Source of the DNA: Pseudomonas asiatica
Lineage (GTDB): Bacteria; Pseudomonadota; Gammaproteobacteria; Pseudomonadales; Pseudomonadaceae
Length of the DNA: 64,000 bases
Assembly (NCBI RefSeq): GCF_009932335.1
Contig: NZ_BLJF01000001.1
Location: 4,032,501-4,096,500, forward strand
Reading direction: 5' to 3'
The notes under the pieces: model-generated
What the model was told of the DNA's origin: nothing
Database searches by the model: none
The model's input: only the letters and a program-made list of their open reading frames with translations
Part shown: positions 1 to 64,000 of the stretch, piece by piece
How the letters are laid out: every line of letters starts with the position of its first letter
How positions within the stretch are numbered: position 1 is the first letter of the stretch
Program-made: the position numbers and the translations under genes

Positions 1-28
1 AGCAGGCAGCGACTGTCCGATCGACTCT
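1..28 (-). ncRNA. rnpB: RNase P RNA, 5' end only (cut by window edge)
   Basis: Read on the minus strand from position 28, the sequence starts AGAGTCGATCGGACAGTCGC. This matches the conserved 5' end (P1/P2 helix, with the GGACAGUCGC core) of Pseudomonas RNase P RNA. RNase P RNA is the catalytic component that removes tRNA 5' leaders. Only about 28 nt lie in the window; the rest is to the left of base 1. Position next to rsmI fits the usual Pseudomonas order, recalled from general knowledge. The match is to a short stretch, so confidence is good but not complete. Confidence 0.8.
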
Positions 29-37
29 CCGCCGCCA

Positions 38-66
38 AGATTAACGGCACGCGCGCCCAAGAACAA
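38..66 (-). promoter_or_regulatory. Putative sigma-70 promoter of rnpB
   Basis: On the minus strand, TTGTTC (61-66) and TAATCT (38-43) are separated by 17 nt and lie just upstream of the rnpB 5' end at 28. The distance from the -10 box to the inferred first base (9 nt) is slightly long, so the exact hexamers are inferred. Confidence 0.4.
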
Positions 67-95
67 GCAATACCGGCATTTATATCAATATGCCA

Positions 96-971
96 CTATT
101 CGGCTTTCTGCTTTTCCAGTGCAAGTTGATACAGCAGGTTCTTGCGCACCCCGGTAATTTCCGCAGCCAGCGCCGCCGCCCGCTTGAGTGGCAGCTCGGC
201 CAGCAGCAGGTCGAGCACCCGTTGCGCTTCGGCACTGATCGCCTGTTCGCCCTCCGGCGCACTCCAGCCACCAACCAGTACCACGCACTCACCGCGCTGC
301 TGGTTGCTGTCACCAGCAACGAAGGCGCGAAGCTCGGCCAGGGGCAGGCCCTTGAGGGTCTCGAAGGTCTTGGTCAGTTCACGCGCCAACAACGCCGGGC
401 GCTCGCCACCGAATACCGCTTCCATGTCTTCAAGGCATTCCAGGATACGGTGCGGGGCCTCGTAGAAGATCAGCGTGCGCGGTTCTTCCTTTACCTGCTC
501 CAGGCGCGCCCGCCGTCCCGCCGCCTTGGCCGGCAGGAAGCCTTCGAAGATGAAACGGTCCGACGGCAGGCCGGCTGCCGACAGCGCGGCGATCAGAGCG
601 CAGGCGCCCGGCACCGGGACCACATTTACCCCCGCAGCACGCGCCTGGCGCACCAGGTGGTACCCCGGATCGGAAATCAGCGGCGTGCCGGCATCGGAAA
701 CCAACGCCACATTCTCGCCCGCCAGCAGCTTGGTGAGAAAACGCCCGCCCTCGTCACGCTCGTTGTGTTCATGGCAGGCCGCCAGCGGCGTGTCGATGCC
801 GAAGTGCTGCAGCAGACGGATCGAATGACGGGTATCTTCCGCCGCGATCAGGGCCACGTCCGCCAGCACCTTCAGCGCCCGGGCACTCATGTCGTCGAGG
901 TTGCCGATAGGGGTTGCGACCACATACAGCGTCCCCACCGTGGATTTCGAAGCCCCTGCCACATCAGTCAC
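96..971 (-). CDS. rsmI: 16S rRNA (cytidine(1402)-2'-O)-methyltransferase RsmI
   Basis: Tetrapyrrole-methylase-fold enzyme that 2'-O-methylates C1402 in the decoding centre of 16S rRNA using S-adenosylmethionine. The N-terminus has the family signature [11 protein letters not shown], followed by [14 protein letters not shown] and [12 protein letters not shown], all typical of RsmI. The C-terminal part carries [20 protein letters not shown] and the [10 protein letters not shown] tail. Length (about 290 aa) is normal. The frame also has a GTG at 980, but the AGG upstream is better spaced (8 nt) for the GTG at 971, which I chose. The gene is monocistronic on this strand and diverges from lpoA; rnpB lies beyond its 3' end. 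Confidence 0.93.
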
Positions 972-1157
972 TGCGCACACCTGTCGTTCGGATCAAAGGC
1001 GCCATTGTAGCCCGAGCGCCTGCAACAGGGCGCAAAGAACTTCGCCGACGACCGATGGCAGGCCTCCTATAGTGAAGGATCGACACGGCAACATCGCGCC
1101 CCGGCCAGCGCTTGGGTACAATTGCCGGCCACCTTGATCGAGTAACAGGACCTTTAC

Positions 1158-2975
1158 ATGATCGCTTGCCTGCGGCTGTTCACAGCCCTCTGCCTTGCTG
1201 CCTTGCTGGCAGCCTGCGCCAGCTCGCCCTCATCCAGCCTGGGCGAACTGCCACGCACCCCGGACGCCAGCATCGAGCAACTGCTCGAAAAGGCTGCTTC
1301 CAGCAAGTCCGCGGAAGACGCCGCCCTGCTGCGCCTGAGCGCAGCCGACCTGGCCTACAGGCAGAAGGACTTCCCACGCGCCGCACGCATCCTCGAGCAG
1401 GTGCCGCTGGACACGCTCAAGCCGGCCCAGCAAGTGTTCGCCAGCACCCTCGGAGCCGAGCTGGCCATGAGCCGCAACCAGCCCAAGGCTGCCCTGGCTG
1501 CCCTGGCCCACCCCAGCCTGCAGCGCGTCGCCGAACTGCCGCAAGAACAGCAAGCGCGCACCTACAGCGTGCACGCGGCCGCCCTCGAAGCCGATGGCCA
1601 GGCCCTCGCCGCCGCGCAACAGCGCGTGCTGCTGGCCCCGCTGCTCAGCGGCCAGGCCGCCAGCGCCAACAATGACGCCATCTGGGCACTGGTCGCCTCG
1701 CTGCCGGCAGAGCAACTGCAGCAGCCAGGCAACGACCAGCCCCTTGCCGGCTGGACCAGCCTGGCCTTCGCGGTAAAAAGCGCCGGCACCCTGGAGCAGC
1801 AGCAAGCGGCGATCGACGCCTGGGTCAAGCAGCACCCGGACCACCCGGCCGCCCAGCAACTGCCGCTGGCTCTGACCAAGCTCAAGGAGCTGGCCAGCCA
1901 ACCGCTGACCAAAATTGCCCTGCTGCTGCCTCAGGAAGGCCCGCTTGCCGGTGTTGCCCGCGCCCTGCGTGACGGCTTCATGGCTGCACACTTCCAGGCC
2001 CAGCAAGCCGGCCAGCAGGCGCCAGCCGTGCAGGTATTCGACAGCTCGCGCATCGGCTCGCTCGACGACTTCTATCGCCAGGCCCAGGCCGCAGGCGTAC
2101 AGCTGGTCATCGGCCCGCTGGAAAAACCGCTGGTCAAGCAACTGGCTGCCAAGCCACAACTGCCGATCACCACCCTGGCCCTGAACTACGCCGACGCCGG
2201 CCAGAAGGCTCCACCGCAGCTGTTCCAGTTCGGCCTCGCTGCCGAAGACGAAGCCCGTGAAGTGGCCCGTCGCGCCCGCGCCGATGGCATGGTCCGCGCA
2301 GTTGCCCTGGTGCCGAGCGGCGAATGGGGCGATCGTGTGCTTGCCGCCTTCCGCCAGGACTGGGAAGGCAACGGTGGCACTCTGCTCGCCGCCGAACGCA
2401 TCGCCCAGCCGGTCGCATTGGCCCAGCAGATTGCCGACCTGTTCCAGCTGCGCCAGAGCGAAGGCCGCGCCAAGAGCCTGCAGAGCACGGTAGGTGGCAG
2501 CATCGCCGCGCAGCCGTCGCGCCGCCAGGACATCGACTTCATCTTCCTCGCCTCGACCCCGCAACAGGCCCAGCAGATCAAGCCGACCCTGAACTTCCAG
2601 TACGCCGGTGACGTACCGGTCTACGCCACCTCGAACCTGTACAGCGCCAGTGGTGACGTCAACCAGTACAACGACATGAACGGTATCCGCTTCTGCGAAA
2701 CCCCGTGGCTGCTCGATACCAGCAACAGCCTGCGCCAGCAGGTCGTGCAGCAATGGCCGCAAGCGGCAGGCAGCCTGGGCCGCCTGTATGCCATGGGCGT
2801 CGACGCCTACAGCCTGGCGCCGCGCCTGGGCCAGCTGAAAGCACTACCGGACAACCGCGTACTGGGCCTTTCGGGCAGCCTGAGCATGAACGCCAACCAG
2901 CGTGTCGAGCGCCAGCTACCTTGGGCCGAGTTCGTCGGTGGCCAGGTCCAGCGCCTGCCTGACACTCCTCGCTGA
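1158..2975 (+). CDS. lpoA: Penicillin-binding protein activator LpoA (LppC-type lipoprotein)
   Basis: Outer-membrane lipoprotein that activates PBP1A for peptidoglycan synthesis (role known for the family). A signal peptide of about 19 residues ends in the lipobox LLAAC. The N-terminal half is a helical, alanine- and glutamine-rich TPR-like region. The C-terminal half (from about residue 250, starting KIALLLPQEGPLAGVA) is the periplasmic-binding-protein-like LppC domain. The 605-aa length is in the family range. The last base of the TGA stop is the first base of the yraN ATG, so the two are translationally coupled. It is the first gene of the plus-strand cluster lpoA-yraN-gmhA/diaA-dolP-like. 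Confidence 0.92.
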   Translation: MIACLRLFTALCLAALLAACASSPSSSLGELPRTPDASIEQLLEKAASSKSAEDAALLRLSAADLAYRQKDFPRAARILEQVPLDTLKPAQQVFASTLGAELAMSRNQPKAALAALAHPSLQRVAELPQEQQARTYSVHAAALEADGQALAAAQQRVLLAPLLSGQAASANNDAIWALVASLPAEQLQQPGNDQPLAGWTSLAFAVKSAGTLEQQQAAIDAWVKQHPDHPAAQQLPLALTKLKELASQPLTKIALLLPQEGPLAGVARALRDGFMAAHFQAQQAGQQAPAVQVFDSSRIGSLDDFYRQAQAAGVQLVIGPLEKPLVKQLAAKPQLPITTLALNYADAGQKAPPQLFQFGLAAEDEAREVARRARADGMVRAVALVPSGEWGDRVLAAFRQDWEGNGGTLLAAERIAQPVALAQQIADLFQLRQSEGRAKSLQSTVGGSIAAQPSRRQDIDFIFLASTPQQAQQIKPTLNFQYAGDVPVYATSNLYSASGDVNQYNDMNGIRFCETPWLLDTSNSLRQQVVQQWPQAAGSLGRLYAMGVDAYSLAPRLGQLKALPDNRVLGLSGSLSMNANQRVERQLPWAEFVGGQVQRLPDTPR

Positions 2976-3346
2976 TGGCAGCAGCGTCGCCCACCAGCGC
3001 CGGGCAGGCAGCGGAAAGCCAGGCCCTTGAATATCTTCAAGGGCATGGCCTGCAACTGCTGGCGCGCAACTGGCGATGCAAAGGCGGTGAGCTTGATCTG
3101 GTCATGCTCGACGCCGATACAGTAGTATTCGTCGAAGTCCGCTACCGGTTGCACGCGGGCTTCGGTGGCGCCCTTGGCAGTATCGACGGGCGCAAGCAGA
3201 AACGGTTGGTGCTCGCCGCCAGCCTGTTCCTGCAGAAGGAGCCCCACTGGGGCAACCACCCCTGCCGCTTCGACGTAGTCGCCCTACAGGGCAGCCACCA
3301 TGCAGGCAGACCGCTTCAATGGCTGAAAAACGCCTTCGAATGCTGA
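2975..3346 (+). CDS. yraN: YraN family protein (UPF0102)
   Basis: Small protein of the UPF0102/YraN family, predicted from fold similarity to be a PD-(D/E)XK-type nuclease or Holliday-junction-resolvase-like protein; its cellular job is not established. Visible family signatures are ARNWRCKGGELDLVMLD and FVEVRYR, which contain the acidic and E-x-R/K residues of the presumed active site, and a C-terminal RFDVVAL. It overlaps the lpoA stop by one base, and lpoA-yraN-diaA order is conserved in many gammaproteobacteria. Length (123 aa) is normal. Confidence 0.9.
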   Translation: MAAASPTSAGQAAESQALEYLQGHGLQLLARNWRCKGGELDLVMLDADTVVFVEVRYRLHAGFGGALGSIDGRKQKRLVLAASLFLQKEPHWGNHPCRFDVVALQGSHHAGRPLQWLKNAFEC

Positions 3347-3423
3347 ACCCATTCCGATTTTTTTGCTCTATGTTTCGCGGGCTGGTCGTTGTTGCGCGTA
3401 GCAAAGGCCACCGCCCCACTTAA

Positions 3424-4601
<1,178 letters not shown>

Positions 4602-4611
4602 TTCACTGATT

Positions 4612-4723
4612 GCCTGCACCGGCCTCTTCGCGGGTAAACCCGCCCCCACAGGGATCTCACAGCTTTCGAGACTTGTTGTATTCCTGTGGGAGCGGGTTTA
4701 CCCGCGAAAAGGCCAGCACAGGC
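4612..4723. repeat. REP pair, class with CGCGGGTAAACCCGC core
   Basis: Two inverted copies (about 4612-4652 and 4683-4723) of a P. putida-type REP, core CTTCGCGGGTAAACCCGC followed by CCCACAGG. They flank about 30 nt of unrelated sequence. It lies between the DolP-like gene and the next small lipoprotein gene. Confidence 0.9.
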
Positions 4724-4764
4724 GACAACACTGCCCCAGCCTTCAGAAATCCAGGAAACACCGC

Positions 4765-4983
4765 ATGAAAAAGCTTCTGCTGCCTGCCCTGCTGTTCGGC
4801 ACTTTCGCCACCCTGGCCGGCTGCTCTACACCAAGCCTGATCACCCTCAACGATGGCCGTGAAATCCAGGCCGTCGACGTACCGAAGTTCGACCGTGACG
4901 CCGGCTTCTATGAGTTCCAGCAACTCGACGGCAAGCGTACCCGCATCAACAAGGACCAGGTACGTACCATCAGCGACCTGTAA
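4765..4983 (+). CDS. Small YgdI/YgdR-family lipoprotein
   Basis: A 72-aa protein starting MKKLLLPALLFG, with a lipobox LAGC near residue 20 and a mature domain (ITLNDGREIQAVDVPKFD...GFYEFQQLDGKRTRINKDQV) typical of the YgdI/YgdR SH3-like lipoproteins (DUF903). These are small envelope proteins of unknown function. A start further upstream in the same frame would run back through the REP, so the ATG at 4765 in front of the signal peptide is preferred. It is followed 17 nt later by a strong terminator. Confidence 0.87.
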   Translation: MKKLLLPALLFGTFATLAGCSTPSLITLNDGREIQAVDVPKFDRDAGFYEFQQLDGKRTRINKDQVRTISDL

Positions 4984-5000
4984 GCAGGGCTGGCGTAATT

Positions 5001-5034
5001 AAAAAAAGGCGATCCGGTTGGATCGCCTTTTTTA
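5001..5034. terminator. Bidirectional rho-independent terminator
   Basis: An 11-bp perfect stem AAAGGCGATCC/GGATCGCCTTT with a 4-nt loop is flanked by A7 on the left and T6 on the right. It serves the YgdI/R-like gene on plus and sspB on minus. Confidence 0.9.
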
Positions 5035-5466
5035 TTACTTGACCACTTTCAGACTTGGTCGACCAGTCGGGCGTGGCGGCTGGCCACCACCCTCTGGCGG
5101 GCCATCGTCATCCGGCTGCACTTCATCATCTTCCTGCTCATCGTCATCCATCATGGACGACTCCAGCTCGAAGACCATACCCTGGCCATTCTCGCGGGCG
5201 TAAATACCCAGAATGGCACCAACCGGCACGTACAGCGAGTGAGCCACGCCACCGAAGCGGCCCTCGAAGCTGACCGCGTCGTTGTCCATGTGCAGGCTGC
5301 GCACGGCACTTGGCGAGATGTTCAAGACGATCTGGCCATCACTGGCGAAACCGTCCGGCACCTGGACCTTCGGGAATTCGGCATTGACCAGCATATGGGG
5401 CGTGCAATCGTTGTCGACGATCCACTCGTACAGTGCTCGAACCAGATAGGGGCGACTGGAGTTCAT
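5035..5466 (-). CDS. sspB: ClpXP protease specificity-enhancing factor SspB
   Basis: Adaptor that delivers ssrA-tagged and other substrates to ClpXP. The folded substrate-binding domain (about residues 1-105: SRPYLVRALYEWIVDNDCTPHMLV, GGVAHSLYVPVGAILGIYARENGQGM) matches SspB. The acidic, proline-rich linker and the short C-terminal ClpX-binding tail RPSLKVVK are present. The ATG at 5466 has AAGGAG 7 nt upstream; an earlier in-frame ATG at 5496 would overlap the sspA coding end and lacks support. The gene follows sspA after a 10-nt gap, so sspAB is one operon. Confidence 0.94.
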   Translation of the reverse strand: MNSSRPYLVRALYEWIVDNDCTPHMLVNAEFPKVQVPDGFASDGQIVLNISPSAVRSLHMDNDAVSFEGRFGGVAHSLYVPVGAILGIYARENGQGMVFELESSMMDDDEQEDDEVQPDDDGPPEGGGQPPRPTGRPSLKVVK

Positions 5467-5476
5467 CAACGGCTCC

Positions 5477-6217
<741 letters not shown>

Positions 6218-6997
6218 TCAGTGCACGTCCTTCCAGTATTCACGCTTGAGCAAGTAGGCGAATACGAAGAAGAAAGCCAGGTACAGCAACACATAGGTAC
6301 CGATGCGCTGGCTTTCCAGTTTGACCGGGTTGGCCGAATAGGCCAGGAAGGTCACCAGGTTCTTGACCTTCTCGTCGAACTGCTCGGTCGTCAGGGTACC
6401 GGAATTCGGCGTAATGGTCAGCTGGTCGCAGGCTTCATGAGTCAGCGGGCTACCAGTCAGTGGGTCGAATTGCTTCTTGCCATCGGTCACGGTCTGCACC
6501 TGCTTGCAGCCAACCACCTGGTTGCCCTGCAAGCCGACCAGCACGTTAGGCATGCCGACGTTCGGGAACACCTTGTTGTTCACCCCATAAGGCCGTGACG
6601 GGTCCTCATAGAAACTGCGCAGGTAGGTGTACAACCAGTCGGTGCCACGCACACGGGCCACCAGGGTCAGGTCGGGCGGTGCGGCGCCGAACCAGGTCTT
6701 GGCGTCACTGGGCTTCATGCCGATCTGCATGTGGTCACCGATCTTGGCACCGGTGAACACCAGCTTCTCGAGCATCAGCTCGTGGGGGATGCCCAGGTCA
6801 TCGGCAACCCGCTCGTAACGCTGGAACTTCGCACTGTGGCAGCCCATGCAATAGTTGGCAAAGGTACGCGCACCGTCCTGCATGGCGGCCTTGTCGCTCA
6901 GGTCGATGTCGACCTTGTCCAGCTCCAGGCCCGTTTCGGCCGCGAAGGAAAAGGCAGGCATCACTGCCAGCAAAAATACTGCAATCAACTTTTTCAT
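6218..6997 (-). CDS. petC: Cytochrome c1 of the bc1 complex
   Basis: Haem-c subunit of ubiquinol-cytochrome c oxidoreductase, passing electrons from the Rieske protein to soluble cytochrome c. It has an N-terminal signal peptide (MKKLIAVFLLAVMPAFSFAA), the haem motif CMGCH at about residue 52, and a C-terminal membrane anchor (VLLYLAFFFVFAYLLKREYW). The ATG at 6997 overlaps the petB stop as ATGA; the longer in-frame start at 7090 lies within petB and is rejected. Length is 259 aa. It is the last gene of petABC. Confidence 0.95.
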   Translation of the reverse strand: MKKLIAVFLLAVMPAFSFAAETGLELDKVDIDLSDKAAMQDGARTFANYCMGCHSAKFQRYERVADDLGIPHELMLEKLVFTGAKIGDHMQIGMKPSDAKTWFGAAPPDLTLVARVRGTDWLYTYLRSFYEDPSRPYGVNNKVFPNVGMPNVLVGLQGNQVVGCKQVQTVTDGKKQFDPLTGSPLTHEACDQLTITPNSGTLTTEQFDEKVKNLVTFLAYSANPVKLESQRIGTYVLLYLAFFFVFAYLLKREYWKDVH

Positions 6998-8211
6998 CAG
7001 CCAGTCACCCTTTCCGGAACCGGTTTGGTCTTCTCGAGCCTTGTGTAGAACGGCATCAGCAGGAAGTAGGCGAAGTACAACACCGTGCACACCTGCGACA
7101 GCAAGGTACGCCCAGGTGTCGGCGCCAGCACGCCCAGTATGCCGAGGATGACGAAGGCCACGCAGAACACCAGCAGGAAGAGCTTGCTGATCCAGCCCTT
7201 GTAGCGCATGGAGCGGACCGGGCTGCGGTCGAGCCAGGGCAGGACGAACAACACGGCAATGGCCGCACCCATGGCGATGACGCCCATCAGCTTGTCAGGC
7301 ACCGCACGCAGGATCGCGTAGAACGGCGTGAAGTACCACACCGGCGCAATGTGCTCGGGGGTCTTGAAGGCGTTCGCCTGCTCGAAGTTAGGTTTCTCCA
7401 GGAAGTAACCACCCATTTCCGGGAAGAAGAACACCACGGCGCAGAACACGAACAGGAACACCACCACGCCGACAATATCCTTGACGGTGTAGTACGGGTG
7501 GAACGGGATACCGTCCAGCGGGATACCGTTTTCGTCCTTTTTCTTCTTGATGTCGACGCCATCGGGGTTGTTCGAACCCACTTCGTGAAGGGCGAGGATG
7601 TGCAGGACCACCAGGCCGAGAATCACGATCGGCAAGGCAACCACGTGCAGGGCGAAGAAGCGGTTCAGAGTGATACCCGAGATCAGGTAGTCACCACGGA
7701 TCCACTGGGTAAGGTCGCCACCGATCACCGGAATGGCACCGAACAGCGAGATGATCACCTGGGCACCCCAGTACGACATCTGGCCCCACGGCAGCAGGTA
7801 GCCCATGAAGGCTTCGGCCATCAGCGCCAGGTAGATCAGCATGCCGAACAGCCACACCAGTTCACGCGGCTTCTGGTAGGAACCGTAGAGCAGGCCGCGG
7901 AACATGTGCAGGTAGACGACGATGAAGAACGCCGATGCACCGGTGGAGTGCAGGTAGCGCAGGATCCAGCCGTATTCCACATCGCGCATGATGTACTCGA
8001 CCGAGGCGAACGCCTCTTCTGCCGAGGGTGTGAAGCTCATGGTCAGCCACACACCGGTGACGATCTGGTTGACCAGTACCAGCAACGCCAGCGAGCCGAA
8101 GAAGTACAGGAAGTTGAAGTTCTTGGGTGCGTAATACTTGCTCAGGTGGTCTTCCCACATCTTGGTCGCGGGGAAGCGAGCATCAATCCAGTCCATGAAC
8201 TTGCTCATCAT
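6997..8211 (-). CDS. petB: Cytochrome b of the bc1 complex
   Basis: Integral membrane subunit with two b-type haems and the quinol oxidation and reduction sites. Signatures include LLPWGQMSYWGAQV, the haem-ligating H...H pairs in helices B and D (for example YLHSTGASAFFIVVYLHMFRG and FFALHVVALPIVILGLVVLHILALHEVGSNNP), and the Qo-site PEW-like region replaced by APVWYFTPFYAILRAVPDK. About eight to nine transmembrane segments are visible in 404 aa. Two adjacent ATGs (8211 and 8208) are possible; the first overlaps the petA stop as ATGA. Confidence 0.95.
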   Translation of the reverse strand: MMSKFMDWIDARFPATKMWEDHLSKYYAPKNFNFLYFFGSLALLVLVNQIVTGVWLTMSFTPSAEEAFASVEYIMRDVEYGWILRYLHSTGASAFFIVVYLHMFRGLLYGSYQKPRELVWLFGMLIYLALMAEAFMGYLLPWGQMSYWGAQVIISLFGAIPVIGGDLTQWIRGDYLISGITLNRFFALHVVALPIVILGLVVLHILALHEVGSNNPDGVDIKKKKDENGIPLDGIPFHPYYTVKDIVGVVVFLFVFCAVVFFFPEMGGYFLEKPNFEQANAFKTPEHIAPVWYFTPFYAILRAVPDKLMGVIAMGAAIAVLFVLPWLDRSPVRSMRYKGWISKLFLLVFCVAFVILGILGVLAPTPGRTLLSQVCTVLYFAYFLLMPFYTRLEKTKPVPERVTG

Positions 8212-8801
8212 GCGTTCTCCTGGTCAACGCCGATGACGACGATCTCGTCCGACTCGTAAGAGTGCGGTGGCACGGGCAGGTTGAGTGGCGCCGGCTGCGA
8301 CTTGTAGACACGGCCGGCCAGGTCGTAGTGGGAACCGTGGCACGGGCAGAAATAGCCACCTACCCATTTCGGGCCAAGGTCAGCGGGTGCGACTTCCGGG
8401 CGGAAGGTGGGCGAGCAGCCCAGGTGTGTGCACAGGCCAACAAGGATGAGGATTTCCGGCTTGATCGAACGAACCTGCGGATCGACGTAGGTGGGCTGCA
8501 CCGAGGCCTTGGACTCGGGGTCAGCCAGATCACCTACGACCTTTTTCAGGTTACCGAGGATCTCGTCCGTTCGCCGCACGATGAACACTGGTTGACCGCG
8601 CCACTCGGCCACCATCTGCTGGCCGGCCTCGACCTTGGCGATATTGACCTTCACCGGTGCACCCGCGGCTTTCGCCTTGGCACTGGGAAACCATGACCCC
8701 ACGAACGGTACCGCAGCCCCCACTGCCCCCGCCGCCCCGACTACGGATGTCGCGGCTACGAGGAAGCGGCGCCGGCCTGCGTTGACGCCGTCATTGCTCA
8801 T
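8208..8801 (-). CDS. petA: Rieske iron-sulfur subunit of the bc1 complex
   Basis: Carries the high-potential [2Fe-2S] centre. Both cluster-binding motifs are intact: CTHLGC (about residues 123-128) and CPCHGSHYD (about 152-160). The N-terminus has an RRRF-type twin-arginine signal-anchor (GRRRFLVAATSVVGAAGAVGAAVPFVGSW), so it is probably inserted by Tat. Length is 197 aa. It is the first gene of the overlapping petA-petB-petC operon. The 262-nt stretch upstream (8802-9063) must hold its promoter; I see no hexamer pair good enough to name. Confidence 0.95.
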   Translation of the reverse strand: MSNDGVNAGRRRFLVAATSVVGAAGAVGAAVPFVGSWFPSAKAKAAGAPVKVNIAKVEAGQQMVAEWRGQPVFIVRRTDEILGNLKKVVGDLADPESKASVQPTYVDPQVRSIKPEILILVGLCTHLGCSPTFRPEVAPADLGPKWVGGYFCPCHGSHYDLAGRVYKSQPAPLNLPVPPHSYESDEIVVIGVDQENA

Positions 8802-9011
8802 TCAGTCCTCTCCCATCAGCTTGCTTGACCAGTTGGACCTGGCCTGTACTTAGGTAATGTCTGTGCACTAAAAATTGGCCGCCATGGTAAGAAACAAATC
8901 CACACACTGACAAGGTGATTACCCGGGGAACGGGCTACAACCCTCGCTTTGCTTGATCTGCGTCTATGCGGCAAGTCGTCACGGACATGCTGACAGGTTA
9001 GTTCAAGACAT

Positions 9012-9046
9012 AAAAAAAGCCCGGTTCCAAAGAACCGGGCTTTTTT
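9012..9046 (-). terminator. Rho-independent terminator of rplM-rpsI
   Basis: Stem AGCCCGGTT/AACCGGGCT with a 6-nt loop lies just downstream of rpsI. Reading minus it is followed by a run of seven T. The opposite flank is also T-rich, so it could work in both directions. Confidence 0.9.
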
Positions 9047-9063
9047 CGACTGCCGAAGCGGTA

Positions 9064-9456
9064 TTAACGCTTGGAGTACTGAGGACGCTTACGCGCTTTA
9101 CGCAGACCCACTTTCTTACGCTCGACTTCACGAGCGTCGCGGGTGACGTAGCCAGCACGACGCAGAGCGCCACGCAGGGTTTCGTCGTATTCCATCAGAG
9201 CGCGGGTGATACCGTGACGGATCGCACCGGCTTGACCGCTGACACCACCACCGGAAACGGTGACGTAGATGTCGAACTTCTCAACGGTTTCGGTCAGCTC
9301 GAGCGGCTGACGAACAACCATGCGAGCGGTTTCGCGACCGAAGAACACGTCCAGAGAACGGTTGTTGATGGAAATGTTACCAGTACCCGGACGCAGGAAT
9401 ACGCGAGCGGTTGCGGTCTTGCGACGGCCAGTGCCGTAGTTTTGAGTCGCCGACAT
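9064..9456 (-). CDS. rpsI: 30S ribosomal protein S9
   Basis: 130-aa protein with the S9 signatures [34 protein letters not shown] and the basic C-terminal tail [15 protein letters not shown] that reaches the P-site tRNA. It follows rplM after 14 nt, forming the standard L13-S9 operon. Confidence 0.98.
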
Positions 9457-9470
9457 AATGAACTATCCCG

Positions 9471-9899
9471 TTAGATCTTCAGTTCTTGAGGCTGCTGAGC
9501 AGTGTGTGGGTGAGCAGCACCCGCGTACACTTTCAGCTTGCGGTACATGTCGCGACCCAGCGGGTTCTTCGGCAGCATGCCTTTGACCGCAGTTTCGATA
9601 ACACGCTCAGGGGCCTTGGCGATCAACTTCTCGAAGTTGATTTCCTTGATACCGCCCGGGAAACCGGAGTGGGAGTAGTACATCTTGTCGGAAGACTTGG
9701 CACCAGTCACACGAACCTGCTCGGCGTTGATAACGACGATGTAGTCGCCGGTGTCAACGTGAGGGGTGTATTCTGGCTTGTGTTTGCCACGCAGACGGCT
9801 AGCGATTTCGGTAGCCAGACGACCCAGGGTCTGGCCAGCGGCGTCGACTACGAACCACTCGCGCTTTACTGTTTCCGGTTTAGCAGTAAAAGTTTTCAT
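9471..9899 (-). CDS. rplM: 50S ribosomal protein L13
   Basis: 142-aa protein with L13 signatures [37 protein letters not shown] and the C-terminal [20 protein letters not shown]. First gene of rplM-rpsI. A strong sigma-70 promoter lies about 45-70 nt upstream. Confidence 0.98.
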
Positions 9900-9942
9900 T
9901 CTCTAAAGCCTCAGAGGCCGCCCAGCGAAAAATAGACGGCGA

Positions 9943-9971
9943 ATCTTACTGGATAGTGCACAGCTTGCCAA
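9943..9971 (-). promoter_or_regulatory. Sigma-70 promoter of rplM-rpsI
   Basis: On the minus strand TTGGCA (9966-9971) and TAAGAT (9943-9948) are separated by exactly 17 nt, close to consensus. The distance to the rplM ATG (9899) leaves a leader of about 35 nt, which could hold regulatory structure for ribosomal-protein autoregulation. Confidence 0.75.
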
Positions 9972-10156
9972 GGGCAAGCGCGCAGCCGAACGCTGACGCT
10001 TTTGGGGGCTCGGGTCAGGCACGCCAATGTTCGACGGGGTTCTTCCTGCGTGGTGGTGCATCACTTCCGCCACACGGAGAGGTGCCGAATTATCCAGATT
10101 GCGCGAAAAATTTCAACCTGCTTTGATGGGCTTCTTTGCCAAGGAGTGTCTATCCG

Positions 10157-11197
10157 ATGGAATACCGCCAGCTTGGCCGTACCGACCTCAATGTCAGCGC
10201 CCTGTGCCTTGGAACCATGACCTGGGGCGAACAGAACAGTCAGGCCGAGGCCTTCGAGCAGATTGCCCGGGCCAAGGCCGCCGGGGTCAACTTCATCGAC
10301 ACCGCCGAAATGTACCCGGTGCCGCCCCGCCCCGAAACCTACGCCGCCACCGAGCGCATCATAGGCAACTGGTTCCGTGACAATGGCGATCGCGACGACT
10401 GGGTGCTGGCCAGCAAGGTCGCCGGCCCCGGCAACGGCATCAGCCACATTCGCGACGGCCAGCTCAAGCATAACCGCCAGCATATCGTCGCGGCGCTGGA
10501 CGAGAGTCTCAAGCGCCTGCAGACCGACCGCATCGACCTGTACCAGCTGCACTGGCCCGAGCGCAGCACCAACTTCTTCGGCAAGCTGGGCTACCAGCAT
10601 TTGCCACAGGACCACTTCACCCCGCTGGAAGAAACCCTCGAAGTGCTCGACGAGCAGGTACGCGCGGGCAAGATCCGCCACATCGGCCTGTCCAACGAAA
10701 CGCCGTGGGGCACCATGAAGTTCCTGCAACTGGCTGAAAGCCGCGGCTGGCCGCGAGCGGTATCAATCCAGAACCCTTACAACCTGCTCAACCGCAGCTT
10801 CGAGGTGGGCCTTGCGGAAGTGGCCATCCGCGAGCAATGCGGCCTGCTGGCCTATTCGCCGCTGGCGTTCGGCATGCTCTCCGGCAAATACGAGAACGGC
10901 GCACGCCCGGAAAACGCACGCCTGACCCTGTTCAGCCGCTTTGCCCGCTATTCCAACCCACAGACCGTGGCGGCCTGCAGCCGCTATGTGCAGCTGGCCC
11001 GCGAGCACGGCCTGGACCCGGCGCAGATGGCCCTGGCGTTCGTTACCCGGCAGCCGTTCGTGACCAGCAATATCATTGGCGCGACCAGCCTCGAACAGCT
11101 GGACAGCAACCTTGCCAGCCTCGAGCTGAGCCTGAGTGATGAACTGCTGGCGGCGATCGAGGCGATTCACCAGGAGCAACCGAACCCGGCGCCTTGA
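10157..11197 (+). CDS. tas: Aldo/keto reductase, Tas-like
   Basis: NADP(H)-dependent aldo/keto reductase of the Tas branch (E. coli Tas suppresses a prototrophic-growth defect under starvation; its substrate is not settled). It has GTMTWGEQNS near the N-terminus, the catalytic-tetrad region DTAEMYPVPPRPETY (Asp and Tyr), the SKVAGP lysine, and LYQLHWPER with the catalytic His. LLNRSFEVGLAEV and the C-terminal QMALAFVTRQPFV, GATSLEQL coenzyme-phosphate-binding region also fit. AAGGAG lies 10 nt before the ATG at 10157, which is preferred over the ATG at 10136. Length is 346 aa. It stands alone, followed by a REP pair. Confidence 0.9.
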   Translation: MEYRQLGRTDLNVSALCLGTMTWGEQNSQAEAFEQIARAKAAGVNFIDTAEMYPVPPRPETYAATERIIGNWFRDNGDRDDWVLASKVAGPGNGISHIRDGQLKHNRQHIVAALDESLKRLQTDRIDLYQLHWPERSTNFFGKLGYQHLPQDHFTPLEETLEVLDEQVRAGKIRHIGLSNETPWGTMKFLQLAESRGWPRAVSIQNPYNLLNRSFEVGLAEVAIREQCGLLAYSPLAFGMLSGKYENGARPENARLTLFSRFARYSNPQTVAACSRYVQLAREHGLDPAQMALAFVTRQPFVTSNIIGATSLEQLDSNLASLELSLSDELLAAIEAIHQEQPNPAP

Positions 11198-11235
11198 GCC
11201 GGACCCTGTGCCCACTTCGAGGCCTGTGGGACACC

Positions 11236-11329
11236 TGCAGGAGCAGCCCTTGTGCTGCGAAGAGGTCTGTATGGCTGAAGGTTGCCTGTGGCAGTAATGG
11301 CCTCTTCGCAGCACAAGGCTGCTCCTACC
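11236..11329. repeat. REP pair, class with CAGCACAAGG core
   Basis: Inverted copies of GGAGCAGCCTTGTGCTGCGAAGAGG-type sequence (left arm slightly diverged, ends 11236 and 11329) between tas and the AraC-family regulator. It belongs to the same class as the pair at 24207-24302. Confidence 0.85.
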
Positions 11330-11423
11330 GGTTGGCGCTGCCCCTCTGCTGCACAGGCTAGACACAATCGCCAAAAAATAAGACGATCCAGCCGGTGATT
11401 GACCACTCTACCCTATAAGAACA

Positions 11424-12428
11424 ATGACAATGATGTTTACCCAACCCTCCGCGTCGCTGCGGCGCGTCAGCATCCTGGCCATTGACAAGGTGTTCGCTTC
11501 GACCTTGATGCAGGCCAAGGATTTCTTCCACCTCGCCAGCTTGCGCTACAGCAAGCAACTGGGCCTGGGCCTGCAGCCCATGTTCGAGATTCGCCTGGTG
11601 AGCCCGGACGGCCAGCCCGTGGACAGCTTCAGCAATGTGCAGTTGCCAGTCGAAGGCGGCCTTGACGACGCAGACGTGATCATCCTTCCGGCCTTCTGGG
11701 ATGACTTCGACAACCTGCTGCAACGTTATCCACAGGTACTGCCTTGGCTGCGTGAACAGCATGCCCGTGGCTCGGTGCTGTGCGCCGAGGCCAGTGGCGT
11801 ATTCTGGCTGGCCGAGTCCGGCCTGCTCGATGGCAAGGAAGCGACCACCTACTGGCGCTTCTTCAACAGCTTTGCCGAACGCTTCCCGAAGATCCGGCTG
11901 AACCAGGACAAGCATCTGACTGATGCAGACAACCTCTATTGCGCCGGCGGGACCACTTCAGCCTGCGACCTGTACATCTACCTGATCGAACGCTTCTGCG
12001 GCGCCAACGTGGCCCGCGCCGTGTCCCGCGACATCCTCTACGAAGTGCAGCGCAATTACACCCCGGGACGCATGGGCTTTGGCGGGCAGAAGCTGCACCA
12101 GGACCTGATCATCCTGCAGATACAGCACTGGCTGGAAGAACACTTCGCCGACAAGTTCCGCTTCGAGGACGTGGCTCGCAACCACGGCATGAGTATTCGC
12201 AATTTCATGCGGCGTTTCCAGAGCGCTACGGGTGACAAGCCGCTGCACTACCTGCAACGGTTGAGGATCGAGACGGCCAAGGGCTTGTTGTCGAGCACGC
12301 GCAAGAGCATCAAGACCATCAGTTATGAGGTGGGCTATGACGATGCCAGTTTCTTTGCGCGGCTGTTTCGTCAGCATACCGAGCTGTCGCCGAACCAGTA
12401 TCGGCAGCAGTTCATGCAGGAGGCTTGA
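11424..12428 (+). CDS. GlxA-family transcriptional regulator (DJ-1/PfpI-like + AraC HTH)
   Basis: 334-aa regulator with an N-terminal class-I glutamine-amidotransferase-like (DJ-1/PfpI) sensor domain (about residues 10-195; nucleophile-elbow-like VLCAEASGVFWLAESGLLDG) and a C-terminal AraC-type DNA-binding domain (about 230-330). The HTH shows the family signature FEDVARNHGMSIRNFMRRFQ and ISYEVGYDDASFFARLFRQHTELSPNQYR. Members often control catabolism of nitrogenous compounds such as choline derivatives or amino acids. No catabolic genes are adjacent, so the target and ligand are unknown. The start at 11424 is uncertain; an ATG at 11433 is in frame and neither has a good ribosome-binding site. 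Confidence 0.85.
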   Translation: MTMMFTQPSASLRRVSILAIDKVFASTLMQAKDFFHLASLRYSKQLGLGLQPMFEIRLVSPDGQPVDSFSNVQLPVEGGLDDADVIILPAFWDDFDNLLQRYPQVLPWLREQHARGSVLCAEASGVFWLAESGLLDGKEATTYWRFFNSFAERFPKIRLNQDKHLTDADNLYCAGGTTSACDLYIYLIERFCGANVARAVSRDILYEVQRNYTPGRMGFGGQKLHQDLIILQIQHWLEEHFADKFRFEDVARNHGMSIRNFMRRFQSATGDKPLHYLQRLRIETAKGLLSSTRKSIKTISYEVGYDDASFFARLFRQHTELSPNQYRQQFMQEA

Positions 12429-12436
12429 GGCCTTCT

Positions 12437-12540
12437 GGGGCTGCTTTGCAGCCCTTTCGCGACACAAGGCCGCTCCTACATGGAATCGCGTGATCCTGTA
12501 GGAGCGGCCTTGTGTCGCAAAAGGGCCGCAAAGCGGCCCC
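12437..12540. repeat. REP pair, class with CCTTGTGTCGC core
   Basis: Inverted copies of TGTAGGAGCGGCCTTGTGTCGC continuing into AAGGGCCGCAAAGCGGCCCC, lying between two convergent genes (the AraC-type regulator and zapE), where it may act as a transcription stop. Confidence 0.88.
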
Positions 12541-12547
12541 GGCAATT

Positions 12548-13642
12548 TCAGGGCTTGTGCGCCCGCGCCAGGAACTCGTGCGACTGCATCTCCAGCAAGC
12601 GGCTCAGGGTACGCTGGAACTCGAAGGCCAAGCGCCCACCGGTATACAGGTCCTTCAGCTCCACCTCGGCCGAGATGATCAGCTTGACGTTGCGGTCGTA
12701 GAACTCGTCCACCATGTTGATGAAGCGGCGGGCGATGTCGTCGGTGGTGACGCCCATCTGCTCCACGTTGCTCAACAGCACGGCATGGAAGATCTTGCCC
12801 AGTTCGATGTAGTCGTTCTGGCTACGAGGGCCGTCGCACAGCGCGCGGAAGTCGAACCAGGCCACATCGTCACAGGTCAGCAGGGCCTGGATCGGGCGAT
12901 TCTCGATCATCAGCACGTCGTTCTCGACCGCCTGGGTGCACTCAGGAGTCAAGGCCTTGAAGCTGGCGCGCAGGCTCTGGTGCGCCGCCTCATCGAGCGG
13001 GTAGTGGTACAGTTCGGCCTGCTCGAGGTGACGCAGACGATAGTCGACCCCGCTGTCGACGTTCACCACGTCGGTGTACTGCTTGATCATGGCGATGGCC
13101 GGCAGGAAGCGCGCGCGCTGCAGGCCGTCCTTGTACAGGCCGTCAGGCACGATGTTGGAGGTAGCCACCAGCGATACGCCGTTCTTGAACAACTCTTCCA
13201 TCAGGGTGCCGAGAATCATCGCGTCGGTAATGTCCGACACGAAGAATTCGTCGAAACAGATGACCTTGGCTTCTTCGCTGAAGCGCTTGGCAATGATGGT
13301 CAGCGGGTTCTTCTCGCCCTTGAGGGTTTTCATTTCCTCGTGCACACGCTTCATGAAGCGGTGGAAGTGCGTGCGCATCTTCTGCTTGAACGGCAGCGCC
13401 TCGAAGAAGGTATCGACCAGATAGGTCTTGCCGCGCCCTACCCCACCCCAGAAGTACAGGCCCTTGACGGGGGTCTGCTCCTTCTTGCCGAACAGCTTGC
13501 CGAACACGCCCGGCTTGTTGTTCTGCGCGTGTACCAGGTCATCGTACAGGCGCTGCAGGTGACGCACCGCAGTTTCCTGCGCCGCGTCATGGAAGAAGTC
13601 GGGACGTTTCAGATCTGCTTGATATCGTTCTAGGGGCGTCAT
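12548..13642 (-). CDS. zapE: Cell division ATPase ZapE (AFG1-like)
   Basis: P-loop ATPase of the AFG1/LACE1 family. In E. coli ZapE associates with the Z-ring late in constriction, mainly under low oxygen. Walker A (WGGVGRGKTYLVD, about residues 65-77) and Walker B (VICFDEFFV) are intact, with the following SDITDAMIL, TSNIVPDGLYKDGLQR and the C-terminal MGVTTDDIARRFINMVDEFYDRNVKL. Length 364 aa is standard. It is downstream of trpS on the same strand, separated by a REP pair. Confidence 0.93.
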   Translation of the reverse strand: MTPLERYQADLKRPDFFHDAAQETAVRHLQRLYDDLVHAQNNKPGVFGKLFGKKEQTPVKGLYFWGGVGRGKTYLVDTFFEALPFKQKMRTHFHRFMKRVHEEMKTLKGEKNPLTIIAKRFSEEAKVICFDEFFVSDITDAMILGTLMEELFKNGVSLVATSNIVPDGLYKDGLQRARFLPAIAMIKQYTDVVNVDSGVDYRLRHLEQAELYHYPLDEAAHQSLRASFKALTPECTQAVENDVLMIENRPIQALLTCDDVAWFDFRALCDGPRSQNDYIELGKIFHAVLLSNVEQMGVTTDDIARRFINMVDEFYDRNVKLIISAEVELKDLYTGGRLAFEFQRTLSRLLEMQSHEFLARAHKP

Positions 13643-13710
13643 GATTCGTTAGCGAGGCAACAAAAAACGGGCCGTCACTGTAGCGACAGGCCCGCTTAAT
13701 GGCAATCAGT

Positions 13711-13798
13711 CTGTGGGAGCGGGCGTGCCCGCGAACACCGGCAAAGCCGGTGCCATGCAACGCGGCGCCTGTTTCGCGGGCACGCCCGCTCCCACAGT
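13711..13798. repeat. REP pair, class with CGCGGGC-x-CGCCCGC core
   Basis: Inverted CTGTGGGAGCGGGCGTGCCCGCGAA copies between trpS and zapE, both minus-strand genes. It may limit read-through or stabilise the upstream mRNA end. Confidence 0.88.
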
Positions 13799-13808
13799 TT
13801 CACCATCT

Positions 13809-15158
13809 TCAGTCCGGTTGTGGCGCAAGCGCTGCACGCAGGCTTTCGATGGCCGAATCACGGGCTTCGGCGCTGTCGAACTGCGGCCCGTCGGCAACCT
13901 GTTCACCGTTCAGCCACAGACCGAAACCCAGGCCTTCGACGCGTACATCCGCCTCGCCACCTTGCTGCAGCTGCTTGCTCACGGCGCCGGCGCTCTTGCC
14001 GTCGGCGAAGCTGCGCGACAGCAGCAGTTGCTCGCCATCAGCGGCAAGCAGACGGAAGCGGAAGCTGCCGTCTTCATCGCGGAAACTGACGAAACGCGCA
14101 CTCTTGGCGGCCTTCTTCTTCACTTCGGTGCTGGCCTGCACGCTGCTACGGAACGAACGCAGGCCAACGGCCTCGCGCAGCTGCTCGAGGAATGGCGTGG
14201 CGATCTTGCGAGCCTTGGCAGCGCCGGCCAGCAGGATGTCTTCCAGGTCCGCCGGACGGGCGATCAGCTGGTGGTAGTACTCGCGCTTCTCGGCCAGCTG
14301 GCCGTCCAGCAGCTGGAACAGCCGCTGCTTGGCCTCGCCCCAGCCCAGGCCCTGCAGCAGCTCGTCACGGAACTCCGCGCACTGCGCCGGCGTAGAGAAG
14401 GCCTGGAACAGGGTGAACAGGTGCGCGTTGTCCGGGTCTTTGGCTTCGCCAGGCGCACGCGAGTCGGTGACGATGCGCGAGATGGCGTCTTTCATCTCCT
14501 TGGCGCTGGTGAATAGCGGGATGGTGTTGTCGTAGCTCTTGGACATCTTGCGCCCGTCCAGGCCCGGCAGGGTCGCCACGCTCTCCTCGATCACCGCTTC
14601 CGGCAGGGCGAAGAAGTCCTTGCCCTGGCCGAACAGGTGGTTGAAGCGCTGACCGATGTCGCGGGCCATTTCCACGTGCTGGATCTGGTCACGACCGACC
14701 GGCACCTTGTTGGCATTGAACATCAGGATGTCCGCAGCCATCAGCACCGGGTAGCTGTACAGGCCCATGGTCACGCCGGCATCCGGGTCTTCGCCATTTT
14801 CCAGGTTCTTGTCCACCGAGGCCTTGTAGGCGTGTGCACGGTTGAGCAGGCCCTTGGCGCTGACGCAGGTCAGCAGCCAGGTCAGCTCGGGGATTTCCGG
14901 GATATCGGACTGGCGGTAGAAGGTCACCTTGTCCGCATCGAGACCGCCGGCCAGCCAGGTGGCGGCGATTTCCAGGCGCGAACGCTGGATGCGCAGCGGG
15001 TCGTCGCACTTGATCAGGGCGTGGTAGTCGGCCAGGAAGTAGAACGAGTCGACACCGGGCTGCTGGCTGGCACGGATCGCCGGGCGGATGGCGCCGGCGT
15101 AGTTGCCCAGGTGCGGAGTGCCGGTGGTGGTGATACCGGTGAGAATGCGCGTGGTCAT
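13809..15158 (-). CDS. trpS: Tryptophanyl-tRNA synthetase, long form
   Basis: Class I aminoacyl-tRNA synthetase charging tRNA-Trp. The HIGH-type motif is [11 protein letters not shown] (about residues 12-22) and the KMSKS loop is [11 protein letters not shown]. At 449 aa it is about 115 residues longer than the E. coli enzyme. The extra C-terminal domain (from about residue 340: a charged linker with [11 protein letters not shown], then [27 protein letters not shown]) is the known extension in Pseudomonas TrpS, of unclear role. It follows the alpha/beta hydrolase gene by 25 nt. Confidence 0.95.
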
Positions 15159-15183
15159 GGGTGTTCGCTTATTCAGGCTTGGC

Positions 15184-15819
15184 TCAGTTCGAAAGGCGCG
15201 GCAGCAGCAGATCCTTCAGATCGGTCAGCTTGCCATGGAAGAAGTGTCCGCATTCTGCCACTTTCAGCAGCTCATGGGGGCGCGACAGGCTGTCGGACCA
15301 ATCGTAAACCAGCTGCGGCGCGACGACTTCGTCGGCGTCCGGCTGCACCACGGTGATCGGGCAGCGCTGCGGCAGCGGGAACTCCGCCGTCAGGCGCATG
15401 ACCGCCGGGGCGATCATGAACAGCTGTTGCAGCTCTACTCCGGCAGCTTCCAGGCGGCCGGCCAGGCTGGTGGCGACGAAGCCGCCGAACGAGAAACCCA
15501 TCAGCACCAGCGGCAGGCCCAGGTGCTTTTCGCGCAGCCAGGCCGCAGCGGCCTCGGCATCGGCCACTTCGCCAGCACCCATGTCATGACTGCCGGCGCT
15601 CTGCCCGACGCCACGGTAGTTGAAACGCAGGGTCACATAGCCGGCGTCACGGGCGGTGCGCTGCAGGGTCGAGACCACCTTGTTGAGCATGGTGCCGCCC
15701 TGGACCGGGTTGGGGTGGCAGATCAGCACCACGCCACGGGCATTGGCCACGTCCAGGTACAAGGCTTCCAGCTGGCCGCTGGGGCCATCGATGAACAAGG
15801 GGGTTTCGCGGACAAGCAA
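15184..15819 (-). CDS. Alpha/beta hydrolase
   Basis: 211-aa alpha/beta-hydrolase with the nucleophile elbow GFSFGG (Ser near residue 110), an oxyanion-hole region [11 protein letters not shown], the strand-turn [14 protein letters not shown], an acid in QPDADEVV and the catalytic His in ECGHFFHG. It resembles the small YsgA/dienelactone-hydrolase-like proteins often found next to trpS; the substrate is unknown. No ATG fits the N-terminus; a TTG at 15819 with GGAG 7 nt upstream is the likely start. It heads a likely operon with trpS and zapE. Confidence 0.87.
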
Positions 15820-15954
15820 GGCACTACTCCGTGACCTCGGGAGGGGTCGATTCGTCTAGATGAGGAATTCTGTTCTGATTTGCGATCGCTCGCGGTATAC
15901 AGCGCAGGTCTGAGCCGTTAACGTAAAGCAAAGCCGTTTATAGAGGAAGGACTC

Positions 15955-16389
15955 GTGGAACTCTCGCTCCTTGTTTGGTTGTTGCCGACCCTGGCCCTGG
16001 TCATCGGCGTGGTGGTTGGGTTCGTCGTCGCTCGCCTGCTGCCCAATGCCGCGCCGAGCAGCACCCAGCGTCAACTGGATGATATCCAGAAGCGCTTCGA
16101 CAGCTATCAGAACGAAGTGGTTACTCATTTCAACAGCACGGCCGTGCTGGTCAAGAAACTGACCCAAAGCTATCAGGACGTGCAGGACCACCTGGCCGAA
16201 GGCGCCAACAGCCTGGCCCTGGACGACGTCACTCGCCAACGCTTGCTGGCAGCCCTGCACTCCGAGGCAGCGCAAGGCCCACGCGACCGTTTGACCCCGC
16301 CGAAGGACGCCGAAGTGCCACGCGACTACGCGCCGAAAGCACCGAACTCGCCGGGCATGCTTGACGAGAGCTACGGGCTGAAGCGCTGA
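15955..16389 (+). CDS. zapG: ZapG/YhcB family inner-membrane protein (DUF1043)
   Basis: 144-aa protein with one N-terminal transmembrane helix (LLVWLLPTLALVIGVVVGFVVARLL), then a coiled coil (RQLDDIQKRFDSYQNEVVTHF...) and a disordered, proline-rich tail. This layout and the sequence match YhcB/ZapG, which links cell division, elongation and envelope synthesis. The start is a GTG at 15955 preceded by GAGGAAGG. It diverges from the hydrolase-trpS-zapE operon and ends at a terminator. Confidence 0.88.
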   Translation: MELSLLVWLLPTLALVIGVVVGFVVARLLPNAAPSSTQRQLDDIQKRFDSYQNEVVTHFNSTAVLVKKLTQSYQDVQDHLAEGANSLALDDVTRQRLLAALHSEAAQGPRDRLTPPKDAEVPRDYAPKAPNSPGMLDESYGLKR

Positions 16390-16404
16390 TCTGCAGAAAA
16401 TGAC

Positions 16405-16427
16405 AAAGGCCTCGCAAGAGGCCTTTT
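16405..16427 (+). terminator. Rho-independent terminator of zapG
   Basis: Stem AAAGGCCTC/GAGGCCTTT with loop GCAA followed by TTTTT-rich sequence, 15 nt after the zapG stop. Confidence 0.88.
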
Positions 16428-16444
16428 TCATGGGCTGGATTCAC

Positions 16445-16540
16445 TGGCCTCTTCGCGGGTGAACCCGCTCCCACAGGGGCGGCGCAGGTTTCAAATACTG
16501 CGCCTGACCTGTAGGAGCGGGTTTACCCACGAAGAGGTCA
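16445..16540. repeat. REP pair, CGCGGGT-x-ACCCGC class
   Basis: Inverted CTTCGCGGGTGAACCCGCTCCCACAG-type copies between zapG and mdeA. It marks the left border of the accessory genes discussed under findings. Confidence 0.85.
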
Positions 16541-16551
16541 GCCCAGGCAAC

Positions 16552-17748
16552 CTAGCTGCAGGCCTGCAATGCCTGCTCGACATCCGCCAGCAGGTCCTCC
16601 AAGTCCTCCAGCCCCACCGACAGGCGCACCAGCCCCTCCGATATCCCGTGATGCGCCCGCTCCTTCGCGGTATAGCTGGAGTGCGTCATGCTCGCCGGAT
16701 GCTGCGCCAGCGACTCGGCATCGCCCAGGCTCACCGCCCGCGCAAACAGTTGCAGAGCATTCATGAACCTGCGCCCGGCCTCGATCCCCCCCTTGAGCTC
16801 GAAGGCGATCATCCCGCCCGGCAAACGCATCTGCCGCTGCGCCAGCTCGTACTGGGCAAACGACGGCAAACCTGGGTAGTGAATCAGCTCCACCTGCGGC
16901 TGCCGAGCCAGAAACTCCGCCACCTGCTGGGCATTGGCGCAATGTCGGTCCATGCGCAGGGCCAAGGTCTTGATACCGCGCATCAGCAGCGCCGCATCGT
17001 GGGGTGACAGCACCGCCCCGGTCATGTCCTTCAGCCCTTCCAGGCGAATGCGGTCGACCAGCGCCTTGCGCCCCACCACCAGACCGGCAGTGATATCGCC
17101 GTGGCCACTCAGGTACTTGGTCGCCGAATGCACCACCAGGTCCGCTCCCAGCTCCAGCGGCCGCTGCAGGTAGGGCGTGCAGTAGGTGTTGTCGACCACG
17201 ACATGCACATCATGCCCGCGCACCGCCTGGGCCACCGCGGCGATATCCACCAGCTGCATGTTGGGGTTGGCCGGCGTTTCGAAGTAGATCATCCGCGTCT
17301 TGCTGTTGATCGCCGCTTTCAGGGCCTTGGCATCGTTCAGGTCGACATGGCGGATCTTCACCCCGAATTCACCAATGCCATGGTGCAGGAAAGCAAAAGT
17401 GCAGCCGTACAATGTGCGCCCGACGATCAGCTCATCACCAGGGCGCAACAGGGTCCAGATCGTCGAGGTGATGGCCCCCATGCCCGACGCCAATGCCAGC
17501 CCCGCCTCGCCGCCCTCCAGCGAGGCCATGCGCTGCTCCAGCAGAGCCAAGGTAGGGTTGGAAATGCGGCTGTAGAAATGCCCCGGCTCCTCCCCGGCGA
17601 AGCAAGCAGCACCGTATTCGACTGTGGGGAAGGCATAGGTAGCGGTCTGGTACACCGGCGGCACCAGGGCGCCATTGTGGGAAAGCGGATCGTAGCCATG
17701 GTGAATGGCCCGCGTGGAAAAACCGGTGTTGTTATGGGAGTCGCGCAT
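16552..17748 (-). CDS. mdeA: L-methionine gamma-lyase
   Basis: PLP-dependent gamma-lyase that converts L-methionine to methanethiol, 2-oxobutyrate and ammonia. It is 398 aa and very similar over its full length to the characterised P. putida enzyme as I recall it. The active-site Tyr114 and the diagnostic Cys116 (RTLYGCTF), which distinguish methionine gamma-lyase from other Cys/Met-metabolism enzymes, are present. The PLP lysine K211 (HSATKYLSGHGD) and the phosphate/PLP-binding YSRISNPT are also present. It is divergent from mdeR, the arrangement described for P. putida mdeA/mdeR. It ends 11 nt from a REP pair. Confidence 0.93.
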   Translation of the reverse strand: MRDSHNNTGFSTRAIHHGYDPLSHNGALVPPVYQTATYAFPTVEYGAACFAGEEPGHFYSRISNPTLALLEQRMASLEGGEAGLALASGMGAITSTIWTLLRPGDELIVGRTLYGCTFAFLHHGIGEFGVKIRHVDLNDAKALKAAINSKTRMIYFETPANPNMQLVDIAAVAQAVRGHDVHVVVDNTYCTPYLQRPLELGADLVVHSATKYLSGHGDITAGLVVGRKALVDRIRLEGLKDMTGAVLSPHDAALLMRGIKTLALRMDRHCANAQQVAEFLARQPQVELIHYPGLPSFAQYELAQRQMRLPGGMIAFELKGGIEAGRRFMNALQLFARAVSLGDAESLAQHPASMTHSSYTAKERAHHGISEGLVRLSVGLEDLEDLLADVEQALQACS

Positions 17749-17875
17749 GGCAACAGCCTCTTGTGGTTTGCTATAAGCTTATGCCACCGAGCTGCCCGAT
17801 TTTTTCCAAAATGGCCCACGCATACGCGTACTTGTTGGAATAAAAACAATAATTACCGGACCAGGAGGGCAAAAC
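17749..17875. promoter_or_regulatory. mdeA-mdeR divergent control region with palindromes
   Basis: This 127-nt divergent intergenic region is A+T-rich around 17800-17865. It contains exact palindromes ATAAGCTTAT (17773-17782) and TACGCGTA (17823-17830), plus an AAAATGG/CCATTTT half-site pair near 17806-17813. An Lrp-family regulator such as MdeR would be expected to bind repeated sites here. The AGGAGGG at about 17861-17867 is the mdeR ribosome-binding site. Which palindrome is the operator is not determined. Confidence 0.5.
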
Positions 17876-18355
17876 ATGCCTTCACGCCTCGACCGCACCG
17901 ACCGCGCCCTGCTCGCTGCCCTGCAGGACAATGCCCGCCTCACCGTTGCCGAACTTGCCGACCAGGTAGCGCTAACAACCTCGCCGTGCTGGCGGCGGGT
18001 CAAGTTGCTGGAGGACAACGGCTACATCACCGGCTACCAGGCCATCCTCTCGCCCAAGTCGCTGGGATTTGGCGTGACCGCGTTCGTCAGCATCATGATG
18101 GACTCGCACACCAAGGACATGGCGCTGGCGTTCGAGCAGCGGTTGATGGAGATTCCCGAGATCGTTGCCTGCCACAACATTTCCGGGAGGTATGATTTTC
18201 TGCTGGAGATCCTGGCGCGGGACCTGGAGTCGTTCGGCGAATTCACCCGCGAAGTGCTGCAGCGGTTACCGGGGGTGAAGGAGATCTATTCGAGTTTTTC
18301 GTACAAAGCGGTGAAGGAAAAACGGGTGATACCGGTGTCGGAAAAACATATCTAG
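17876..18355 (+). CDS. mdeR: Lrp/AsnC-family regulator of methionine gamma-lyase
   Basis: 159-aa Lrp/AsnC regulator: N-terminal winged HTH (about residues 1-60: LDRTDRALLAALQDNARLTVAELADQV then SPCWRRVKLLEDNGYITGYQAIL) and C-terminal RAM ligand-binding domain (about 65-150; CHNISGRYDFLLEIL carries the conserved Gly-x-x-Asp-Y/F signature). In P. putida, MdeR is the leucine-responsive-type activator of mdeA. The divergent position 127 nt from mdeA supports the same role here. AGGAGGG precedes the ATG. Confidence 0.9.
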   Translation: MPSRLDRTDRALLAALQDNARLTVAELADQVALTTSPCWRRVKLLEDNGYITGYQAILSPKSLGFGVTAFVSIMMDSHTKDMALAFEQRLMEIPEIVACHNISGRYDFLLEILARDLESFGEFTREVLQRLPGVKEIYSSFSYKAVKEKRVIPVSEKHI

Positions 18356-18467
18356 GACAGGTCTTTCAGCACGCCAGGAACGGTCCTACTGATTACCGAA
18401 CCGCAGCCGACATACAGCGAGTTACATTTACGGAAAGCTAGCCCATGTAGCGATCAGGAGAACCTAC

Positions 18468-20726
18468 ATGGCTAAAGACAACGCATATTATCTCGATGAA
18501 GCGCTATACATCAGTGCGCAGCCACCAACGGGCATTGAGCTGCATTATATTGGCGGTGGTGGTGGGCCGGGGGGAGGTGGCTGGGGGCTTAGCGACGGGT
18601 ATCCTCGCGGGACCAGTCCAACCAAAAGCGATATTGCACGCGTAATTTCCACTCGAAAGGTGTTCGCAGAGGAATACCATGTCATTGAAAAAGATTATTT
18701 GGAAAAATACCGTCAAGAGACGAACCAGCTGCCAAGCACAATTGCAGCATTGAAGTCCCAAATAAAAGCGGAAGCGAGCCAGGCAGGCGCCCCTCTGACA
18801 GCGGCATCAGCCGAGCAGGTCATTCTCACCACACGCATCAATGAGATGCGTGATCTTTATCTACAGATCCTGCCCGACGCCAACAGTTATTTCGGCGCAC
18901 CCGCGTTCTATAAACGCGGTGATTCAATGATGAGCCGATTTCTCGACCCGGGCTTTTTCGCCGCAACAACGGGTGAAGAACTGGGGGCAGAATGGGGCGC
19001 CAAACTGCACAGTTCATGGGATGGCGCCTATCGTCTGCATCTTGAAGCACTCAAGATTCAGGCACTGGCAGATGACCTGGAAAGCCTGGCAACACAAGTG
19101 GATCAGGATGAGCTGAGTCATCAGCCGATGGACTTGTCGCAGGCCATTGCCCGAAGAACAGCGCAAATCCATGCAGAGCGGCAAATTCATTTCAACTGCT
19201 TGCCCAGTGTTATTCAGCACGAGTTGGGGCAGACAGTCATTGACGACGCACTCTCGCTCGTTCAGGCACTCAGTGCTTATCTAGCCACTGCTGTTGCCCT
19301 GATCCAGGGCAAACAATCGCAAATCCCGTCATACCCGGACCAAAACCCTCAAATCAATGGCCCTCTGTCAAAGCCGCAACTCGAAGGGCTTCCGCACCTC
19401 GTGGATGAGCAGCGGTTACGGCGTGCCGGTCCACGCTGGAAGGAGTATCACCAGGCGCTTGCTCTGACCGAATCGATCCGGTTTCTGGGTGTCTACACAA
19501 GTGCCACGCAAAACCTGGTGCAGCGCGCCGTTGAGGTAGAGAGCCTGCAAGGGCAACTCGCCGCACAAGAAGAAGCTGCGCGCCAGCAGGCCGAAGCTGA
19601 GCGCTCGGCGGCGGAAGCCGAGCAACAATGGCAGGAGGCTATACGCCAGCGCGTGCGCTATAACCACCAGGCGCAGCTTGCAGGATCAGCGCCAGCCGTA
19701 ATCCCCATCGGCGCTGCAACCTTTGCAATTGCCGAAACATCGTACACAGCGTTGAGCAAAGCAATAACTTCGGCGATCAGTCGTCTGGTTGCTGTTTCTC
19801 TTCGCTCGCTTTCCGTTGGCACCCTCGCAATGGCCTGGCCGTCGACACTGGGCAACAGCGAACGCCACTACCTCATCAGCACCCCACTATCCAGCCTGGT
19901 ACCACCTGACGGGCCAGACATTGCCGCGTTGGCCGCAACATCCACCAGTATCGACTTACCGTATCTCATGGCAGGGGCCGAAAGCGAAGACACCCTGGAC
20001 CTGTATGTGGTGCCAGGCGGCAAACCGGTAGCGGTTCGTGCAGCAACGTTCGACACGGAACGGCAGGTGTACAGCCTGGCGCTGGACAATCCTCAGCGGA
20101 TTCTGACGTGGACACCTGCCAGTGCTCCGGGTGGTGAGCAAGGAAGTTCCACCAGCCTTCCGCAACTACCCCCAGGCACCATCGTCTATGCCGGTAGCAG
20201 CCTGAACCCTGTGAATAACGAACAGGAAGGCTACCCCGCGCTTGATCTGCTGGATCAGGAACGACTGATCATTACCTTCCCCATGGACTCGGGATTACCG
20301 CCTATTCTGGTGGTGTTCAAGAGTCCGCGATATGAGCCAGGTATTGTCATGGGCTCAGGGGCGGAGATCGATGGCATCTGGCTTGGGGACATAACCAGAG
20401 GGGCCGGAGCAAAAATCCCGACACAAATTGCAAATGCGCTGAGGGGAAGAGAGTTTCGAGACTTCGATGAGTTCAGAACCGCATTCTGGAAGGCGTTATC
20501 CGATACCCCAGAGCTTTCTAGCCAATTCAATGATGCAAACAAGAGTCTCATCGCCAAAGGGCGCGCGCCCAGAGCGCGTGACAAAGATCACCACAAAGGT
20601 CACGCAACCTTCATACTCCACCACGTGATTCCAATTTCCGAGAGCGGGGCTGTATACGACGTAGACAACTTAAGAGTAGTTACACCAGCGGCGCATCATG
20701 CCATTCACTATGGGGCCTCCGAATGA
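18468..20726 (+). CDS. S-type pyocin with E-colicin-like HNH DNase domain
   Basis: 752-aa bacteriocin that should enter related cells and cut DNA. It has a glycine-rich stretch near residues 28-38, a long helical/receptor-binding middle, an Ala/Glu-rich coiled segment (about 370-395), a pyocin_S translocation domain (about 415-600) and a C-terminal nuclease. The nuclease matches colicin E9/pyocin S1-S2 DNases in IPTQIANALRGREFRDFDEFRTAFW and in the HNH site. H718-H719, H743 and H747 align with colicin E9 H102-H103, H127 and H131, so it looks catalytically intact. AGGAG lies 8 nt before the ATG. I found neither a clear LexA box nor the P-box pattern of P. aeruginosa pyocins in 18356-18467. No lysis gene follows. 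The base composition is lower in G+C than the flanks. Confidence 0.92.
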   Translation: MAKDNAYYLDEALYISAQPPTGIELHYIGGGGGPGGGGWGLSDGYPRGTSPTKSDIARVISTRKVFAEEYHVIEKDYLEKYRQETNQLPSTIAALKSQIKAEASQAGAPLTAASAEQVILTTRINEMRDLYLQILPDANSYFGAPAFYKRGDSMMSRFLDPGFFAATTGEELGAEWGAKLHSSWDGAYRLHLEALKIQALADDLESLATQVDQDELSHQPMDLSQAIARRTAQIHAERQIHFNCLPSVIQHELGQTVIDDALSLVQALSAYLATAVALIQGKQSQIPSYPDQNPQINGPLSKPQLEGLPHLVDEQRLRRAGPRWKEYHQALALTESIRFLGVYTSATQNLVQRAVEVESLQGQLAAQEEAARQQAEAERSAAEAEQQWQEAIRQRVRYNHQAQLAGSAPAVIPIGAATFAIAETSYTALSKAITSAISRLVAVSLRSLSVGTLAMAWPSTLGNSERHYLISTPLSSLVPPDGPDIAALAATSTSIDLPYLMAGAESEDTLDLYVVPGGKPVAVRAATFDTERQVYSLALDNPQRILTWTPASAPGGEQGSSTSLPQLPPGTIVYAGSSLNPVNNEQEGYPALDLLDQERLIITFPMDSGLPPILVVFKSPRYEPGIVMGSGAEIDGIWLGDITRGAGAKIPTQIANALRGREFRDFDEFRTAFWKALSDTPELSSQFNDANKSLIAKGRAPRARDKDHHKGHATFILHHVIPISESGAVYDVDNLRVVTPAAHHAIHYGASE

Positions 20727-20986
20727 CTCAAAAAGCCACGATCTCCGAATATACAGAACTTGACTTCTTGAATTTCATCAAATCAATAATCAACCCACCA
20801 GACAACATAAGCGATCAAGAACTTGATGCACAAATCATGGCATTCAAGACTCTGAGCGAACACCCCAACGGGTCAGACCTAATTTATTGGCCTGAAGCAG
20901 ACGGCCTTGACACGCCTGAAGAAATTCTACGCATAATAAAAGAGTGGCGTGCAGCCAACGGCAAGCCAGGATTCAAACCAGAATGA
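20723..20986 (+). CDS. Pyocin/colicin-E-type immunity protein
   Basis: 87-aa acidic four-helix protein homologous to Im2/Im7/Im9. The conserved helix III SDLIYWP (DLIYYP in colicin immunity proteins) and C-terminal EWRAANGKPGFK are present; helix II (about residues 30-45), which sets toxin specificity, is divergent. It binds the exosite of the nuclease domain and blocks DNA access. Its ATG overlaps the pyocin TGA stop (ATGA), so the two are coupled. A+T-rich relative to neighbours, consistent with horizontal origin. Confidence 0.94.
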   Translation: MTQKATISEYTELDFLNFIKSIINPPDNISDQELDAQIMAFKTLSEHPNGSDLIYWPEADGLDTPEEILRIIKEWRAANGKPGFKPE

Positions 20987-20991
20987 ATTCG

Positions 20992-21013
20992 ACACCCCGC
21001 TCACGCGGGGTGT
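20992..21013 (+). terminator. Hairpin after the immunity gene
   Basis: A 9-bp perfect stem ACACCCCGC/GCGGGGTGT with a 4-nt loop begins 6 nt after the immunity stop. There is no T-run, so it may stabilise or weakly terminate the bacteriocin transcript. Confidence 0.45.
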
Positions 21014-21029
21014 ACCACCAAAGCGCAAC

Positions 21030-21152
21030 TCAGTAAAAATTTCCAAACATCCACAGGAAGGCTGCGCCAAGCGCGTTTTGGGCAATGGCCGCAACGGTCG
21101 CCTATTTACCGACCAGTATCTCAAGGCCGCTGGCTTTGGCGGCTATAAATAG
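21030..21152 (+). pseudogene. Remnant 3' end of an unidentified gene
   Basis: An open frame ends in a TAG at 21150-21152, 6 nt before a strong terminator. The last 23 residues, beginning VLGNGRNGRLF and ending LKAAGFGGYK, look like a real protein C-terminus (clean codon use, hydrophobic pattern). There is no good start: the frame only extends back into the immunity gene in another phase. I read it as the tail of a gene cut away when the bacteriocin genes arrived. The family is not recognised. Confidence 0.4.
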
Positions 21153-21158
21153 CAGGAT

Positions 21159-21186
21159 AAAAAAACCCGCCGAGGCGGGTTTTTTC
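21159..21186. terminator. Bidirectional rho-independent terminator before cysNC end
   Basis: Stem AACCCGC/GCGGGTT with loop CGAG, flanked by A7 and T6. It can end both the bacteriocin region (plus) and cysD-cysNC (minus, stop at 21199). Confidence 0.88.
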
Positions 21187-21198
21187 TTGCAGGGGCGC

Positions 21199-23100
21199 TT
21201 AGATCGCGCCACGCTGACGCAGCACGTCCAGCACCTGCTTCACGCCCTCATCCACGCTCGTGGCCTGGGTATCGATCACAAGGTCGGCATCCAGCGGCAC
21301 ATCGTACGGGAAGCTTTCGCCCGGGATGTTGTCGCCACCAGCAGCGTACAAGCCTTGCGGGTCACGCTCACGGCAGGCCAGCGGCGAGGCCTGGACGTAA
21401 ACGGTCACCAGGCGCTCCTTGCCGATCAATGCCTTGGCCTGTTCCCGGCCTTCTGCATCCGGGGCCACGAACGCGGCCAGAGTCAGCAGACCGGCTTCGT
21501 TGAACTGGCGCGCCACATGGGCGGCGCGGCGCCAGTTCTCGGTGCGGCCGGCACGGTCCTGCGGCAAGCCCTTGTTCAGGTCATGGCGCAGGTTCTGGCC
21601 GTCGAGCACGTACACTGCACGGCCCATGTCGAACAGCTTGCGCTCCACGGCGTAGGCCAGGGTGCTCTTGCCAGCGCCGGACAGGCCACTGAACAGCACG
21701 GTGGCAGGCTGCTGGCCGAAGCGCAGGGCGCGCTCTTCGGTGGCCACATGGCACAGCTTGCCATGATGGCCGGTGCTACCGTGCGGCAGGACTGGCGGGG
21801 CGATGATCATGCCGGCGCCGACCGTGCCGTTGGTCAGCCGGTCGATGACGATGAACGCACCGGTGGTGCGGTTGCTTTCGTAACCGTCCAGGGCAATCGA
21901 GGCGTCCAGGGACACCTTGACGCGGCCGATCTCGTTCAGCTGCAGCGCGCTGGCAGCGCCCTGCTCCAGGGTGTTCACATCGACCTTGTGGGTGATGCTG
22001 GCAATCGAGCCCGGCACGTAGCTGGTGGCGCGCTTGATGTCGTATTTCTTGCCCGGGAGCATCGGCTCCTCGGCCATCCACACCAGCATGGCGTCGAACT
22101 GGTCGGTGACCGGCGGGACGTTGTCGGCATGCACCAGCAGATCGCCACGGGAGATGTCGATCTCGTCTTCCATGGTCAGGGTCACGGCCTGGCCGGGGCC
22201 TGCGTTTTCCAGCTCGCCTTCGTAGGTGACGATGGACTTGACGCGGCTGCTCTTGCCCGACGGCAGCACGACGATTTCGTCACCCTTGTGCACCACGCCG
22301 CTGGCGATGGTGCCGGCGAAACCGCGGAAGTTCAGGTTGGGACGGTTGACGTACTGCACCGGGAAGCGCAGGTCGGTGAAGTTGCGGTCGGCCGACACTT
22401 CGACGGTTTCGAGGATTTCCATCAACGTCGGGCCGGTATACCACGGCGAACGCTCGCTGTGGTTGACCACGTTGTCGCCCTTGAGCGCCGACATCGGCAC
22501 GAAGTGCAGGCTGCTCGGCACCAGGTTGATGGCTTCGGCGAACTTCAGGTAGTCGGCCTTGATCGATTCGAAAACGCCCTGATCGAAGCCCTTGAGGTCC
22601 ATCTTGTTGACCGCGACGACGATGTGCTTGATGCCCAGCAACGAGGCAATGTAGCTGTGGCGGCGTGTCTGGGTCTGCACGCCGTAGCGGGCATCGACCA
22701 GGATGATCGCCAGGTCGCAGGTGGACGCGCCGGTAGCCATGTTGCGGGTGTACTGCTCGTGGCCCGGGGTGTCGGCAATGATGAACTTGCGCTTGGCGGT
22801 GGAGAAATAGCGGTAGGCGACATCGATGGTGATGCCCTGCTCGCGCTCGGCCTGCAGACCGTCGACCAGCAGCGCCAGGTCGACTTCCTCGCCGGTGGTG
22901 CCGACCTTTTTCGAATCGCGAGTGATGGCCTCGAGGTGGTCCTCGTAGATCATCTTCGAGTCATGCAGCAAGCGCCCGATCAGGGTGCTCTTGCCGTCAT
23001 CCACGTTGCCGCAGGTGAGAAAACGCAGCAGTTCTTTGCGCTCGTGCTGAGCCAGATAAGCGAGGATGTCTTCGCTGATCAAATCGGATTGGTGCGACAT
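21199..23100 (-). CDS. cysNC: Bifunctional sulfate adenylyltransferase subunit 1 / APS kinase
   Basis: A CysN-CysC fusion of 633 aa. The N-terminal GTPase (P-loop GNVDDGKST at residues 31-39, then [17 protein letters not shown] and NKMDL) couples GTP hydrolysis to APS formation. The C-terminal kinase (GLSGAGKST near residue 460, then [11 protein letters not shown]) phosphorylates APS to PAPS. The fused form is usual in pseudomonads, whereas E. coli has separate cysN and cysC. The ATG at 23100 gives the [12 protein letters not shown] start; an earlier in-frame start at 23163 lies in cysD and is rejected. It lies 16 nt after cysD in the same operon. Confidence 0.95.
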
Positions 23101-23116
23101 GGAGTAACCCTGAAAA

Positions 23117-24034
23117 TTAGAAGTAGCCCTGACGTTTCTTGTCTTCCATGGAACCGGCGCCATCGTGGTCGATGACTCGGCCCTGGCGCTCTGAAGTGCG
23201 CGTCAGGAGCATTTCCTGAATGATGTCGGTGAGCGTCTCGGCTTCCGACTCGACAGCACCCGTCAACGGGTAGCAGCCAAGGGTACGGAAACGCACCTTT
23301 TTCTTGACGATGCGCGCTTTCTCTTCATCGGTAAGATGTTCGAGGATGCGCTCGTCGTCGATCATGATCAGGGTGCCGTTCTTCTCGATGACTTCACGCT
23401 CGGCGGCGAAGTACAGCGGCACGATCGGGATGCCTTCGAGGTAGATGTACTGCCAGATGTCCAGCTCGGTCCAGTTCGACAGCGGGAAGACGCGGATCGA
23501 CTCGCCCTTGTTGACCTTGCCGTTGTACACGTTCCACAGTTCCGGGCGCTGGTTCTTCGGGTCCCAGCGGTGCTTGCTGTCACGGAACGAGTACACGCGC
23601 TCCTTGGCCCGCGACTTCTCTTCGTCGCGGCGCGCACCACCGAAGGCGGCATCGAAACCATGCTTGTCCAGCGCCTGCTTCAGGCCCTGGGTCTTCATGA
23701 TGTCGGTGTGCTTGGAGCTGCCATGGGTGAACGGGTTGATGCCCTGCGCCACACCCTCGGGGTTGACGTGGGTGATCAGCTCCAGGCCCATTTCCTCGAC
23801 CATCTTGTCGCGGAAGCTGTACATCTCCTGGAATTTCCACTGGGTGTCGACGTGCATCACCGGGAACGGCAACTTGCCTGGGAAAAAGGCCTTGCGCGCC
23901 AGGTGCAGCATCACGGCGGAGTCCTTGCCGATCGAGTACAGCATCACCGGGTTGTCGAACTCGGCGGCCACCTCGCGGATGATGTGGATGCTCTCCGCCT
24001 CCAGCTGTTTCAAGTGCGTCAGTTTGTCGACCAT
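23117..24034 (-). CDS. cysD: Sulfate adenylyltransferase subunit 2
   Basis: 305-aa ATP pyrophosphatase-fold subunit that forms APS from sulfate and ATP in assimilatory sulfate reduction. The PP-loop is [14 protein letters not shown], and [35 protein letters not shown] and [16 protein letters not shown] are typical CysD segments. First gene of cysD-cysNC. In the 313-nt gap upstream (24035-24347), I see a REP pair and cysD leader sequence but no other gene and no promoter hexamers I can name firmly. Confidence 0.95.
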
Positions 24035-24206
24035 GGCTACTCACGAAAAACGATCTTATGGACGGCCTGCGGGCCGTGTTCGAGCGAGCCACTTTATCAC
24101 AGCGGCTGCTTCTATTTAGGAGGCTGGCTAGATCGAAAAAGTCTAACGATATGACTGGGGGTTTGGGCTGGCAGGCCCGGTATTGGTCTCTGGACATGCA
24201 CAGGAT

Positions 24207-24302
24207 CTGTAGGAGCAGCCTTGTGCTGCGAAGAGGCCGTTACTGCCCAAAAAGCTCTTTTGCCTCACTGGCCTCTTCGCAGCACAAGGCTGCTCCTACA
24301 GG
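24207..24302. repeat. REP pair, CAGCACAAGG class
   Basis: Inverted CTGTAGGAGCAGCCTTGTGCTG...AAGAGGCC copies between cysD and the Nif3-like gene. Confidence 0.88.
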
Positions 24303-24347
24303 GACCGCGCCATCAACACTGTATCCGCGAAGAAGGCGACGCCGATG

Positions 24348-25106
24348 TCAGATCGGGTTTGGGCAATCGATGAACAGGTGCTCCACGGCAAAGCGCCGCG
24401 CCAGGTAATCACCCAGCGCCTGCACCCCATACCGCTCGGTGGCATGGTGCCCGGCGGCAATGAAGCTGACGCCATTCTCGCGGGCACTATGGTAGGTCTG
24501 CTCCGACGCCTCGCCGGTCAGGTACAGGTCCACCCCGGCCGCGATCGCCGTGTCGATGTAGCCCTGCCCGCCTCCGGTGCACCAGCCGACCCGCCGGATC
24601 ATCTGCTCACCCTCTACCAGCAAAGGCTCACGCCCCAGAACCTCCCGCACTCGCCGGGCGAAGTCGAGCGCAGTCATCGGCTCGGCCAGCGAGCCGACCA
24701 GGCCGACCACCTTGGGGTTCTCCGGGTCCAGCGGCCCTTCGACGGTGATGTCCAGTTGCCGCGCCAGTTGCACGTTGTTGCCCACGTCCGGGTGCACGTC
24801 CAGCGGCAGGTGGAACGCCAGCAGACTGATGTCGTTGTTCAACAGGGTTTTCAGCCGGCGCTGCCGGATGCCGGTGACGCAAGGGTTCTCTCCCTTCCAG
24901 AAGTAGCCATGGTGCACCAGCACCAGGTCGGCCTCGGCTTCGACTGCCGCATCCAGCAACGCCTGGCTGGCGGTAACGCCGCTGACGATGCGGCTGACCT
25001 GCGGCCGGCCTTCGACCTGCAGGCCGTTGGGGCAATAATCCTGGATCTTCGCGCTGCCCAGGTAACGCTCGGCTTCCTCGACCAGGGTGTTCAGAGCGAC
25101 GGCCAT
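24348..25106 (-). CDS. Nif3-like dinuclear metal centre protein (YbgI family)
   Basis: 252-aa member of the Nif3/YbgI/DUF34 family, which forms a hexameric toroid with a two-metal site. Metal-ligand segments LVHHGYFWKG (HH pair), FHLPLDVHP (His and Asp) and the C-terminal AAGHHATERYGV are present. It is sometimes annotated as GTP cyclohydrolase 1 type 2, but the activity is unproven. The ATG at 25106 with GAGGAG upstream is chosen over 25151. It diverges from algW, with 167 nt between the two starts. Confidence 0.9.
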   Translation of the reverse strand: MAVALNTLVEEAERYLGSAKIQDYCPNGLQVEGRPQVSRIVSGVTASQALLDAAVEAEADLVLVHHGYFWKGENPCVTGIRQRRLKTLLNNDISLLAFHLPLDVHPDVGNNVQLARQLDITVEGPLDPENPKVVGLVGSLAEPMTALDFARRVREVLGREPLLVEGEQMIRRVGWCTGGGQGYIDTAIAAGVDLYLTGEASEQTYHSARENGVSFIAAGHHATERYGVQALGDYLARRFAVEHLFIDCPNPI

Positions 25107-25273
25107 GAAAATCTCCTCGAAATCTGCGTTTTTCTCGGGCACAACGCCCATGCAACGCCCGTATAATGCCGGCCATTATGGGCCGTCGCCGGCACTGGGG
25201 GAACCGGTGTATGATCGCGCGCGCTCATGCCCACCGCACGGTCATCGTCCCCGGCTATTTCCAGGATTCATTC

Positions 25274-26434
25274 ATGTTCAAGGCTTTGCGTTATTTTGGC
25301 TGGCCCCTGCTTACCGGCGTACTGATCGCCATGCTGATCATCCAGCGCTTCCCGGAGTGGGTCGGCCTGCCCAGCCAGGACGTCAACCTGCAGCAGGCAC
25401 CGCAGACCACGCGGATCATGCAGGGCCCGGTATCCTACGCCGACGCCGTGACCCTGGCCGCCCCGGCGGTGGTCAACCTGTACACCACCAAGGTGGTGAA
25501 CAAGAGCGCCCACCCGCTGTTCGAAGACCCGCAGTTCCGCCGTTTCTTCGGCGACAACCTGCCCAAGCAGCGCCGCTGGGAGTCGAGCCTGGGCTCGGCG
25601 GTGATCATGAGCCCCGAAGGCTACCTGCTGACCAACAACCATGTCACCAGCGGCGCCGACCAGATCGTCGTGGCCCTGAAGGATGGCCGCGAGACATTGG
25701 CCCGGGTCATCGGCAGCGACCCGGAAACCGACCTGGCGGTGCTGAAGATAGACCTGAAGAGCCTGCCGGCAATCACCATCGGCCGCTCCGACAACATTCA
25801 CATCGGTGACGTGTCGCTGGCCATCGGTAACCCGTTCGGGGTCGGCCAGACCGTGACCATGGGCATCATCAGCGCCACTGGCCGCAACCAGCTGGGCCTG
25901 AACAACTACGAAGATTTCATCCAGACCGACGCGGCGATCAACCCGGGTAACTCCGGCGGTGCGCTTGTGGATGCCAACGGCAACCTGATCGGCATCAACA
26001 CGGCGATCTTCTCCAAGTCCGGCGGTTCGCAAGGTATCGGCTTCGCCATCCCGGTGAAACTGGCACTGGAGGTGATGAAGTCGATCATCGAGCACGGCCA
26101 GGTGATCCGTGGCTGGCTGGGCATCGAAGTACAGCCACTGAGCCAGGAACTGGCCGAATCGTTCGGCATGAAGGACCGCCCGGGCATCGTGGTGGCGGGC
26201 ATCTTCCGCGAAGGGCCGGCGGCAAAGGCCGGGCTGCAGCTGGGTGACGTGATCCTGAGCATCAACGGCGAGCCGGCCGGTGACGGGCGCAAGTCGATGA
26301 ACCAGGTGGCGCGGATCAAGCCCAACGAGAAGATCACCATCGAGGTGATGCGCAATGGGCAGCAGTTGAAGCTGATCGCCGAGGTGGGCCTGCGGCCACC
26401 ACCGGCGCCGGCAGTCGCCAAGGAAGAGAAGTAA
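25274..26434 (+). CDS. algW: Periplasmic serine protease AlgW (DegS-like)
   Basis: 386-aa inner-membrane-anchored serine protease. It has one N-terminal membrane helix (FGWPLLTGVLIAMLIIQRF), a trypsin-like domain with triad H123 (NNHVTSG), D153 (PETDLAVLKID) and S227 (NPGNSGGAL), and a single PDZ domain (about 275-370) ending in PPPAPAVAKEEK. In P. aeruginosa AlgW senses misfolded outer-membrane proteins through its PDZ domain and makes the first cut in MucA. This releases AlgU, which switches on alginate genes; the alginate operon lies 13 kb away in this window. The ATG at 25274 is chosen because it starts just before the membrane anchor; longer in-frame starts are unlikely. Confidence 0.93.
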   Translation: MFKALRYFGWPLLTGVLIAMLIIQRFPEWVGLPSQDVNLQQAPQTTRIMQGPVSYADAVTLAAPAVVNLYTTKVVNKSAHPLFEDPQFRRFFGDNLPKQRRWESSLGSAVIMSPEGYLLTNNHVTSGADQIVVALKDGRETLARVIGSDPETDLAVLKIDLKSLPAITIGRSDNIHIGDVSLAIGNPFGVGQTVTMGIISATGRNQLGLNNYEDFIQTDAAINPGNSGGALVDANGNLIGINTAIFSKSGGSQGIGFAIPVKLALEVMKSIIEHGQVIRGWLGIEVQPLSQELAESFGMKDRPGIVVAGIFREGPAAKAGLQLGDVILSINGEPAGDGRKSMNQVARIKPNEKITIEVMRNGQQLKLIAEVGLRPPPAPAVAKEEK

Positions 26435-26452
26435 GGCTGCGATCTGGTCTCT

Positions 26453-26548
26453 GGGGGGCTGCTTCGCAGCACGAGGCTGCTCCTACAGGAGATCGCATTT
26501 CCCTTGTAGGAGCAGCCTTGTGCTGCGAATGGGCCGCAAAGCGGCCCC
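26453..26548. repeat. REP pair, mixed CAGCACGAGG/CAGCCTTGTGCTG class
   Basis: Inverted copies between convergent algW and aapP. Core AGCAGCCTTGTGCTGCGAATGGGCC with one diverged arm. Confidence 0.85.
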
Positions 26549-26555
26549 GGCTACA

Positions 26556-27320
26556 TCAATGCAGGATCTGGCTCAGGAACAACTTGGTCCGGTCACTGCG
26601 TGGCCGGTCGAAGAAGTCATCCGGCGCCGCCTGCTCGACGATCTCGCCCTTGTCCATGAAGATCACCCGGTTCGCCACGGTCCGGGCAAAGCCCATCTCG
26701 TGGGTCACGCAGAGCATGGTCATGCCGTCCTCGGCCAGGCCCACCATGGTATCGAGCACTTCCTTGACCATTTCCGGGTCCAGCGCCGAGGTCGGTTCGT
26801 CGAACAGCATAATCTTCGGTTTCATGCACAACGCGCGGGCAATCGCCACACGCTGCTGCTGACCACCGGACAACTGCCCCGGGTACTTGTGCGCCTGCTC
26901 CGGAATACGCACCCGCTCCAGGTAGTGCATGGCGATTTCCTCGGCCTTGCGCCGCGGCATCTTGCGCACCCACATCGGCGCCAGGGTGCAGTTCTCCAGG
27001 ATGCTCAGGTGCGGGAACAGGTTGAAGTGCTGGAACACCATGCCCACTTCGCGGCGGATGGCCTCGATCTGCTTGAGGTCGTTGGTCAGCTCCACACCAT
27101 CGACCACGATGCGCCCCTGCTGGTGCTCTTCAAGGCGGTTGAGACAACGGATGGTGGTGGACTTGCCAGAGCCGGACGGCCCGCACAGCACGATGCGCTC
27201 GCCCTGGCGCACGTTCAGATTGATGTCCTTGAGCACATGGAACTGGCCGTACCACTTGTTCACGCCCTGCATCTGGATGATGCCTTCGGGGCCGGCAGGC
27301 TGCTTGATCGCTTCACTCAT
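26556..27320 (-). CDS. aapP: General L-amino acid ABC transporter, ATP-binding protein
   Basis: 254-aa ATPase with Walker [10 protein letters not shown], the Q-loop [11 protein letters not shown], the signature [15 protein letters not shown] and Walker [15 protein letters not shown], followed by the switch His in CVTHEMGF. It powers the AapQM permease. Last gene of aapJQMP, 10 nt downstream of aapM. Confidence 0.95.
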
Positions 27321-27330
27321 TTCGAAACTC

Positions 27331-28428
27331 CTAACGCTTGTGGCCAGTGTCCAGCTTGCGCTCCAGATGCATGGAGTAGCGGGACATACCGAAACAGAAA
27401 ATCCAGAACACCAGGGCGGCGAACACGTAGCCCTCGGTAGCCATACCCAGCCAGGCCGGGTCGGCAGCAGCTTGCTTGACGCTGTTCAGCAGGTCGAACA
27501 GGCCGATGATGATCACCAGGCTGGTGTCCTTGAACAGGGCAATGAAGGTGTTGACGATGCCGGGAATTACCAGCTTGAGCGCCTGCGGCAGAATCACCAG
27601 GCCCATCGCCCGCCAGTAGCCAAGGCCCATGGCCGCGGCAGCTTCGTACTGGCCCTTGGGGATGGCCTGGAGGCCGCCACGCACCACCTCGGCGATATAC
27701 GCCGACTGGAACAGGATCACGCCGATCATCGCCCGCAGCAGCTTGTCGAAGCTCATGCCCTCAGGCAGGAACAACGGCAGCATCACCGATGACATGAACA
27801 GCACGGTGATCAGCGGCACGCCGCGCCAGAACTCGATGAAGGTCACGCACACCACCTTCACCGCAGGCATTTTCGAGCGCCGCCCCAGGGCCAGCAGGAT
27901 TCCCAGCGGCAATGCGCCGACAATGCCCACGGTGGCAATCACCAGGGTCAGCATCAGCCCGCCCCACTGGCTGGTAGGTACGCTTTCCAGGCCCAGCATG
28001 CCCCCGTGCAGCAGGGTGTAGGCCAGCAGCGGGTACACCACCAGGAAGCCAAGGCCGTAGAAGGCCTTGCGTGGGAAGCGTTTGATGAACAGCGGGGCGG
28101 CGCCAAGCACGGCAAGCCACACGGTCAGGTCCACGCGCCAGCGCAACTCGGCCGGGTAGTAGCCGTACATGAACTGGCCGAAACGCTGCTGCACGAACAC
28201 CCAGCAGGCGCCCTCCTTGGTGCAGTCGGCGCGGGTGGTGCCGACCCAGTTGGCATCAAGCAACGCCCACTGCAGCAGCGGCGGCACGATCAGCCAAACC
28301 AGGTAGATGGCAAACAGGGTCAGCAGCGTATTGAGCCAGCTGGAGAACAGATTGGCACGCATCCATGCGAGCACGCCGACGGTTTTCACCGGTGGCGGCA
28401 TGTCGGGTTTGAAAACATGGGCATTCAC
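27331..28428 (-). CDS. aapM: General L-amino acid ABC transporter permease AapM
   Basis: 365-aa membrane protein of the HisM/polar amino-acid permease family, with a long N-terminal extension before the core permease typical of AapM. The coupling-helix (EAA) region [38 protein letters not shown] is clear. It pairs with AapQ to form the pore. Ten nt separate it from both neighbours. Confidence 0.93.
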
Positions 28429-28438
28429 GGGCGTATCC

Positions 28439-29617
28439 TCACCGCTCGATCAGCGCAATGCGCTTGTTGTACCAGTTCATCAGCAGCGAAATACTGATGC
28501 TGATGGCGAGATAGACACTCATGGTGATGGCGATCACCTCGATGGCCTGGCCGGTCTGGTTGAGCACGGTACCGGCGAACAGCGAGACCATCTCCGGATA
28601 GCCGATACCGGCCGCCAGCGACGAGTTCTTCGCCAGGTTCAGGTACTGGCTGGTCAGCGGCGGAATGATCACCCGCAGTGCCTGGGGGATGATCACCTTG
28701 CGCAGGGTCGGCCCCTCGCGCAGGCCCAGCGAACGCGCGGCCTCGGTCTGGCCATGGCTGACCGAACGGATACCGGAGCGCACGATCTCGGCGATGAACG
28801 CAGCGGTGTAGATGGTCAACGCCAGGGTCAGCGCCAGCAGCTCGGGGATCAGTACCCAGCCACCGACGAAGTTGAATCCTTTCAATTGCGGCACTTCCCA
28901 GTGCACCGGGCTGCCGAACAGCAGTGCGCAAACGCCTGGGATGGCGATGAACAGCGCCAGCCCCACCCAGAACTTGTGGAATGGCTCACCCGTCTCGTCG
29001 AAACGCTTGTTGGCATAACGCACCATCACCACGATGGCCAGCAGCGCCAGGACCAGGGCCACGACGAACGGCCAGAAGCCTTCGGCCATGGACGCGCCGG
29101 GCATGTTCAGGCCACGGTTGCTGATGAAGAAGGTGTCGTCGATATTGATGCTGCCCCGCGGTCCCGGCAGGGTCAGGAACACGGCGAAGTACCAGAACAG
29201 GATCTGCAACAACGGCGGGATGTTGCGGAAGGTTTCCACATACACGGTCGCCAGCTTGTTGATCATCCAGTTCGGCGACAACCGCGCCACACCGATGATG
29301 AAGCCAAGGATGGTCGCCAGCACCACGCCGATGAACGTCACCAGCAAGGTGTTGAGCAGGCCGATGACGAACACCCGCGCATAGCTGTCTGATTCCACGT
29401 AGGGGATCAGGTGCTGGGCGATGCCGAAGCCGGCACTGCGGTCGAGAAAGTCGAAGCCCGAGGTGATACCCCGGTGTTGCAGGTTGGTTTGCGTGTTGTG
29501 GAACAGATACCAGCCCAGACCGACCACGAAGACTATCGTGAGAATCTGGAACAGCCACGCGCGCACACGTGGATCGCTCAGGGATAAACCCTTTTGTGCG
29601 CCGATTCGATTTTGCAT
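28439..29617 (-). CDS. aapQ: General L-amino acid ABC transporter permease AapQ
   Basis: 392-aa permease of the same family as AapM. It shows several transmembrane helices, a long periplasmic loop (about residues 45-95) and the coupling region EIVRSGIRSVSHGQTEAARSLGL with VIIPQALRVIIPPLTSQYLN. It follows aapJ after a 67-nt gap that contains a strong hairpin. Confidence 0.93.
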   Translation of the reverse strand: MQNRIGAQKGLSLSDPRVRAWLFQILTIVFVVGLGWYLFHNTQTNLQHRGITSGFDFLDRSAGFGIAQHLIPYVESDSYARVFVIGLLNTLLVTFIGVVLATILGFIIGVARLSPNWMINKLATVYVETFRNIPPLLQILFWYFAVFLTLPGPRGSINIDDTFFISNRGLNMPGASMAEGFWPFVVALVLALLAIVVMVRYANKRFDETGEPFHKFWVGLALFIAIPGVCALLFGSPVHWEVPQLKGFNFVGGWVLIPELLALTLALTIYTAAFIAEIVRSGIRSVSHGQTEAARSLGLREGPTLRKVIIPQALRVIIPPLTSQYLNLAKNSSLAAGIGYPEMVSLFAGTVLNQTGQAIEVIAITMSVYLAISISISLLMNWYNKRIALIER

Positions 29618-29648
29618 GAAGTGCCCCGGAAAGTAGGGTTCCGAACAG

Positions 29649-29675
29649 CCTGCGGCGGCGGGATGCCGCCGCAGG
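29649..29675 (-). promoter_or_regulatory. Intercistronic hairpin between aapJ and aapQ
   Basis: An 11-bp GC-rich stem CCTGCGGCGGC/GCCGCCGCAGG lies 10 nt after the aapJ stop without a T-run. Such hairpins commonly protect the binding-protein mRNA and lower expression of the downstream permease genes. Confidence 0.6.
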
Positions 29676-29684
29676 GTGCAGCCA

Positions 29685-30713
29685 TCAGCGCACAGGTGGC
29701 GCGTACTGGATGCCGCCGTTGTTCCACAGGGCGTTCATGCCACGGTCGATCTTCAGGTCGGTGCCCTGGCCCAGGTTCTTCTCGAACACTTCGCCATAGT
29801 TGCCGACTTGCTTGACGATCTGCACTACCCAGTCCTTGGGCAGCTTGAGGTCCTTGCCATACTCGCCGTCCGCCCCCAGCAGGCGAGCAACGTCCGGGTT
29901 CTTGGTGCCTTTGGCCTCGGCCTCGACGTTCTTCGAGGTGATGCCTGCCTCTTCGGCGTTGAGCATGGCGAACAGGGTCCACTTGACGATGCTGAACCAC
30001 TCCTCATCGCCTTTGCGCACCACCGGGCCCAGCGGCTCCTTGGAGATGGTTTCCGGCAGTACCACGTATTCGGTCGGCGCGGCCAGCTTGGAGCGTTGGG
30101 CGAACAGCTGCGACTTGTCCGAGGTCAGCACGTCGCAACGGCCGGACTCAAGCGACTTGGCGCTTTCGTCGGAGGTATCGAAAGTGATCGGCGTGTACTT
30201 CAGACCATTGGCGCGGAAGAAGTCCGACACATTCAGCTCGGTGGTGGTACCGGCCTGGATGCAGATGGTCGCGCCATCAAGCTCCTTGGCGCTGGAAACA
30301 CCGAGTTTCTTGTTGACCAGGAAGCCGACGCCGTCATAGTAGGTAACACCGGCGAACACCAGGCCCATGCCGGCATCACGCGAGCTGGTCCAGGTGGTGT
30401 TGCGCGACAGTACGTCGACTTCGCCCGACTGCAGTGCGGTGAAGCGTTCCTTGGCGTTGAGCTGGCTGAACTTGACCTTGGTCGCATCGCCGAATACAGC
30501 GGCGGCTACGGCGCGGCACACGTCGGCGTCGATACCAACGATCTTGCCCTGCGCATCAGGTACCGAGAAGCCTGGAAGACCGTCGCTCACGCCACACTGG
30601 ACGAAGCCCTTCTTCTTTACCGCATCCAGGGTGGCGCCGGCCTGGGCGTTGCTCACGGCGCCCAGCGCGGCGGCAGCGGTCAGGACTGCCAGGGTGGTTT
30701 TCAACATCTTCAT
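29685..30713 (-). CDS. aapJ: General L-amino acid ABC transporter, periplasmic binding protein
   Basis: 342-aa solute-binding protein (family 3). A signal peptide of about 23 residues ends AVSNAQA, then GATLDAVKKKGFVQCGVSDGLPGFSVPDAQGKIVGIDADVCRAVAAAVFGD, the typical start of the polar-amino-acid-binding fold. It should capture many L-amino acids for AapQMP. A GGAGGTTG ribosome-binding site precedes the ATG. It heads the aapJQMP operon; the 331-nt upstream gap contains an exact inverted repeat (30843-30878) and no gene. Confidence 0.94.
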   Translation of the reverse strand: MKMLKTTLAVLTAAAALGAVSNAQAGATLDAVKKKGFVQCGVSDGLPGFSVPDAQGKIVGIDADVCRAVAAAVFGDATKVKFSQLNAKERFTALQSGEVDVLSRNTTWTSSRDAGMGLVFAGVTYYDGVGFLVNKKLGVSSAKELDGATICIQAGTTTELNVSDFFRANGLKYTPITFDTSDESAKSLESGRCDVLTSDKSQLFAQRSKLAAPTEYVVLPETISKEPLGPVVRKGDEEWFSIVKWTLFAMLNAEEAGITSKNVEAEAKGTKNPDVARLLGADGEYGKDLKLPKDWVVQIVKQVGNYGEVFEKNLGQGTDLKIDRGMNALWNNGGIQYAPPVR

Positions 30714-30842
30714 TCACAACCTCCAAATCGCTCTTGTTGTATCGAGCCGGAATTGCACCGCACCCTTTTGAGGCGTATCCGACCCGTATTGGCTTGTTAT
30801 TGGGTCAATGGCGCAATGGACTGTTCTGTGACAGCCTTCGCG

Positions 30843-30878
30843 TGCAAAGGGTGTTACCGTCACGGCCTGCCCTTTGCA
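30843..30878. promoter_or_regulatory. Exact inverted repeat upstream of aapJ, possible operator
   Basis: TGCAAAGGG (30843-30851) and CCCTTTGCA (30870-30878) form a perfect 9-bp inverted repeat with an 18-nt spacer, centred about 147 nt upstream of the aapJ ATG. This layout suits a dimeric regulator binding two turns apart. No regulator is identified. Confidence 0.45.
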
Positions 30879-31017
30879 TCATTGGTTGAATTGCAAAGCG
30901 CGTACCAGAATTTACGGCTGTAGCGTTTAAGCGCTCGTCAAGTAGGGAAAGTTGTATCGTTGCGACATTCTTTTTCCGACAATCATTTCCAGCGCCTTCT
31001 TTTCACGCACGCCATAA

Positions 31018-31701
<684 letters not shown>

Positions 31702-31802
31702 GCCAGGGCTGTCTGTAGTTGTAAGGCTATTCCACTACGCCGCGCCTGAATCTTGCATTACACTGCCCGGCGTACATTCCTTAACCAGTTGATGAGACGA
31801 TC

Positions 31803-33266
31803 GTGCTCAAGGCACTCAAGAAAATTTTCGGCAAGGGAGACGCCGCGCCACAGGCCGTCGCTCCTGCTGCCAGCGTGACGCCGCCTGCGCCCGCACCCAC
31901 CAGCGAGGCCCGGCCTGCGGAAAAACCGGCCGCACCACGCGCCACCCCCACTCCCCAGGCCGAACAGCCTGCCGCCGTTACGCCAGCCGCCGACAAGCCG
32001 GCCAAGGACAAACCGCGTCGCGAGCGCAAGCCCAAGCCGCAGGCCAGCCTGTGGAAACCGGAAGACTTCGTGGTCGAGCCACAGGAAGGCAAGACCCGCT
32101 TCCACGACTTCAAGCTGTCCAACGAACTGATGCATGCCATCCACGACCTGGGCTTCCCGTATTGCACGCCGATCCAGGCACAGGTGCTGGGCTACACCCT
32201 GCGCGGTCAGGATGCCATCGGCCGGGCCCAGACCGGTACCGGCAAGACTGCGGCGTTCCTGATCTCGATCATTTCCCAGCTGCAGCAGACGCCGCCGCCG
32301 AAGGAACGCTACATGGGCGAGCCACGTGCGCTGATCATCGCGCCCACCCGTGAGCTGGTGGTGCAGATCGCCAAGGACGCCATCGCCCTGACCAAGTACA
32401 CCGGCCTGAACGTGATGAGCTTCGTCGGCGGCATGGACTTCGACAAGCAGCTCAAGGCCCTGGAAGCGCGCCATTGCGACATCCTGGTGGCCACTCCGGG
32501 GCGCCTGCTGGACTTCAACCAGCGCGGTGAGGTGCACCTGGACATGGTCGAAGTGATGGTGCTGGACGAAGCCGACCGCATGCTCGACATGGGTTTCATC
32601 CCCCAGGTGCGTCAGATCATTCGCCAGACGCCGCCGAAAAGCGAGCGCCAGACCCTGCTGTTCTCCGCCACCTTCACCGACGACGTGATGAACCTGGCCA
32701 AGCAGTGGACCACCAACCCGGCCATCGTCGAGATCGAGCCGGAGAACGTTGCCAGCGAAACGGTGGAGCAGCACGTCTATGCGGTGGCCGGCAGCGACAA
32801 GTACAAGCTGCTGTACAACCTGGTGACCCAGAACAAGTGGGAACGGGTGATGGTGTTCGCCAACCGCAAGGACGAAGTGCGGCGCATCGAGGAAAAACTG
32901 GTGCGCGACGGCATCAATGCCGCGCAGTTGTCGGGTGACGTGCCGCAGCACAAGCGTATCCGTACCCTGGAAAACTTCCGCGAAGGGCGCATCACCGTGC
33001 TGGTGGCCACCGACGTGGCGGGGCGGGGCATTCATATCGATGGCATCAGCCACGTGATCAACTTCACCCTGCCGGAAGACCCGGACGACTACGTGCACCG
33101 CATTGGCCGGACAGGCCGTGCTGGCACCAGTGGTGTGTCGATCAGCTTTGCCGGTGAGGATGACTCGTACCAGCTGCCAGCGATCGAAGAGCTGCTGGGG
33201 CGCAAGATCAAGTGTGAAATGCCGCCGGATGAACTGCTGAAGCCGGTGCCGCGCAAGCACCACTGA
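31803..33266 (+). CDS. rhlB: DEAD-box ATP-dependent RNA helicase RhlB
   Basis: 487-aa DEAD-box helicase. A variable N-terminal extension of about 85 residues rich in Ala, Pro and Lys precedes the core. Core motifs are Q motif [57 protein letters not shown] and [10 protein letters not shown]. RhlB unwinds structured RNA in the degradosome. The long N-extension is seen in Pseudomonas RhlB. The start is GTG at 31803 (GTGCTCAAGGCACTC). It is followed by an exact 82-bp palindrome. Confidence 0.93.
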
Positions 33267-33280
33267 GTGGTGTTGGATTC

Positions 33281-33362
33281 TTCGCGGGCTTGCCCGCTCC
33301 CACAGGGGCTCCACAGCTTCCGGAAGCTGTGGAGCCCCTGTGGGAGCGGGCAAGCCCGCGAA
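33281..33362. repeat. Exact 82-bp palindrome (fused REP pair)
   Basis: 33281-33321 is the exact reverse complement of 33322-33362: 41-nt arms with no spacer. Each arm contains a CGCGGGCTTGCCCGCTCCCACAGG REP unit and GGCTCCACAGCTTCC. It lies 15 nt after rhlB and before convergent moaE. Confidence 0.95.
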
Positions 33363-33394
33363 CCGGGGCAAAGCCCCGGCCAGAAATACTCTGT

Positions 33395-33841
33395 CTACCA
33401 GCGCTCCGCCGCATCCTGATCACTCTGCTTCCCTTCCACCCACCGCGCCCCTTCCTGGGTATTTTCCTTCTTCCAGAACGGCGCCCGCGTCTTCAGATAG
33501 TCCATGATGAAGTTGCAGGCATCGAACGCCGCCTGCCGATGGGCACTGGCCACGCCGACGAACACGATCGGCTCACCCGGCTCGAGCGCACCGATGCGGT
33601 GCAGCACCTCCACCTTGAGCAACGGCCAGCGCTGCTCTGCCTCCACCACGATCTTGGCCAAGGCCTTTTCGGTCATGCCCGGATAGTGCTCGAGGAACAT
33701 CCCCGCCACCTCGCGGCCATCGTTGAAATCCCGCACGTAGCCGACAAAACCGACCACCGCGCCCACACCGACATTCGCCGCGTGCATGGCATTGGTCTCG
33801 GCTCCCGGATCGAACGCGCCCTCCTGTACTCGCACAGCCAT
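33395..33841 (-). CDS. moaE: Molybdopterin synthase catalytic subunit MoaE
   Basis: 148-aa large subunit of molybdopterin synthase, which transfers sulfur from thiocarboxylated MoaD to precursor Z. It shows GAVVGFVGYVRDF, the HYPGMTEKALAKI segment, HRIGALEPGE, VGVASAHRQAAFDACNFIMDYLKTRAPFWKKE with the active-site Lys and Arg. It starts 2 nt after the moaD stop. Final gene of moaCDE. Confidence 0.95.
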   Translation of the reverse strand: MAVRVQEGAFDPGAETNAMHAANVGVGAVVGFVGYVRDFNDGREVAGMFLEHYPGMTEKALAKIVVEAEQRWPLLKVEVLHRIGALEPGEPIVFVGVASAHRQAAFDACNFIMDYLKTRAPFWKKENTQEGARWVEGKQSDQDAAERW

Positions 33842-33843
33842 GT

Positions 33844-34089
33844 TCAGCCTCCGGTCACCGGCGGGAAGAACGCCACTTCATCGCCCTCTTCCAGCGGCTC
33901 ATCGAGCTTGCACAGTTCTTCGTTGCGCGCACACATCAGGTTCCGCTCGGCCAGCACTTCATACTGCCCGCCCTTGGCCACCAAGGCCTGGCGCACATCG
34001 TCGAGCACCTTGAACGCACCCTCCACCCGCTCGGCATCCACGCCCAACAATTCGCGGTAACGGGCGAAGTACATCACCTTGACCTTCAT
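33844..34089 (-). CDS. moaD: Molybdopterin synthase sulfur carrier subunit MoaD
   Basis: 81-aa ubiquitin-fold sulfur carrier ending in the essential GG (FFPPVTGG), whose C-terminal thiocarboxylate donates sulfur to MoaE. The ATG at 34089 with GGAGG 4 nt upstream is chosen; a GTG one codon earlier is too close to the site. The start A overlaps the moaC TGA stop. Confidence 0.94.
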   Translation of the reverse strand: MKVKVMYFARYRELLGVDAERVEGAFKVLDDVRQALVAKGGQYEVLAERNLMCARNEELCKLDEPLEEGDEVAFFPPVTGG

Positions 34090-34559
34090 CACGCCTCCAC
34101 CTTGTAGTGGCCACTCTTGCCGCCGAGTTTTTCCAGCAGGCGCACCTGCTCGATGACCATACCTTTATCCACAGCCTTGCACATGTCATAGATCGTCAGC
34201 GCAGCCACGCTGGCTGCAGTCAGCGCCTCCATCTCCACGCCGGTCTGCCCGGCCAGCTTGCAGCGGGCGACGATACGCACAGCGTCCTGCCCCTCGGCAC
34301 TCAGCTCGACCTTGACGCTGGTCAGCATCAGCGGGTGGCACAGCGGGATCAGTTCGCTGGTCTTCTTCGCCGCCTGGATCCCGGCAATGCGCGCCACGGC
34401 GAACACGTCGCCCTTGGGGTGTTCACCGTCGACGATCATCTGCAAGGTCTGCGGCAACATGCGCACCCGCGCCTCGGCGGTGGCCTCACGCTCGGTCACG
34501 GCCTTTTCAGTGACGTCGACCATGTTGGCCCGCCCCTGGGAATCAAGATGTGTCAGCAC
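34089..34559 (-). CDS. moaC: Cyclic pyranopterin monophosphate synthase MoaC
   Basis: 156-aa enzyme converting 3',8-cyclo-GTP to cyclic pyranopterin monophosphate in molybdenum cofactor synthesis. Signatures are [38 protein letters not shown] (catalytic Lys and His), [31 protein letters not shown]. The start is GTG at 34559 with AGGAG 7 nt upstream. First gene of moaCDE. Confidence 0.96.
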
Positions 34560-34640
34560 TGCTCTGCTCCTGTGAAGGGAACTCGCAGTGTAAACCTGTG
34601 AGTCAGGTTTGAGCAGAGGGGTGCGTCAACCGTGCCCGCG

Positions 34641-34667
34641 AAAAAGCCGGGCGGCGAACCGCCCGGC
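34641..34667 (-). terminator. Rho-independent terminator of the PhoH-like gene
   Basis: Stem GCCGGGCGG/CCGCCCGGC with loop CGAA, 9 nt after the stop; on the minus strand it is followed by TTTTT. Confidence 0.85.
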
Positions 34668-34675
34668 GGAGAGGG

Positions 34676-36070
34676 TTACAGATGCGACTCGGCGTACTCG
34701 GCCAGCACCGAGCGTGGCACGCCCTGCAGGGTGATGTGCACGCCATGGGGGAAGTCCTTGAAGCGCTCGGTCAGGTAGGTCAGGCCCGAGCTGGTCGCGG
34801 ACAGGTAGGGGGTATCGATCTGCGCCAGGTTGCCCAGGCAGACCACCTTGGACCCGGAGCCGGCACGGGTGATGATGGTTTTCATCTGGTGCGGCGTCAG
34901 GTTCTGGCACTCGTCGATCAGGATCAGGCTCTGCTGGAAGCTACGGCCACGGATGTAGTTCAGTGACTTGAACTGCAGCGGCACGCGCTCGAGGATGTAC
35001 TCGACGCTGCCATGGGTGCTCTCGTCATCCATGTGCAAGGCTTCGAGGTTGTCGGTAATGGCGCCCAGCCACGGTTCCATCTTCTCGGCCTCGGTGCCCG
35101 GCAGGAAGCCGATCTCCTGGTCCAGCCCCTGCACGCTGCGAGTGGCGATGATGCGCCGGTAGCGCTTGCTGACCATGGTCTGTTCGATGGCCGCGGCCAG
35201 GGCCAGGATGGTCTTGCCGGAACCGGCGGCGCCGGTCAGGTTGACCAGGTGGATATCCGGGTCGAGCAGGGCGAACAGCGCCAGGCTCTGGTGGATGTCA
35301 CGCGGCTTCAGGCCCCAGGCTTCCTGGTGCAGCAGCGGTTCCTGGTGCAGGTCGAGCAATAGCAGCTCATCGTTGCGGATACCCTTGATCCAGCCGACGA
35401 AGCCCTGTTCATCGATGATGAACTCGTTGACGTGAACCGCCGGCAGGTTGTCGATCAATTGCACGCGGTGCCAGGTGCGGCCGCGCTCCTGGCGGGTATC
35501 GACCTTGCTCACCCGGTCCCAGAACGAGCCGGTGACCGAATGGTAGCCCTTGGACAGCAATGACACGTCATCGACCAGTTGGTCGGTGCTGTAGTCCTCG
35601 GCCGCGATGCCACAGGCACGTGCCTTCAGGCGCATGTTGATGTCTTTGGTGACCAGCACAACGTCCAGGTCGGTGCGCCGGGCCCGTACTTCGAGCAACT
35701 GGTTGATGATGATGTTGTCGTTGAGGTTTTCCGGCAGCAGCTTGTTCGGCTCGTTGCGCGGAGTCATCAGGATGGACAGGAAGCCCTTGGGCCCGCTCTT
35801 GCCACGCTGGATCGGCACGCCCTGCTCGACATCGCTGGGCGAGGCGTCACCAAGGGTCTGGTCGATCAGGCGAATGGCCTGGCGGCATTCGGCGGCGATG
35901 GTCTGTTTGCCGGTCTTGAGCTTGTCGAGTTCCTCCAGCACCGTCATCGGGATGGCGACATGGTGCTCCTCGAAGTTCAGTAACGCGTTGGGGTCGTGAA
36001 TCAGGACGTTGGTATCGAGCACATACAGGATAGGCTTGCTGGAGGAAGGGTTGCGTCCTTGGTCATCCAT
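34676..36070 (-). CDS. PIN-PhoH fusion ATPase (PhoH2-like)
   Basis: 464-aa protein joining an N-terminal PIN nuclease domain (VLDTNVLIHDP, then AECRQAIRL and VLVTKDINMR with acidic metal ligands, about residues 1-150) to a C-terminal PhoH helicase-like ATPase. The ATPase has Walker A LTGAAGSGKTILAL, Walker B LILIDECQNLTPHQ and GNLAQID. Such PhoH2 proteins are reported to unwind and cleave RNA. No antitoxin-like PhoAT gene is adjacent, so it is probably free-standing. It ends at a terminator. Confidence 0.92.
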   Translation of the reverse strand: MDDQGRNPSSSKPILYVLDTNVLIHDPNALLNFEEHHVAIPMTVLEELDKLKTGKQTIAAECRQAIRLIDQTLGDASPSDVEQGVPIQRGKSGPKGFLSILMTPRNEPNKLLPENLNDNIIINQLLEVRARRTDLDVVLVTKDINMRLKARACGIAAEDYSTDQLVDDVSLLSKGYHSVTGSFWDRVSKVDTRQERGRTWHRVQLIDNLPAVHVNEFIIDEQGFVGWIKGIRNDELLLLDLHQEPLLHQEAWGLKPRDIHQSLALFALLDPDIHLVNLTGAAGSGKTILALAAAIEQTMVSKRYRRIIATRSVQGLDQEIGFLPGTEAEKMEPWLGAITDNLEALHMDDESTHGSVEYILERVPLQFKSLNYIRGRSFQQSLILIDECQNLTPHQMKTIITRAGSGSKVVCLGNLAQIDTPYLSATSSGLTYLTERFKDFPHGVHITLQGVPRSVLAEYAESHL

Positions 36071-36413
36071 ACTCGGTCACCTTATGTCGAAGCCACACGG
36101 CGTGGTCTGTTACGCCGCAGAGTGACTGCCGCTGTCCCCGTATCCGCGTTGTTACGGGCGGGAAGCGAACCTGGCTAGGTGGGCCTGGATGACGCCACCT
36201 GTGCTGCAGGAATCGGCTGTCTGGTTTCTTCATACCGCAAAAATGATGACTAAAAAAAGTCTTTTTACGTGCAGGTGAAGTTTATTTTTCCAAATGACGA
36301 ACAGGGGTTGGCGAGGGGGCGCGCGAGGACTACAGTCAAAAATCAGGCTGCCATTGCATGGGTCAACGCCAGCAAGCCATGCACCTAACCTGTAAGAGCA
36401 ACTGTGTTGTGTT
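36071..36413. other. Intergenic region, no gene seen
   Basis: Between the PIN-PhoH gene and the REP pair near 36414. It holds the PIN-PhoH 5' region, and is A+T-rich around 36236-36300, unlike the flanks. I see no convincing open frame, tRNA or terminator. A small RNA cannot be excluded. Confidence 0.4.
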
Positions 36414-36526
36414 GCCTGTACTGGCCTCATCGCCAGCAAGCCAGCTCCCACAGGGACAGCGCATGGCTTGAGGCCGATGCGGTCGAGGTGGGAGCTGGCT
36501 TGCCGGCGATGGGCTGCGCAGCAGCC
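36414..36526. repeat. REP pair, CGCCGGCAAGCCAGCTCCC class
   Basis: Inverted CATCGCCAGCAAGCCAGCTCCCACAGG and GTGGGAGCTGGCTTGCCGGCGATG copies just beyond the 3' end of the deacetylase-like gene. Confidence 0.88.
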
Positions 36527-36531
36527 CCCTC

Positions 36532-37659
36532 TCACCCCCGGTTGGCATATCCCTGGCAATCTTCCCAACCAATCCCGCTCTGCGCCGTATTGCGCAACAA
36601 CCACTCCACCGCCGGCTGCGCCCTGGGCAGGCTGTCATGGAACTGGATCACCCCCTTGCGCCACAGCAGCATCAAGGTCAGCACCCGCTGGGCAGAGGCC
36701 TCGGCGCTCAGTGCGCCATCATCCTGGGCATCGATGTCCCACAACGACACTTGCAACTGCTGGCTGGCCATGAACGCCTCGCCATCGGCCCGGCGCTGCC
36801 CGTAGGGCGGCCGAAACAACGGTACATACTGCTCCGGCAAGTCGGCCTGCACCCGAGCCTGGCTGCGCCGCAATGAATCCTGCCAGTCTGTCCACTGCGC
36901 ATGGGAGCGGTACTCCCAACCCTGAATCCCCACGCAATGCCCACGATAGAGCTGGCGCAAGGCATCTGCCGCACCGGCGTCGCGGCGTTGCTGCAGGCGG
37001 TTGCCGAGCACGAAGAACGTGCCTTCAAGCTTTTGCCGGCGCAGATAATCAGTCAGCAGATCGGTACTGCCGCCATCCGGCCCGGGCCCGCCGACGAAGG
37101 TCAGCAGGAACATGCGATCGTTCAGCTCATCCCCATTGCGCTCGCGTGAGGACAACCGCTCCACCTCGCTGCTGGTCTGCGGCAGCAACGCAGCCTTGCG
37201 CAGTTGTTCGTCCAGGTACCGCACATGGAACTGGTGGCTCGGCTCGATCCAGCCCGTGTAGAACGTGCCGACATCGGCAGCGAACGTCGCTGCCTGTGTG
37301 CGCAACTCCGCCATCGACGTAACCGGATAGCAGAACGACGCATCCTGTTCGCAACTGCGCTGCGCCTGTTGATAACCTTCCCACAACCGCTGCCACATGC
37401 GCGCCCGCACCAGGCGCACCTTCTGCAGGTTGACCTGCCGTAGCCCCAAGCGTGCCGCCAGCGCCGCGTCGTCCAGCAGTTCGCTTTCATGCAGCACCTG
37501 GGCGAACGAGAGGATCTCGGCCCGCGAGGCCACATCGAACAACGCCGGGCTGTCCAGCTTTTCGGGCCACAGGCTGCGGTCCAAACTCACCTGGGTTGAA
37601 GGGGCGGCTTGCACGGCCAGGCTCAGCAGAGCGGCCAACAAGGCAGAGGCAATACGCAC
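36532..37659 (-). CDS. Exported polysaccharide deacetylase-like protein, degenerate active site
   Basis: 375-aa exported protein (signal peptide of about 18 residues ending AVQA) with a helical N-terminal domain and a NodB-like domain from about residue 183. The catalytic motif TFDDGP reads TFVGGP (187-192), so both Asp are Val/Gly. The HxxxH metal motif reads E249-x3-H253, so the first His is lost. RPPYG (283-287), WDIDAQD and the FHDS His341 remain. Known deacetylases need Asp-His-His to hold the metal, so this one is probably inactive as a deacetylase or uses another chemistry. It may be a binding or structural protein. Monocistronic. Confidence 0.82.
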   Translation of the reverse strand: MRIASALLAALLSLAVQAAPSTQVSLDRSLWPEKLDSPALFDVASRAEILSFAQVLHESELLDDAALAARLGLRQVNLQKVRLVRARMWQRLWEGYQQAQRSCEQDASFCYPVTSMAELRTQAATFAADVGTFYTGWIEPSHQFHVRYLDEQLRKAALLPQTSSEVERLSSRERNGDELNDRMFLLTFVGGPGPDGGSTDLLTDYLRRQKLEGTFFVLGNRLQQRRDAGAADALRQLYRGHCVGIQGWEYRSHAQWTDWQDSLRRSQARVQADLPEQYVPLFRPPYGQRRADGEAFMASQQLQVSLWDIDAQDDGALSAEASAQRVLTLMLLWRKGVIQFHDSLPRAQPAVEWLLRNTAQSGIGWEDCQGYANRG

Positions 37660-37795
37660 GGTTGAAGCTCCGCAACGGCGAAACGCGCACTATAGCCTCT
37701 GCACCGGCCATGGTCTGTGACTATCGTCGCCATAGTTTGGACTTGCACCGCCCAGCCCGTAGAATTCCCGGCCTACGATGCCAGGAGCCGACCCG

Positions 37796-38575
37796 ATGCT
37801 GACGGTGATATCACCCGCCAAGACCCTCGACTACGAAACCCCGCCGGTGACCGAGCGTTTCACCCTGCCCCAGTACCTGGACGACTCTCAGGAGCTGATC
37901 CAGCAGTTGCGCGACCTGTCGCCAGCGCAGATCAGCGAACTGATGCACCTGTCCGACAAGCTCGCCGGCCTGAATGCCGCGCGCTTCGGCAGCTGGACCC
38001 CGGACTTCACCCCGGCCAATGCCAAGCAGGCGCTGCTGGCGTTCAAGGGTGACGTGTATACCGGCCTCGACGCCGAAAGCCTGGGCGAGGACGATTTCAG
38101 CTATGCCCAGCAGCACTTGCGCATGCTTTCGGGCCTGTATGGCCTGCTGCGCCCGCTCGACCTGATGCAACCTTACCGCCTGGAAATGGGCACCAAGCTG
38201 GCCAACGCCCGCGGCAAGGATCTGTATGCGTTCTGGGGCACGCGCATCAGCGAATGGCTGAACCAGGCCTTGGCCGAACAGGGCGATGACGTGCTGCTGA
38301 ACCTGGCCAGCAACGAGTATTTCAGCGCGGTGAAACGCAGTGCGCTCAAGGCCCGGGTGATCAACGTCGACTTCAAGGACCTGAAGAACGGCCAGTACAA
38401 GATCATCAGCTTCTACGCCAAGAAAGCCCGCGGCATGATGAGCCGCTTCGTGATCCAGCAGCGCATCAGCGACCCGGAGCAGCTCAAGCAATTCGATGTG
38501 CAGGGGTACTACTACAGTGCCGAACAGTCGAAGCCGGACCACCTGGTGTTCCTGCGGGATCATCCTTCCGAATAG
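37796..38575 (+). CDS. yaaA: Peroxide stress protein YaaA (DUF328)
   Basis: 259-aa protein of the YaaA family; in E. coli it lowers free iron under peroxide stress and protects DNA. Family signatures are [65 protein letters not shown] and the C-terminal [15 protein letters not shown]. The ATG at 37796 with AGGAG upstream is chosen over the in-frame ATG at 37778. It is the last gene before the alginate regulatory region. Confidence 0.93.
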
Positions 38576-38593
38576 TCAGGCAATACACAATCC

Positions 38594-38712
38594 CCTGTAG
38601 GAGCGGCCTTGTGTCGCGAAAGGGCCGCATAGCGGCCCCGGCAATTTCTGCTTTGATGTTGAAATCCTGGGGCCGCTGCGCGGCCCTTTCGCGACACAAG
38701 GCCGCTCCTACA
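38594..38712. repeat. REP pair, CCTTGTGTCGC class
   Basis: Inverted CTGTAGGAGCGGCCTTGTGTCGCGAAAGGGCCGC copies between yaaA and the algD regulatory region. Confidence 0.9.
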
Positions 38713-38832
38713 AAAAGCGCCTCCCTCCTTACCCCCTCCGCCCCGCAACAGGGCACGACGCAAAGCGCCATCACGCCACAAATCCGACGCCAAAAAATCG
38801 ACACACCACCACTTATAGCCAAACGCCATAAG

Positions 38833-38842
38833 ACCGTTCGTA
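38833..38842 (+). promoter_or_regulatory. Candidate AlgR-binding site
   Basis: ACCGTTCGTA matches the AlgR box ACCGTTCGTC at 9 of 10 positions. It lies about 180 nt upstream of the putative AlgU promoter, in an A+T-rich stretch (38840-38930). AlgR is known to bind far upstream of algD in P. aeruginosa. This is a short match, so it is only a candidate. Confidence 0.5.
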
Positions 38843-39010
38843 GCTTTTTTGACTATTTTTTCAAAATATTTTTCGATGCTGGCATAAAAATATCTCGCAA
38901 CAGTTTCGCCCTTTATATATCGGGGCAAAACCCCCGAGTGCTATCAGATTGAAATTGTCCGCCACTGAAAAAATATTTAGAAATCTTTCATCCACGTCGA
39001 ACCCACCTCG

Positions 39011-39039
39011 GAACTTCTGCTACGACGATTCGCTCATAG
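39011..39039 (+). promoter_or_regulatory. Putative AlgU (sigma-22) promoter of the alginate operon
   Basis: GAACTT (39011-39016) and TCATAG (39034-39039) are separated by 17 nt. The -35 is the exact AlgU/RpoE-type consensus and the -10 keeps the TC of TCTGA. It lies about 435-440 nt upstream of algD, similar to the long leader known for P. aeruginosa algD. Confidence 0.7.
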
Positions 39040-39479
39040 TGCCGTAACGATTTTCCTGCCCTTGGGCTGTGAGAGATGACTTACATATGACAACGGCAGG
39101 TATCCACTACCGGCCTCAACAACTTCGACAGGTATGACGGGCAACCCCCGAAGACCTGTCCATGCAGGAGAGACGCGTCCCTTTCAATTCGTCCTAGTGG
39201 TTGATTTCAAAGGATTTTTCCACTTGAAAAAACAAGCACAGCAAAGCGCCACGTAGCGCATTGCAATAAAGACGGCTGCATTCCAGGGCACGTTTTTTAA
39301 TTAATGGCTTTTTACTGCCACATTTGAGTGCATAACTTTTTGCGCTCCGGATTTATTTTGCCTGCGCTCGGCGAAGTGTGCATTTCGCCATGGATCCGTG
39401 CGCCCGAAAACTGTTGTTAATCAACCCAGTCCGGCTCTCTCCGGAGGCGCCGGCGTGATAAACACATGAGGTGATAGCG
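39040..39479 (+). other. Long algD leader and regulatory region, no coding gene
   Basis: About 435 nt without a convincing gene. It contains an inverted repeat GACAGGT/ACCTGTC (39127-39133 and 39154-39160) and a near-IHF site on the minus strand (39194-39206, one mismatch). Several GGA motifs (for example GCAGGAGAG at about 39163) could be RsmA/RsmE targets. A three-codon ATG-AGG-TGA lies at 39466-39474, overlapping the algD ribosome-binding site. The A/T-rich 39285-39320 may aid bending. These are candidates only. Confidence 0.5.
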
Positions 39480-40796
39480 ATGCGTATCAGCATCTTTGGT
39501 TTGGGTTATGTGGGTGCAGTCTGTGCAGGCTGCCTGACGGCGCGTGGCCATGAAGTGATCGGTGTGGACGTGTCCAGCACCAAGATCGACCTGATCAATC
39601 AGGGCAAGTCGCCCATCGTCGAACCTGGCCTGGAAGCACTGCTGCAACAGGGCATCGCCAACGGCCGCCTGCGCGGTACTACCGATTTCGCCGAAGCCAT
39701 CCGTGCCAGCGACGTATCGATGATCTGCGTGGGTACCCCAAGCAAGAAGAACGGCGACCTGGGCCTCGAATACATCGAGTCGGTGTGCCGAGAAATCGGC
39801 TACGTGCTGCGTGACAGCGAGCGCCGCCACACCATCGTGGTACGCAGCACCGTGCTGCCGGGCACCGTGAAGAACGTGGTGATCCCGATCCTCGAAGACT
39901 GCTCGGGCAAGAAAGCCGGCGTCGACTTCGGCGTCGCGGTCAACCCGGAATTCCTGCGTGAAAGCACCGCGATCAAGGACTACGACCAGCCACCGATGAC
40001 CGTCATCGGCGAACTGGACAGCGCCAGCGGCGACATCCTGCAGGCCCTGTACGAAGAGCTCGACGCACCGATCATCCGCAAGCCGATCGAAGTGGCCGAG
40101 ATGATCAAGTACACCTGCAACGTGTGGCACGCCACCAAGGTCACCTTCGCCAACGAGATCGGCAACATCGCCAAGGCCGTAGGCGTGGATGGCCGTGACG
40201 TGATGGACGTGGTCTGCCAGGACAAAGTGCTGAACCTGTCCCAGTACTACATGCGCCCTGGCTTCGCCTTCGGCGGCTCGTGCCTGCCCAAGGATGTGCG
40301 CGCCCTCACCTATCGCGCCGCCAGCCTCGATGTACGCGCACCGCTGCTCGACTCGCTGATGCGCAGCAACGAATCGCAGGTGCAGAACGCCTTCGAGCTG
40401 ATCGAAGCCCACGACAAGCGCAAGGTCGCCCTGCTCGGCCTGAGCTTCAAGGCCGGCACCGACGACCTCCGTGAAAGCCCGCTGGTGGAACTGGCCGAAC
40501 GCCTGATCGGCAAGGGCTACCAGCTGGATATCTACGACGAGAACGTCCAGTACGCCCGCGTACACGGCGCCAACAAGGACTACATCGAGTCGAAGATCCC
40601 GCACGTGTCGTCGCTGCTCAACGCCGACTTCCAGAAGGTGATCGACAACGCCGACATCATCGTCCTGGGCAACCGTGACGAGCAGTTCCGTGCACTGGCC
40701 CAGCAAGCGCCGGCCGGCAAGCACGTGATCGACCTGGTCGGTTTCATGAGCAAACCGACCTGCGCTACCAGCCGCACCGAAGGCATCTGCTGGTAA
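39480..40796 (+). CDS. algD: GDP-mannose 6-dehydrogenase AlgD
   Basis: 438-aa NAD-dependent four-electron dehydrogenase making GDP-mannuronic acid, the committed step of alginate synthesis. It has an N-terminal Rossmann fold [11 protein letters not shown], the [12 protein letters not shown] segment, [13 protein letters not shown], the Lys/Asn segment [16 protein letters not shown] and the catalytic Cys268 in [13 protein letters not shown]. The C-terminal domain (about 325-438) ends AEGICW-like (EGICW). The ATG at 39480 gives [23 protein letters not shown] precedes it. First gene of the twelve-gene alginate operon. Confidence 0.97.
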
Positions 40797-40860
40797 GTGC
40801 TGGCCGGGCAGCGGGGGCCTCCCCACCCCCGCTGCCCACCTTTTCCCGAATTCTCGACGG

Positions 40861-42351
40861 ATGCTGAACATGCAAAGGATCCAGACAGTGCTGTTGCAGT
40901 GCGCCGGTTGGCTGCTCTACGTGAGTCTGCTCATGCTGATCGCCCTGGCCCTGCCAGCCGATATCTTCGACTCGCAGTCGAAGCACTTCATCTTCCTGGT
41001 CGGCGCAGTCGGCATCTGGCGCTACTCCATGGGCGCCACCCATTTCATCCGCGGCATGATCTTCCTCTACGGCGTATACCCGTACCTGCGCCGCAAGGTT
41101 CAGAAAATGGGCAAGGACGCCGACCCGTCCCACGTGTACCTGATGGTGACCAGCTTCCGCATCGAAGCTCTCACCACTGCTCAGGTGTACAGCTCGGTGA
41201 TCCGCGAGGCGATCAACTGTGGCTTCCCCACCACCGTGGTCTGTTCGCTGGTGGAGATGTCGGACGAACTGCTGGTGAAAAGCCTGTGGGCCAAATACAA
41301 CCCGCCAGCCCATGTGAAACTGGACATCGTGCGCATCGCCGGTACCGGCAAGCGTGACGGCCTGGCCTACGGTTTCCGTGCGATCTCGCGCATGCTGCCG
41401 GACGAGAACGCCGTGGTGGCGGTAATCGACGGTGACACCGTGCTGGGCGATGGCGTGGTACGCAAGACCGTGCCGTGGTTCAAGCTGTTCCCCAACGTCG
41501 GCGGCCTGACCACCAACGAGTTCTGCGAAGTGCGTGGCGGCTACATCATGAGCGAGTGGCACAAGCTGCGCTTCGCCCAGCGCCACATCAACATGTGCTC
41601 GATGGCCCTGTCCAAGCGCGTGCTGACCATGACCGGACGCATGTCGATGTTCCGCGCCAGCGTGGTGACCAACCCCGAGTTCATCGCCGACGTCGAAAGC
41701 GACTCGCTGATGCACTGGCGCCTGGGCCGCTTCAAGTTCCTCACCGGTGACGACAAGTCCAGCTGGTTCAGCCTGATGCGCCTGGGCTACGACACCTTCT
41801 ACGTGCCGGACGCCGCCATCAACACGGTCGAGCACCCGCCGGAGAAGAGCTTCCTCAAGGCCAGCCGCAAGCTGATGTACCGCTGGTACGGCAACAACCT
41901 GCGGCAGAACTCCCGCGCGCTTGGCCTGGGCCTGCGCCGCCTGGGGCTGTTCACCAGCATCGTGCTGTTCGACCAGCGCGTGTCGATGTGGACCAGCCTG
42001 CTGGGCCTGACCGTGGCGGTGATCGCCAGCCTCAAGTTCGGCCTGGGCTTCCTGCTGGTGTATCTGCTGTGGATCGGCATCACCCGCCTGATCCTCACCA
42101 TCATGCTGCTGTGCTCCGGCCACAACGTAGGCCCGGCCTACCCGCTGATTCTCTATTACAACCAGATCATCGGCGCGCTGATGAAGATCTACGTGTTCTT
42201 CCGCCTCGACAAGCAGTCCTGGACGCGTCAGCCCACTGCCCTCAAGCGTGACCTCGCCAGCTTTCAACAATGGTTCAACACCTGGTCCTCGCGGACCATG
42301 ACCTTCTCGGCTGCCAGCATCTTCGTTGCTGTGCTGTTCATGGTCGTGTGA
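40861..42351 (+). CDS. alg8: Alginate polymerase glycosyltransferase Alg8
   Basis: 496-aa inner-membrane family-2 glycosyltransferase that polymerises mannuronic acid from GDP-ManA and delivers it through the membrane with Alg44. Two N-terminal membrane helices, a cytosolic GT2 domain ([14 protein letters not shown] with the D-x-[15 protein letters not shown] as the downstream Asp, and a Q/R-x-x-RW-like [18 protein letters not shown]), then C-terminal membrane helices. Start at 40861; an ATG at 40870 is equally possible. It lies 64 nt after algD. Confidence 0.96.
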
Positions 42352-42387
42352 GCCCAACCCGGATCGGAACTAACAGGAACAAACCAC

Positions 42388-43554
42388 ATGAATACCGCCG
42401 TGAACGTCAACGTCGTGCATGAGTCCGAAGCCCAGCGCCAGCATGCCCGGGTACGCATCCCCGCCAAGCTGCGGTTCCTCGACCCTCAGCGCCAGGCCCA
42501 CGATGTGAAGGTCGACGACCTCTCCGCCGGTGGCCTGAGCTTCCACACCAAGCAACAACTGTCGGTTGGCGACGTGCTCCGCGGGCGGCTGCAGTTCACG
42601 GTCGACAACCTCGGCCTGTCGATGGACATCGAGTTCCAGGTGCGCTCCTACAACCCGGGCAGCGGCCGTACCGGCGCGCAGTTCCAGAACCTCGAGCTCC
42701 GCGACATCGCCACGCTGCGCCACATCATCACCTCGCACCTGTCGGGTGAGCTGATCACTGCTGGCGATGTGCTCAGCACCCTGCAGCGCGACAACTTCAC
42801 CAAGGCGCGCAAGCAAAAGGACGGCGGTGCCGGCCTGAGCGCCTTCGGCCGCCTCAAGGCGGTCACCGTCACCCTCGGCGTGTTCGTGGTCGGTGTCGCC
42901 GCCTTCGGCTTCATCGCCAAGTCGCTGTACGGCATGTACTTCGTCAGCCATGCCGAAGCCGGCGTGGTCGCGGTACCCACCACCAACGTCACCATGCCGC
43001 GCGACGGCACCGTGAACAGCCTGGTCGAAAGCGGTGGGCAGATCGCCAAGGGCGCGCCACTGGCCAGTTTCACCACCAGCATGCTGGACATGCTCAAGGG
43101 CAACCTGGAAGACGCACAACTGGAGCCGGCGAAGATCGAGGAACTGTTCGGCAAGCAGCTGTCCGGCACCCTCACCAGCCCGTGTGATTGCGTGGTTGCC
43201 CGCCAGCTGGTGGACAACGGCCAGTACGCCGCCAAGGGCCAGCCGATCTTCCAGCTGATCCCGCGCACCACCAACCCGATGATCGAGGCGCGCTTCACCT
43301 ACCGCCAGTTCGACGAGGTCAAGCCAGGTACCCGGGTCAACTTCCAGGTAGCCGGCGAAGACGAAGTACGCACCGGCCAGATCGTCAGCAGCGCCAGCCT
43401 CAACAGCGAAGACCTGGCCGCCGACATCCGCGTGCAGATCAAGCCCGACAGCGCCCTGCCCGCCGAACTCGCCGGTCGCCCGGCTTCGGTCAACAGCGAC
43501 CGTGGCCCATCGCTGAACTGGCTGATCGACAAAGCCATGGCCCGTGGGCTGTAA
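42388..43554 (+). CDS. alg44: c-di-GMP-binding alginate co-polymerase Alg44
   Basis: 388-aa protein with an N-terminal PilZ domain (R17-x3-R21 and D44-L-S46 in DDLSAGG), which binds cyclic di-GMP and is required for alginate polymerisation. It has one membrane helix (about residues 162-185) and a periplasmic membrane-fusion-protein-like domain. The positions of the PilZ ligands equal those known in P. aeruginosa Alg44. It links second-messenger control to the polymerase Alg8. Confidence 0.96.
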   Translation: MNTAVNVNVVHESEAQRQHARVRIPAKLRFLDPQRQAHDVKVDDLSAGGLSFHTKQQLSVGDVLRGRLQFTVDNLGLSMDIEFQVRSYNPGSGRTGAQFQNLELRDIATLRHIITSHLSGELITAGDVLSTLQRDNFTKARKQKDGGAGLSAFGRLKAVTVTLGVFVVGVAAFGFIAKSLYGMYFVSHAEAGVVAVPTTNVTMPRDGTVNSLVESGGQIAKGAPLASFTTSMLDMLKGNLEDAQLEPAKIEELFGKQLSGTLTSPCDCVVARQLVDNGQYAAKGQPIFQLIPRTTNPMIEARFTYRQFDEVKPGTRVNFQVAGEDEVRTGQIVSSASLNSEDLAADIRVQIKPDSALPAELAGRPASVNSDRGPSLNWLIDKAMARGL

Positions 43555-43566
43555 GAGGACAAGCCT

Positions 43567-45099
43567 ATGACTAGCAGACAACCCGATACCTGTGGGAGCT
43601 GGCTTGCCGGCGATCGAGTGCGCAGCACTCGCCCAGCAGATGTATCGCCTGCACTGGCCAATCGCCGGCAAGCCAGCTCCCACAGGGTTCGTGTGAACCT
43701 TGGTTTGTGTGGCCTGGCCATGGCCATCGCCTTGGCCGGCTGTGCAGGCCTGCCCGACCAGCGCCTGGCCAACGAAGCCATGAAGCGCGGTGACACGGCA
43801 CTGGCCGAGCGCAACTACAAGGCGCTGGCCGACCTGGGCTACAGCGAAGCGCAAGTGGGCCTGGCCGACATCAAGGTCGCCACCCGCGATCCGGCGAAAA
43901 TCAAGGAAGCCGAGGCCACCTACCGCGCCGCGGCCGCCATTTCGCCGCGTGCCCAGGCGCGCCTTGGCCGCCTGCTGGTGGCCAAGCCCGACAGCACCCA
44001 GGCCGAGCGCGAAGAAGCCGAAACCCTGCTCAAGCAAGCCGCCAAGCAGGGCGAAAGCAACACCCTGATCCCGCTGGCGATGCTCTACCTGACCTACCCG
44101 CAGAGCTTCCCCAAGGTCAACGCGCAGCAGCAGATCGACCAGTGGCGCGCCGCCGGTAACCCGGAAGCGGGCCTGGCCCAGGTGCTGCTGTACCGCACCC
44201 AGGGCACCTACGACCAGCACCTGGGCGAAGTGGAGAAAATCTGCAAGGCCGCCCTGAACACCACCGACATCTGCTACGTCGAACTGGCCACCGTGTACCA
44301 GAAGCGTGGCCAGGCCGACCAGCAGGCTGCCCTGCTCGGCCAACTCAAGGCTGCCTACGCCCGTGGCGCAGTGCCGGCCACCCGGGTCGACAGCGTTGCC
44401 CGGGTACTGGCTGACCGCAGCCTCGGCCAGACCGACGAAAAAACCGCCAAGGACCTGCTCGAGCAGGTGGCCCCGGCCAACCCGGCGTCCTGGGTCAGCC
44501 TGGCGCAACTGGTGTACGACTTCCCCGAGCTGGGTGATACCGACCAGCTGATGGCCTACATCGACAAGGGCCGCGAAGCCGAACAGCCACGCGCCGAACT
44601 GTTGCTGGGCCGCCTGTACTACGAAGGCAAGACCGTGCCTGCGGACGCGCCCAAAGCCGAAGAACACCTGCAGGCTGCCGCCGACGCCGGCGAAGTCAGC
44701 GCCCATTACTACCTGGGCCAGCTGTACCGCCGCGGTTACCTGGGCAACGTCGAGCCGCAGAAGGCCGTCGACCACCTGCTGGCCGCCGCCCGTGGCGGAC
44801 AGAACAGCGCCGACTACGCCTTGGCCCAGCTGTTCAGCGAAGGCCACGGCATTCGCCCGCAACCAGGTAACGCCTGGGTATTCGCCCAGCTGGCCCAGGC
44901 CAACCCGTCGCCGCAGTCCGCTGAACTGTTGCAGCAGCTCGATCAGCAACTTACGCCTGACCAACGCAGCCAGGCCCAGCAACTGCTGGCACAAGAGAAG
45001 CAGGCGCGCGGCAGCATGGCGCAAGGCGCAAACAGCACCCTGGCCATCGAAGCCCTGCAAGACGACGAAAAAGAAGTAACCGGTGAGGACTCGCTATGA
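43567..45099 (+). CDS. algK: Alginate secretion lipoprotein AlgK, N-terminus extended by a REP insertion
   Basis: Outer-membrane lipoprotein scaffold with TPR/Sel1-like repeats that aids AlgE placement and bridges to AlgX. The mature part (from [13 protein letters not shown]) is full length. The ATG at 43567 has AGAGGA 7 nt upstream. Codons 9-40 (43591-43686) are a REP element, after which [20 protein letters not shown] forms the signal. Removing exactly these 96 nt would give a normal short signal [21 protein letters not shown] at 43693 with AGGG upstream is an alternative start inside the repeat boundary. The stop overlaps the algE start (ATGA). Confidence 0.9.
43589..43686 (+). repeat. REP pair inside the algK coding sequence
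   Basis: Exact 26-nt inverted arms (43589-43614 and 43661-43686, CCTGTGGGAGCTGGCTTGCC type) flank 46 nt. The element lies within the 5' coding part of algK, and its length past codon 8 (96 nt) preserves the frame. Confidence 0.95.
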
Positions 45100-46574
45100 C
45101 GCTCAATCCCTTCGTGAAAGCTGGCATCGGCCTGAGCTTCGCCCTGCTGTGGTCCTGCCCGACCCTGGCGGAAATGACCGCTGAAAAGAACTTCGGCCTG
45201 GATGTGAAGATCACCGGCCAGTCGGAAGACGACCGTGACCTGGGCACCCGCTCCGGCGGCGACGTCAACGGCCTCGGTCTTGATCTGCGCCCTTGGGTAT
45301 ATGGCGAGCGTGGCAACTGGAGCGCCTATGCCATGGGCCAGGCAGTCACCGCCACCGACACCATCGAAACCGACACCCTGCGCCAGAACGACGACGGCAC
45401 CAGTACCGATACCGCTGCCGACGGCCGTGAACAGGACAAGAGCTACCTGGCCATGCGCGAATTCTGGGTCGGCTACAGCGGCCTGACCGCCTACCCCGGC
45501 GAGCAGCTGCGTTTCGGCCGCCAGCGCCTGCGCAGCGACGATGGCATGTGGCGTGACACCAATATCGAGGCGCTGAACTGGACCTTCGACACCACCCTGC
45601 TCAAGGCCGACCTGGGCGTGGCCCAGCGCTTCAGCGAATACCGCACCGACCTCACCGAACTGGCCCCGGAAGACAAGGACCGCACACACCTCTACGGCAA
45701 CGTCGCCACGCAGTGGACCCCTGGCCACTGGGTCGGCGTTCGCGCCCACCACACCCACGACGGCGGCAGCCTGAAGAACCCGGGCGAAACCGTCGATGCG
45801 CTGGACAAGACCCGCACCGGCGACCTCACCTGGCTGGGCCTGGAAGCCAACAGCGACGCCTACAACTGGCGCAACGACCACACCGTCAACTACTGGGGCA
45901 GCGTCACCTGGCTGACCGGTGACCGCGACACCCTCAGCAGCCAGGTCGTCGGTGACGAAACCGTGGCCACCGGCAAGCAGAGCGGTGACGTCAACGCCTG
46001 GGCCACCGACCTCGGCATCCGCCTGCGCCTCGACCCGCAATGGCAGGTCGGTGCGGCCTACGCCCGTGGCAGCGGTGGTGGTGGCGACGACGGTTCGAGC
46101 AACTACGAGCAGACCGGCCTCGAGAGCAACCGCTCCAATTACACCGGCACCCGTTCGCGCGTGCACCGCTTCGGTGAAGCCTTCCGTGGCGAGCTGGGCA
46201 ACCTGCAGGCGGCCACCCTGTTCGCCTCCTGGCAGCTGCGCGACGACTACGACGCCAGCTTCATCTACCACAAGTTCTGGCGTGTCGATGGCAACCAGAA
46301 CATCGGTTCCAGCGGCATCAACGCGGTAGTCAATGACAACGGCGTGAACCGCCCGCTGGTCGATGGTGAAAAAGACCTTGGCCAGGAAATGGACGTGGTC
46401 GTGACCAAGTACTTCAAGCAAGGCCTGCTGCCGGCTTCGATGAGCCAGGCCATCGACGAGCCATCTGCCCTGGTGCGCCTGCGCGCCGGTGTGTTCAAGC
46501 CGGGTGACGCCTACGGCAAGGAAGCGGACTCGTACATGCACCGCGCCTTCGTCGACGTGATCTGGCGCTTCTGA
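45096..46574 (+). CDS. algE: Alginate outer-membrane porin AlgE
   Basis: 492-aa beta-barrel protein that exports alginate. A signal peptide of about 25 residues ends PTLAEM-type, then repeated amphipathic strands with aromatic girdles and charged turns (for example [27 protein letters not shown]). The C-terminus ends DVIWRF with a terminal Phe, as needed for outer-membrane assembly. It overlaps algK by 4 nt. Start at 45096 is supported by GGTGAGGAC upstream. Confidence 0.95.
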
Positions 46575-46589
46575 GGCCGGGAGACCCTG

Positions 46590-48149
46590 ATGAACCTTCA
46601 CCCGCACTTACGTCACAGCCTCCTGGCCAGCGCCCTGCTGCTGGCCAGTGGCCTGGTCGCTGCCGCAGAGCCCCAGGTGATCGCCAAGGAACTGCAGCAG
46701 GCCAAGACCTACACGGTCTCCAGTGCACCGGTCGAGCCGCTGCACATGGACCCGCCGAAGCTGCCTGACCTGACCGGCTACACCGCCGAGGCGGTGCAGA
46801 AGAAAATCGACCGTCGCCACAAAGGCAAGGTCAGCCTGCGCCGCATGTTCCAGGAGGACACCCTCAAGGAATTCGTTGGCGGCGACAACAAGGCGGCCGA
46901 GTGGGTCCAGCGCCAGCATGGCATTCCGCAGGCGATCTTCGTCGATGACGGCCATGTCGACCTGGTCGAGCTGAGCAAGAAGGTACCCAAGCAGTACCTC
47001 AGCGAAGTCGAGCCAGGGGTCTACCTGGCGCGCCTGCCGATCGTGGTCGGGCAGAAGGGCATCCTCGAGATCGACGGCAAGGTCAAGCAACTGCGCCTGT
47101 CCCAGGAAGGCGGTTCGTTCCTGGTCAACGACGGCAAGCTGTTCGTCACCGACACCCAGGTGACCGGCTGGCGGGAAAAGGAAAACGGCCCGGCAACCTT
47201 CCGCTCGCCCAAGGAGTTCCGCCCGTTCCTGCTGTCGTGGGGCGGTACCGAGACCTACATCGTCAACACCAAAATGGCCAGCTTCGGCTACGCCAAGTCC
47301 AAGTCGTACGGCGTGAGCATCTCGCAGTACACGCCGAACATGGCCAAGCGCATGGGCCGCCCGGAACCCACCGGCTGGATCATCGGCTCTGAGTTCAGCG
47401 ACATGTGGTACGGCTTCTACTGCTACGAGACCCAGGACTTCGTGGTCAAGGACAGCACCTACCGCGACAACATCGTCTACGGCATCGACCCGCACGACCG
47501 CTCGCACCGGCTGATCATCGCCGGCAACACGGTGTACGGCACCAAGAAGAAGCACGGCATCATCGTCTCGCGTGAGGTCAACGACAGCTGGATCATCAAC
47601 AACAAGAGCTTCGACAACAAGCTCTCGGGCGTGGTGATCGACCGTAACAGCGTCAACAACCTGATTGCCTACAACGAGATCTACCGCAACCACACCGACG
47701 GCATCACCCTGTACGAAAGTGGCGACAACCTGATCTGGGGCAACAAGCTGATCAACAACCGCCGCCACGGCATCCGCGTACGTAACAGCGTGAACATCCG
47801 CCTGTACGAAAACGTCGCAATAGCCAACGGCCTGGTCGGCGTGTACGGCCACATCAAGGACCTGTCCAACACCGACCGCGACATCGCCCTCGACCCGTTC
47901 GACACCAAGGTGTCGCTGATCCTGGTCGGTGGCGAACTGGCGGCCAACGGCTCCGGCCCGCTGTCGATCGACTCGCCGCTGTCGGTCGAGCTTTACAAGG
48001 TATCCATGCTCGCCCCGCGCAAGGCCAACGGCATCAGCCTCAACGGCATCCTCGGCGAACGCCAGGACGAAATCCTCGACCTGCTGGTACGCCAGCAAAA
48101 GGCTGTGCTGATCGACCCGGTCGAACGCCAGACCGAAATGATCGATTAA
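46590..48149 (+). CDS. algG: Mannuronan C5-epimerase AlgG
   Basis: 519-aa periplasmic beta-helix enzyme that epimerises D-mannuronate residues to L-guluronate in the polymer. Signal peptide of about 26 residues; the active-site DPHD motif is at about residues 300-303 in YGIDPHDRSH. Carbohydrate-binding/sugar-hydrolysis repeats follow (NNLIAYNEIYRNHTDGITLYESGDNLIWGNKL). It is also part of the export scaffold with AlgK, AlgX and AlgE. Confidence 0.96.
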   Translation: MNLHPHLRHSLLASALLLASGLVAAAEPQVIAKELQQAKTYTVSSAPVEPLHMDPPKLPDLTGYTAEAVQKKIDRRHKGKVSLRRMFQEDTLKEFVGGDNKAAEWVQRQHGIPQAIFVDDGHVDLVELSKKVPKQYLSEVEPGVYLARLPIVVGQKGILEIDGKVKQLRLSQEGGSFLVNDGKLFVTDTQVTGWREKENGPATFRSPKEFRPFLLSWGGTETYIVNTKMASFGYAKSKSYGVSISQYTPNMAKRMGRPEPTGWIIGSEFSDMWYGFYCYETQDFVVKDSTYRDNIVYGIDPHDRSHRLIIAGNTVYGTKKKHGIIVSREVNDSWIINNKSFDNKLSGVVIDRNSVNNLIAYNEIYRNHTDGITLYESGDNLIWGNKLINNRRHGIRVRNSVNIRLYENVAIANGLVGVYGHIKDLSNTDRDIALDPFDTKVSLILVGGELAANGSGPLSIDSPLSVELYKVSMLAPRKANGISLNGILGERQDEILDLLVRQQKAVLIDPVERQTEMID

Positions 48150-48162
48150 GGAAGCCCAGACC

Positions 48163-49605
48163 ATGACTCCACATCTGATGAAACTGCTGGGCCTGTCCGC
48201 CGCCCTTCTGGCGATCAGCCAGGGCGTGCGCGCCGAAGACGTCAAGGCCCCCACCTTCAGCGCCGAGCCTTGCTGCCAGCTGTGCCCTGAAGCGCACGAC
48301 CCAAGCCGCTACACAACCCGTTACCAGCAGAACTTCACCACGCTGGTGCAGGCGAAGGGCGACTGGCTGTTCCGTACCCGCGAAGACCTGCGCACCGAGT
48401 TCAATACCACCCCGGCCGGCTACAAGCGCCTGCAGCAAGTGCACGACGCATTCAAGAAGCGCGGTGTGGAACTGGTGGTGGTGTACCAGCCGACCCGCGG
48501 CCTGGTGAACCGCAACATGCTCAACCCGGCGGAAAAGGCTGCCTTCGACTACCAGAAGGCCCTGGGCAACTACCAGGCCATGCTCAAGCGCTTTGCCAGC
48601 ATGGGCTACAACGTGCCCGACCTGTCGCCGCTGACCAATGAGCAACTGGCCGCTGCCGACCAGGGCAAGGACTTCTACTTCCGTGGCGACCAGCACTGGA
48701 CGCCTTATGGCGCCGAGCGCGCGGCCAGGATCGTGGCCGATACCGTGCACAAGATGCCGGCCTTCGAAGGCATCCCGCGCAAGGAATTCGAAACGAAAAA
48801 GTCCGGGCGCATGGGCAAGACCGGCACCCTGCATAACGTGGCCGGCCAGCTGTGCGGCACCAGCTATGCCGTCCAGTACATGGACCAGTTCGCCACCGAA
48901 CCAAAAGGTTCCACCGGCGGCGGCGACGACCTGTTCGGTGACGGCGGCAACGCGCAGATCACCCTGGTCGGCACCAGCCACAGTGGCAAGAACTACAACT
49001 TCTCCGGGTTCCTCGAGCAGTACATCGGCGCCGACGTGCTCAACGTGGCCTTCCCTGGTGGTGGCCTGGAAGGTTCGATGATCCAGTACCTGGGCAGCGA
49101 AGAATTCCAGAAGAACCCGCCGAAGATCCTGATCTGGGAATTCTCCCCGCTGTATCGCCTGGACCAGGAAACCATCTGGCGGCAAATCCTTGGCCTGCTC
49201 GACGACGGCTGCGATAACCGCCCGGCCCTGATGAGCGCCAGCGCCACCCTCAAGCCCGGCAAGAACGAGCTGATGGTCAATGGCAAGGGCGGCGTGATCA
49301 AAGACCTGATCAACCGCAACATGCAGATGGACGTCAAGTTCGAAGACCCGTCGGTGAAGGTGCTGCAAGCGACCCTCTGGTACCTCAACGGCCGCCACGA
49401 GGACATCAAGCTGGAAAAACCGGAAACCTCCGACACCGACGGCCGCTTCGTCTTCCAGATGCGCGAAGACGAGGACTGGGCCAGCCAGAGCCTGCTGGCG
49501 TTCGAGGTGCAGGGACCGGAAAGCGGTACCCAGAAGGTCGAAGCCAAGCTCTGCAAACGCAACAACTTCGCCGTGCCTGCGCAGACCGCGCAGGCCGGCC
49601 AGTGA
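48163..49605 (+). CDS. algX: Alginate O-acetyltransferase AlgX
   Basis: 480-aa periplasmic SGNH-hydrolase-like enzyme with a C-terminal carbohydrate-binding module, transferring acetyl groups onto mannuronate. The catalytic Asp176 and His178 lie in GDQHWTP and Ser272 in GTSHSG. Signal peptide of about 24 residues (ending VRAE). It works with AlgI and AlgJ in acetylation and with AlgK/AlgG in secretion. Confidence 0.95.
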
Positions 49606-49612
49606 GGCGACC

Positions 49613-50716
49613 ATGATCCCGTTCAAGCGAATTTCCCGCCCCGCCCTGCTCGCCCTGGCGTTGTGCGGCGGTGCCGCGCACGCCGCGCTGGTACCGCCCC
49701 AGGGTTACTACGAGGGGATCGAAAAGCTCAAGACCGGCGACGGTAACTTCCGCTGCGAAGCTGCCCCCAAACCGTATACCGGTGCCCTGCAGTTCCGCAG
49801 CAAGTACGAAGGCTCGGACAAGGCGCGGGCAACACTCAACGCCGACTCGGAAAAGGCCTTTCGCAAGTCCACCGAAGACATCACCACCCTTGAGAAAGGC
49901 GTGAGCAAGATGATCGGCCAGTACATGCGTGACGGCCGCCCGGCGCAACTCGACTGCACCCTGGCCTGGCTGGGCAGCTGGGCCCGCGCCGATGCGCTGA
50001 TGTCCACCGACTACAACCACACCGGCAAGTCGATGCGCAAATGGGCGCTGGGCAGCATGAGTGGTTCGTGGCTGCGCCTGAAGTTCTCCAATTCGCAGCC
50101 GTTGGCCGCGCACCAGGCCGAGGCCGAGCTGATCGAAAAATGGTTCGCCCGCCTGGCCGAGCAGACCGTGCGCGACTGGAGCGACCTGCCACTGGAGAAG
50201 ATCAACAACCACAGCTACTGGGCTGCCTGGGCGGTAATGGCCACCGCCGTGGCTACCGACCGTCGCGACCTGTTCGACTGGGCCGTGAAGGAATACAGGG
50301 TTGGCGCCAACCAGGTAGACGAGCAGGGCTTCCTGCCCAACGAACTGAAGCGCAAGCAACGCGCCCTGGCCTACCACAACTACGCCCTGCCGCCGTTGAC
50401 GATGATCGCCAGCTTCGCCCAGGTCAATGGCGTGGACGTGCGCGGCGAGAACAACAACGCCCTGCAGCGCCTGGCGCAGCGGGTACTGAACGGTTCGAAG
50501 GACCCAAGCGCGTTCAAGGCCCGCAATGGCGAGAAACAGGACATGAAAGACCTGAAGATCGACAGCAAGTACTCGTGGATGGAGCCCTATTGCAGCCTGT
50601 ATGCGTGCGGTGGCGACACCCTGCAGCGCAAGCGCGGTATGCAGCCGTTCAACAGCTTCCGGCTGGGCGGCGACCTGACCCGGGTCTATGACCCGAGCGC
50701 AGAGAGCAAGAAGTAA
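49613..50716 (+). CDS. algL: Alginate lyase AlgL
   Basis: 367-aa periplasmic polysaccharide lyase (family 5) that clears misrouted alginate. Signal peptide of about 25 residues; the catalytic NNHSYW (198-203) and the Trp/Arg-rich helical toroid ([20 protein letters not shown]) are present. It starts 7 nt after algX. A REP pair and 197 nt separate it from algI. Confidence 0.96.
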
Positions 50717-50739
50717 CACACCCCAATGTGGGGGTGAAA

Positions 50740-50827
50740 CCTGTGGGAGCCGGCTTGCCGGCGATGGGCTGCGTAGCAGCCGCTGTCTACCGCTGGGCAA
50801 GGCTTCGCCGGCAAGCCAGCTCCCACA
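50740..50827 (+). repeat. REP pair inside the alginate operon, between algL and algI
   Basis: Inverted ACCTGTGGGAGCCGGCTTGCCGGCGAT and CGCCGGCAAGCCAGCTCCCACAG copies in the algL-algI gap. A smaller inverted repeat at about 50719-50736 (CACCCCAATGTGGGGGTG) sits in front of it and has no T-run, so full termination is not expected. Confidence 0.9.
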
Positions 50828-50913
50828 GAGGTACTAGGTTGCCTTCCAGTCTTGCACTGGGGGGTTTGGGGGGCGCTTTGCCCCGGATGCTGTGAACAAA
50901 AAGGAGAACCGGG

Positions 50914-52371
50914 ATGGTCTTCTCGTCCAACGTGTTCCTGTTCCTGTTCTTGCCGATCTTCCTCGGCCTGTACTACTTGAGCGGGCAACGCTATCGCAAC
51001 CTGCTGCTGCTGGTCGCCAGCTACATCTTCTACGCCTGGTGGCGGGTCGACTTCCTCGCCCTGTTCGCCGGCGTGACCCTGTGGAACTACTGGATCGGCC
51101 TGAAAGTCGGCGCCGCCGGCGTGCGTACCAAGCCGGCACAGCGCTGGCTGCTGCTCGGCGTCGGTGTGGACCTGGCGATTCTCGGCTACTTCAAGTACGC
51201 CAACTTCGGCGTCGACAGCCTCAACGCGATCATCTCCTCGTTCGGCCTGGAGCCGTTCATCCTCACCCACGTGCTGCTGCCGATCGGTATCTCGTTCTAC
51301 ATCTTCGAGTCGATCAGCTACATCATCGACGTGTACCGCGGCGACACCCCGGCCACCCGCAACCTGATCGACTTCGCGGCGTTCGTGGCGATCTTCCCGC
51401 ACCTGATCGCCGGCCCCGTGCTGCGCTTCAAGGACCTGGTCGACCAGTTCAACAACCGCACCCACACCCTGGACAAGTTCTCCGAAGGCTGCACCCGCTT
51501 CATGCAGGGCTTCATCAAGAAAGTGTTCATCGCCGATACCCTGGCGGTAGTGGCCGACCACTGCTTCGCCCTGCAGAACCCGACCACCGGGGATGCCTGG
51601 CTCGGCGCTTTGGCCTACACCGCGCAGCTGTACTTCGACTTCAGCGGCTACAGCGACATGGCCATCGGCCTGGGCCTGATGATGGGCTTCCGCTTCATGG
51701 AGAACTTCAAGCAGCCGTACATCAGCCAGTCGATCACCGAGTTCTGGCGGCGCTGGCACATCAGCCTGTCGACCTGGCTGCGCGACTACCTGTACATCAC
51801 CCTGGGCGGTAACCGCAAAGGCACCTTCAACACCTACCGCAACCTGTTCCTGACCATGCTGCTGGGTGGCCTGTGGCACGGCGCCAACTTCACCTACATC
51901 ATCTGGGGCGCCTGGCACGGCATGTGGCTGGCCATCGAGCGCGCGCTGGGCATCGACACCAACCCGCAGCGTTTCAACCCGGTGAAGTGGGCATTCACCT
52001 TCCTGCTGGTGGTGGTCGGCTGGGTGATCTTCCGTGCCGAGAACCTGGAAGTGGCCGGTCGCATGTACGGCGCCATGTTCAGCTTCGGCGACTGGCAGCT
52101 GTCGGAACTCAACCGTGCCCAGCTCACCGGCCTGCAGGTAGCCACCCTGGTGGTCGCCTACATCACCCTGGCGTTCTTCGGCCTGCGCGACTTCTACCGC
52201 AACGCCCGGCCAACGCCCAAGGCCACCCCGGTGCAGGTCAACAGCGACGGTTCGATCGGCCTGGACTGGACCCGGGTGATGACCCGCGCCCTGGTGCTGC
52301 TGCTGTTCGTGGCCTCGATCCTCAAGCTTTCGGCGCAGAGCTACTCGCCGTTCCTTTACTTCCAGTTCTGA
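50914..52371 (+). CDS. algI: Alginate O-acetylation protein AlgI (MBOAT)
   Basis: 485-aa multi-pass MBOAT-family membrane protein that passes acetyl groups across the inner membrane. The invariant catalytic His322 is in GGLWHGANF, and FSGYSDMAIGLGLMMGF and FWRRWHISLSTWLRDYLY are typical. GGAG lies 8 nt before the ATG. Confidence 0.96.
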   Translation: MVFSSNVFLFLFLPIFLGLYYLSGQRYRNLLLLVASYIFYAWWRVDFLALFAGVTLWNYWIGLKVGAAGVRTKPAQRWLLLGVGVDLAILGYFKYANFGVDSLNAIISSFGLEPFILTHVLLPIGISFYIFESISYIIDVYRGDTPATRNLIDFAAFVAIFPHLIAGPVLRFKDLVDQFNNRTHTLDKFSEGCTRFMQGFIKKVFIADTLAVVADHCFALQNPTTGDAWLGALAYTAQLYFDFSGYSDMAIGLGLMMGFRFMENFKQPYISQSITEFWRRWHISLSTWLRDYLYITLGGNRKGTFNTYRNLFLTMLLGGLWHGANFTYIIWGAWHGMWLAIERALGIDTNPQRFNPVKWAFTFLLVVVGWVIFRAENLEVAGRMYGAMFSFGDWQLSELNRAQLTGLQVATLVVAYITLAFFGLRDFYRNARPTPKATPVQVNSDGSIGLDWTRVMTRALVLLLFVASILKLSAQSYSPFLYFQF

Positions 52372-52381
52372 GGTTGATGAC

Positions 52382-53539
52382 ATGACCCGGACATTACGCA
52401 TTACCTATTCGCTGTCGTTCCTCGGCCTGCTGGTGGGCATGGGCGTCTGGTCCACCGGTGGCCTGCAAAGCTTCCAGCGTACCGAGCAGATGACCCTGCT
52501 CAACGGCAAGCTGGCCAAGGCTGCCGAGACCCACTACGACGAGCAGTTCCCGATCAAGCGCCTGGGCACCAACCTTTGGGCGGCGATGGACTTCAAGCTG
52601 TTCAACGAAGGCCGCCCCGGCGTGGTACTGGGCCGCGACCAGTGGCTGTTCAGTGACGAAGAGTTCAAGCCCACCGCCGGTGCCGAGCAGCTGATGCAGG
52701 AAAACCTGGCGCTGATCCGTGGCGTGCGTGACACCTTGCAGCAGCACGGCAGCCAGCTTGTATTGGCGATCGTGCCAGCCAAGGCGCGGGTGTACGCCGA
52801 ATACCTGGGCACGGAACTGCCGACCAGTCTGCATGACGACCTGTACAACCAGTTCCATGCCCAGGCACGCCAGGCCAACGTGTTCGCCCCGGACCTGTTG
52901 GCACCCATGGAGCAGGCCAAGGCGCGCGGCCAGGTGTTCCTGCGCACCGACACCCACTGGACGCCGATGGGCGCCGAAGTGGCTGCGCAGGCACTGGCCG
53001 AAGCGGTCAGCCGCCAGAGCCTGCTCAACGGCGACCCGCAGGCGTTCATCACCGAAGCCGGCAGCACCGCGCCATACAAGGGCGACCTGACCAACTTCCT
53101 GCCACTGGACCCGCTGTTCAGCAACCTGCTGCCGGCCCCGGACAACCTGCAGCAGCGCACCACTCGCCCGGTCGAGACCGAAGGTGAAGCCGGTGACGCA
53201 CTGTTCGCCGACACGCAGATCCCGGTTGCACTGGTGGGCACCAGCTACAGCGCCAACCCGCACTGGAACTTCCTCGGCGCGCTGCAGCAGGCCCTGCGCA
53301 GCGATGTGGCCAACTACGCCGAAGACGGCCATGGCCCGCTGCTGCCGATGCTCAAGTACCTGCAAAGCGATGCCTTCAAGAACGCCGCACCCCAAGTGGT
53401 GGTGTGGGAATTCCCCGAACGTTATCTGCCAATGAAGAACGACCTCAGCAGCTTCGATCCACAGTGGATCGCCCAGCTGAAGAACACCCGTAAATCCGAA
53501 GAAAACCTGGCTTTGTCGTCCACCCGGACTAACCACTAA
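52382..53539 (+). CDS. algJ: Alginate O-acetyltransferase AlgJ
   Basis: 385-aa SGNH-like protein anchored by an uncleaved N-terminal helix. The triad residues D190 and H192 (DTHWTP) and S288 (GTSYS) are at the same positions as those known for P. aeruginosa AlgJ. It relays acetyl from AlgI toward AlgX. It starts 10 nt after algI. Confidence 0.95.
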   Translation: MTRTLRITYSLSFLGLLVGMGVWSTGGLQSFQRTEQMTLLNGKLAKAAETHYDEQFPIKRLGTNLWAAMDFKLFNEGRPGVVLGRDQWLFSDEEFKPTAGAEQLMQENLALIRGVRDTLQQHGSQLVLAIVPAKARVYAEYLGTELPTSLHDDLYNQFHAQARQANVFAPDLLAPMEQAKARGQVFLRTDTHWTPMGAEVAAQALAEAVSRQSLLNGDPQAFITEAGSTAPYKGDLTNFLPLDPLFSNLLPAPDNLQQRTTRPVETEGEAGDALFADTQIPVALVGTSYSANPHWNFLGALQQALRSDVANYAEDGHGPLLPMLKYLQSDAFKNAAPQVVVWEFPERYLPMKNDLSSFDPQWIAQLKNTRKSEENLALSSTRTNH

Positions 53540-53555
53540 TCAGAGGAACCTACAT

Positions 53556-54203
53556 ATGACTACCAAGACTTCCATTGCCAAAGCCCTCACCCTCGCTGCC
53601 GGCCTGTCCCTGGCCTCCATGCAGGCCTTCGCCGGCGCCGACGCCGCGCTGTATGGCCCGAGCGCACCGAAAGGCTCGACCTTCGTGCGCCTTTACAACG
53701 CTTCCAGCGCACCGGCGGCAGCTTCGGTCGGCAACACCCAGATCAAACAGGTTGGTGCACAGGGCAGCAGTGACTTCAGCTTCCTGCCAGGGGGTGACTA
53801 CACCGCTCAGGTCGGTGGCAAGAGCGTGCCGGTCAAGCTGGCTGCGGACAAGTACTACACCCTGGTCAACAGCGCCAGCGGCAACCCGCAGTTGATCGAA
53901 GAGCCGCCGTTCAAGAACAAGCAGAAAGCCCTGGTTCGCGTGCAGAACCTGAGTGACCAGCAACTGACCCTGAAGACCGCCGACGGCAAGACCGAAGTGG
54001 TCAAGCCGGTTGCCGCCAACGGCCGCGGCGAACGCGAAATCAACCCGGTCAAGGTCAACCTGGCGCTGTTCCAAGGAGACAAGAAAGTGGGTGACGTCAA
54101 ACCCGTCGCCCTGGAGCGCGGCGAAGCCGCAGTGCTGTACGTAACGGGTTCCGGCAACGCCTTGTCGCCGGTGTGGGTAACTCGCCCCGTGGCTAGCAAC
54201 TGA
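53556..54203 (+). CDS. algF: Alginate O-acetylation protein AlgF
   Basis: 215-aa periplasmic protein with a signal peptide of about 27 residues (ending QAFAG) and two beta-rich domains. It is needed for alginate acetylation, probably as a protein-protein connector between AlgI/AlgJ and AlgX; no catalytic motif is seen. It starts 16 nt after algJ. Confidence 0.94.
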   Translation: MTTKTSIAKALTLAAGLSLASMQAFAGADAALYGPSAPKGSTFVRLYNASSAPAAASVGNTQIKQVGAQGSSDFSFLPGGDYTAQVGGKSVPVKLAADKYYTLVNSASGNPQLIEEPPFKNKQKALVRVQNLSDQQLTLKTADGKTEVVKPVAANGRGEREINPVKVNLALFQGDKKVGDVKPVALERGEAAVLYVTGSGNALSPVWVTRPVASN

Positions 54204-54238
54204 TTCCCCTGCCTCTCAACGACTATTGGAGAAACATG

Positions 54239-55693
54239 ATGATCCCGGTAATTCTTTCTGGTGGTAGCGGTTCCCGTCTGTGGCCTCTGTCGCGAAAGCA
54301 GTTCCCCAAGCAGTTCCTGGCCCTGACCGGTGAGCACACACTGTTCCAGCAAACCCTCGAGCGCCTGGTGTTCGAAGGCATGGACACACCGATCGTGGTC
54401 TGCAACAAGGACCACAAGTTCATCGTCCAGGAGCAACTGGCCGCACTGAAGCTGCAAACCCAAGGCATCCTGATGGAACCGTTCGGCCGCAATACCGCGC
54501 CGGCCGTGGCCATGACTGCCATGAAACTGGTCAACGAAGGCCGCGACGAGCTGATGCTGGTGCTGCCCGCCGACCACGTGATCGATGACCAGAAGGCCCT
54601 GCAGCGCGCATTGGCCCTGGCCACCGTGGCCGCCGAGCGTGGCGAGATGGTGCTGTTCGGCGTGCCGGCGACCAAGCCGGAAACCGGCTACGGCTACATC
54701 CGTTCCAGCCAGGACGCCCTGCTGCCTGAAGGCGTGGCGCGCGTGGCGCAGTTCGTCGAAAAGCCCGACGAAAAACGCGCCGCCGAGTTCGTCCAGGCCG
54801 GCGGCTACTTCTGGAACAGCGGCATGTTCCTGTTCCGTGCCAGCCGCTTCCTCGAAGAGCTGAAGAAGCACGACGGCGACATCTACGACACCTGCGTGCT
54901 GGCCCTGGAGCGCAGCCAGGAAGACGGTGATGTGCTGAGCATCGACGAAGCCACCTTCGCCTGCTGCCCGGACAACTCCATCGACTACGCGGTGATGGAA
55001 AAGACCCAGCGCGCCTGCGTGGTGCCGATGTCGGCCGGCTGGAGCGACGTGGGCTGCTGGTCGTCGCTGTGGGAAGTGCACGAGAAGGACGACAACGGCA
55101 ACGTCACCAAGGGCGATGTGGTGGTGCAGGACAGCCACAACTGCATGATCCACGGCAACGGCAAGCTGGTGTCGGTGATCGGCCTGGAGAACATCGTGGT
55201 GGTCGAGACCAAGGACGCCATGATGATTGCCCACAAGGACAAGGTCCAGGGCGTCAAGCAGATGGTCAAGACCCTCGACGAGCAGGGCCGCAGCGAAACC
55301 CAGAACCACCTGGAAGTGTATCGCCCGTGGGGCTCGTACGACTCGGTGGACATGGGCGGCCGCTTCCAGGTCAAGCACATCACCGTCAAGCCGGGCGCCA
55401 GCCTGTCGCTGCAGATGCACCACCACCGTGCCGAGCACTGGATCGTGGTGTCCGGCACCGCCGAGGTGACCTGTGACGAGAACGTGTTCCTGCTGACCGA
55501 AAACCAGTCGACCTACATCCCGATCGCATCGGTGCACCGCCTGCGCAACCCGGGCAAGATCCCGCTGGAGATCATCGAAGTGCAGTCCGGCAGCTACCTC
55601 GGCGAGGATGACATCGAGCGCTTCGAGGACGTTTACGGGCGTACCTCCACTCCGATCGAACGGGGTGTTTCGGTGAAGACCATCGCGCAGTAA
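54239..55693 (+). CDS. algA: Bifunctional phosphomannose isomerase / GDP-mannose pyrophosphorylase AlgA
   Basis: 484-aa bifunctional enzyme supplying mannose 6-phosphate and GDP-mannose for AlgD. The N-terminal pyrophosphorylase domain has GGSGSRLWPLSRKQFPKQF and the substrate loop FVEKPDEKRA. The C-terminal isomerase cupin has the metal-binding QMHHHRAEHWIVVSGTA. GGAG at 54228-54231 is 7 nt from the ATG at 54239, which is preferred over the adjacent ATG at 54236. It is the last gene of the operon and ends at a terminator. Confidence 0.96.
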   Translation: MIPVILSGGSGSRLWPLSRKQFPKQFLALTGEHTLFQQTLERLVFEGMDTPIVVCNKDHKFIVQEQLAALKLQTQGILMEPFGRNTAPAVAMTAMKLVNEGRDELMLVLPADHVIDDQKALQRALALATVAAERGEMVLFGVPATKPETGYGYIRSSQDALLPEGVARVAQFVEKPDEKRAAEFVQAGGYFWNSGMFLFRASRFLEELKKHDGDIYDTCVLALERSQEDGDVLSIDEATFACCPDNSIDYAVMEKTQRACVVPMSAGWSDVGCWSSLWEVHEKDDNGNVTKGDVVVQDSHNCMIHGNGKLVSVIGLENIVVVETKDAMMIAHKDKVQGVKQMVKTLDEQGRSETQNHLEVYRPWGSYDSVDMGGRFQVKHITVKPGASLSLQMHHHRAEHWIVVSGTAEVTCDENVFLLTENQSTYIPIASVHRLRNPGKIPLEIIEVQSGSYLGEDDIERFEDVYGRTSTPIERGVSVKTIAQ

Positions 55694-55702
55694 TGCAACC
55701 CT

Positions 55703-55728
55703 GGGGCCGCTTTGCGGCCCCGCTTTTT
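55703..55728 (+). terminator. Rho-independent terminator of the alginate operon
   Basis: Stem GGGGCCGC/GCGGCCCC with loop TTT, followed by GCTTTTT, 10 nt after the algA stop. Confidence 0.85.
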
Positions 55729-55790
55729 GAGCCACTCTCCATTTCGGGCTACGATGGTCAGACCCCGCGCAATCAAGGTCTGCACGTCCC

Positions 55791-56255
55791 ATGATCATCG
55801 GTGCCTTCCTCATCCTCACCTGGCTGGTGCTGCTGTTGCGCTACCCGGCCAAGGCCCTGCCGATCTCGCTGGCAGCCGTTTGTGGCCTGGGCCTGGTGGC
55901 CCTGTTCGTCGTCTGGCAGGACACCCGCGAAACCTCGCAACTGGCCCGCCTGGACCTACGCCTGACCTACGCCCCCGAACACTGCCCCGCCGACCGTGCC
56001 CTGCAGGTGCGCATGAAGAACGGCAACGACGTGCCGCTGACCGAACTGCGCTGGCGGGTGGCGGCGTATGCGCCGGGCGATACCGTGAACCTGGCGGAGA
56101 ACACCTACAACGCCCCGCGCTACCGTGGGCCGGGTGAACTGCAGCCAGGGGCCGAGTGGAAGGACTGCCTGCCACTGCCGCCACTGCGCTCCGGGTACAG
56201 GCCGCAGACCCTGGAGTTTCGTGCAGAGCATCTGCAAGGTACGTTTGCCAACTAA
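55791..56255 (+). CDS. Small membrane-anchored protein of unknown function
   Basis: 154 aa with two N-terminal hydrophobic helices (about residues 2-17 and 22-42), then a periplasmic-looking domain of about 100 residues with two Cys (EHCPADRALQVRMKNGNDVPL and WKDCLPLPP) that could form a disulfide. The fold pattern suggests a small beta-sandwich. Related Pseudomonas proteins are often labelled multidrug transporter without evidence; there is no transporter domain. It is separated from algA by a terminator, so it is not part of the alginate operon. Confidence 0.75.
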   Translation: MIIGAFLILTWLVLLLRYPAKALPISLAAVCGLGLVALFVVWQDTRETSQLARLDLRLTYAPEHCPADRALQVRMKNGNDVPLTELRWRVAAYAPGDTVNLAENTYNAPRYRGPGELQPGAEWKDCLPLPPLRSGYRPQTLEFRAEHLQGTFAN

Positions 56256-56261
56256 TCTATC

Positions 56262-56373
56262 GCCTGTGCCGGCCCTTTCGCGGGCTTGCCCGCTCCCACA
56301 GGTACTGCACAGTACTCAAGAGCTGTGGAGTTCCTGTGGGAGCGGGCAAGCCCGCGAAAGGGCCGGCACAGGC
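56262..56373. repeat. REP pair with exact 41-nt arms
   Basis: 56262-56302 and 56333-56373 are exact reverse complements, type GCCTGTGCCGGCCCTTTCGC continuing CGGGCTTGCCCGCTCCCACAGG, with a 30-nt spacer. It lies between the small membrane protein gene and a dehydrogenase gene. Confidence 0.93.
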
Positions 56374-56406
56374 AACACCAACTTCCCCTGACAACAGGCC
56401 CCAACC

Positions 56407-57219
56407 ATGCCCACCGTCCTGATCACCGGTTGTTCCAGCGGCATCGGCCGCGCCCTGGCCGACGCCTTCCGCGATGCCGGCCACCACGTCTGGGCCACCG
56501 CCCGCAAACCTGAGGATGTCGAGCAACTGAACGCCGCCGGCTTCACCGCCCGGCAACTTGATGTGAACGACAGCGAGGCGCTGGCCCGCCTGGCCGAGGA
56601 TCTGGTAAACCTCGATATCCTGATCAACAACGCCGGCTACGGCGCCATGGGCCCGCTGCTCGATGGCGGTGTGGATGCCCTGCGCCAGCAGTTCGAAACC
56701 AACGTATTCGCCGTGGTCGGCGTTACCCGCGCATTGTTCCCACAGCTACGCCGCTCACGGGGCCTGGTGGTGAACATCGGCAGCGTATCAGGCGTGCTGG
56801 TCACTCCGTTCGCCGGCGCCTACTGCGCCTCGAAAGCCGCCGTGCATGCCCTGAGCGATGCTTTGCGCCTGGAACTGGCGCCGTTTGGTGTGCAGGTTAT
56901 GGAAGTGCAGCCAGGGGCGATTGCCTCGCAGTTCGCCAGCAATGCCCAGCGCCAGGCCGAGCAGGTGCTGGCGGCGGATTCGGCGTGGTGGCCGTTGCGC
57001 GAGCACGTGCAGGCACGGGCACGGGCTTCGCAGGACAAGCCCACCTCGGCGGCAGTGTTTGCCCAGGGCGTGTTGGCAGCGGTCGGGAAGTCGCCGGTGC
57101 CGGCGGTGGTGCGGTTGGGCAACGGCAGTACGGCTTTGCCGTTGATGGCCCGGTTACTGCCGCGACGGGTGCTGGATTGGGCGTTGCGCAAGCGGTTTGG
57201 CCTGCTGCGCCCGCTCTGA
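56407..57219 (+). CDS. Short-chain dehydrogenase/reductase
   Basis: 270-aa classical SDR with the NAD(P)-binding TGCSSGIGRALADAF (about residues 8-22), NNAGYG and the catalytic Ser (NIGSVSGV) and YCASK. ATARKPEDVEQL supports NADP preference (Arg-Lys after strand 2). The C-terminal basic segment ends LRKRFGLLRPL, similar to retinol-dehydrogenase-like SDRs. The substrate is unknown. Monocistronic. Confidence 0.87.
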   Translation: MPTVLITGCSSGIGRALADAFRDAGHHVWATARKPEDVEQLNAAGFTARQLDVNDSEALARLAEDLVNLDILINNAGYGAMGPLLDGGVDALRQQFETNVFAVVGVTRALFPQLRRSRGLVVNIGSVSGVLVTPFAGAYCASKAAVHALSDALRLELAPFGVQVMEVQPGAIASQFASNAQRQAEQVLAADSAWWPLREHVQARARASQDKPTSAAVFAQGVLAAVGKSPVPAVVRLGNGSTALPLMARLLPRRVLDWALRKRFGLLRPL

Positions 57220-57228
57220 TTGATTGGT

Positions 57229-57280
57229 TGCCTGTACTGGCCTCTTCGCGGGTAAACCCGCGAAGAGGCCAGTACAGGCA
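57229..57280. repeat. Exact palindrome with 25-nt arms (truncated REP)
   Basis: 57229-57253 and 57256-57280 are exact reverse complements with a 2-nt loop AA, containing CTCTTCGCGGGTAAACCCGCGAAGAG. It sits between convergent dehydrogenase genes and could terminate both. Confidence 0.92.
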
Positions 57281-57287
57281 AAACAGA

Positions 57288-58082
57288 TCAGGCAATGGAA
57301 CGCAGCACCCCGCCATCCACCCGCAAGGCAGCCCCGGTAGTGGCACTGGCCTGCATCGACGCCAGGTACACCACCATGTTCGCCACCTCCTCCACTGTCG
57401 CCAGTCGCTTGATCAGCGAGGTCGGCCGGTGCTCGGCAAGGAAGTTGGCCTCCAGCTCTTCAGTCGACACCCCCTGCTCCTCGGCCAGCTTGGCAAAGAA
57501 GTCGCCCACACCTTCCGAACGCGTAGGCCCCGGCAGCACCGAATTCACCGTCACCCCGGTGCCGGCCAGGGTCTCGGCCAGCCCGCGCGACACCGCCAGC
57601 AACGCAGTCTTGGTCATGCCGTAATGAATCATCTCGGTCGGGATCTGCAGCGCCGACTCACTGGACAGGAACACCACTCGCCCCCATTTGCGTTCGGCCA
57701 TGCCCGGGGCATAGTGGCGTGACAGGCGAACGGCACTGAGCACATTGACGTCGAAGAAACGCTGCCAGTCCTCATCCTCGATCTCGAAGAACGGCTTGGG
57801 CTCGAAGATGCCCAGGTTGTTGACCAGGATGTCGGTGTGCGGCACCTGCTTGAAAAGCGTCTGCGCACCGGCCTGGGTGCTCAGGTCGGCAGCGATGCCG
57901 ATGATGCGCGCCTGCGGCAGGCGCTCGCGCACTACTTTGAGGGCTTCGTCGACCCGGGCCTGGGTGCGACCGTTGAGGACCACTTCGGCCCCCGCCTCGG
58001 CCAGGCCGATGGCGATGGCCAGGCCGATGCCGGCGGTGGAGCCGCTGACGATGGCGCGCTTGCCGTTCAGGGAAATGTGCAT
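57288..58082 (-). CDS. Short-chain dehydrogenase/reductase
   Basis: 264-aa SDR with the cofactor-binding SGSTAGIGLAIAIGLAEAGA, NGRTQARVDEAL (Arg after strand 2, NADP-type), LVNNLGIFEP, the catalytic Ser (FLSSESALQIP) and Tyr-Lys (YGMTKTALL). C-terminal TTGAALRVDGGVLRSIA is typical of the family. The substrate is unknown. The ATG at 58082 has GAGGAGG upstream; the in-frame ATG at 58133 lies in a REP and is rejected. Confidence 0.87.
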   Translation of the reverse strand: MHISLNGKRAIVSGSTAGIGLAIAIGLAEAGAEVVLNGRTQARVDEALKVVRERLPQARIIGIAADLSTQAGAQTLFKQVPHTDILVNNLGIFEPKPFFEIEDEDWQRFFDVNVLSAVRLSRHYAPGMAERKWGRVVFLSSESALQIPTEMIHYGMTKTALLAVSRGLAETLAGTGVTVNSVLPGPTRSEGVGDFFAKLAEEQGVSTEELEANFLAEHRPTSLIKRLATVEEVANMVVYLASMQASATTGAALRVDGGVLRSIA

Positions 58083-58113
58083 CTGTGCCTCCTCGGTAAT
58101 CAGGACAATTGCC

Positions 58114-58212
58114 GGGGCTGCTTTGCAGCCCATCGCGACACAAGGCCGCTCCTACATGCGGACGCGATCTCCTGGAGCGGCCTTGTGTCGCGATGGGCCG
58201 CAAAGCGGCCCC
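58114..58212. repeat. REP pair, CCTTGTGTCGCGATGGGCC class
   Basis: Inverted GGAGCGGCCTTGTGTCGCGATGGGCCGCAAAGC-type copies between an SDR gene and the efflux operon. Confidence 0.88.
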
Positions 58213-58218
58213 AAAACA

Positions 58219-59670
58219 TCACACTTTCTTCACAGGCTGCTCGTCAAACGCCTGCCAGCCACCACCCAGGGCCTTGTACAGCCCCACCAGCGCCTGCGAC
58301 ACCGCCGCAGAACTGTCGATCCACTGCTCCTCGCTGGCCAGCAAAGCCCCCTGCACCGTCAGTACATTGAGAAAGTCCACCGCCCCTTCCACATACTGGC
58401 GCTGGGCAGTTTCCAGGGCGATGCGGTTCTGCCGCACCGCCTCGGCCAAGTGGTCGCGGCGCAGCTGGCTGGCGTTGTACAGGCGCAGCACATCGTCGAT
58501 TTCATGCCAGGCACCCAGCACCACCTTGCGGTAGTTCAGCGCCGCTTCCTGCTGCTGCGCCTCGCGCAGCTCCAAGGTGCCCTTGAGCCGGCCACCCTCG
58601 AAGATCGGCAGCGACAGCTGCGGCCCGAAGGCGAAGCGGCGTGAATCCCAGGCGCCGAAATCGGACAGCTGCATGGCCTGGAACCCGACACTGCCCGACA
58701 GCCGGATGCTGGGGTAGAAGTCGGCCTTGGCCACGCCAATGCTGGCGGTGGCAGCATGCAAACGAGCCTCGGCCTGGCGAATGTCCGGGCGGCGTTCGGC
58801 CAGTTCGGACGGCAAGCCAATGGCGAACTTCTGCTGTGGCGCAGGCAGTTCGCCGCCCTGCAGCAACTCGGCCTGCAGGCTGCGCGGTGGTTCGGCGGCA
58901 AGCAGGCTGAGGGCGTTGATCAGGTCGTCGCGCCGCGCTTCCAGACTAGGCAGGCGTGACTCGATAGAGGCGACCTGGGCACTGGCCTGAGCCACGTCCA
59001 GGCGCGTGGCGACACCTTCGGCCTGGCGGTTTTCGGACAATTTCAGGCTGTGCTGGGCGACCTTGAGGTTGTCGCGGGTCACATCGATGGTGTGCTGCAC
59101 AGCGCGCAACTGGATATAGTTGCCGGCGGTTTCCGAAAGCAATGCCAACAGCACGCCGCGGCGGTCGTTCTCGGCCACTTCGACCGTGGCATCGGCTGCC
59201 TCGACCTGGCGCCGCACACGGCCCCACAGGTCCAGCTCCCAGCCGGCCACAAGGTCACCCTGCCAGAGGTTGAAGGCTTCCTTGCCCGCCTTGCCGGACG
59301 GGTCACTCAGGCCTTCGGCACTATTGCGCGAGCGGCTGTAGCCGGCGTTCACGTCCACTGACGGTACTTCGTCGGCAGCCACGGTGCTGCGCAGGGCGCG
59401 GCTTTGCAGCAGGCGGGCGCTGGCCATCTGCAGGTCGAGGTTGCGCTCGGCAACGCGTTGGATCAAAGCACTCAGGCGGGCGTCGTGGAAGCTCTCCCAC
59501 CAGCGCAGTTCCAGCGGTTCGGCCTGGGGCTGGCTGGCCGCCGCCTCGCCTTGCAGCGGCGCCCACTGTTGCGGGGCCTGGCTGTCAGGGCGCTGGAAGT
59601 CAGGGCCCAAGGTGCAGCCGGCCATCAATACGGCCAGCAGCAACGGGCTCAAGCGTAACGCCGCTTTCAT
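58219..59670 (-). CDS. Outer-membrane efflux lipoprotein (NodT/OprM-type)
   Basis: 483-aa channel protein of the RND/MFS-associated outer-membrane factor family. It has a lipobox LMAGC at about residue 19, CTLGPDFQRPD start, and two repeats of the outer-membrane-efflux fold (for example PSIRLSGSVGFQAMQLSDFGAWDSRRFAFGPQLSLPIFEGG). It completes a tripartite pump with the adjacent HlyD and MFS proteins. Its start overlaps the stop of the upstream gene by 4 nt (ATGA). Confidence 0.92.
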   Translation of the reverse strand: MKAALRLSPLLLAVLMAGCTLGPDFQRPDSQAPQQWAPLQGEAAASQPQAEPLELRWWESFHDARLSALIQRVAERNLDLQMASARLLQSRALRSTVAADEVPSVDVNAGYSRSRNSAEGLSDPSGKAGKEAFNLWQGDLVAGWELDLWGRVRRQVEAADATVEVAENDRRGVLLALLSETAGNYIQLRAVQHTIDVTRDNLKVAQHSLKLSENRQAEGVATRLDVAQASAQVASIESRLPSLEARRDDLINALSLLAAEPPRSLQAELLQGGELPAPQQKFAIGLPSELAERRPDIRQAEARLHAATASIGVAKADFYPSIRLSGSVGFQAMQLSDFGAWDSRRFAFGPQLSLPIFEGGRLKGTLELREAQQQEAALNYRKVVLGAWHEIDDVLRLYNASQLRRDHLAEAVRQNRIALETAQRQYVEGAVDFLNVLTVQGALLASEEQWIDSSAAVSQALVGLYKALGGGWQAFDEQPVKKV

Positions 59671-60728
59671 CGTGCACTTACCTCTTTGCCGTCCAGCTTG
59701 TCACCACGGGTGTCGATGGTCGCTTCCACCGACATGCCCACGCGCAGGCGGGCAAGCAGCGGCTGGCCGTCATCGAAAACGATCTTCACCGGGATGCGCT
59801 GCACCACCTTGGTGAAGTTGCCGGTAGCGTTGTCCGGCTTGACCGCGGCGAAGGTCACGCCGGTGGCCGGGGCGATGCTTTCCACATGGCCTTGCAGCTT
59901 CTCACCGGCAAAGGTGTCGACGCTGATGCTCACGGCCTGGCCAGGCTGTACGTGGGTCAGCTGGGTTTCCTGGAAGTTTCCGACCACGTAGGCCTGCTGC
60001 AACGGCACCACCGACAGCAGGCGGGCGCCCGGGTTGACGTAGGCACCGACACGCAAGGCACGCTCGCCGACCATGCCGTCCACCGGTGCGGTGATGCGGG
60101 TGTAGGACAGATCGAGCTGGGCCTTTTCCAGCCCTGCCTCGGCCCGCTTCAGCTGGCCGTCGGCACTGGCCACCTGGGCGGTAAGGATATCCACCTGCTT
60201 GCGCGCCGCGACCAGTGCCGCCTGGGCATTGGCCAGGCGTGCGCGGGCCTGGTCGACCCCACTGCGTGCCTGCTGGGCGTTCTGCACGGTGCCGGCACCT
60301 TGCTCGGCCAGGCGGCTGTAGCGGTTGACCTCATGGTCGGCGAACGCAGCTTCGGCCTGGGCCGCTTTCACTGCAGCCTCAGCCTGGGCAATCAGCGACG
60401 CCTGGCGCTCGAGCGTGGCACGGGCATCGGCGCTTTGCGCCTGGGCCACCAGCAACTGCGCCTGCGCGGCATCCAGCGCGGCCTGGTAGTCACGGGCATC
60501 GATGGTAGCCAGCAACTGGCCAGCCTTGACCTGCTGGTTGTCCTCCACCAGCACTTCCTTGATGAAACCGGCGATCTTGGGCGCGACCACGGTGTAGTCG
60601 GCGACAACATACGCGTCATTGGTGCTCTGGCGGTGGTCGCTGCCGAACATCCACGGGCCGACGATGGCAGCCAGGACGGCCACGGCAAGCACCGAGCCGA
60701 TGAACAGGGTTTTGCGGTTGTTGGTCAT
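59667..60728 (-). CDS. emrA: HlyD/EmrA-family membrane fusion protein
   Basis: 353-aa periplasmic adaptor with one N-terminal helix (LFIGSVLAVAVLAAIVGPWMFG), a biotinyl-lipoyl-like barrel split by a long alpha-helical hairpin (about residues 95-200, Ala/Gln-rich), and the C-terminal VRVGMSVEATIDT. It links the MFS permease to the outer-membrane lipoprotein. Middle gene of the three-gene efflux operon. Confidence 0.92.
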   Translation of the reverse strand: MTNNRKTLFIGSVLAVAVLAAIVGPWMFGSDHRQSTNDAYVVADYTVVAPKIAGFIKEVLVEDNQQVKAGQLLATIDARDYQAALDAAQAQLLVAQAQSADARATLERQASLIAQAEAAVKAAQAEAAFADHEVNRYSRLAEQGAGTVQNAQQARSGVDQARARLANAQAALVAARKQVDILTAQVASADGQLKRAEAGLEKAQLDLSYTRITAPVDGMVGERALRVGAYVNPGARLLSVVPLQQAYVVGNFQETQLTHVQPGQAVSISVDTFAGEKLQGHVESIAPATGVTFAAVKPDNATGNFTKVVQRIPVKIVFDDGQPLLARLRVGMSVEATIDTRGDKLDGKEVSAR

Positions 60729-60756
60729 TTAAGTGGTTCTCGAATTCATCCAGGGT

Positions 60757-62298
60757 TCAGGCCACCGCGCGCGGCGGATAGACCCGGGTAGGCACGAAAG
60801 GAATCAGGCAGATCAGGGCCACGGCAATGCAGGCCATGACCAGGTAGAGGTCGGCCGAGGTCAGCACCAGCGCCTGGTCGTGGATGCGCCTGGCCAGGCC
60901 GGCTGCGTTACCGTCGACCAGCGGGGCGTTGCCCAGGCTGTCCACCAGGTGGTTGGAATGGAAGTGCCGGCGCAGGGTGCCAAGGGCGTCCAGCAGGCCA
61001 CCGGCGATCACCGCGGCCAGGCCCTTGACGGTGTTGAACCAGCTGGAGGCGAACGGGCCTTCCTGCGGGGTCATGCCGTTGGTGGACAGCATCAGCAGCG
61101 GCAGCACTGCCATTGGCTGGCCGAACACCTGCAGCAGGTAGAACGGGTAGAAATCGCCACGGATCCACTCGCTGGTCAGCAGGCTGCTGCCGGCACAGGA
61201 CACAGCCAGCATCGCCAGGCCTATCCCCAGCACCCAGCGGCAGTCCACTGCGCGGATATTGCACAGCGCCGCCGTCAACGGCAGGGCCACCAGCTGCGGC
61301 ATGGCCACCAGCATCATCAGCGGGCTGGTCTGCGCCGGGCGGTAGCCCTGAATCTGCGCCAGATAGGCCGACGGAATGCTGCCCACGCCCGAGAGCACGA
61401 TCAGCACACCGGCCAGGGTCACCAGAGCGAAACTCAGGTTGCGCCGCGACAGCATGCGCAACTGGAAGAATGGCAACGGCTCGGACCATTCGTTGTACAT
61501 GAACAGCACCAGCAACAGCAGGCCACCGCCGAGCAGCCAGCAGATCAGCGGGGAATCGAACCAGCCCCAGCGGTCACCCAGCGACAGGCCCAGTACGATG
61601 CAGCTGATGGCGGGCAGGCCGAGCAGCACGCCGCGCCAGTCGAACTGCTTGAAGCGCTCCAGGCGCAGCGGGTCCTGCGGCAGGCCCCAACCGACGCAGA
61701 ACATGGCCAGCGCCGAGGGCAGGATGATCTGCCAGAACGCCCACTGCCAACCGACGTATTCGGTCCACAGCCCTGCCAGCGGTGTGCCGAGGTTGGGGCC
61801 GAAGGTGGCGGTGAGGGCATAGCAGGCCAGGCCATAGACCTTGATGCCCGGAGGCAGGAAGCGCAGGGCCACGCTCATCAACATCGGCGGCAAGGCGCCA
61901 GAGGCGAAGCCCTGGAGCACACGCAGCAGCATCAGGCTGTGCAGGTTGGGGGCGAACGGTTGCAGCAGGCCGAGCACGGCGAACAGGCCGATGGCGCTCA
62001 TGGTGAAGCGCCGCAGCGAGAACGTGGTGGCCAGCCATGGCGCGAAGGCCATGGCCGAAACCGAGGCGGCGCTGTAGGCCGCCAGCAGCCAGGCGCCTTC
62101 GTCGGCACCGATGCCCATGGCCCCACGGATATCGGCCAGGGAGATTTTGGTTACCGACTCGTTGAGGCCCGCGCACAACACGGCCAGCAGCACACCGAAC
62201 AGCCCGACCACTACCTGCAGGCCGAACGCAGTCTGCGCAGGCGCGGCCGGCGCGGGGGCGGCGGCAATCGCGGCAGACGGGGCGGACAGGGAACTCAT
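60757..62298 (-). CDS. emrB: DHA2-family (EmrB-type) multidrug MFS permease
   Basis: 513-aa drug:proton antiporter of the 14-helix DHA2 family. A Pro/Ala-rich cytosolic N-terminus precedes FGLQVVVGLFGVLLAVLCAGLNESVTKISLADIRG, then ADEGAWLLAAYSAASVSAMAFAPWLATTFSLRR (motif A region) and a motif C-like segment near TFGPNLGTPLAGLWTEY. Start at 62298 (MSSLSAPSAAIAA) is chosen over 62337. It is the first gene of the emrB-emrA-outer-membrane-factor operon, 227 nt downstream of the LysR gene on the same strand. Confidence 0.92.
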   Translation of the reverse strand: MSSLSAPSAAIAAAPAPAAPAQTAFGLQVVVGLFGVLLAVLCAGLNESVTKISLADIRGAMGIGADEGAWLLAAYSAASVSAMAFAPWLATTFSLRRFTMSAIGLFAVLGLLQPFAPNLHSLMLLRVLQGFASGALPPMLMSVALRFLPPGIKVYGLACYALTATFGPNLGTPLAGLWTEYVGWQWAFWQIILPSALAMFCVGWGLPQDPLRLERFKQFDWRGVLLGLPAISCIVLGLSLGDRWGWFDSPLICWLLGGGLLLLVLFMYNEWSEPLPFFQLRMLSRRNLSFALVTLAGVLIVLSGVGSIPSAYLAQIQGYRPAQTSPLMMLVAMPQLVALPLTAALCNIRAVDCRWVLGIGLAMLAVSCAGSSLLTSEWIRGDFYPFYLLQVFGQPMAVLPLLMLSTNGMTPQEGPFASSWFNTVKGLAAVIAGGLLDALGTLRRHFHSNHLVDSLGNAPLVDGNAAGLARRIHDQALVLTSADLYLVMACIAVALICLIPFVPTRVYPPRAVA

Positions 62299-62414
62299 GG
62301 GCAGACATCTCCAGCAACAAATTTGCGACTGGAGCAAGTCTAAGAAGGTCGAATGCTGACGAAAACTGACTTATCGGTAGGTTTATGTTGCGCTGGACGC
62401 AATCCGCCTTTTGC

Positions 62415-62522
62415 AGGTCTGGCCCTATCGCCGGCAAGCCAGCTCCCACAGGTACTGCGTAGTTTTCGAGATATGCAACGATCCTGTGGGAGCTGGCTTG
62501 CCGGCGATGAGGCCCTCATAGG
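62415..62522. repeat. REP pair, CGCCGGCAAGCCAGCTCCC class
   Basis: Inverted CTATCGCCGGCAAGCCAGCTCCCACAGG copies between the LysR-type gene and emrB. Confidence 0.9.
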
Positions 62523-62525
62523 CAA

Positions 62526-63434
62526 TCAAGGGTCAACGCTGCAACAGGCCTTCAGGGTCTGCCGCAACCACCGATGTGCCGGGTCATTGTGAAACCGTGG
62601 GTGCCATGCCTGCAGCACGGTCACTCGCTCCAGCGGCACCGGGATCTCGAACGAGCGCAGCGGCAGCCCGAGCTTGTGCACGCTGTTGAGGATGTTGGCC
62701 GGCATCGGCAGGATCAGGTCGGAATCCGGCAGCGAGAAAAGCGCCGAGTGAAAACTCGGGGTAATCAGCGCCACCCGCCGCTGCACCTTGAAGTTGGCCA
62801 GCTCCACATCGATCGGCCCATTGGCCCGTCCACGGCGGGACACGCTGATCTGTGGATAACTGGCAAAACTGTGCGCCGTGATCGGCTGCTCGAAGATCGG
62901 GTGGTCGCGCCGCGCCAGGCCCACATAGTAGGTCTGGAACAGGCTCTGTACCTTGATCTCCGGCCCCAGGTCCACGGTCGAGCTGATGATCAGGTCGGTA
63001 CGCCCGTCGCGCAGCACGCTGTCGTCATCGCCGCCGGGGCTTTCCGGCACGAAGCGCAGCACCGTGCGCGGTGCCTGCTCGTGCATGCGCCGCAGCAACT
63101 GGGCACCGTACAGGGCGATGAACAGGTCGTTGGTGCGGATGTTGAAGGCCCGGTCAAGCTTGGGCAGGTCGACCTCGTCGCCACTGCGGAACACCTCGCC
63201 GGCCTGCTCCACCAACGCCGCCACCTGCTCGCGCAGGGCCAGCGCCCGCGGCGTCGGCACCAGGCCACGGCCGGCGCGCACCAGGATCGGGTCACCCAAT
63301 GCATCGCGGATACGCCCCAGGGTCCGGCTCATCGCCGCCGGGCTGAGGTTCATGCGCTGCGCCGCGCCGACCACGCTGCCTTCGTCGAGCAGGGCATCGA
63401 GGGCGACGAGCAGGTTCATGTCCGGGAGTTGCAT
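62526..63434 (-). CDS. LysR-family transcriptional regulator
   Basis: 302-aa LTTR with an N-terminal winged HTH (MNLLVALDALLDEGSVVGAAQRMNLSPAAMSRTLGRIRDALGDPILVRAG) and a type-2 periplasmic-binding-like effector domain (about 90-300) of the NodD/LeuO-like subgroup. Its place directly upstream of the efflux operon, on the same strand, suggests it may control that operon. No operator is evident and the effector is unknown. Confidence 0.9.
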   Translation of the reverse strand: MQLPDMNLLVALDALLDEGSVVGAAQRMNLSPAAMSRTLGRIRDALGDPILVRAGRGLVPTPRALALREQVAALVEQAGEVFRSGDEVDLPKLDRAFNIRTNDLFIALYGAQLLRRMHEQAPRTVLRFVPESPGGDDDSVLRDGRTDLIISSTVDLGPEIKVQSLFQTYYVGLARRDHPIFEQPITAHSFASYPQISVSRRGRANGPIDVELANFKVQRRVALITPSFHSALFSLPDSDLILPMPANILNSVHKLGLPLRSFEIPVPLERVTVLQAWHPRFHNDPAHRWLRQTLKACCSVDP

Positions 63435-63559
63435 GGCCGTTTTCCGTTACAGCTGTGGGAGATGGCGATGGTAGCAGGTTGCTGGATTGCACCAGACGCA
63501 ATGCGCTCGTGCGTGGTGGGGCATTTATTTTGGACGGTGATTGGGTCATAAGATTTGCA

Positions 63560-63673
63560 GTGCCTGTACTGGCCCTATCGCCGGCAAGCCAGCTCCCACG
63601 GGGTCAACACAGCCCTTGGGCAATGCGGAGTACCTGTGGGAGCCGGCTTGCCGGCGATAGGGCCGGTACAGGC
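63560..63673. repeat. REP pair, CGCCGGCAAGCCAGCTCCC class
   Basis: Inverted TGCCTGTACTGGCCCTATCGCCGGC type copies between the LysR gene and the partial universal-stress-like gene; right arm ends about 63673. Confidence 0.88.
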
Positions 63674-63706
63674 AAATGATTAGCCAGCCTGAAACAAGGA
63701 TTCCGC

Positions 63707-64000
63707 ATGCCCAGCCCCGTCCTGATCGCCATCGACGCCTCCCCTGCATCCACTGCCCTGCTCACCCTCGCCCGCCACTACTGCCGCCCCGGCGAACACG
63801 AACTGCATGTGCTGCTGGCCATCGACTCTACCTTCGCCGTCCACGACCAACCCGCGCCTTACACCACAGAAGAACTGGAAGAATACCCCGCCGCCTGCAA
63901 AGAGCAGCACCAGGCCGACCAGGCCGTGGCCGAGGCGGTGCGCGAGTTGCAGCAAGCCGGCTTCGCCAGCCAGGGCTGCATGGTGGCCGGGCATCCGGTC
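63707..64000 (+). CDS. Universal-stress-protein-like gene, 5' part only
   Basis: An open frame from ATG 63707 runs to the end of the window (98 codons without a stop). The N-terminus MPSPVLIAIDASPASTALLTLA and HELHVLLAIDSTF match the first strand-helix of UspA-fold proteins (nucleotide-binding stress proteins). The central part AVAEAVRELQQAGFASQGCMVAGHP also fits. AAGGA about 10 nt upstream is a possible ribosome-binding site. The remainder, including the Gly-rich ATP-binding motif, is outside the window, so the assignment is tentative. Confidence 0.65.
   Translation, partial: MPSPVLIAIDASPASTALLTLARHYCRPGEHELHVLLAIDSTFAVHDQPAPYTTEELEEYPAACKEQHQADQAVAEAVRELQQAGFASQGCMVAGHPV

Follow-up and report, generated by a model that had tools for sequence, protein, structure and literature searches.

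The algK locus and its inverted repeat

The window, i.e. the whole stretch of 64,000 nucleotides of Pseudomonas asiatica DNA that was analysed, carries an alginate operon whose open reading frames and Pfam domains give the order algD-alg8-alg44-algK-algE-algG, with all genes in one direction. The gene names other than algK are presumed from this order and from the domains. algK itself is identified by two PDB chains, both named AlgK, 7ula_B (E 1.5e-279) and 3e4b_A (E 1.6e-194), whose matches begin at query residue 59-60, and its place between alg44 and algE is supported by the Pfam domains of the neighbours. The features at the locus are as follows.

42388..43554, + strand: alg44, the upstream gene (open reading frame; Pfam PF07238 (PilZ) and PF13437 (HlyD_3); name presumed)
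43552-43554, + strand: alg44 stop codon
43554..43559, + strand: Shine–Dalgarno (SD)-like AGAGGA of algK (from the sequence, by eye)
43567..45099, + strand: algK, an open reading frame of 510 aa for the alginate export lipoprotein, with the REPIN (two inverted REPs) in its first 40 codons
43567..43588, + strand: lead codons, from the algK start to the REPIN (from the sequence)
43589..43614, + strand: forward REP arm, CCTGTGGGAGCTGGCTTGCCGGCGAT (sequence and repeat search)
43612-43634, + strand: GATCGAGTGCGCAGCACTCGCCC with the inner stem, overlapping the REPIN loop; sole match of GATCGAGYGCRCAGCRCTCGCCC in the window's genome
43615..43660, + strand: REPIN loop, 46 nt (from the fold)
43661..43686, + strand: reverse REP arm, complementing the forward arm exactly
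43693..43695, + strand: in-frame GTG 3′ of the repeat, put forward earlier as an alternative start (from the sequence)
43696..43743, + strand: hydrophobic region and lipobox LAGC, with the Cys codon at 43741-43743 (from the translation)
45096..46574, + strand: algE, the downstream gene, overlapping the algK stop (Pfam PF13372)

The gap between alg44 and algK is 12 nt, and the ATG at 43567 comes after the alg44 stop. The two REP arms are 26 nt long and exactly complementary, and in the repeat search the inverted pair stretches to 34 nt at 91% (43581-43614 and 43661-43694). Both arms carry TGTGGGAGC and TGGCTTGCCGGC, a GT(A/G)G tetranucleotide and then a palindrome, which is how REPs are defined in PMC3686654. 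As the stretch 43591-43686 measures 96 nt, it adds 32 in-frame codons to algK. The original prediction that a REP pair lies in frame ahead of the hydrophobic part of the signal peptide is thus borne out, as is the lengthening of the AlgK n-region, with the 32 codons lying between start and lipobox.

The predicted RNA fold of 43530-43760 has an energy of -127.9 kcal/mol compared to -93.65 kcal/mol for shuffled sequences (sd 4.38, z -7.8), and none of 200 shuffles folded as well. The exact arms, this fold and the genomic copies of the repeat (see below) rule out a chance palindrome. No known structured RNA was matched in 42388-45100 among 4,227 Rfam families (E up to 1). The segment from start codon to lipobox Cys recurs letter for letter in the window's own genome (L081), in genome G071 (L082) and in a P. 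inefficax record (L002), which makes an error confined to the window's assembly unlikely.

The REP family in the P. asiatica genome

The REP consensus TGTRGGAGCNRGCNTGCCNGCGA has 540 exact matches in the window's genome, whereas the reversed control has none, showing that the algK element belongs to a repeat family and is not a product of chance. By eye, the algK core is the commonest type among about 100 places listed for this genome. Four matches to PF01797 (Y1_Tnp) lie above the cut-off; they are candidate RAYTs that may serve the algK REP type.

We tested 36 REP clusters in 464 kb of this genome (a further 400 kb plus the window), and under a strict test, which may miss cases, the algK cluster was the only one with an open frame, an SD-like start ahead and a coding-like score behind. 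Codon-score tests placed none of the five other clusters of the window (13712-13796, 36429-36452, 50742-50827, 62427-62508 and 63635-63658) in frame inside a gene, and gave no clear in-frame case with both flanks coding among 30 other REP loci and the window, with weak scores at L330 and L319. The layouts of the 36 clusters (F, forward head; R, reverse head) are RF in 15, which are very constant in length (80-82 nt), FR in four and single in 17. The FR clusters measure 85, 85 and 86 nt, and 94 nt in algK, whose copy is therefore 8-9 nt longer. The inner stem of the window's element occurs once in its own genome and once in G199, both times at algK, and is absent from G389.

REP pairs at algK across Pseudomonas

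The algK loci compared here come from non-random samples of loci and genomes. One set holds the best 80 of 117 relatives of the query (6.1-7.5 kb each), with a bias to near relatives. The other holds 220 further loci: 30 from a draw of 398 genomes of the genus, of which 397 had a match at E 0.001 or better; 30 from 80 more genomes hand-chosen among the rest, with 18 of their listed places left out; and 160 further retrieved loci. The best 150 places of the draw all entered the analysis. Many of these 220 belong to the same species as the first set, and identical loci were merged. With the window, 301 loci were parsed, a lipobox was found in 299 (not in L131 and L298), and 254 were distinct. 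REP heads were taken as TGTRGGAGC with one mismatch allowed, and the segment as start codon to Cys.

REP heads of both orientations lie in the start-to-Cys segment of 135 of the 254 distinct loci. The layouts are FR in 113, RF in 18, other mixed in four, R in 12, F in five, RR in two, FF in one and none in 99. Chance matches occur in the single-head classes, for example in five loci whose signal peptides have 24 aa, so our claims rest on the pairs. Heads are concentrated in the segment, with 300 in 33.5 kb. The 572 kb flanking it hold 21, chance-like by eye, of which 6 fall in the upstream 221 kb and 15 in the downstream 351 kb. Among the best 80 of 117 relatives, the segment holds 72 occurrences of the strict REP core and the remaining 581 kb, which cover alg44, algK, algE and parts of the neighbouring genes, hold none; this set has a REP pair in 53 loci, a single head in 6, a long segment with no recognised REP in 2 and a short signal peptide in 19. 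Among distant loci, with an AlgK no more than 69% identical to that of the window, two of 52 distinct segments have a pair (L133 and L140).

The element had implicitly been taken as peculiar to this strain, and this view is contradicted by the pairs in the same segment of 53 of the best 80 of 117 relatives. The site is also diverse, holding several REP types in both orders and in all three frames relative to the ORF: FR pairs have the forward head in each of the three frames, and RF pairs occur in two. By eye, frame and stem relate L015, L017, L020, L036 and the window, in classes F0R1 and R0F2. These two classes share the stem GATCG.G.GCGCAGC.C.CGCCC in one frame, where it codes for a basic D-R-x-R-S-x-R-P ahead of the h-region, and a similar peptide piece persists by eye where the REP arms are lost (L033 and L039). 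The predominance of FR at algK across species (113 of 254, with RF in 18) is unlike the RF-rich genome of the window. REP-bearing algK with Pseudomonas-like n-regions was also met in L040 and L050, titled Pantoea sp., and in L059, titled a Paucimonas MAG, which are perhaps mislabelled.

The reading frame through the REPIN

The parsed starts lie from 30 nt before to 25 nt after the alg44 stop in 250 of the 254 loci, with an SD-like motif in 224. As this parse was built to pick starts that share the frame of the Cys, a statement that the frame is always kept would be circular, and the search was therefore repeated blind to frame. It accepted all three frames and took, close to the alg44 stop, whichever ATG or GTG came first among those with an SD-like motif. 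Of the 128 REPIN loci in six clear pair classes, 126 had this start in the lipobox frame, none had it in another frame and two yielded no start; for the 126 other loci the three counts were 93, 1 and 32. A stricter SD motif gave 125, 0 and 3 for the REPIN loci and 88, 1 and 37 for the others. Between the REPs of the 128 loci there is no stop in the frame of algK, whereas 57 and 85 of these loci have one in the other two frames.

Codon and indel tests were made in one clade (fluorescens/koreensis), which holds class F1R1, a class other than the window's with P. koreensis, P. fluorescens PfAR1 and P. siliginis among its named members. An alignment of 77 F1R1 sequences has 10 gap classes (3, 6, 15, 48 and 102 nt), each a multiple of 3, of which only single gaps are informative since the segment ends were set in frame. 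The lead diverges by 0.28, 0.33 and 0.52 at codon positions 1, 2 and 3, with the third highest in 60 of 60 resamples. In the loop of this clade there is no third-position excess (0.385, 0.375 and 0.317) and no purifying selection on its peptide was seen, suggesting that the peptide itself is hardly constrained. On this comparison the frame is guarded, but the residues are not.

The in-frame blind starts, the lack of stops in the algK frame and the third-position excess in the lead are evidence, from one position in many species, that the REPIN in algK is translated. The signal peptides would then be long, with 39-71 residues and a median of 57 with the REPIN (n = 128) compared to a median of 23 without it (n = 101), and the median net charge of the n-region is +3 and +1, respectively. 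A restart after the repeat had been proposed as the alternative. An in-frame ATG, GTG or TTG that follows the last REP and leaves at least 14 codons to the Cys is present in 53 of the 128 REPIN loci, nine of them with an SD-like motif; such a codon is wanting in 75, and one backed by an SD-like motif in 119. As a general account the restart thus fails, given also the in-frame upstream start in nearly all loci, but the GTG at 43693 does exist in the window and a restart there is possible.

Arm types and their change in place

In class F1R1 the leads and loops are recognisably homologous in most rows, while the arms are of five types, which we label A-E. As the lead, the loop and the hydrophobic region mark the locus, changes of arm type are visible in place. 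Both arms could be typed in 67 of the 77 sequences and were of the same type in 58, compared to a mean of 17.1 and a maximum of 29 in shuffles that ignore relatedness. Among pairs with loops at most 12% different, 12 have unlike arm types, six in both arms and six in one, and a stepwise change is seen from L205 (AA) over L228 (AB) to L182 (BB). The mean pairwise divergence is 0.40 in the lead, 0.16 and 0.19 in the arms and 0.39 in the loop. The simplest account of these sequences would be an overwriting of the arms by copies from the genomic pool, with the loop left in place.

The five types were also counted in 36 hand-chosen genomes, and the 32 with one type in both algK arms were tested for a match, four with chimeric arms being excluded. 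In 24 of these 32 the algK type is also the most frequent of the five in the genome, compared to a shuffle mean of 6.9 and maximum of 15 (relatedness again ignored), and its mean share of the genome's five types is 0.50 vs 0.20. The eight mismatches are G182, G242, G127, G371, G166, G002, G128 and G011, and in G166 and G002 the algK type is the rarest. Across the sampled loci, comparison thus shows a segment occupied in many species, with its frame kept, with arm types differing on a shared background, and with algK arms that mostly agree with each other and mostly belong to a type common in the host genome.

Between L195 (G182) and L188 (G236) the differences are a single substitution and, in one arm, a 15-nt in-frame change. 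This arm variant occurs outside algK nine times in G182 and twice in G236, is absent from G206, and has its sole exact match at algK in G372, G097 and G066; three of its four carriers hold the sole exact match there. A 15-nt loop insertion was considered as a circulating variant but is not supported as one, being present in a single copy, at algK, in its carriers G127, G002, G130 and G251, with one copy outside algK in G182 and none in G206 and G029. Loop pieces look local to algK.

Alleles without the REPIN

In-frame deletion-like alleles were found by eye in L024 (P. soli), beside L088 with matching flanks, and in L019 (P. juntendi), L110 and L077 (P. botevensis). These alleles and the short REP-free signal peptides indicate that the REPIN is dispensable for an open algK. 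A clean empty site in relatives had been named as proof of an insertion; such sites are uncommon, and where near relatives have a short allele, its first codons are often different as well (MIPHKKSAS.. vs MTSRQPDT.., by eye). Nor did we find the situation named in advance as speaking against an insertion, in which all close relatives are identical and share a conserved start downstream.

In the aligned mature part, AlgK of L002 (P. inefficax, F0R1), L001 (P. pudica, REP-free) and L083 (F2R1) is 98-99% identical to that of the window. The unlike n-regions of these three suggest that algK 5′ ends are exchanged between species.

The mRNA hairpin had also been placed on the algK start. In the FR classes the first REP head begins 20-50 nt 3′ of the first base of the start codon, and the predicted openness from SD motif to start has a median of 0.42 both with the REPIN (128 loci) and without it (94 loci; p 0.20). 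A closing of the start by the hairpin is therefore not seen in this comparison, and that part of the original prediction was not upheld.

A translated REPIN, probably refreshed from the genomic pool

We consider it quite probable, on comparative sequence evidence, that a REPIN lives in the translated n-region of the AlgK lipoprotein signal peptide, with its arms refreshed from genomic REPs and its frame under selection. Translation would start at the codon just past alg44 and read through the hairpin, and the roughly 30 hairpin-coded residues, several of them basic, would be removed along with the signal peptide. The algK REPIN would still be part of the genomic REPIN population, with arms overwritten by copying or gene conversion from other REPs, either RAYT-linked or recombinational, and selection would remove frame-breaking variants. 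Export could go on, as an n-region mainly needs solubility and basicity, which the REP-coded residues would provide. In effect, the reading frame would filter every tolerated event at algK.

A permissive n-region is probably not the whole answer to why algK holds the element, since of 36 clusters the algK one alone passed the strict test and the rest of the alg stretch has no strict core in the best 80 of 117 relatives; the alternatives are a targeted site and a hairpin that serves a purpose at the boundary. algE and algG also begin, by eye, with signal-peptide-like sequence, and no strict core was met outside the algK segment in the 581 kb covered, so permissiveness alone does not explain the algK site. 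A selected role at the alg44/algK boundary is possible, and we hold it as a tentative reading that the hairpin, translated too, is kept as RNA between the polymerising (algD-alg8-alg44) and export (algK onward) parts, where it would stabilise the upstream message or set the ratio of the two parts, which is compatible with a translated, refreshed REPIN. The restriction to one site in 581 kb of the best 80 of 117 relatives, the likeness of the arms (58 of 67) and their lower divergence than lead and loop, and the recurrence of several REP arrangements at the site are all consistent with such a function. However, dimers with two like arms are the usual state in P. putida and P. entomophila as well, according to PMC3733652, the element is dispensable (19 of the best 80 of 117 relatives have REP-free short signal peptides, and L024, L019 and L110 are deletion alleles), and both the unchanged start accessibility and the lack of an Rfam match speak against a functional RNA. 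A related reading, to which we give a similarly modest weight, is that a mobile REPIN has been domesticated at a fixed place, where it would serve both as a coding n-region and, between alg44 and algK, as an RNA or DNA element, re-acquired or refreshed repeatedly across Pseudomonas and with a type tracking the host REPs. Somewhat less likely still, a RAYT or recombination would prefer the DNA just past alg44, such that REPINs keep landing there and those in frame survive. The different orders and frames at one site (FR in three, RF in two) fit repeated landing, as do the fewest changes on the AlgK tree (252 loci), 40 for presence of the REP pair and 63 for all classes, and the tendency of unidirectional REPs to lie near the 3′ end of the upstream ORF, as noted in PMC3733652. 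But the tree was built with FastTree from a single protein, and species seem to have exchanged n-region alleles, so that the counts overstate insertions and are not trusted as numbers of independent events; F0R1 and R0F2, which by eye share the inner stem GATCGAG..CGCCC in the same frame, are not independent, and no target motif or duplication was noticed.

Two further explanations are much less likely. In the first, the REPIN would lie outside the gene, with AlgK starting 3′ of the repeat. For P. putida in general, PMC3733652 proposes that most REPs at ORF 5′ ends may not be coding, the starts being misplaced, and it judges many N-terminal intragenic REPs in the same way. The GTG at 43693, and some such codon in 53 of 128 REPIN loci, would allow this. 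The suspicion does not fit the algK sequences, in which 75 of 128 have no such codon and 119 none that is SD-backed, the frame-blind upstream start is in frame in 126 and never out of frame, no stop interrupts the algK frame between the REPs, the lead has codon periodicity and the gap classes are multiples of 3; we regard misannotation as very improbable. A single recent insertion in this strain or species agrees with the exact-complement arms, of the type commonest by eye among the places listed for the window's genome, but is refuted by the pair in 53 of the best 80 of 117 relatives and by a loop common to related species. Compared to these alternatives, we retain a translated REPIN refreshed from the genomic pool as the most probable reading.

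Relation to known repeats

The algK element resembles the Pseudomonas REPINs (GTAG-1 doublets) in its inverted REPs, its GT(A/G)G head and palindrome, its high copy number and its host-specific types, and Pseudomonas REPINs go with RAYT transposases, for which the PF01797 proteins of the window's genome are candidates. Some REPs between genes of one operon stabilise the upstream mRNA, as in E. coli malE-malF. That REP is an operon-boundary hairpin as at algK, but it is untranslated, whereas the algK hairpin lies inside the next gene. An extragenic place, which is usual for REPs and not required of them, as intragenic REPs have been published, is not what the algK REPIN has. The most abundant 16-mers of SBW25 have 1,067 copies, and just 14 of these overlap genes (PMC3116915). 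REPs thus lie mostly between genes, in contrast to the algK element, which is translated and sits at one gene position in 135 of 254 surveyed loci.

PMC3733652 describes REPs inside the recB ORF that occupy nearly the same position in Xanthomonas campestris and X. oryzae. These also lie in ORFs, but in two species, compared to more than 100 algK loci with frame evidence. The same source describes Rickettsia palindromic elements (RPEs) as in-frame palindromic insertions in likely working protein genes, a manner of working that the algK REPIN shares. By the classification there, RPEs are a different sequence family, found in many genes per genome, whereas the algK elements are GT(A/G)G REPs in one gene across species; moreover, the algK arms mostly follow the REP population of the genome, unlike RPEs, and we do not claim RPE membership for them. 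The term 'algK' is absent from the main text of PMC3733652, and the gene may figure in the intragenic REP list of its Additional file 3. In the open literature, searched outside supplementary tables and partly judged by titles and the openings of abstracts, no paper on a REPIN or REP in algK was found.

The comparison points to a translated REPIN at a fixed place in algK of many Pseudomonas species, with arms mostly following the host REPs. REPINs are held to be mostly intergenic and P. putida REPs at 5′ ends are suspected to mark misplaced starts, and algK contrasts with both. REP spread and homogenisation, by RAYT transposition or by gene conversion, become testable at this single locus, and the natural alleles with and without the REPIN allow its effect on algK expression to be tested. 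Two algK-like places, either on separate contigs or at a distance of about 16 kb or more, were found in each of G027, G046, G059, G193, G265, G319 and G380, and some Pseudomonas may have a second alginate-type operon.
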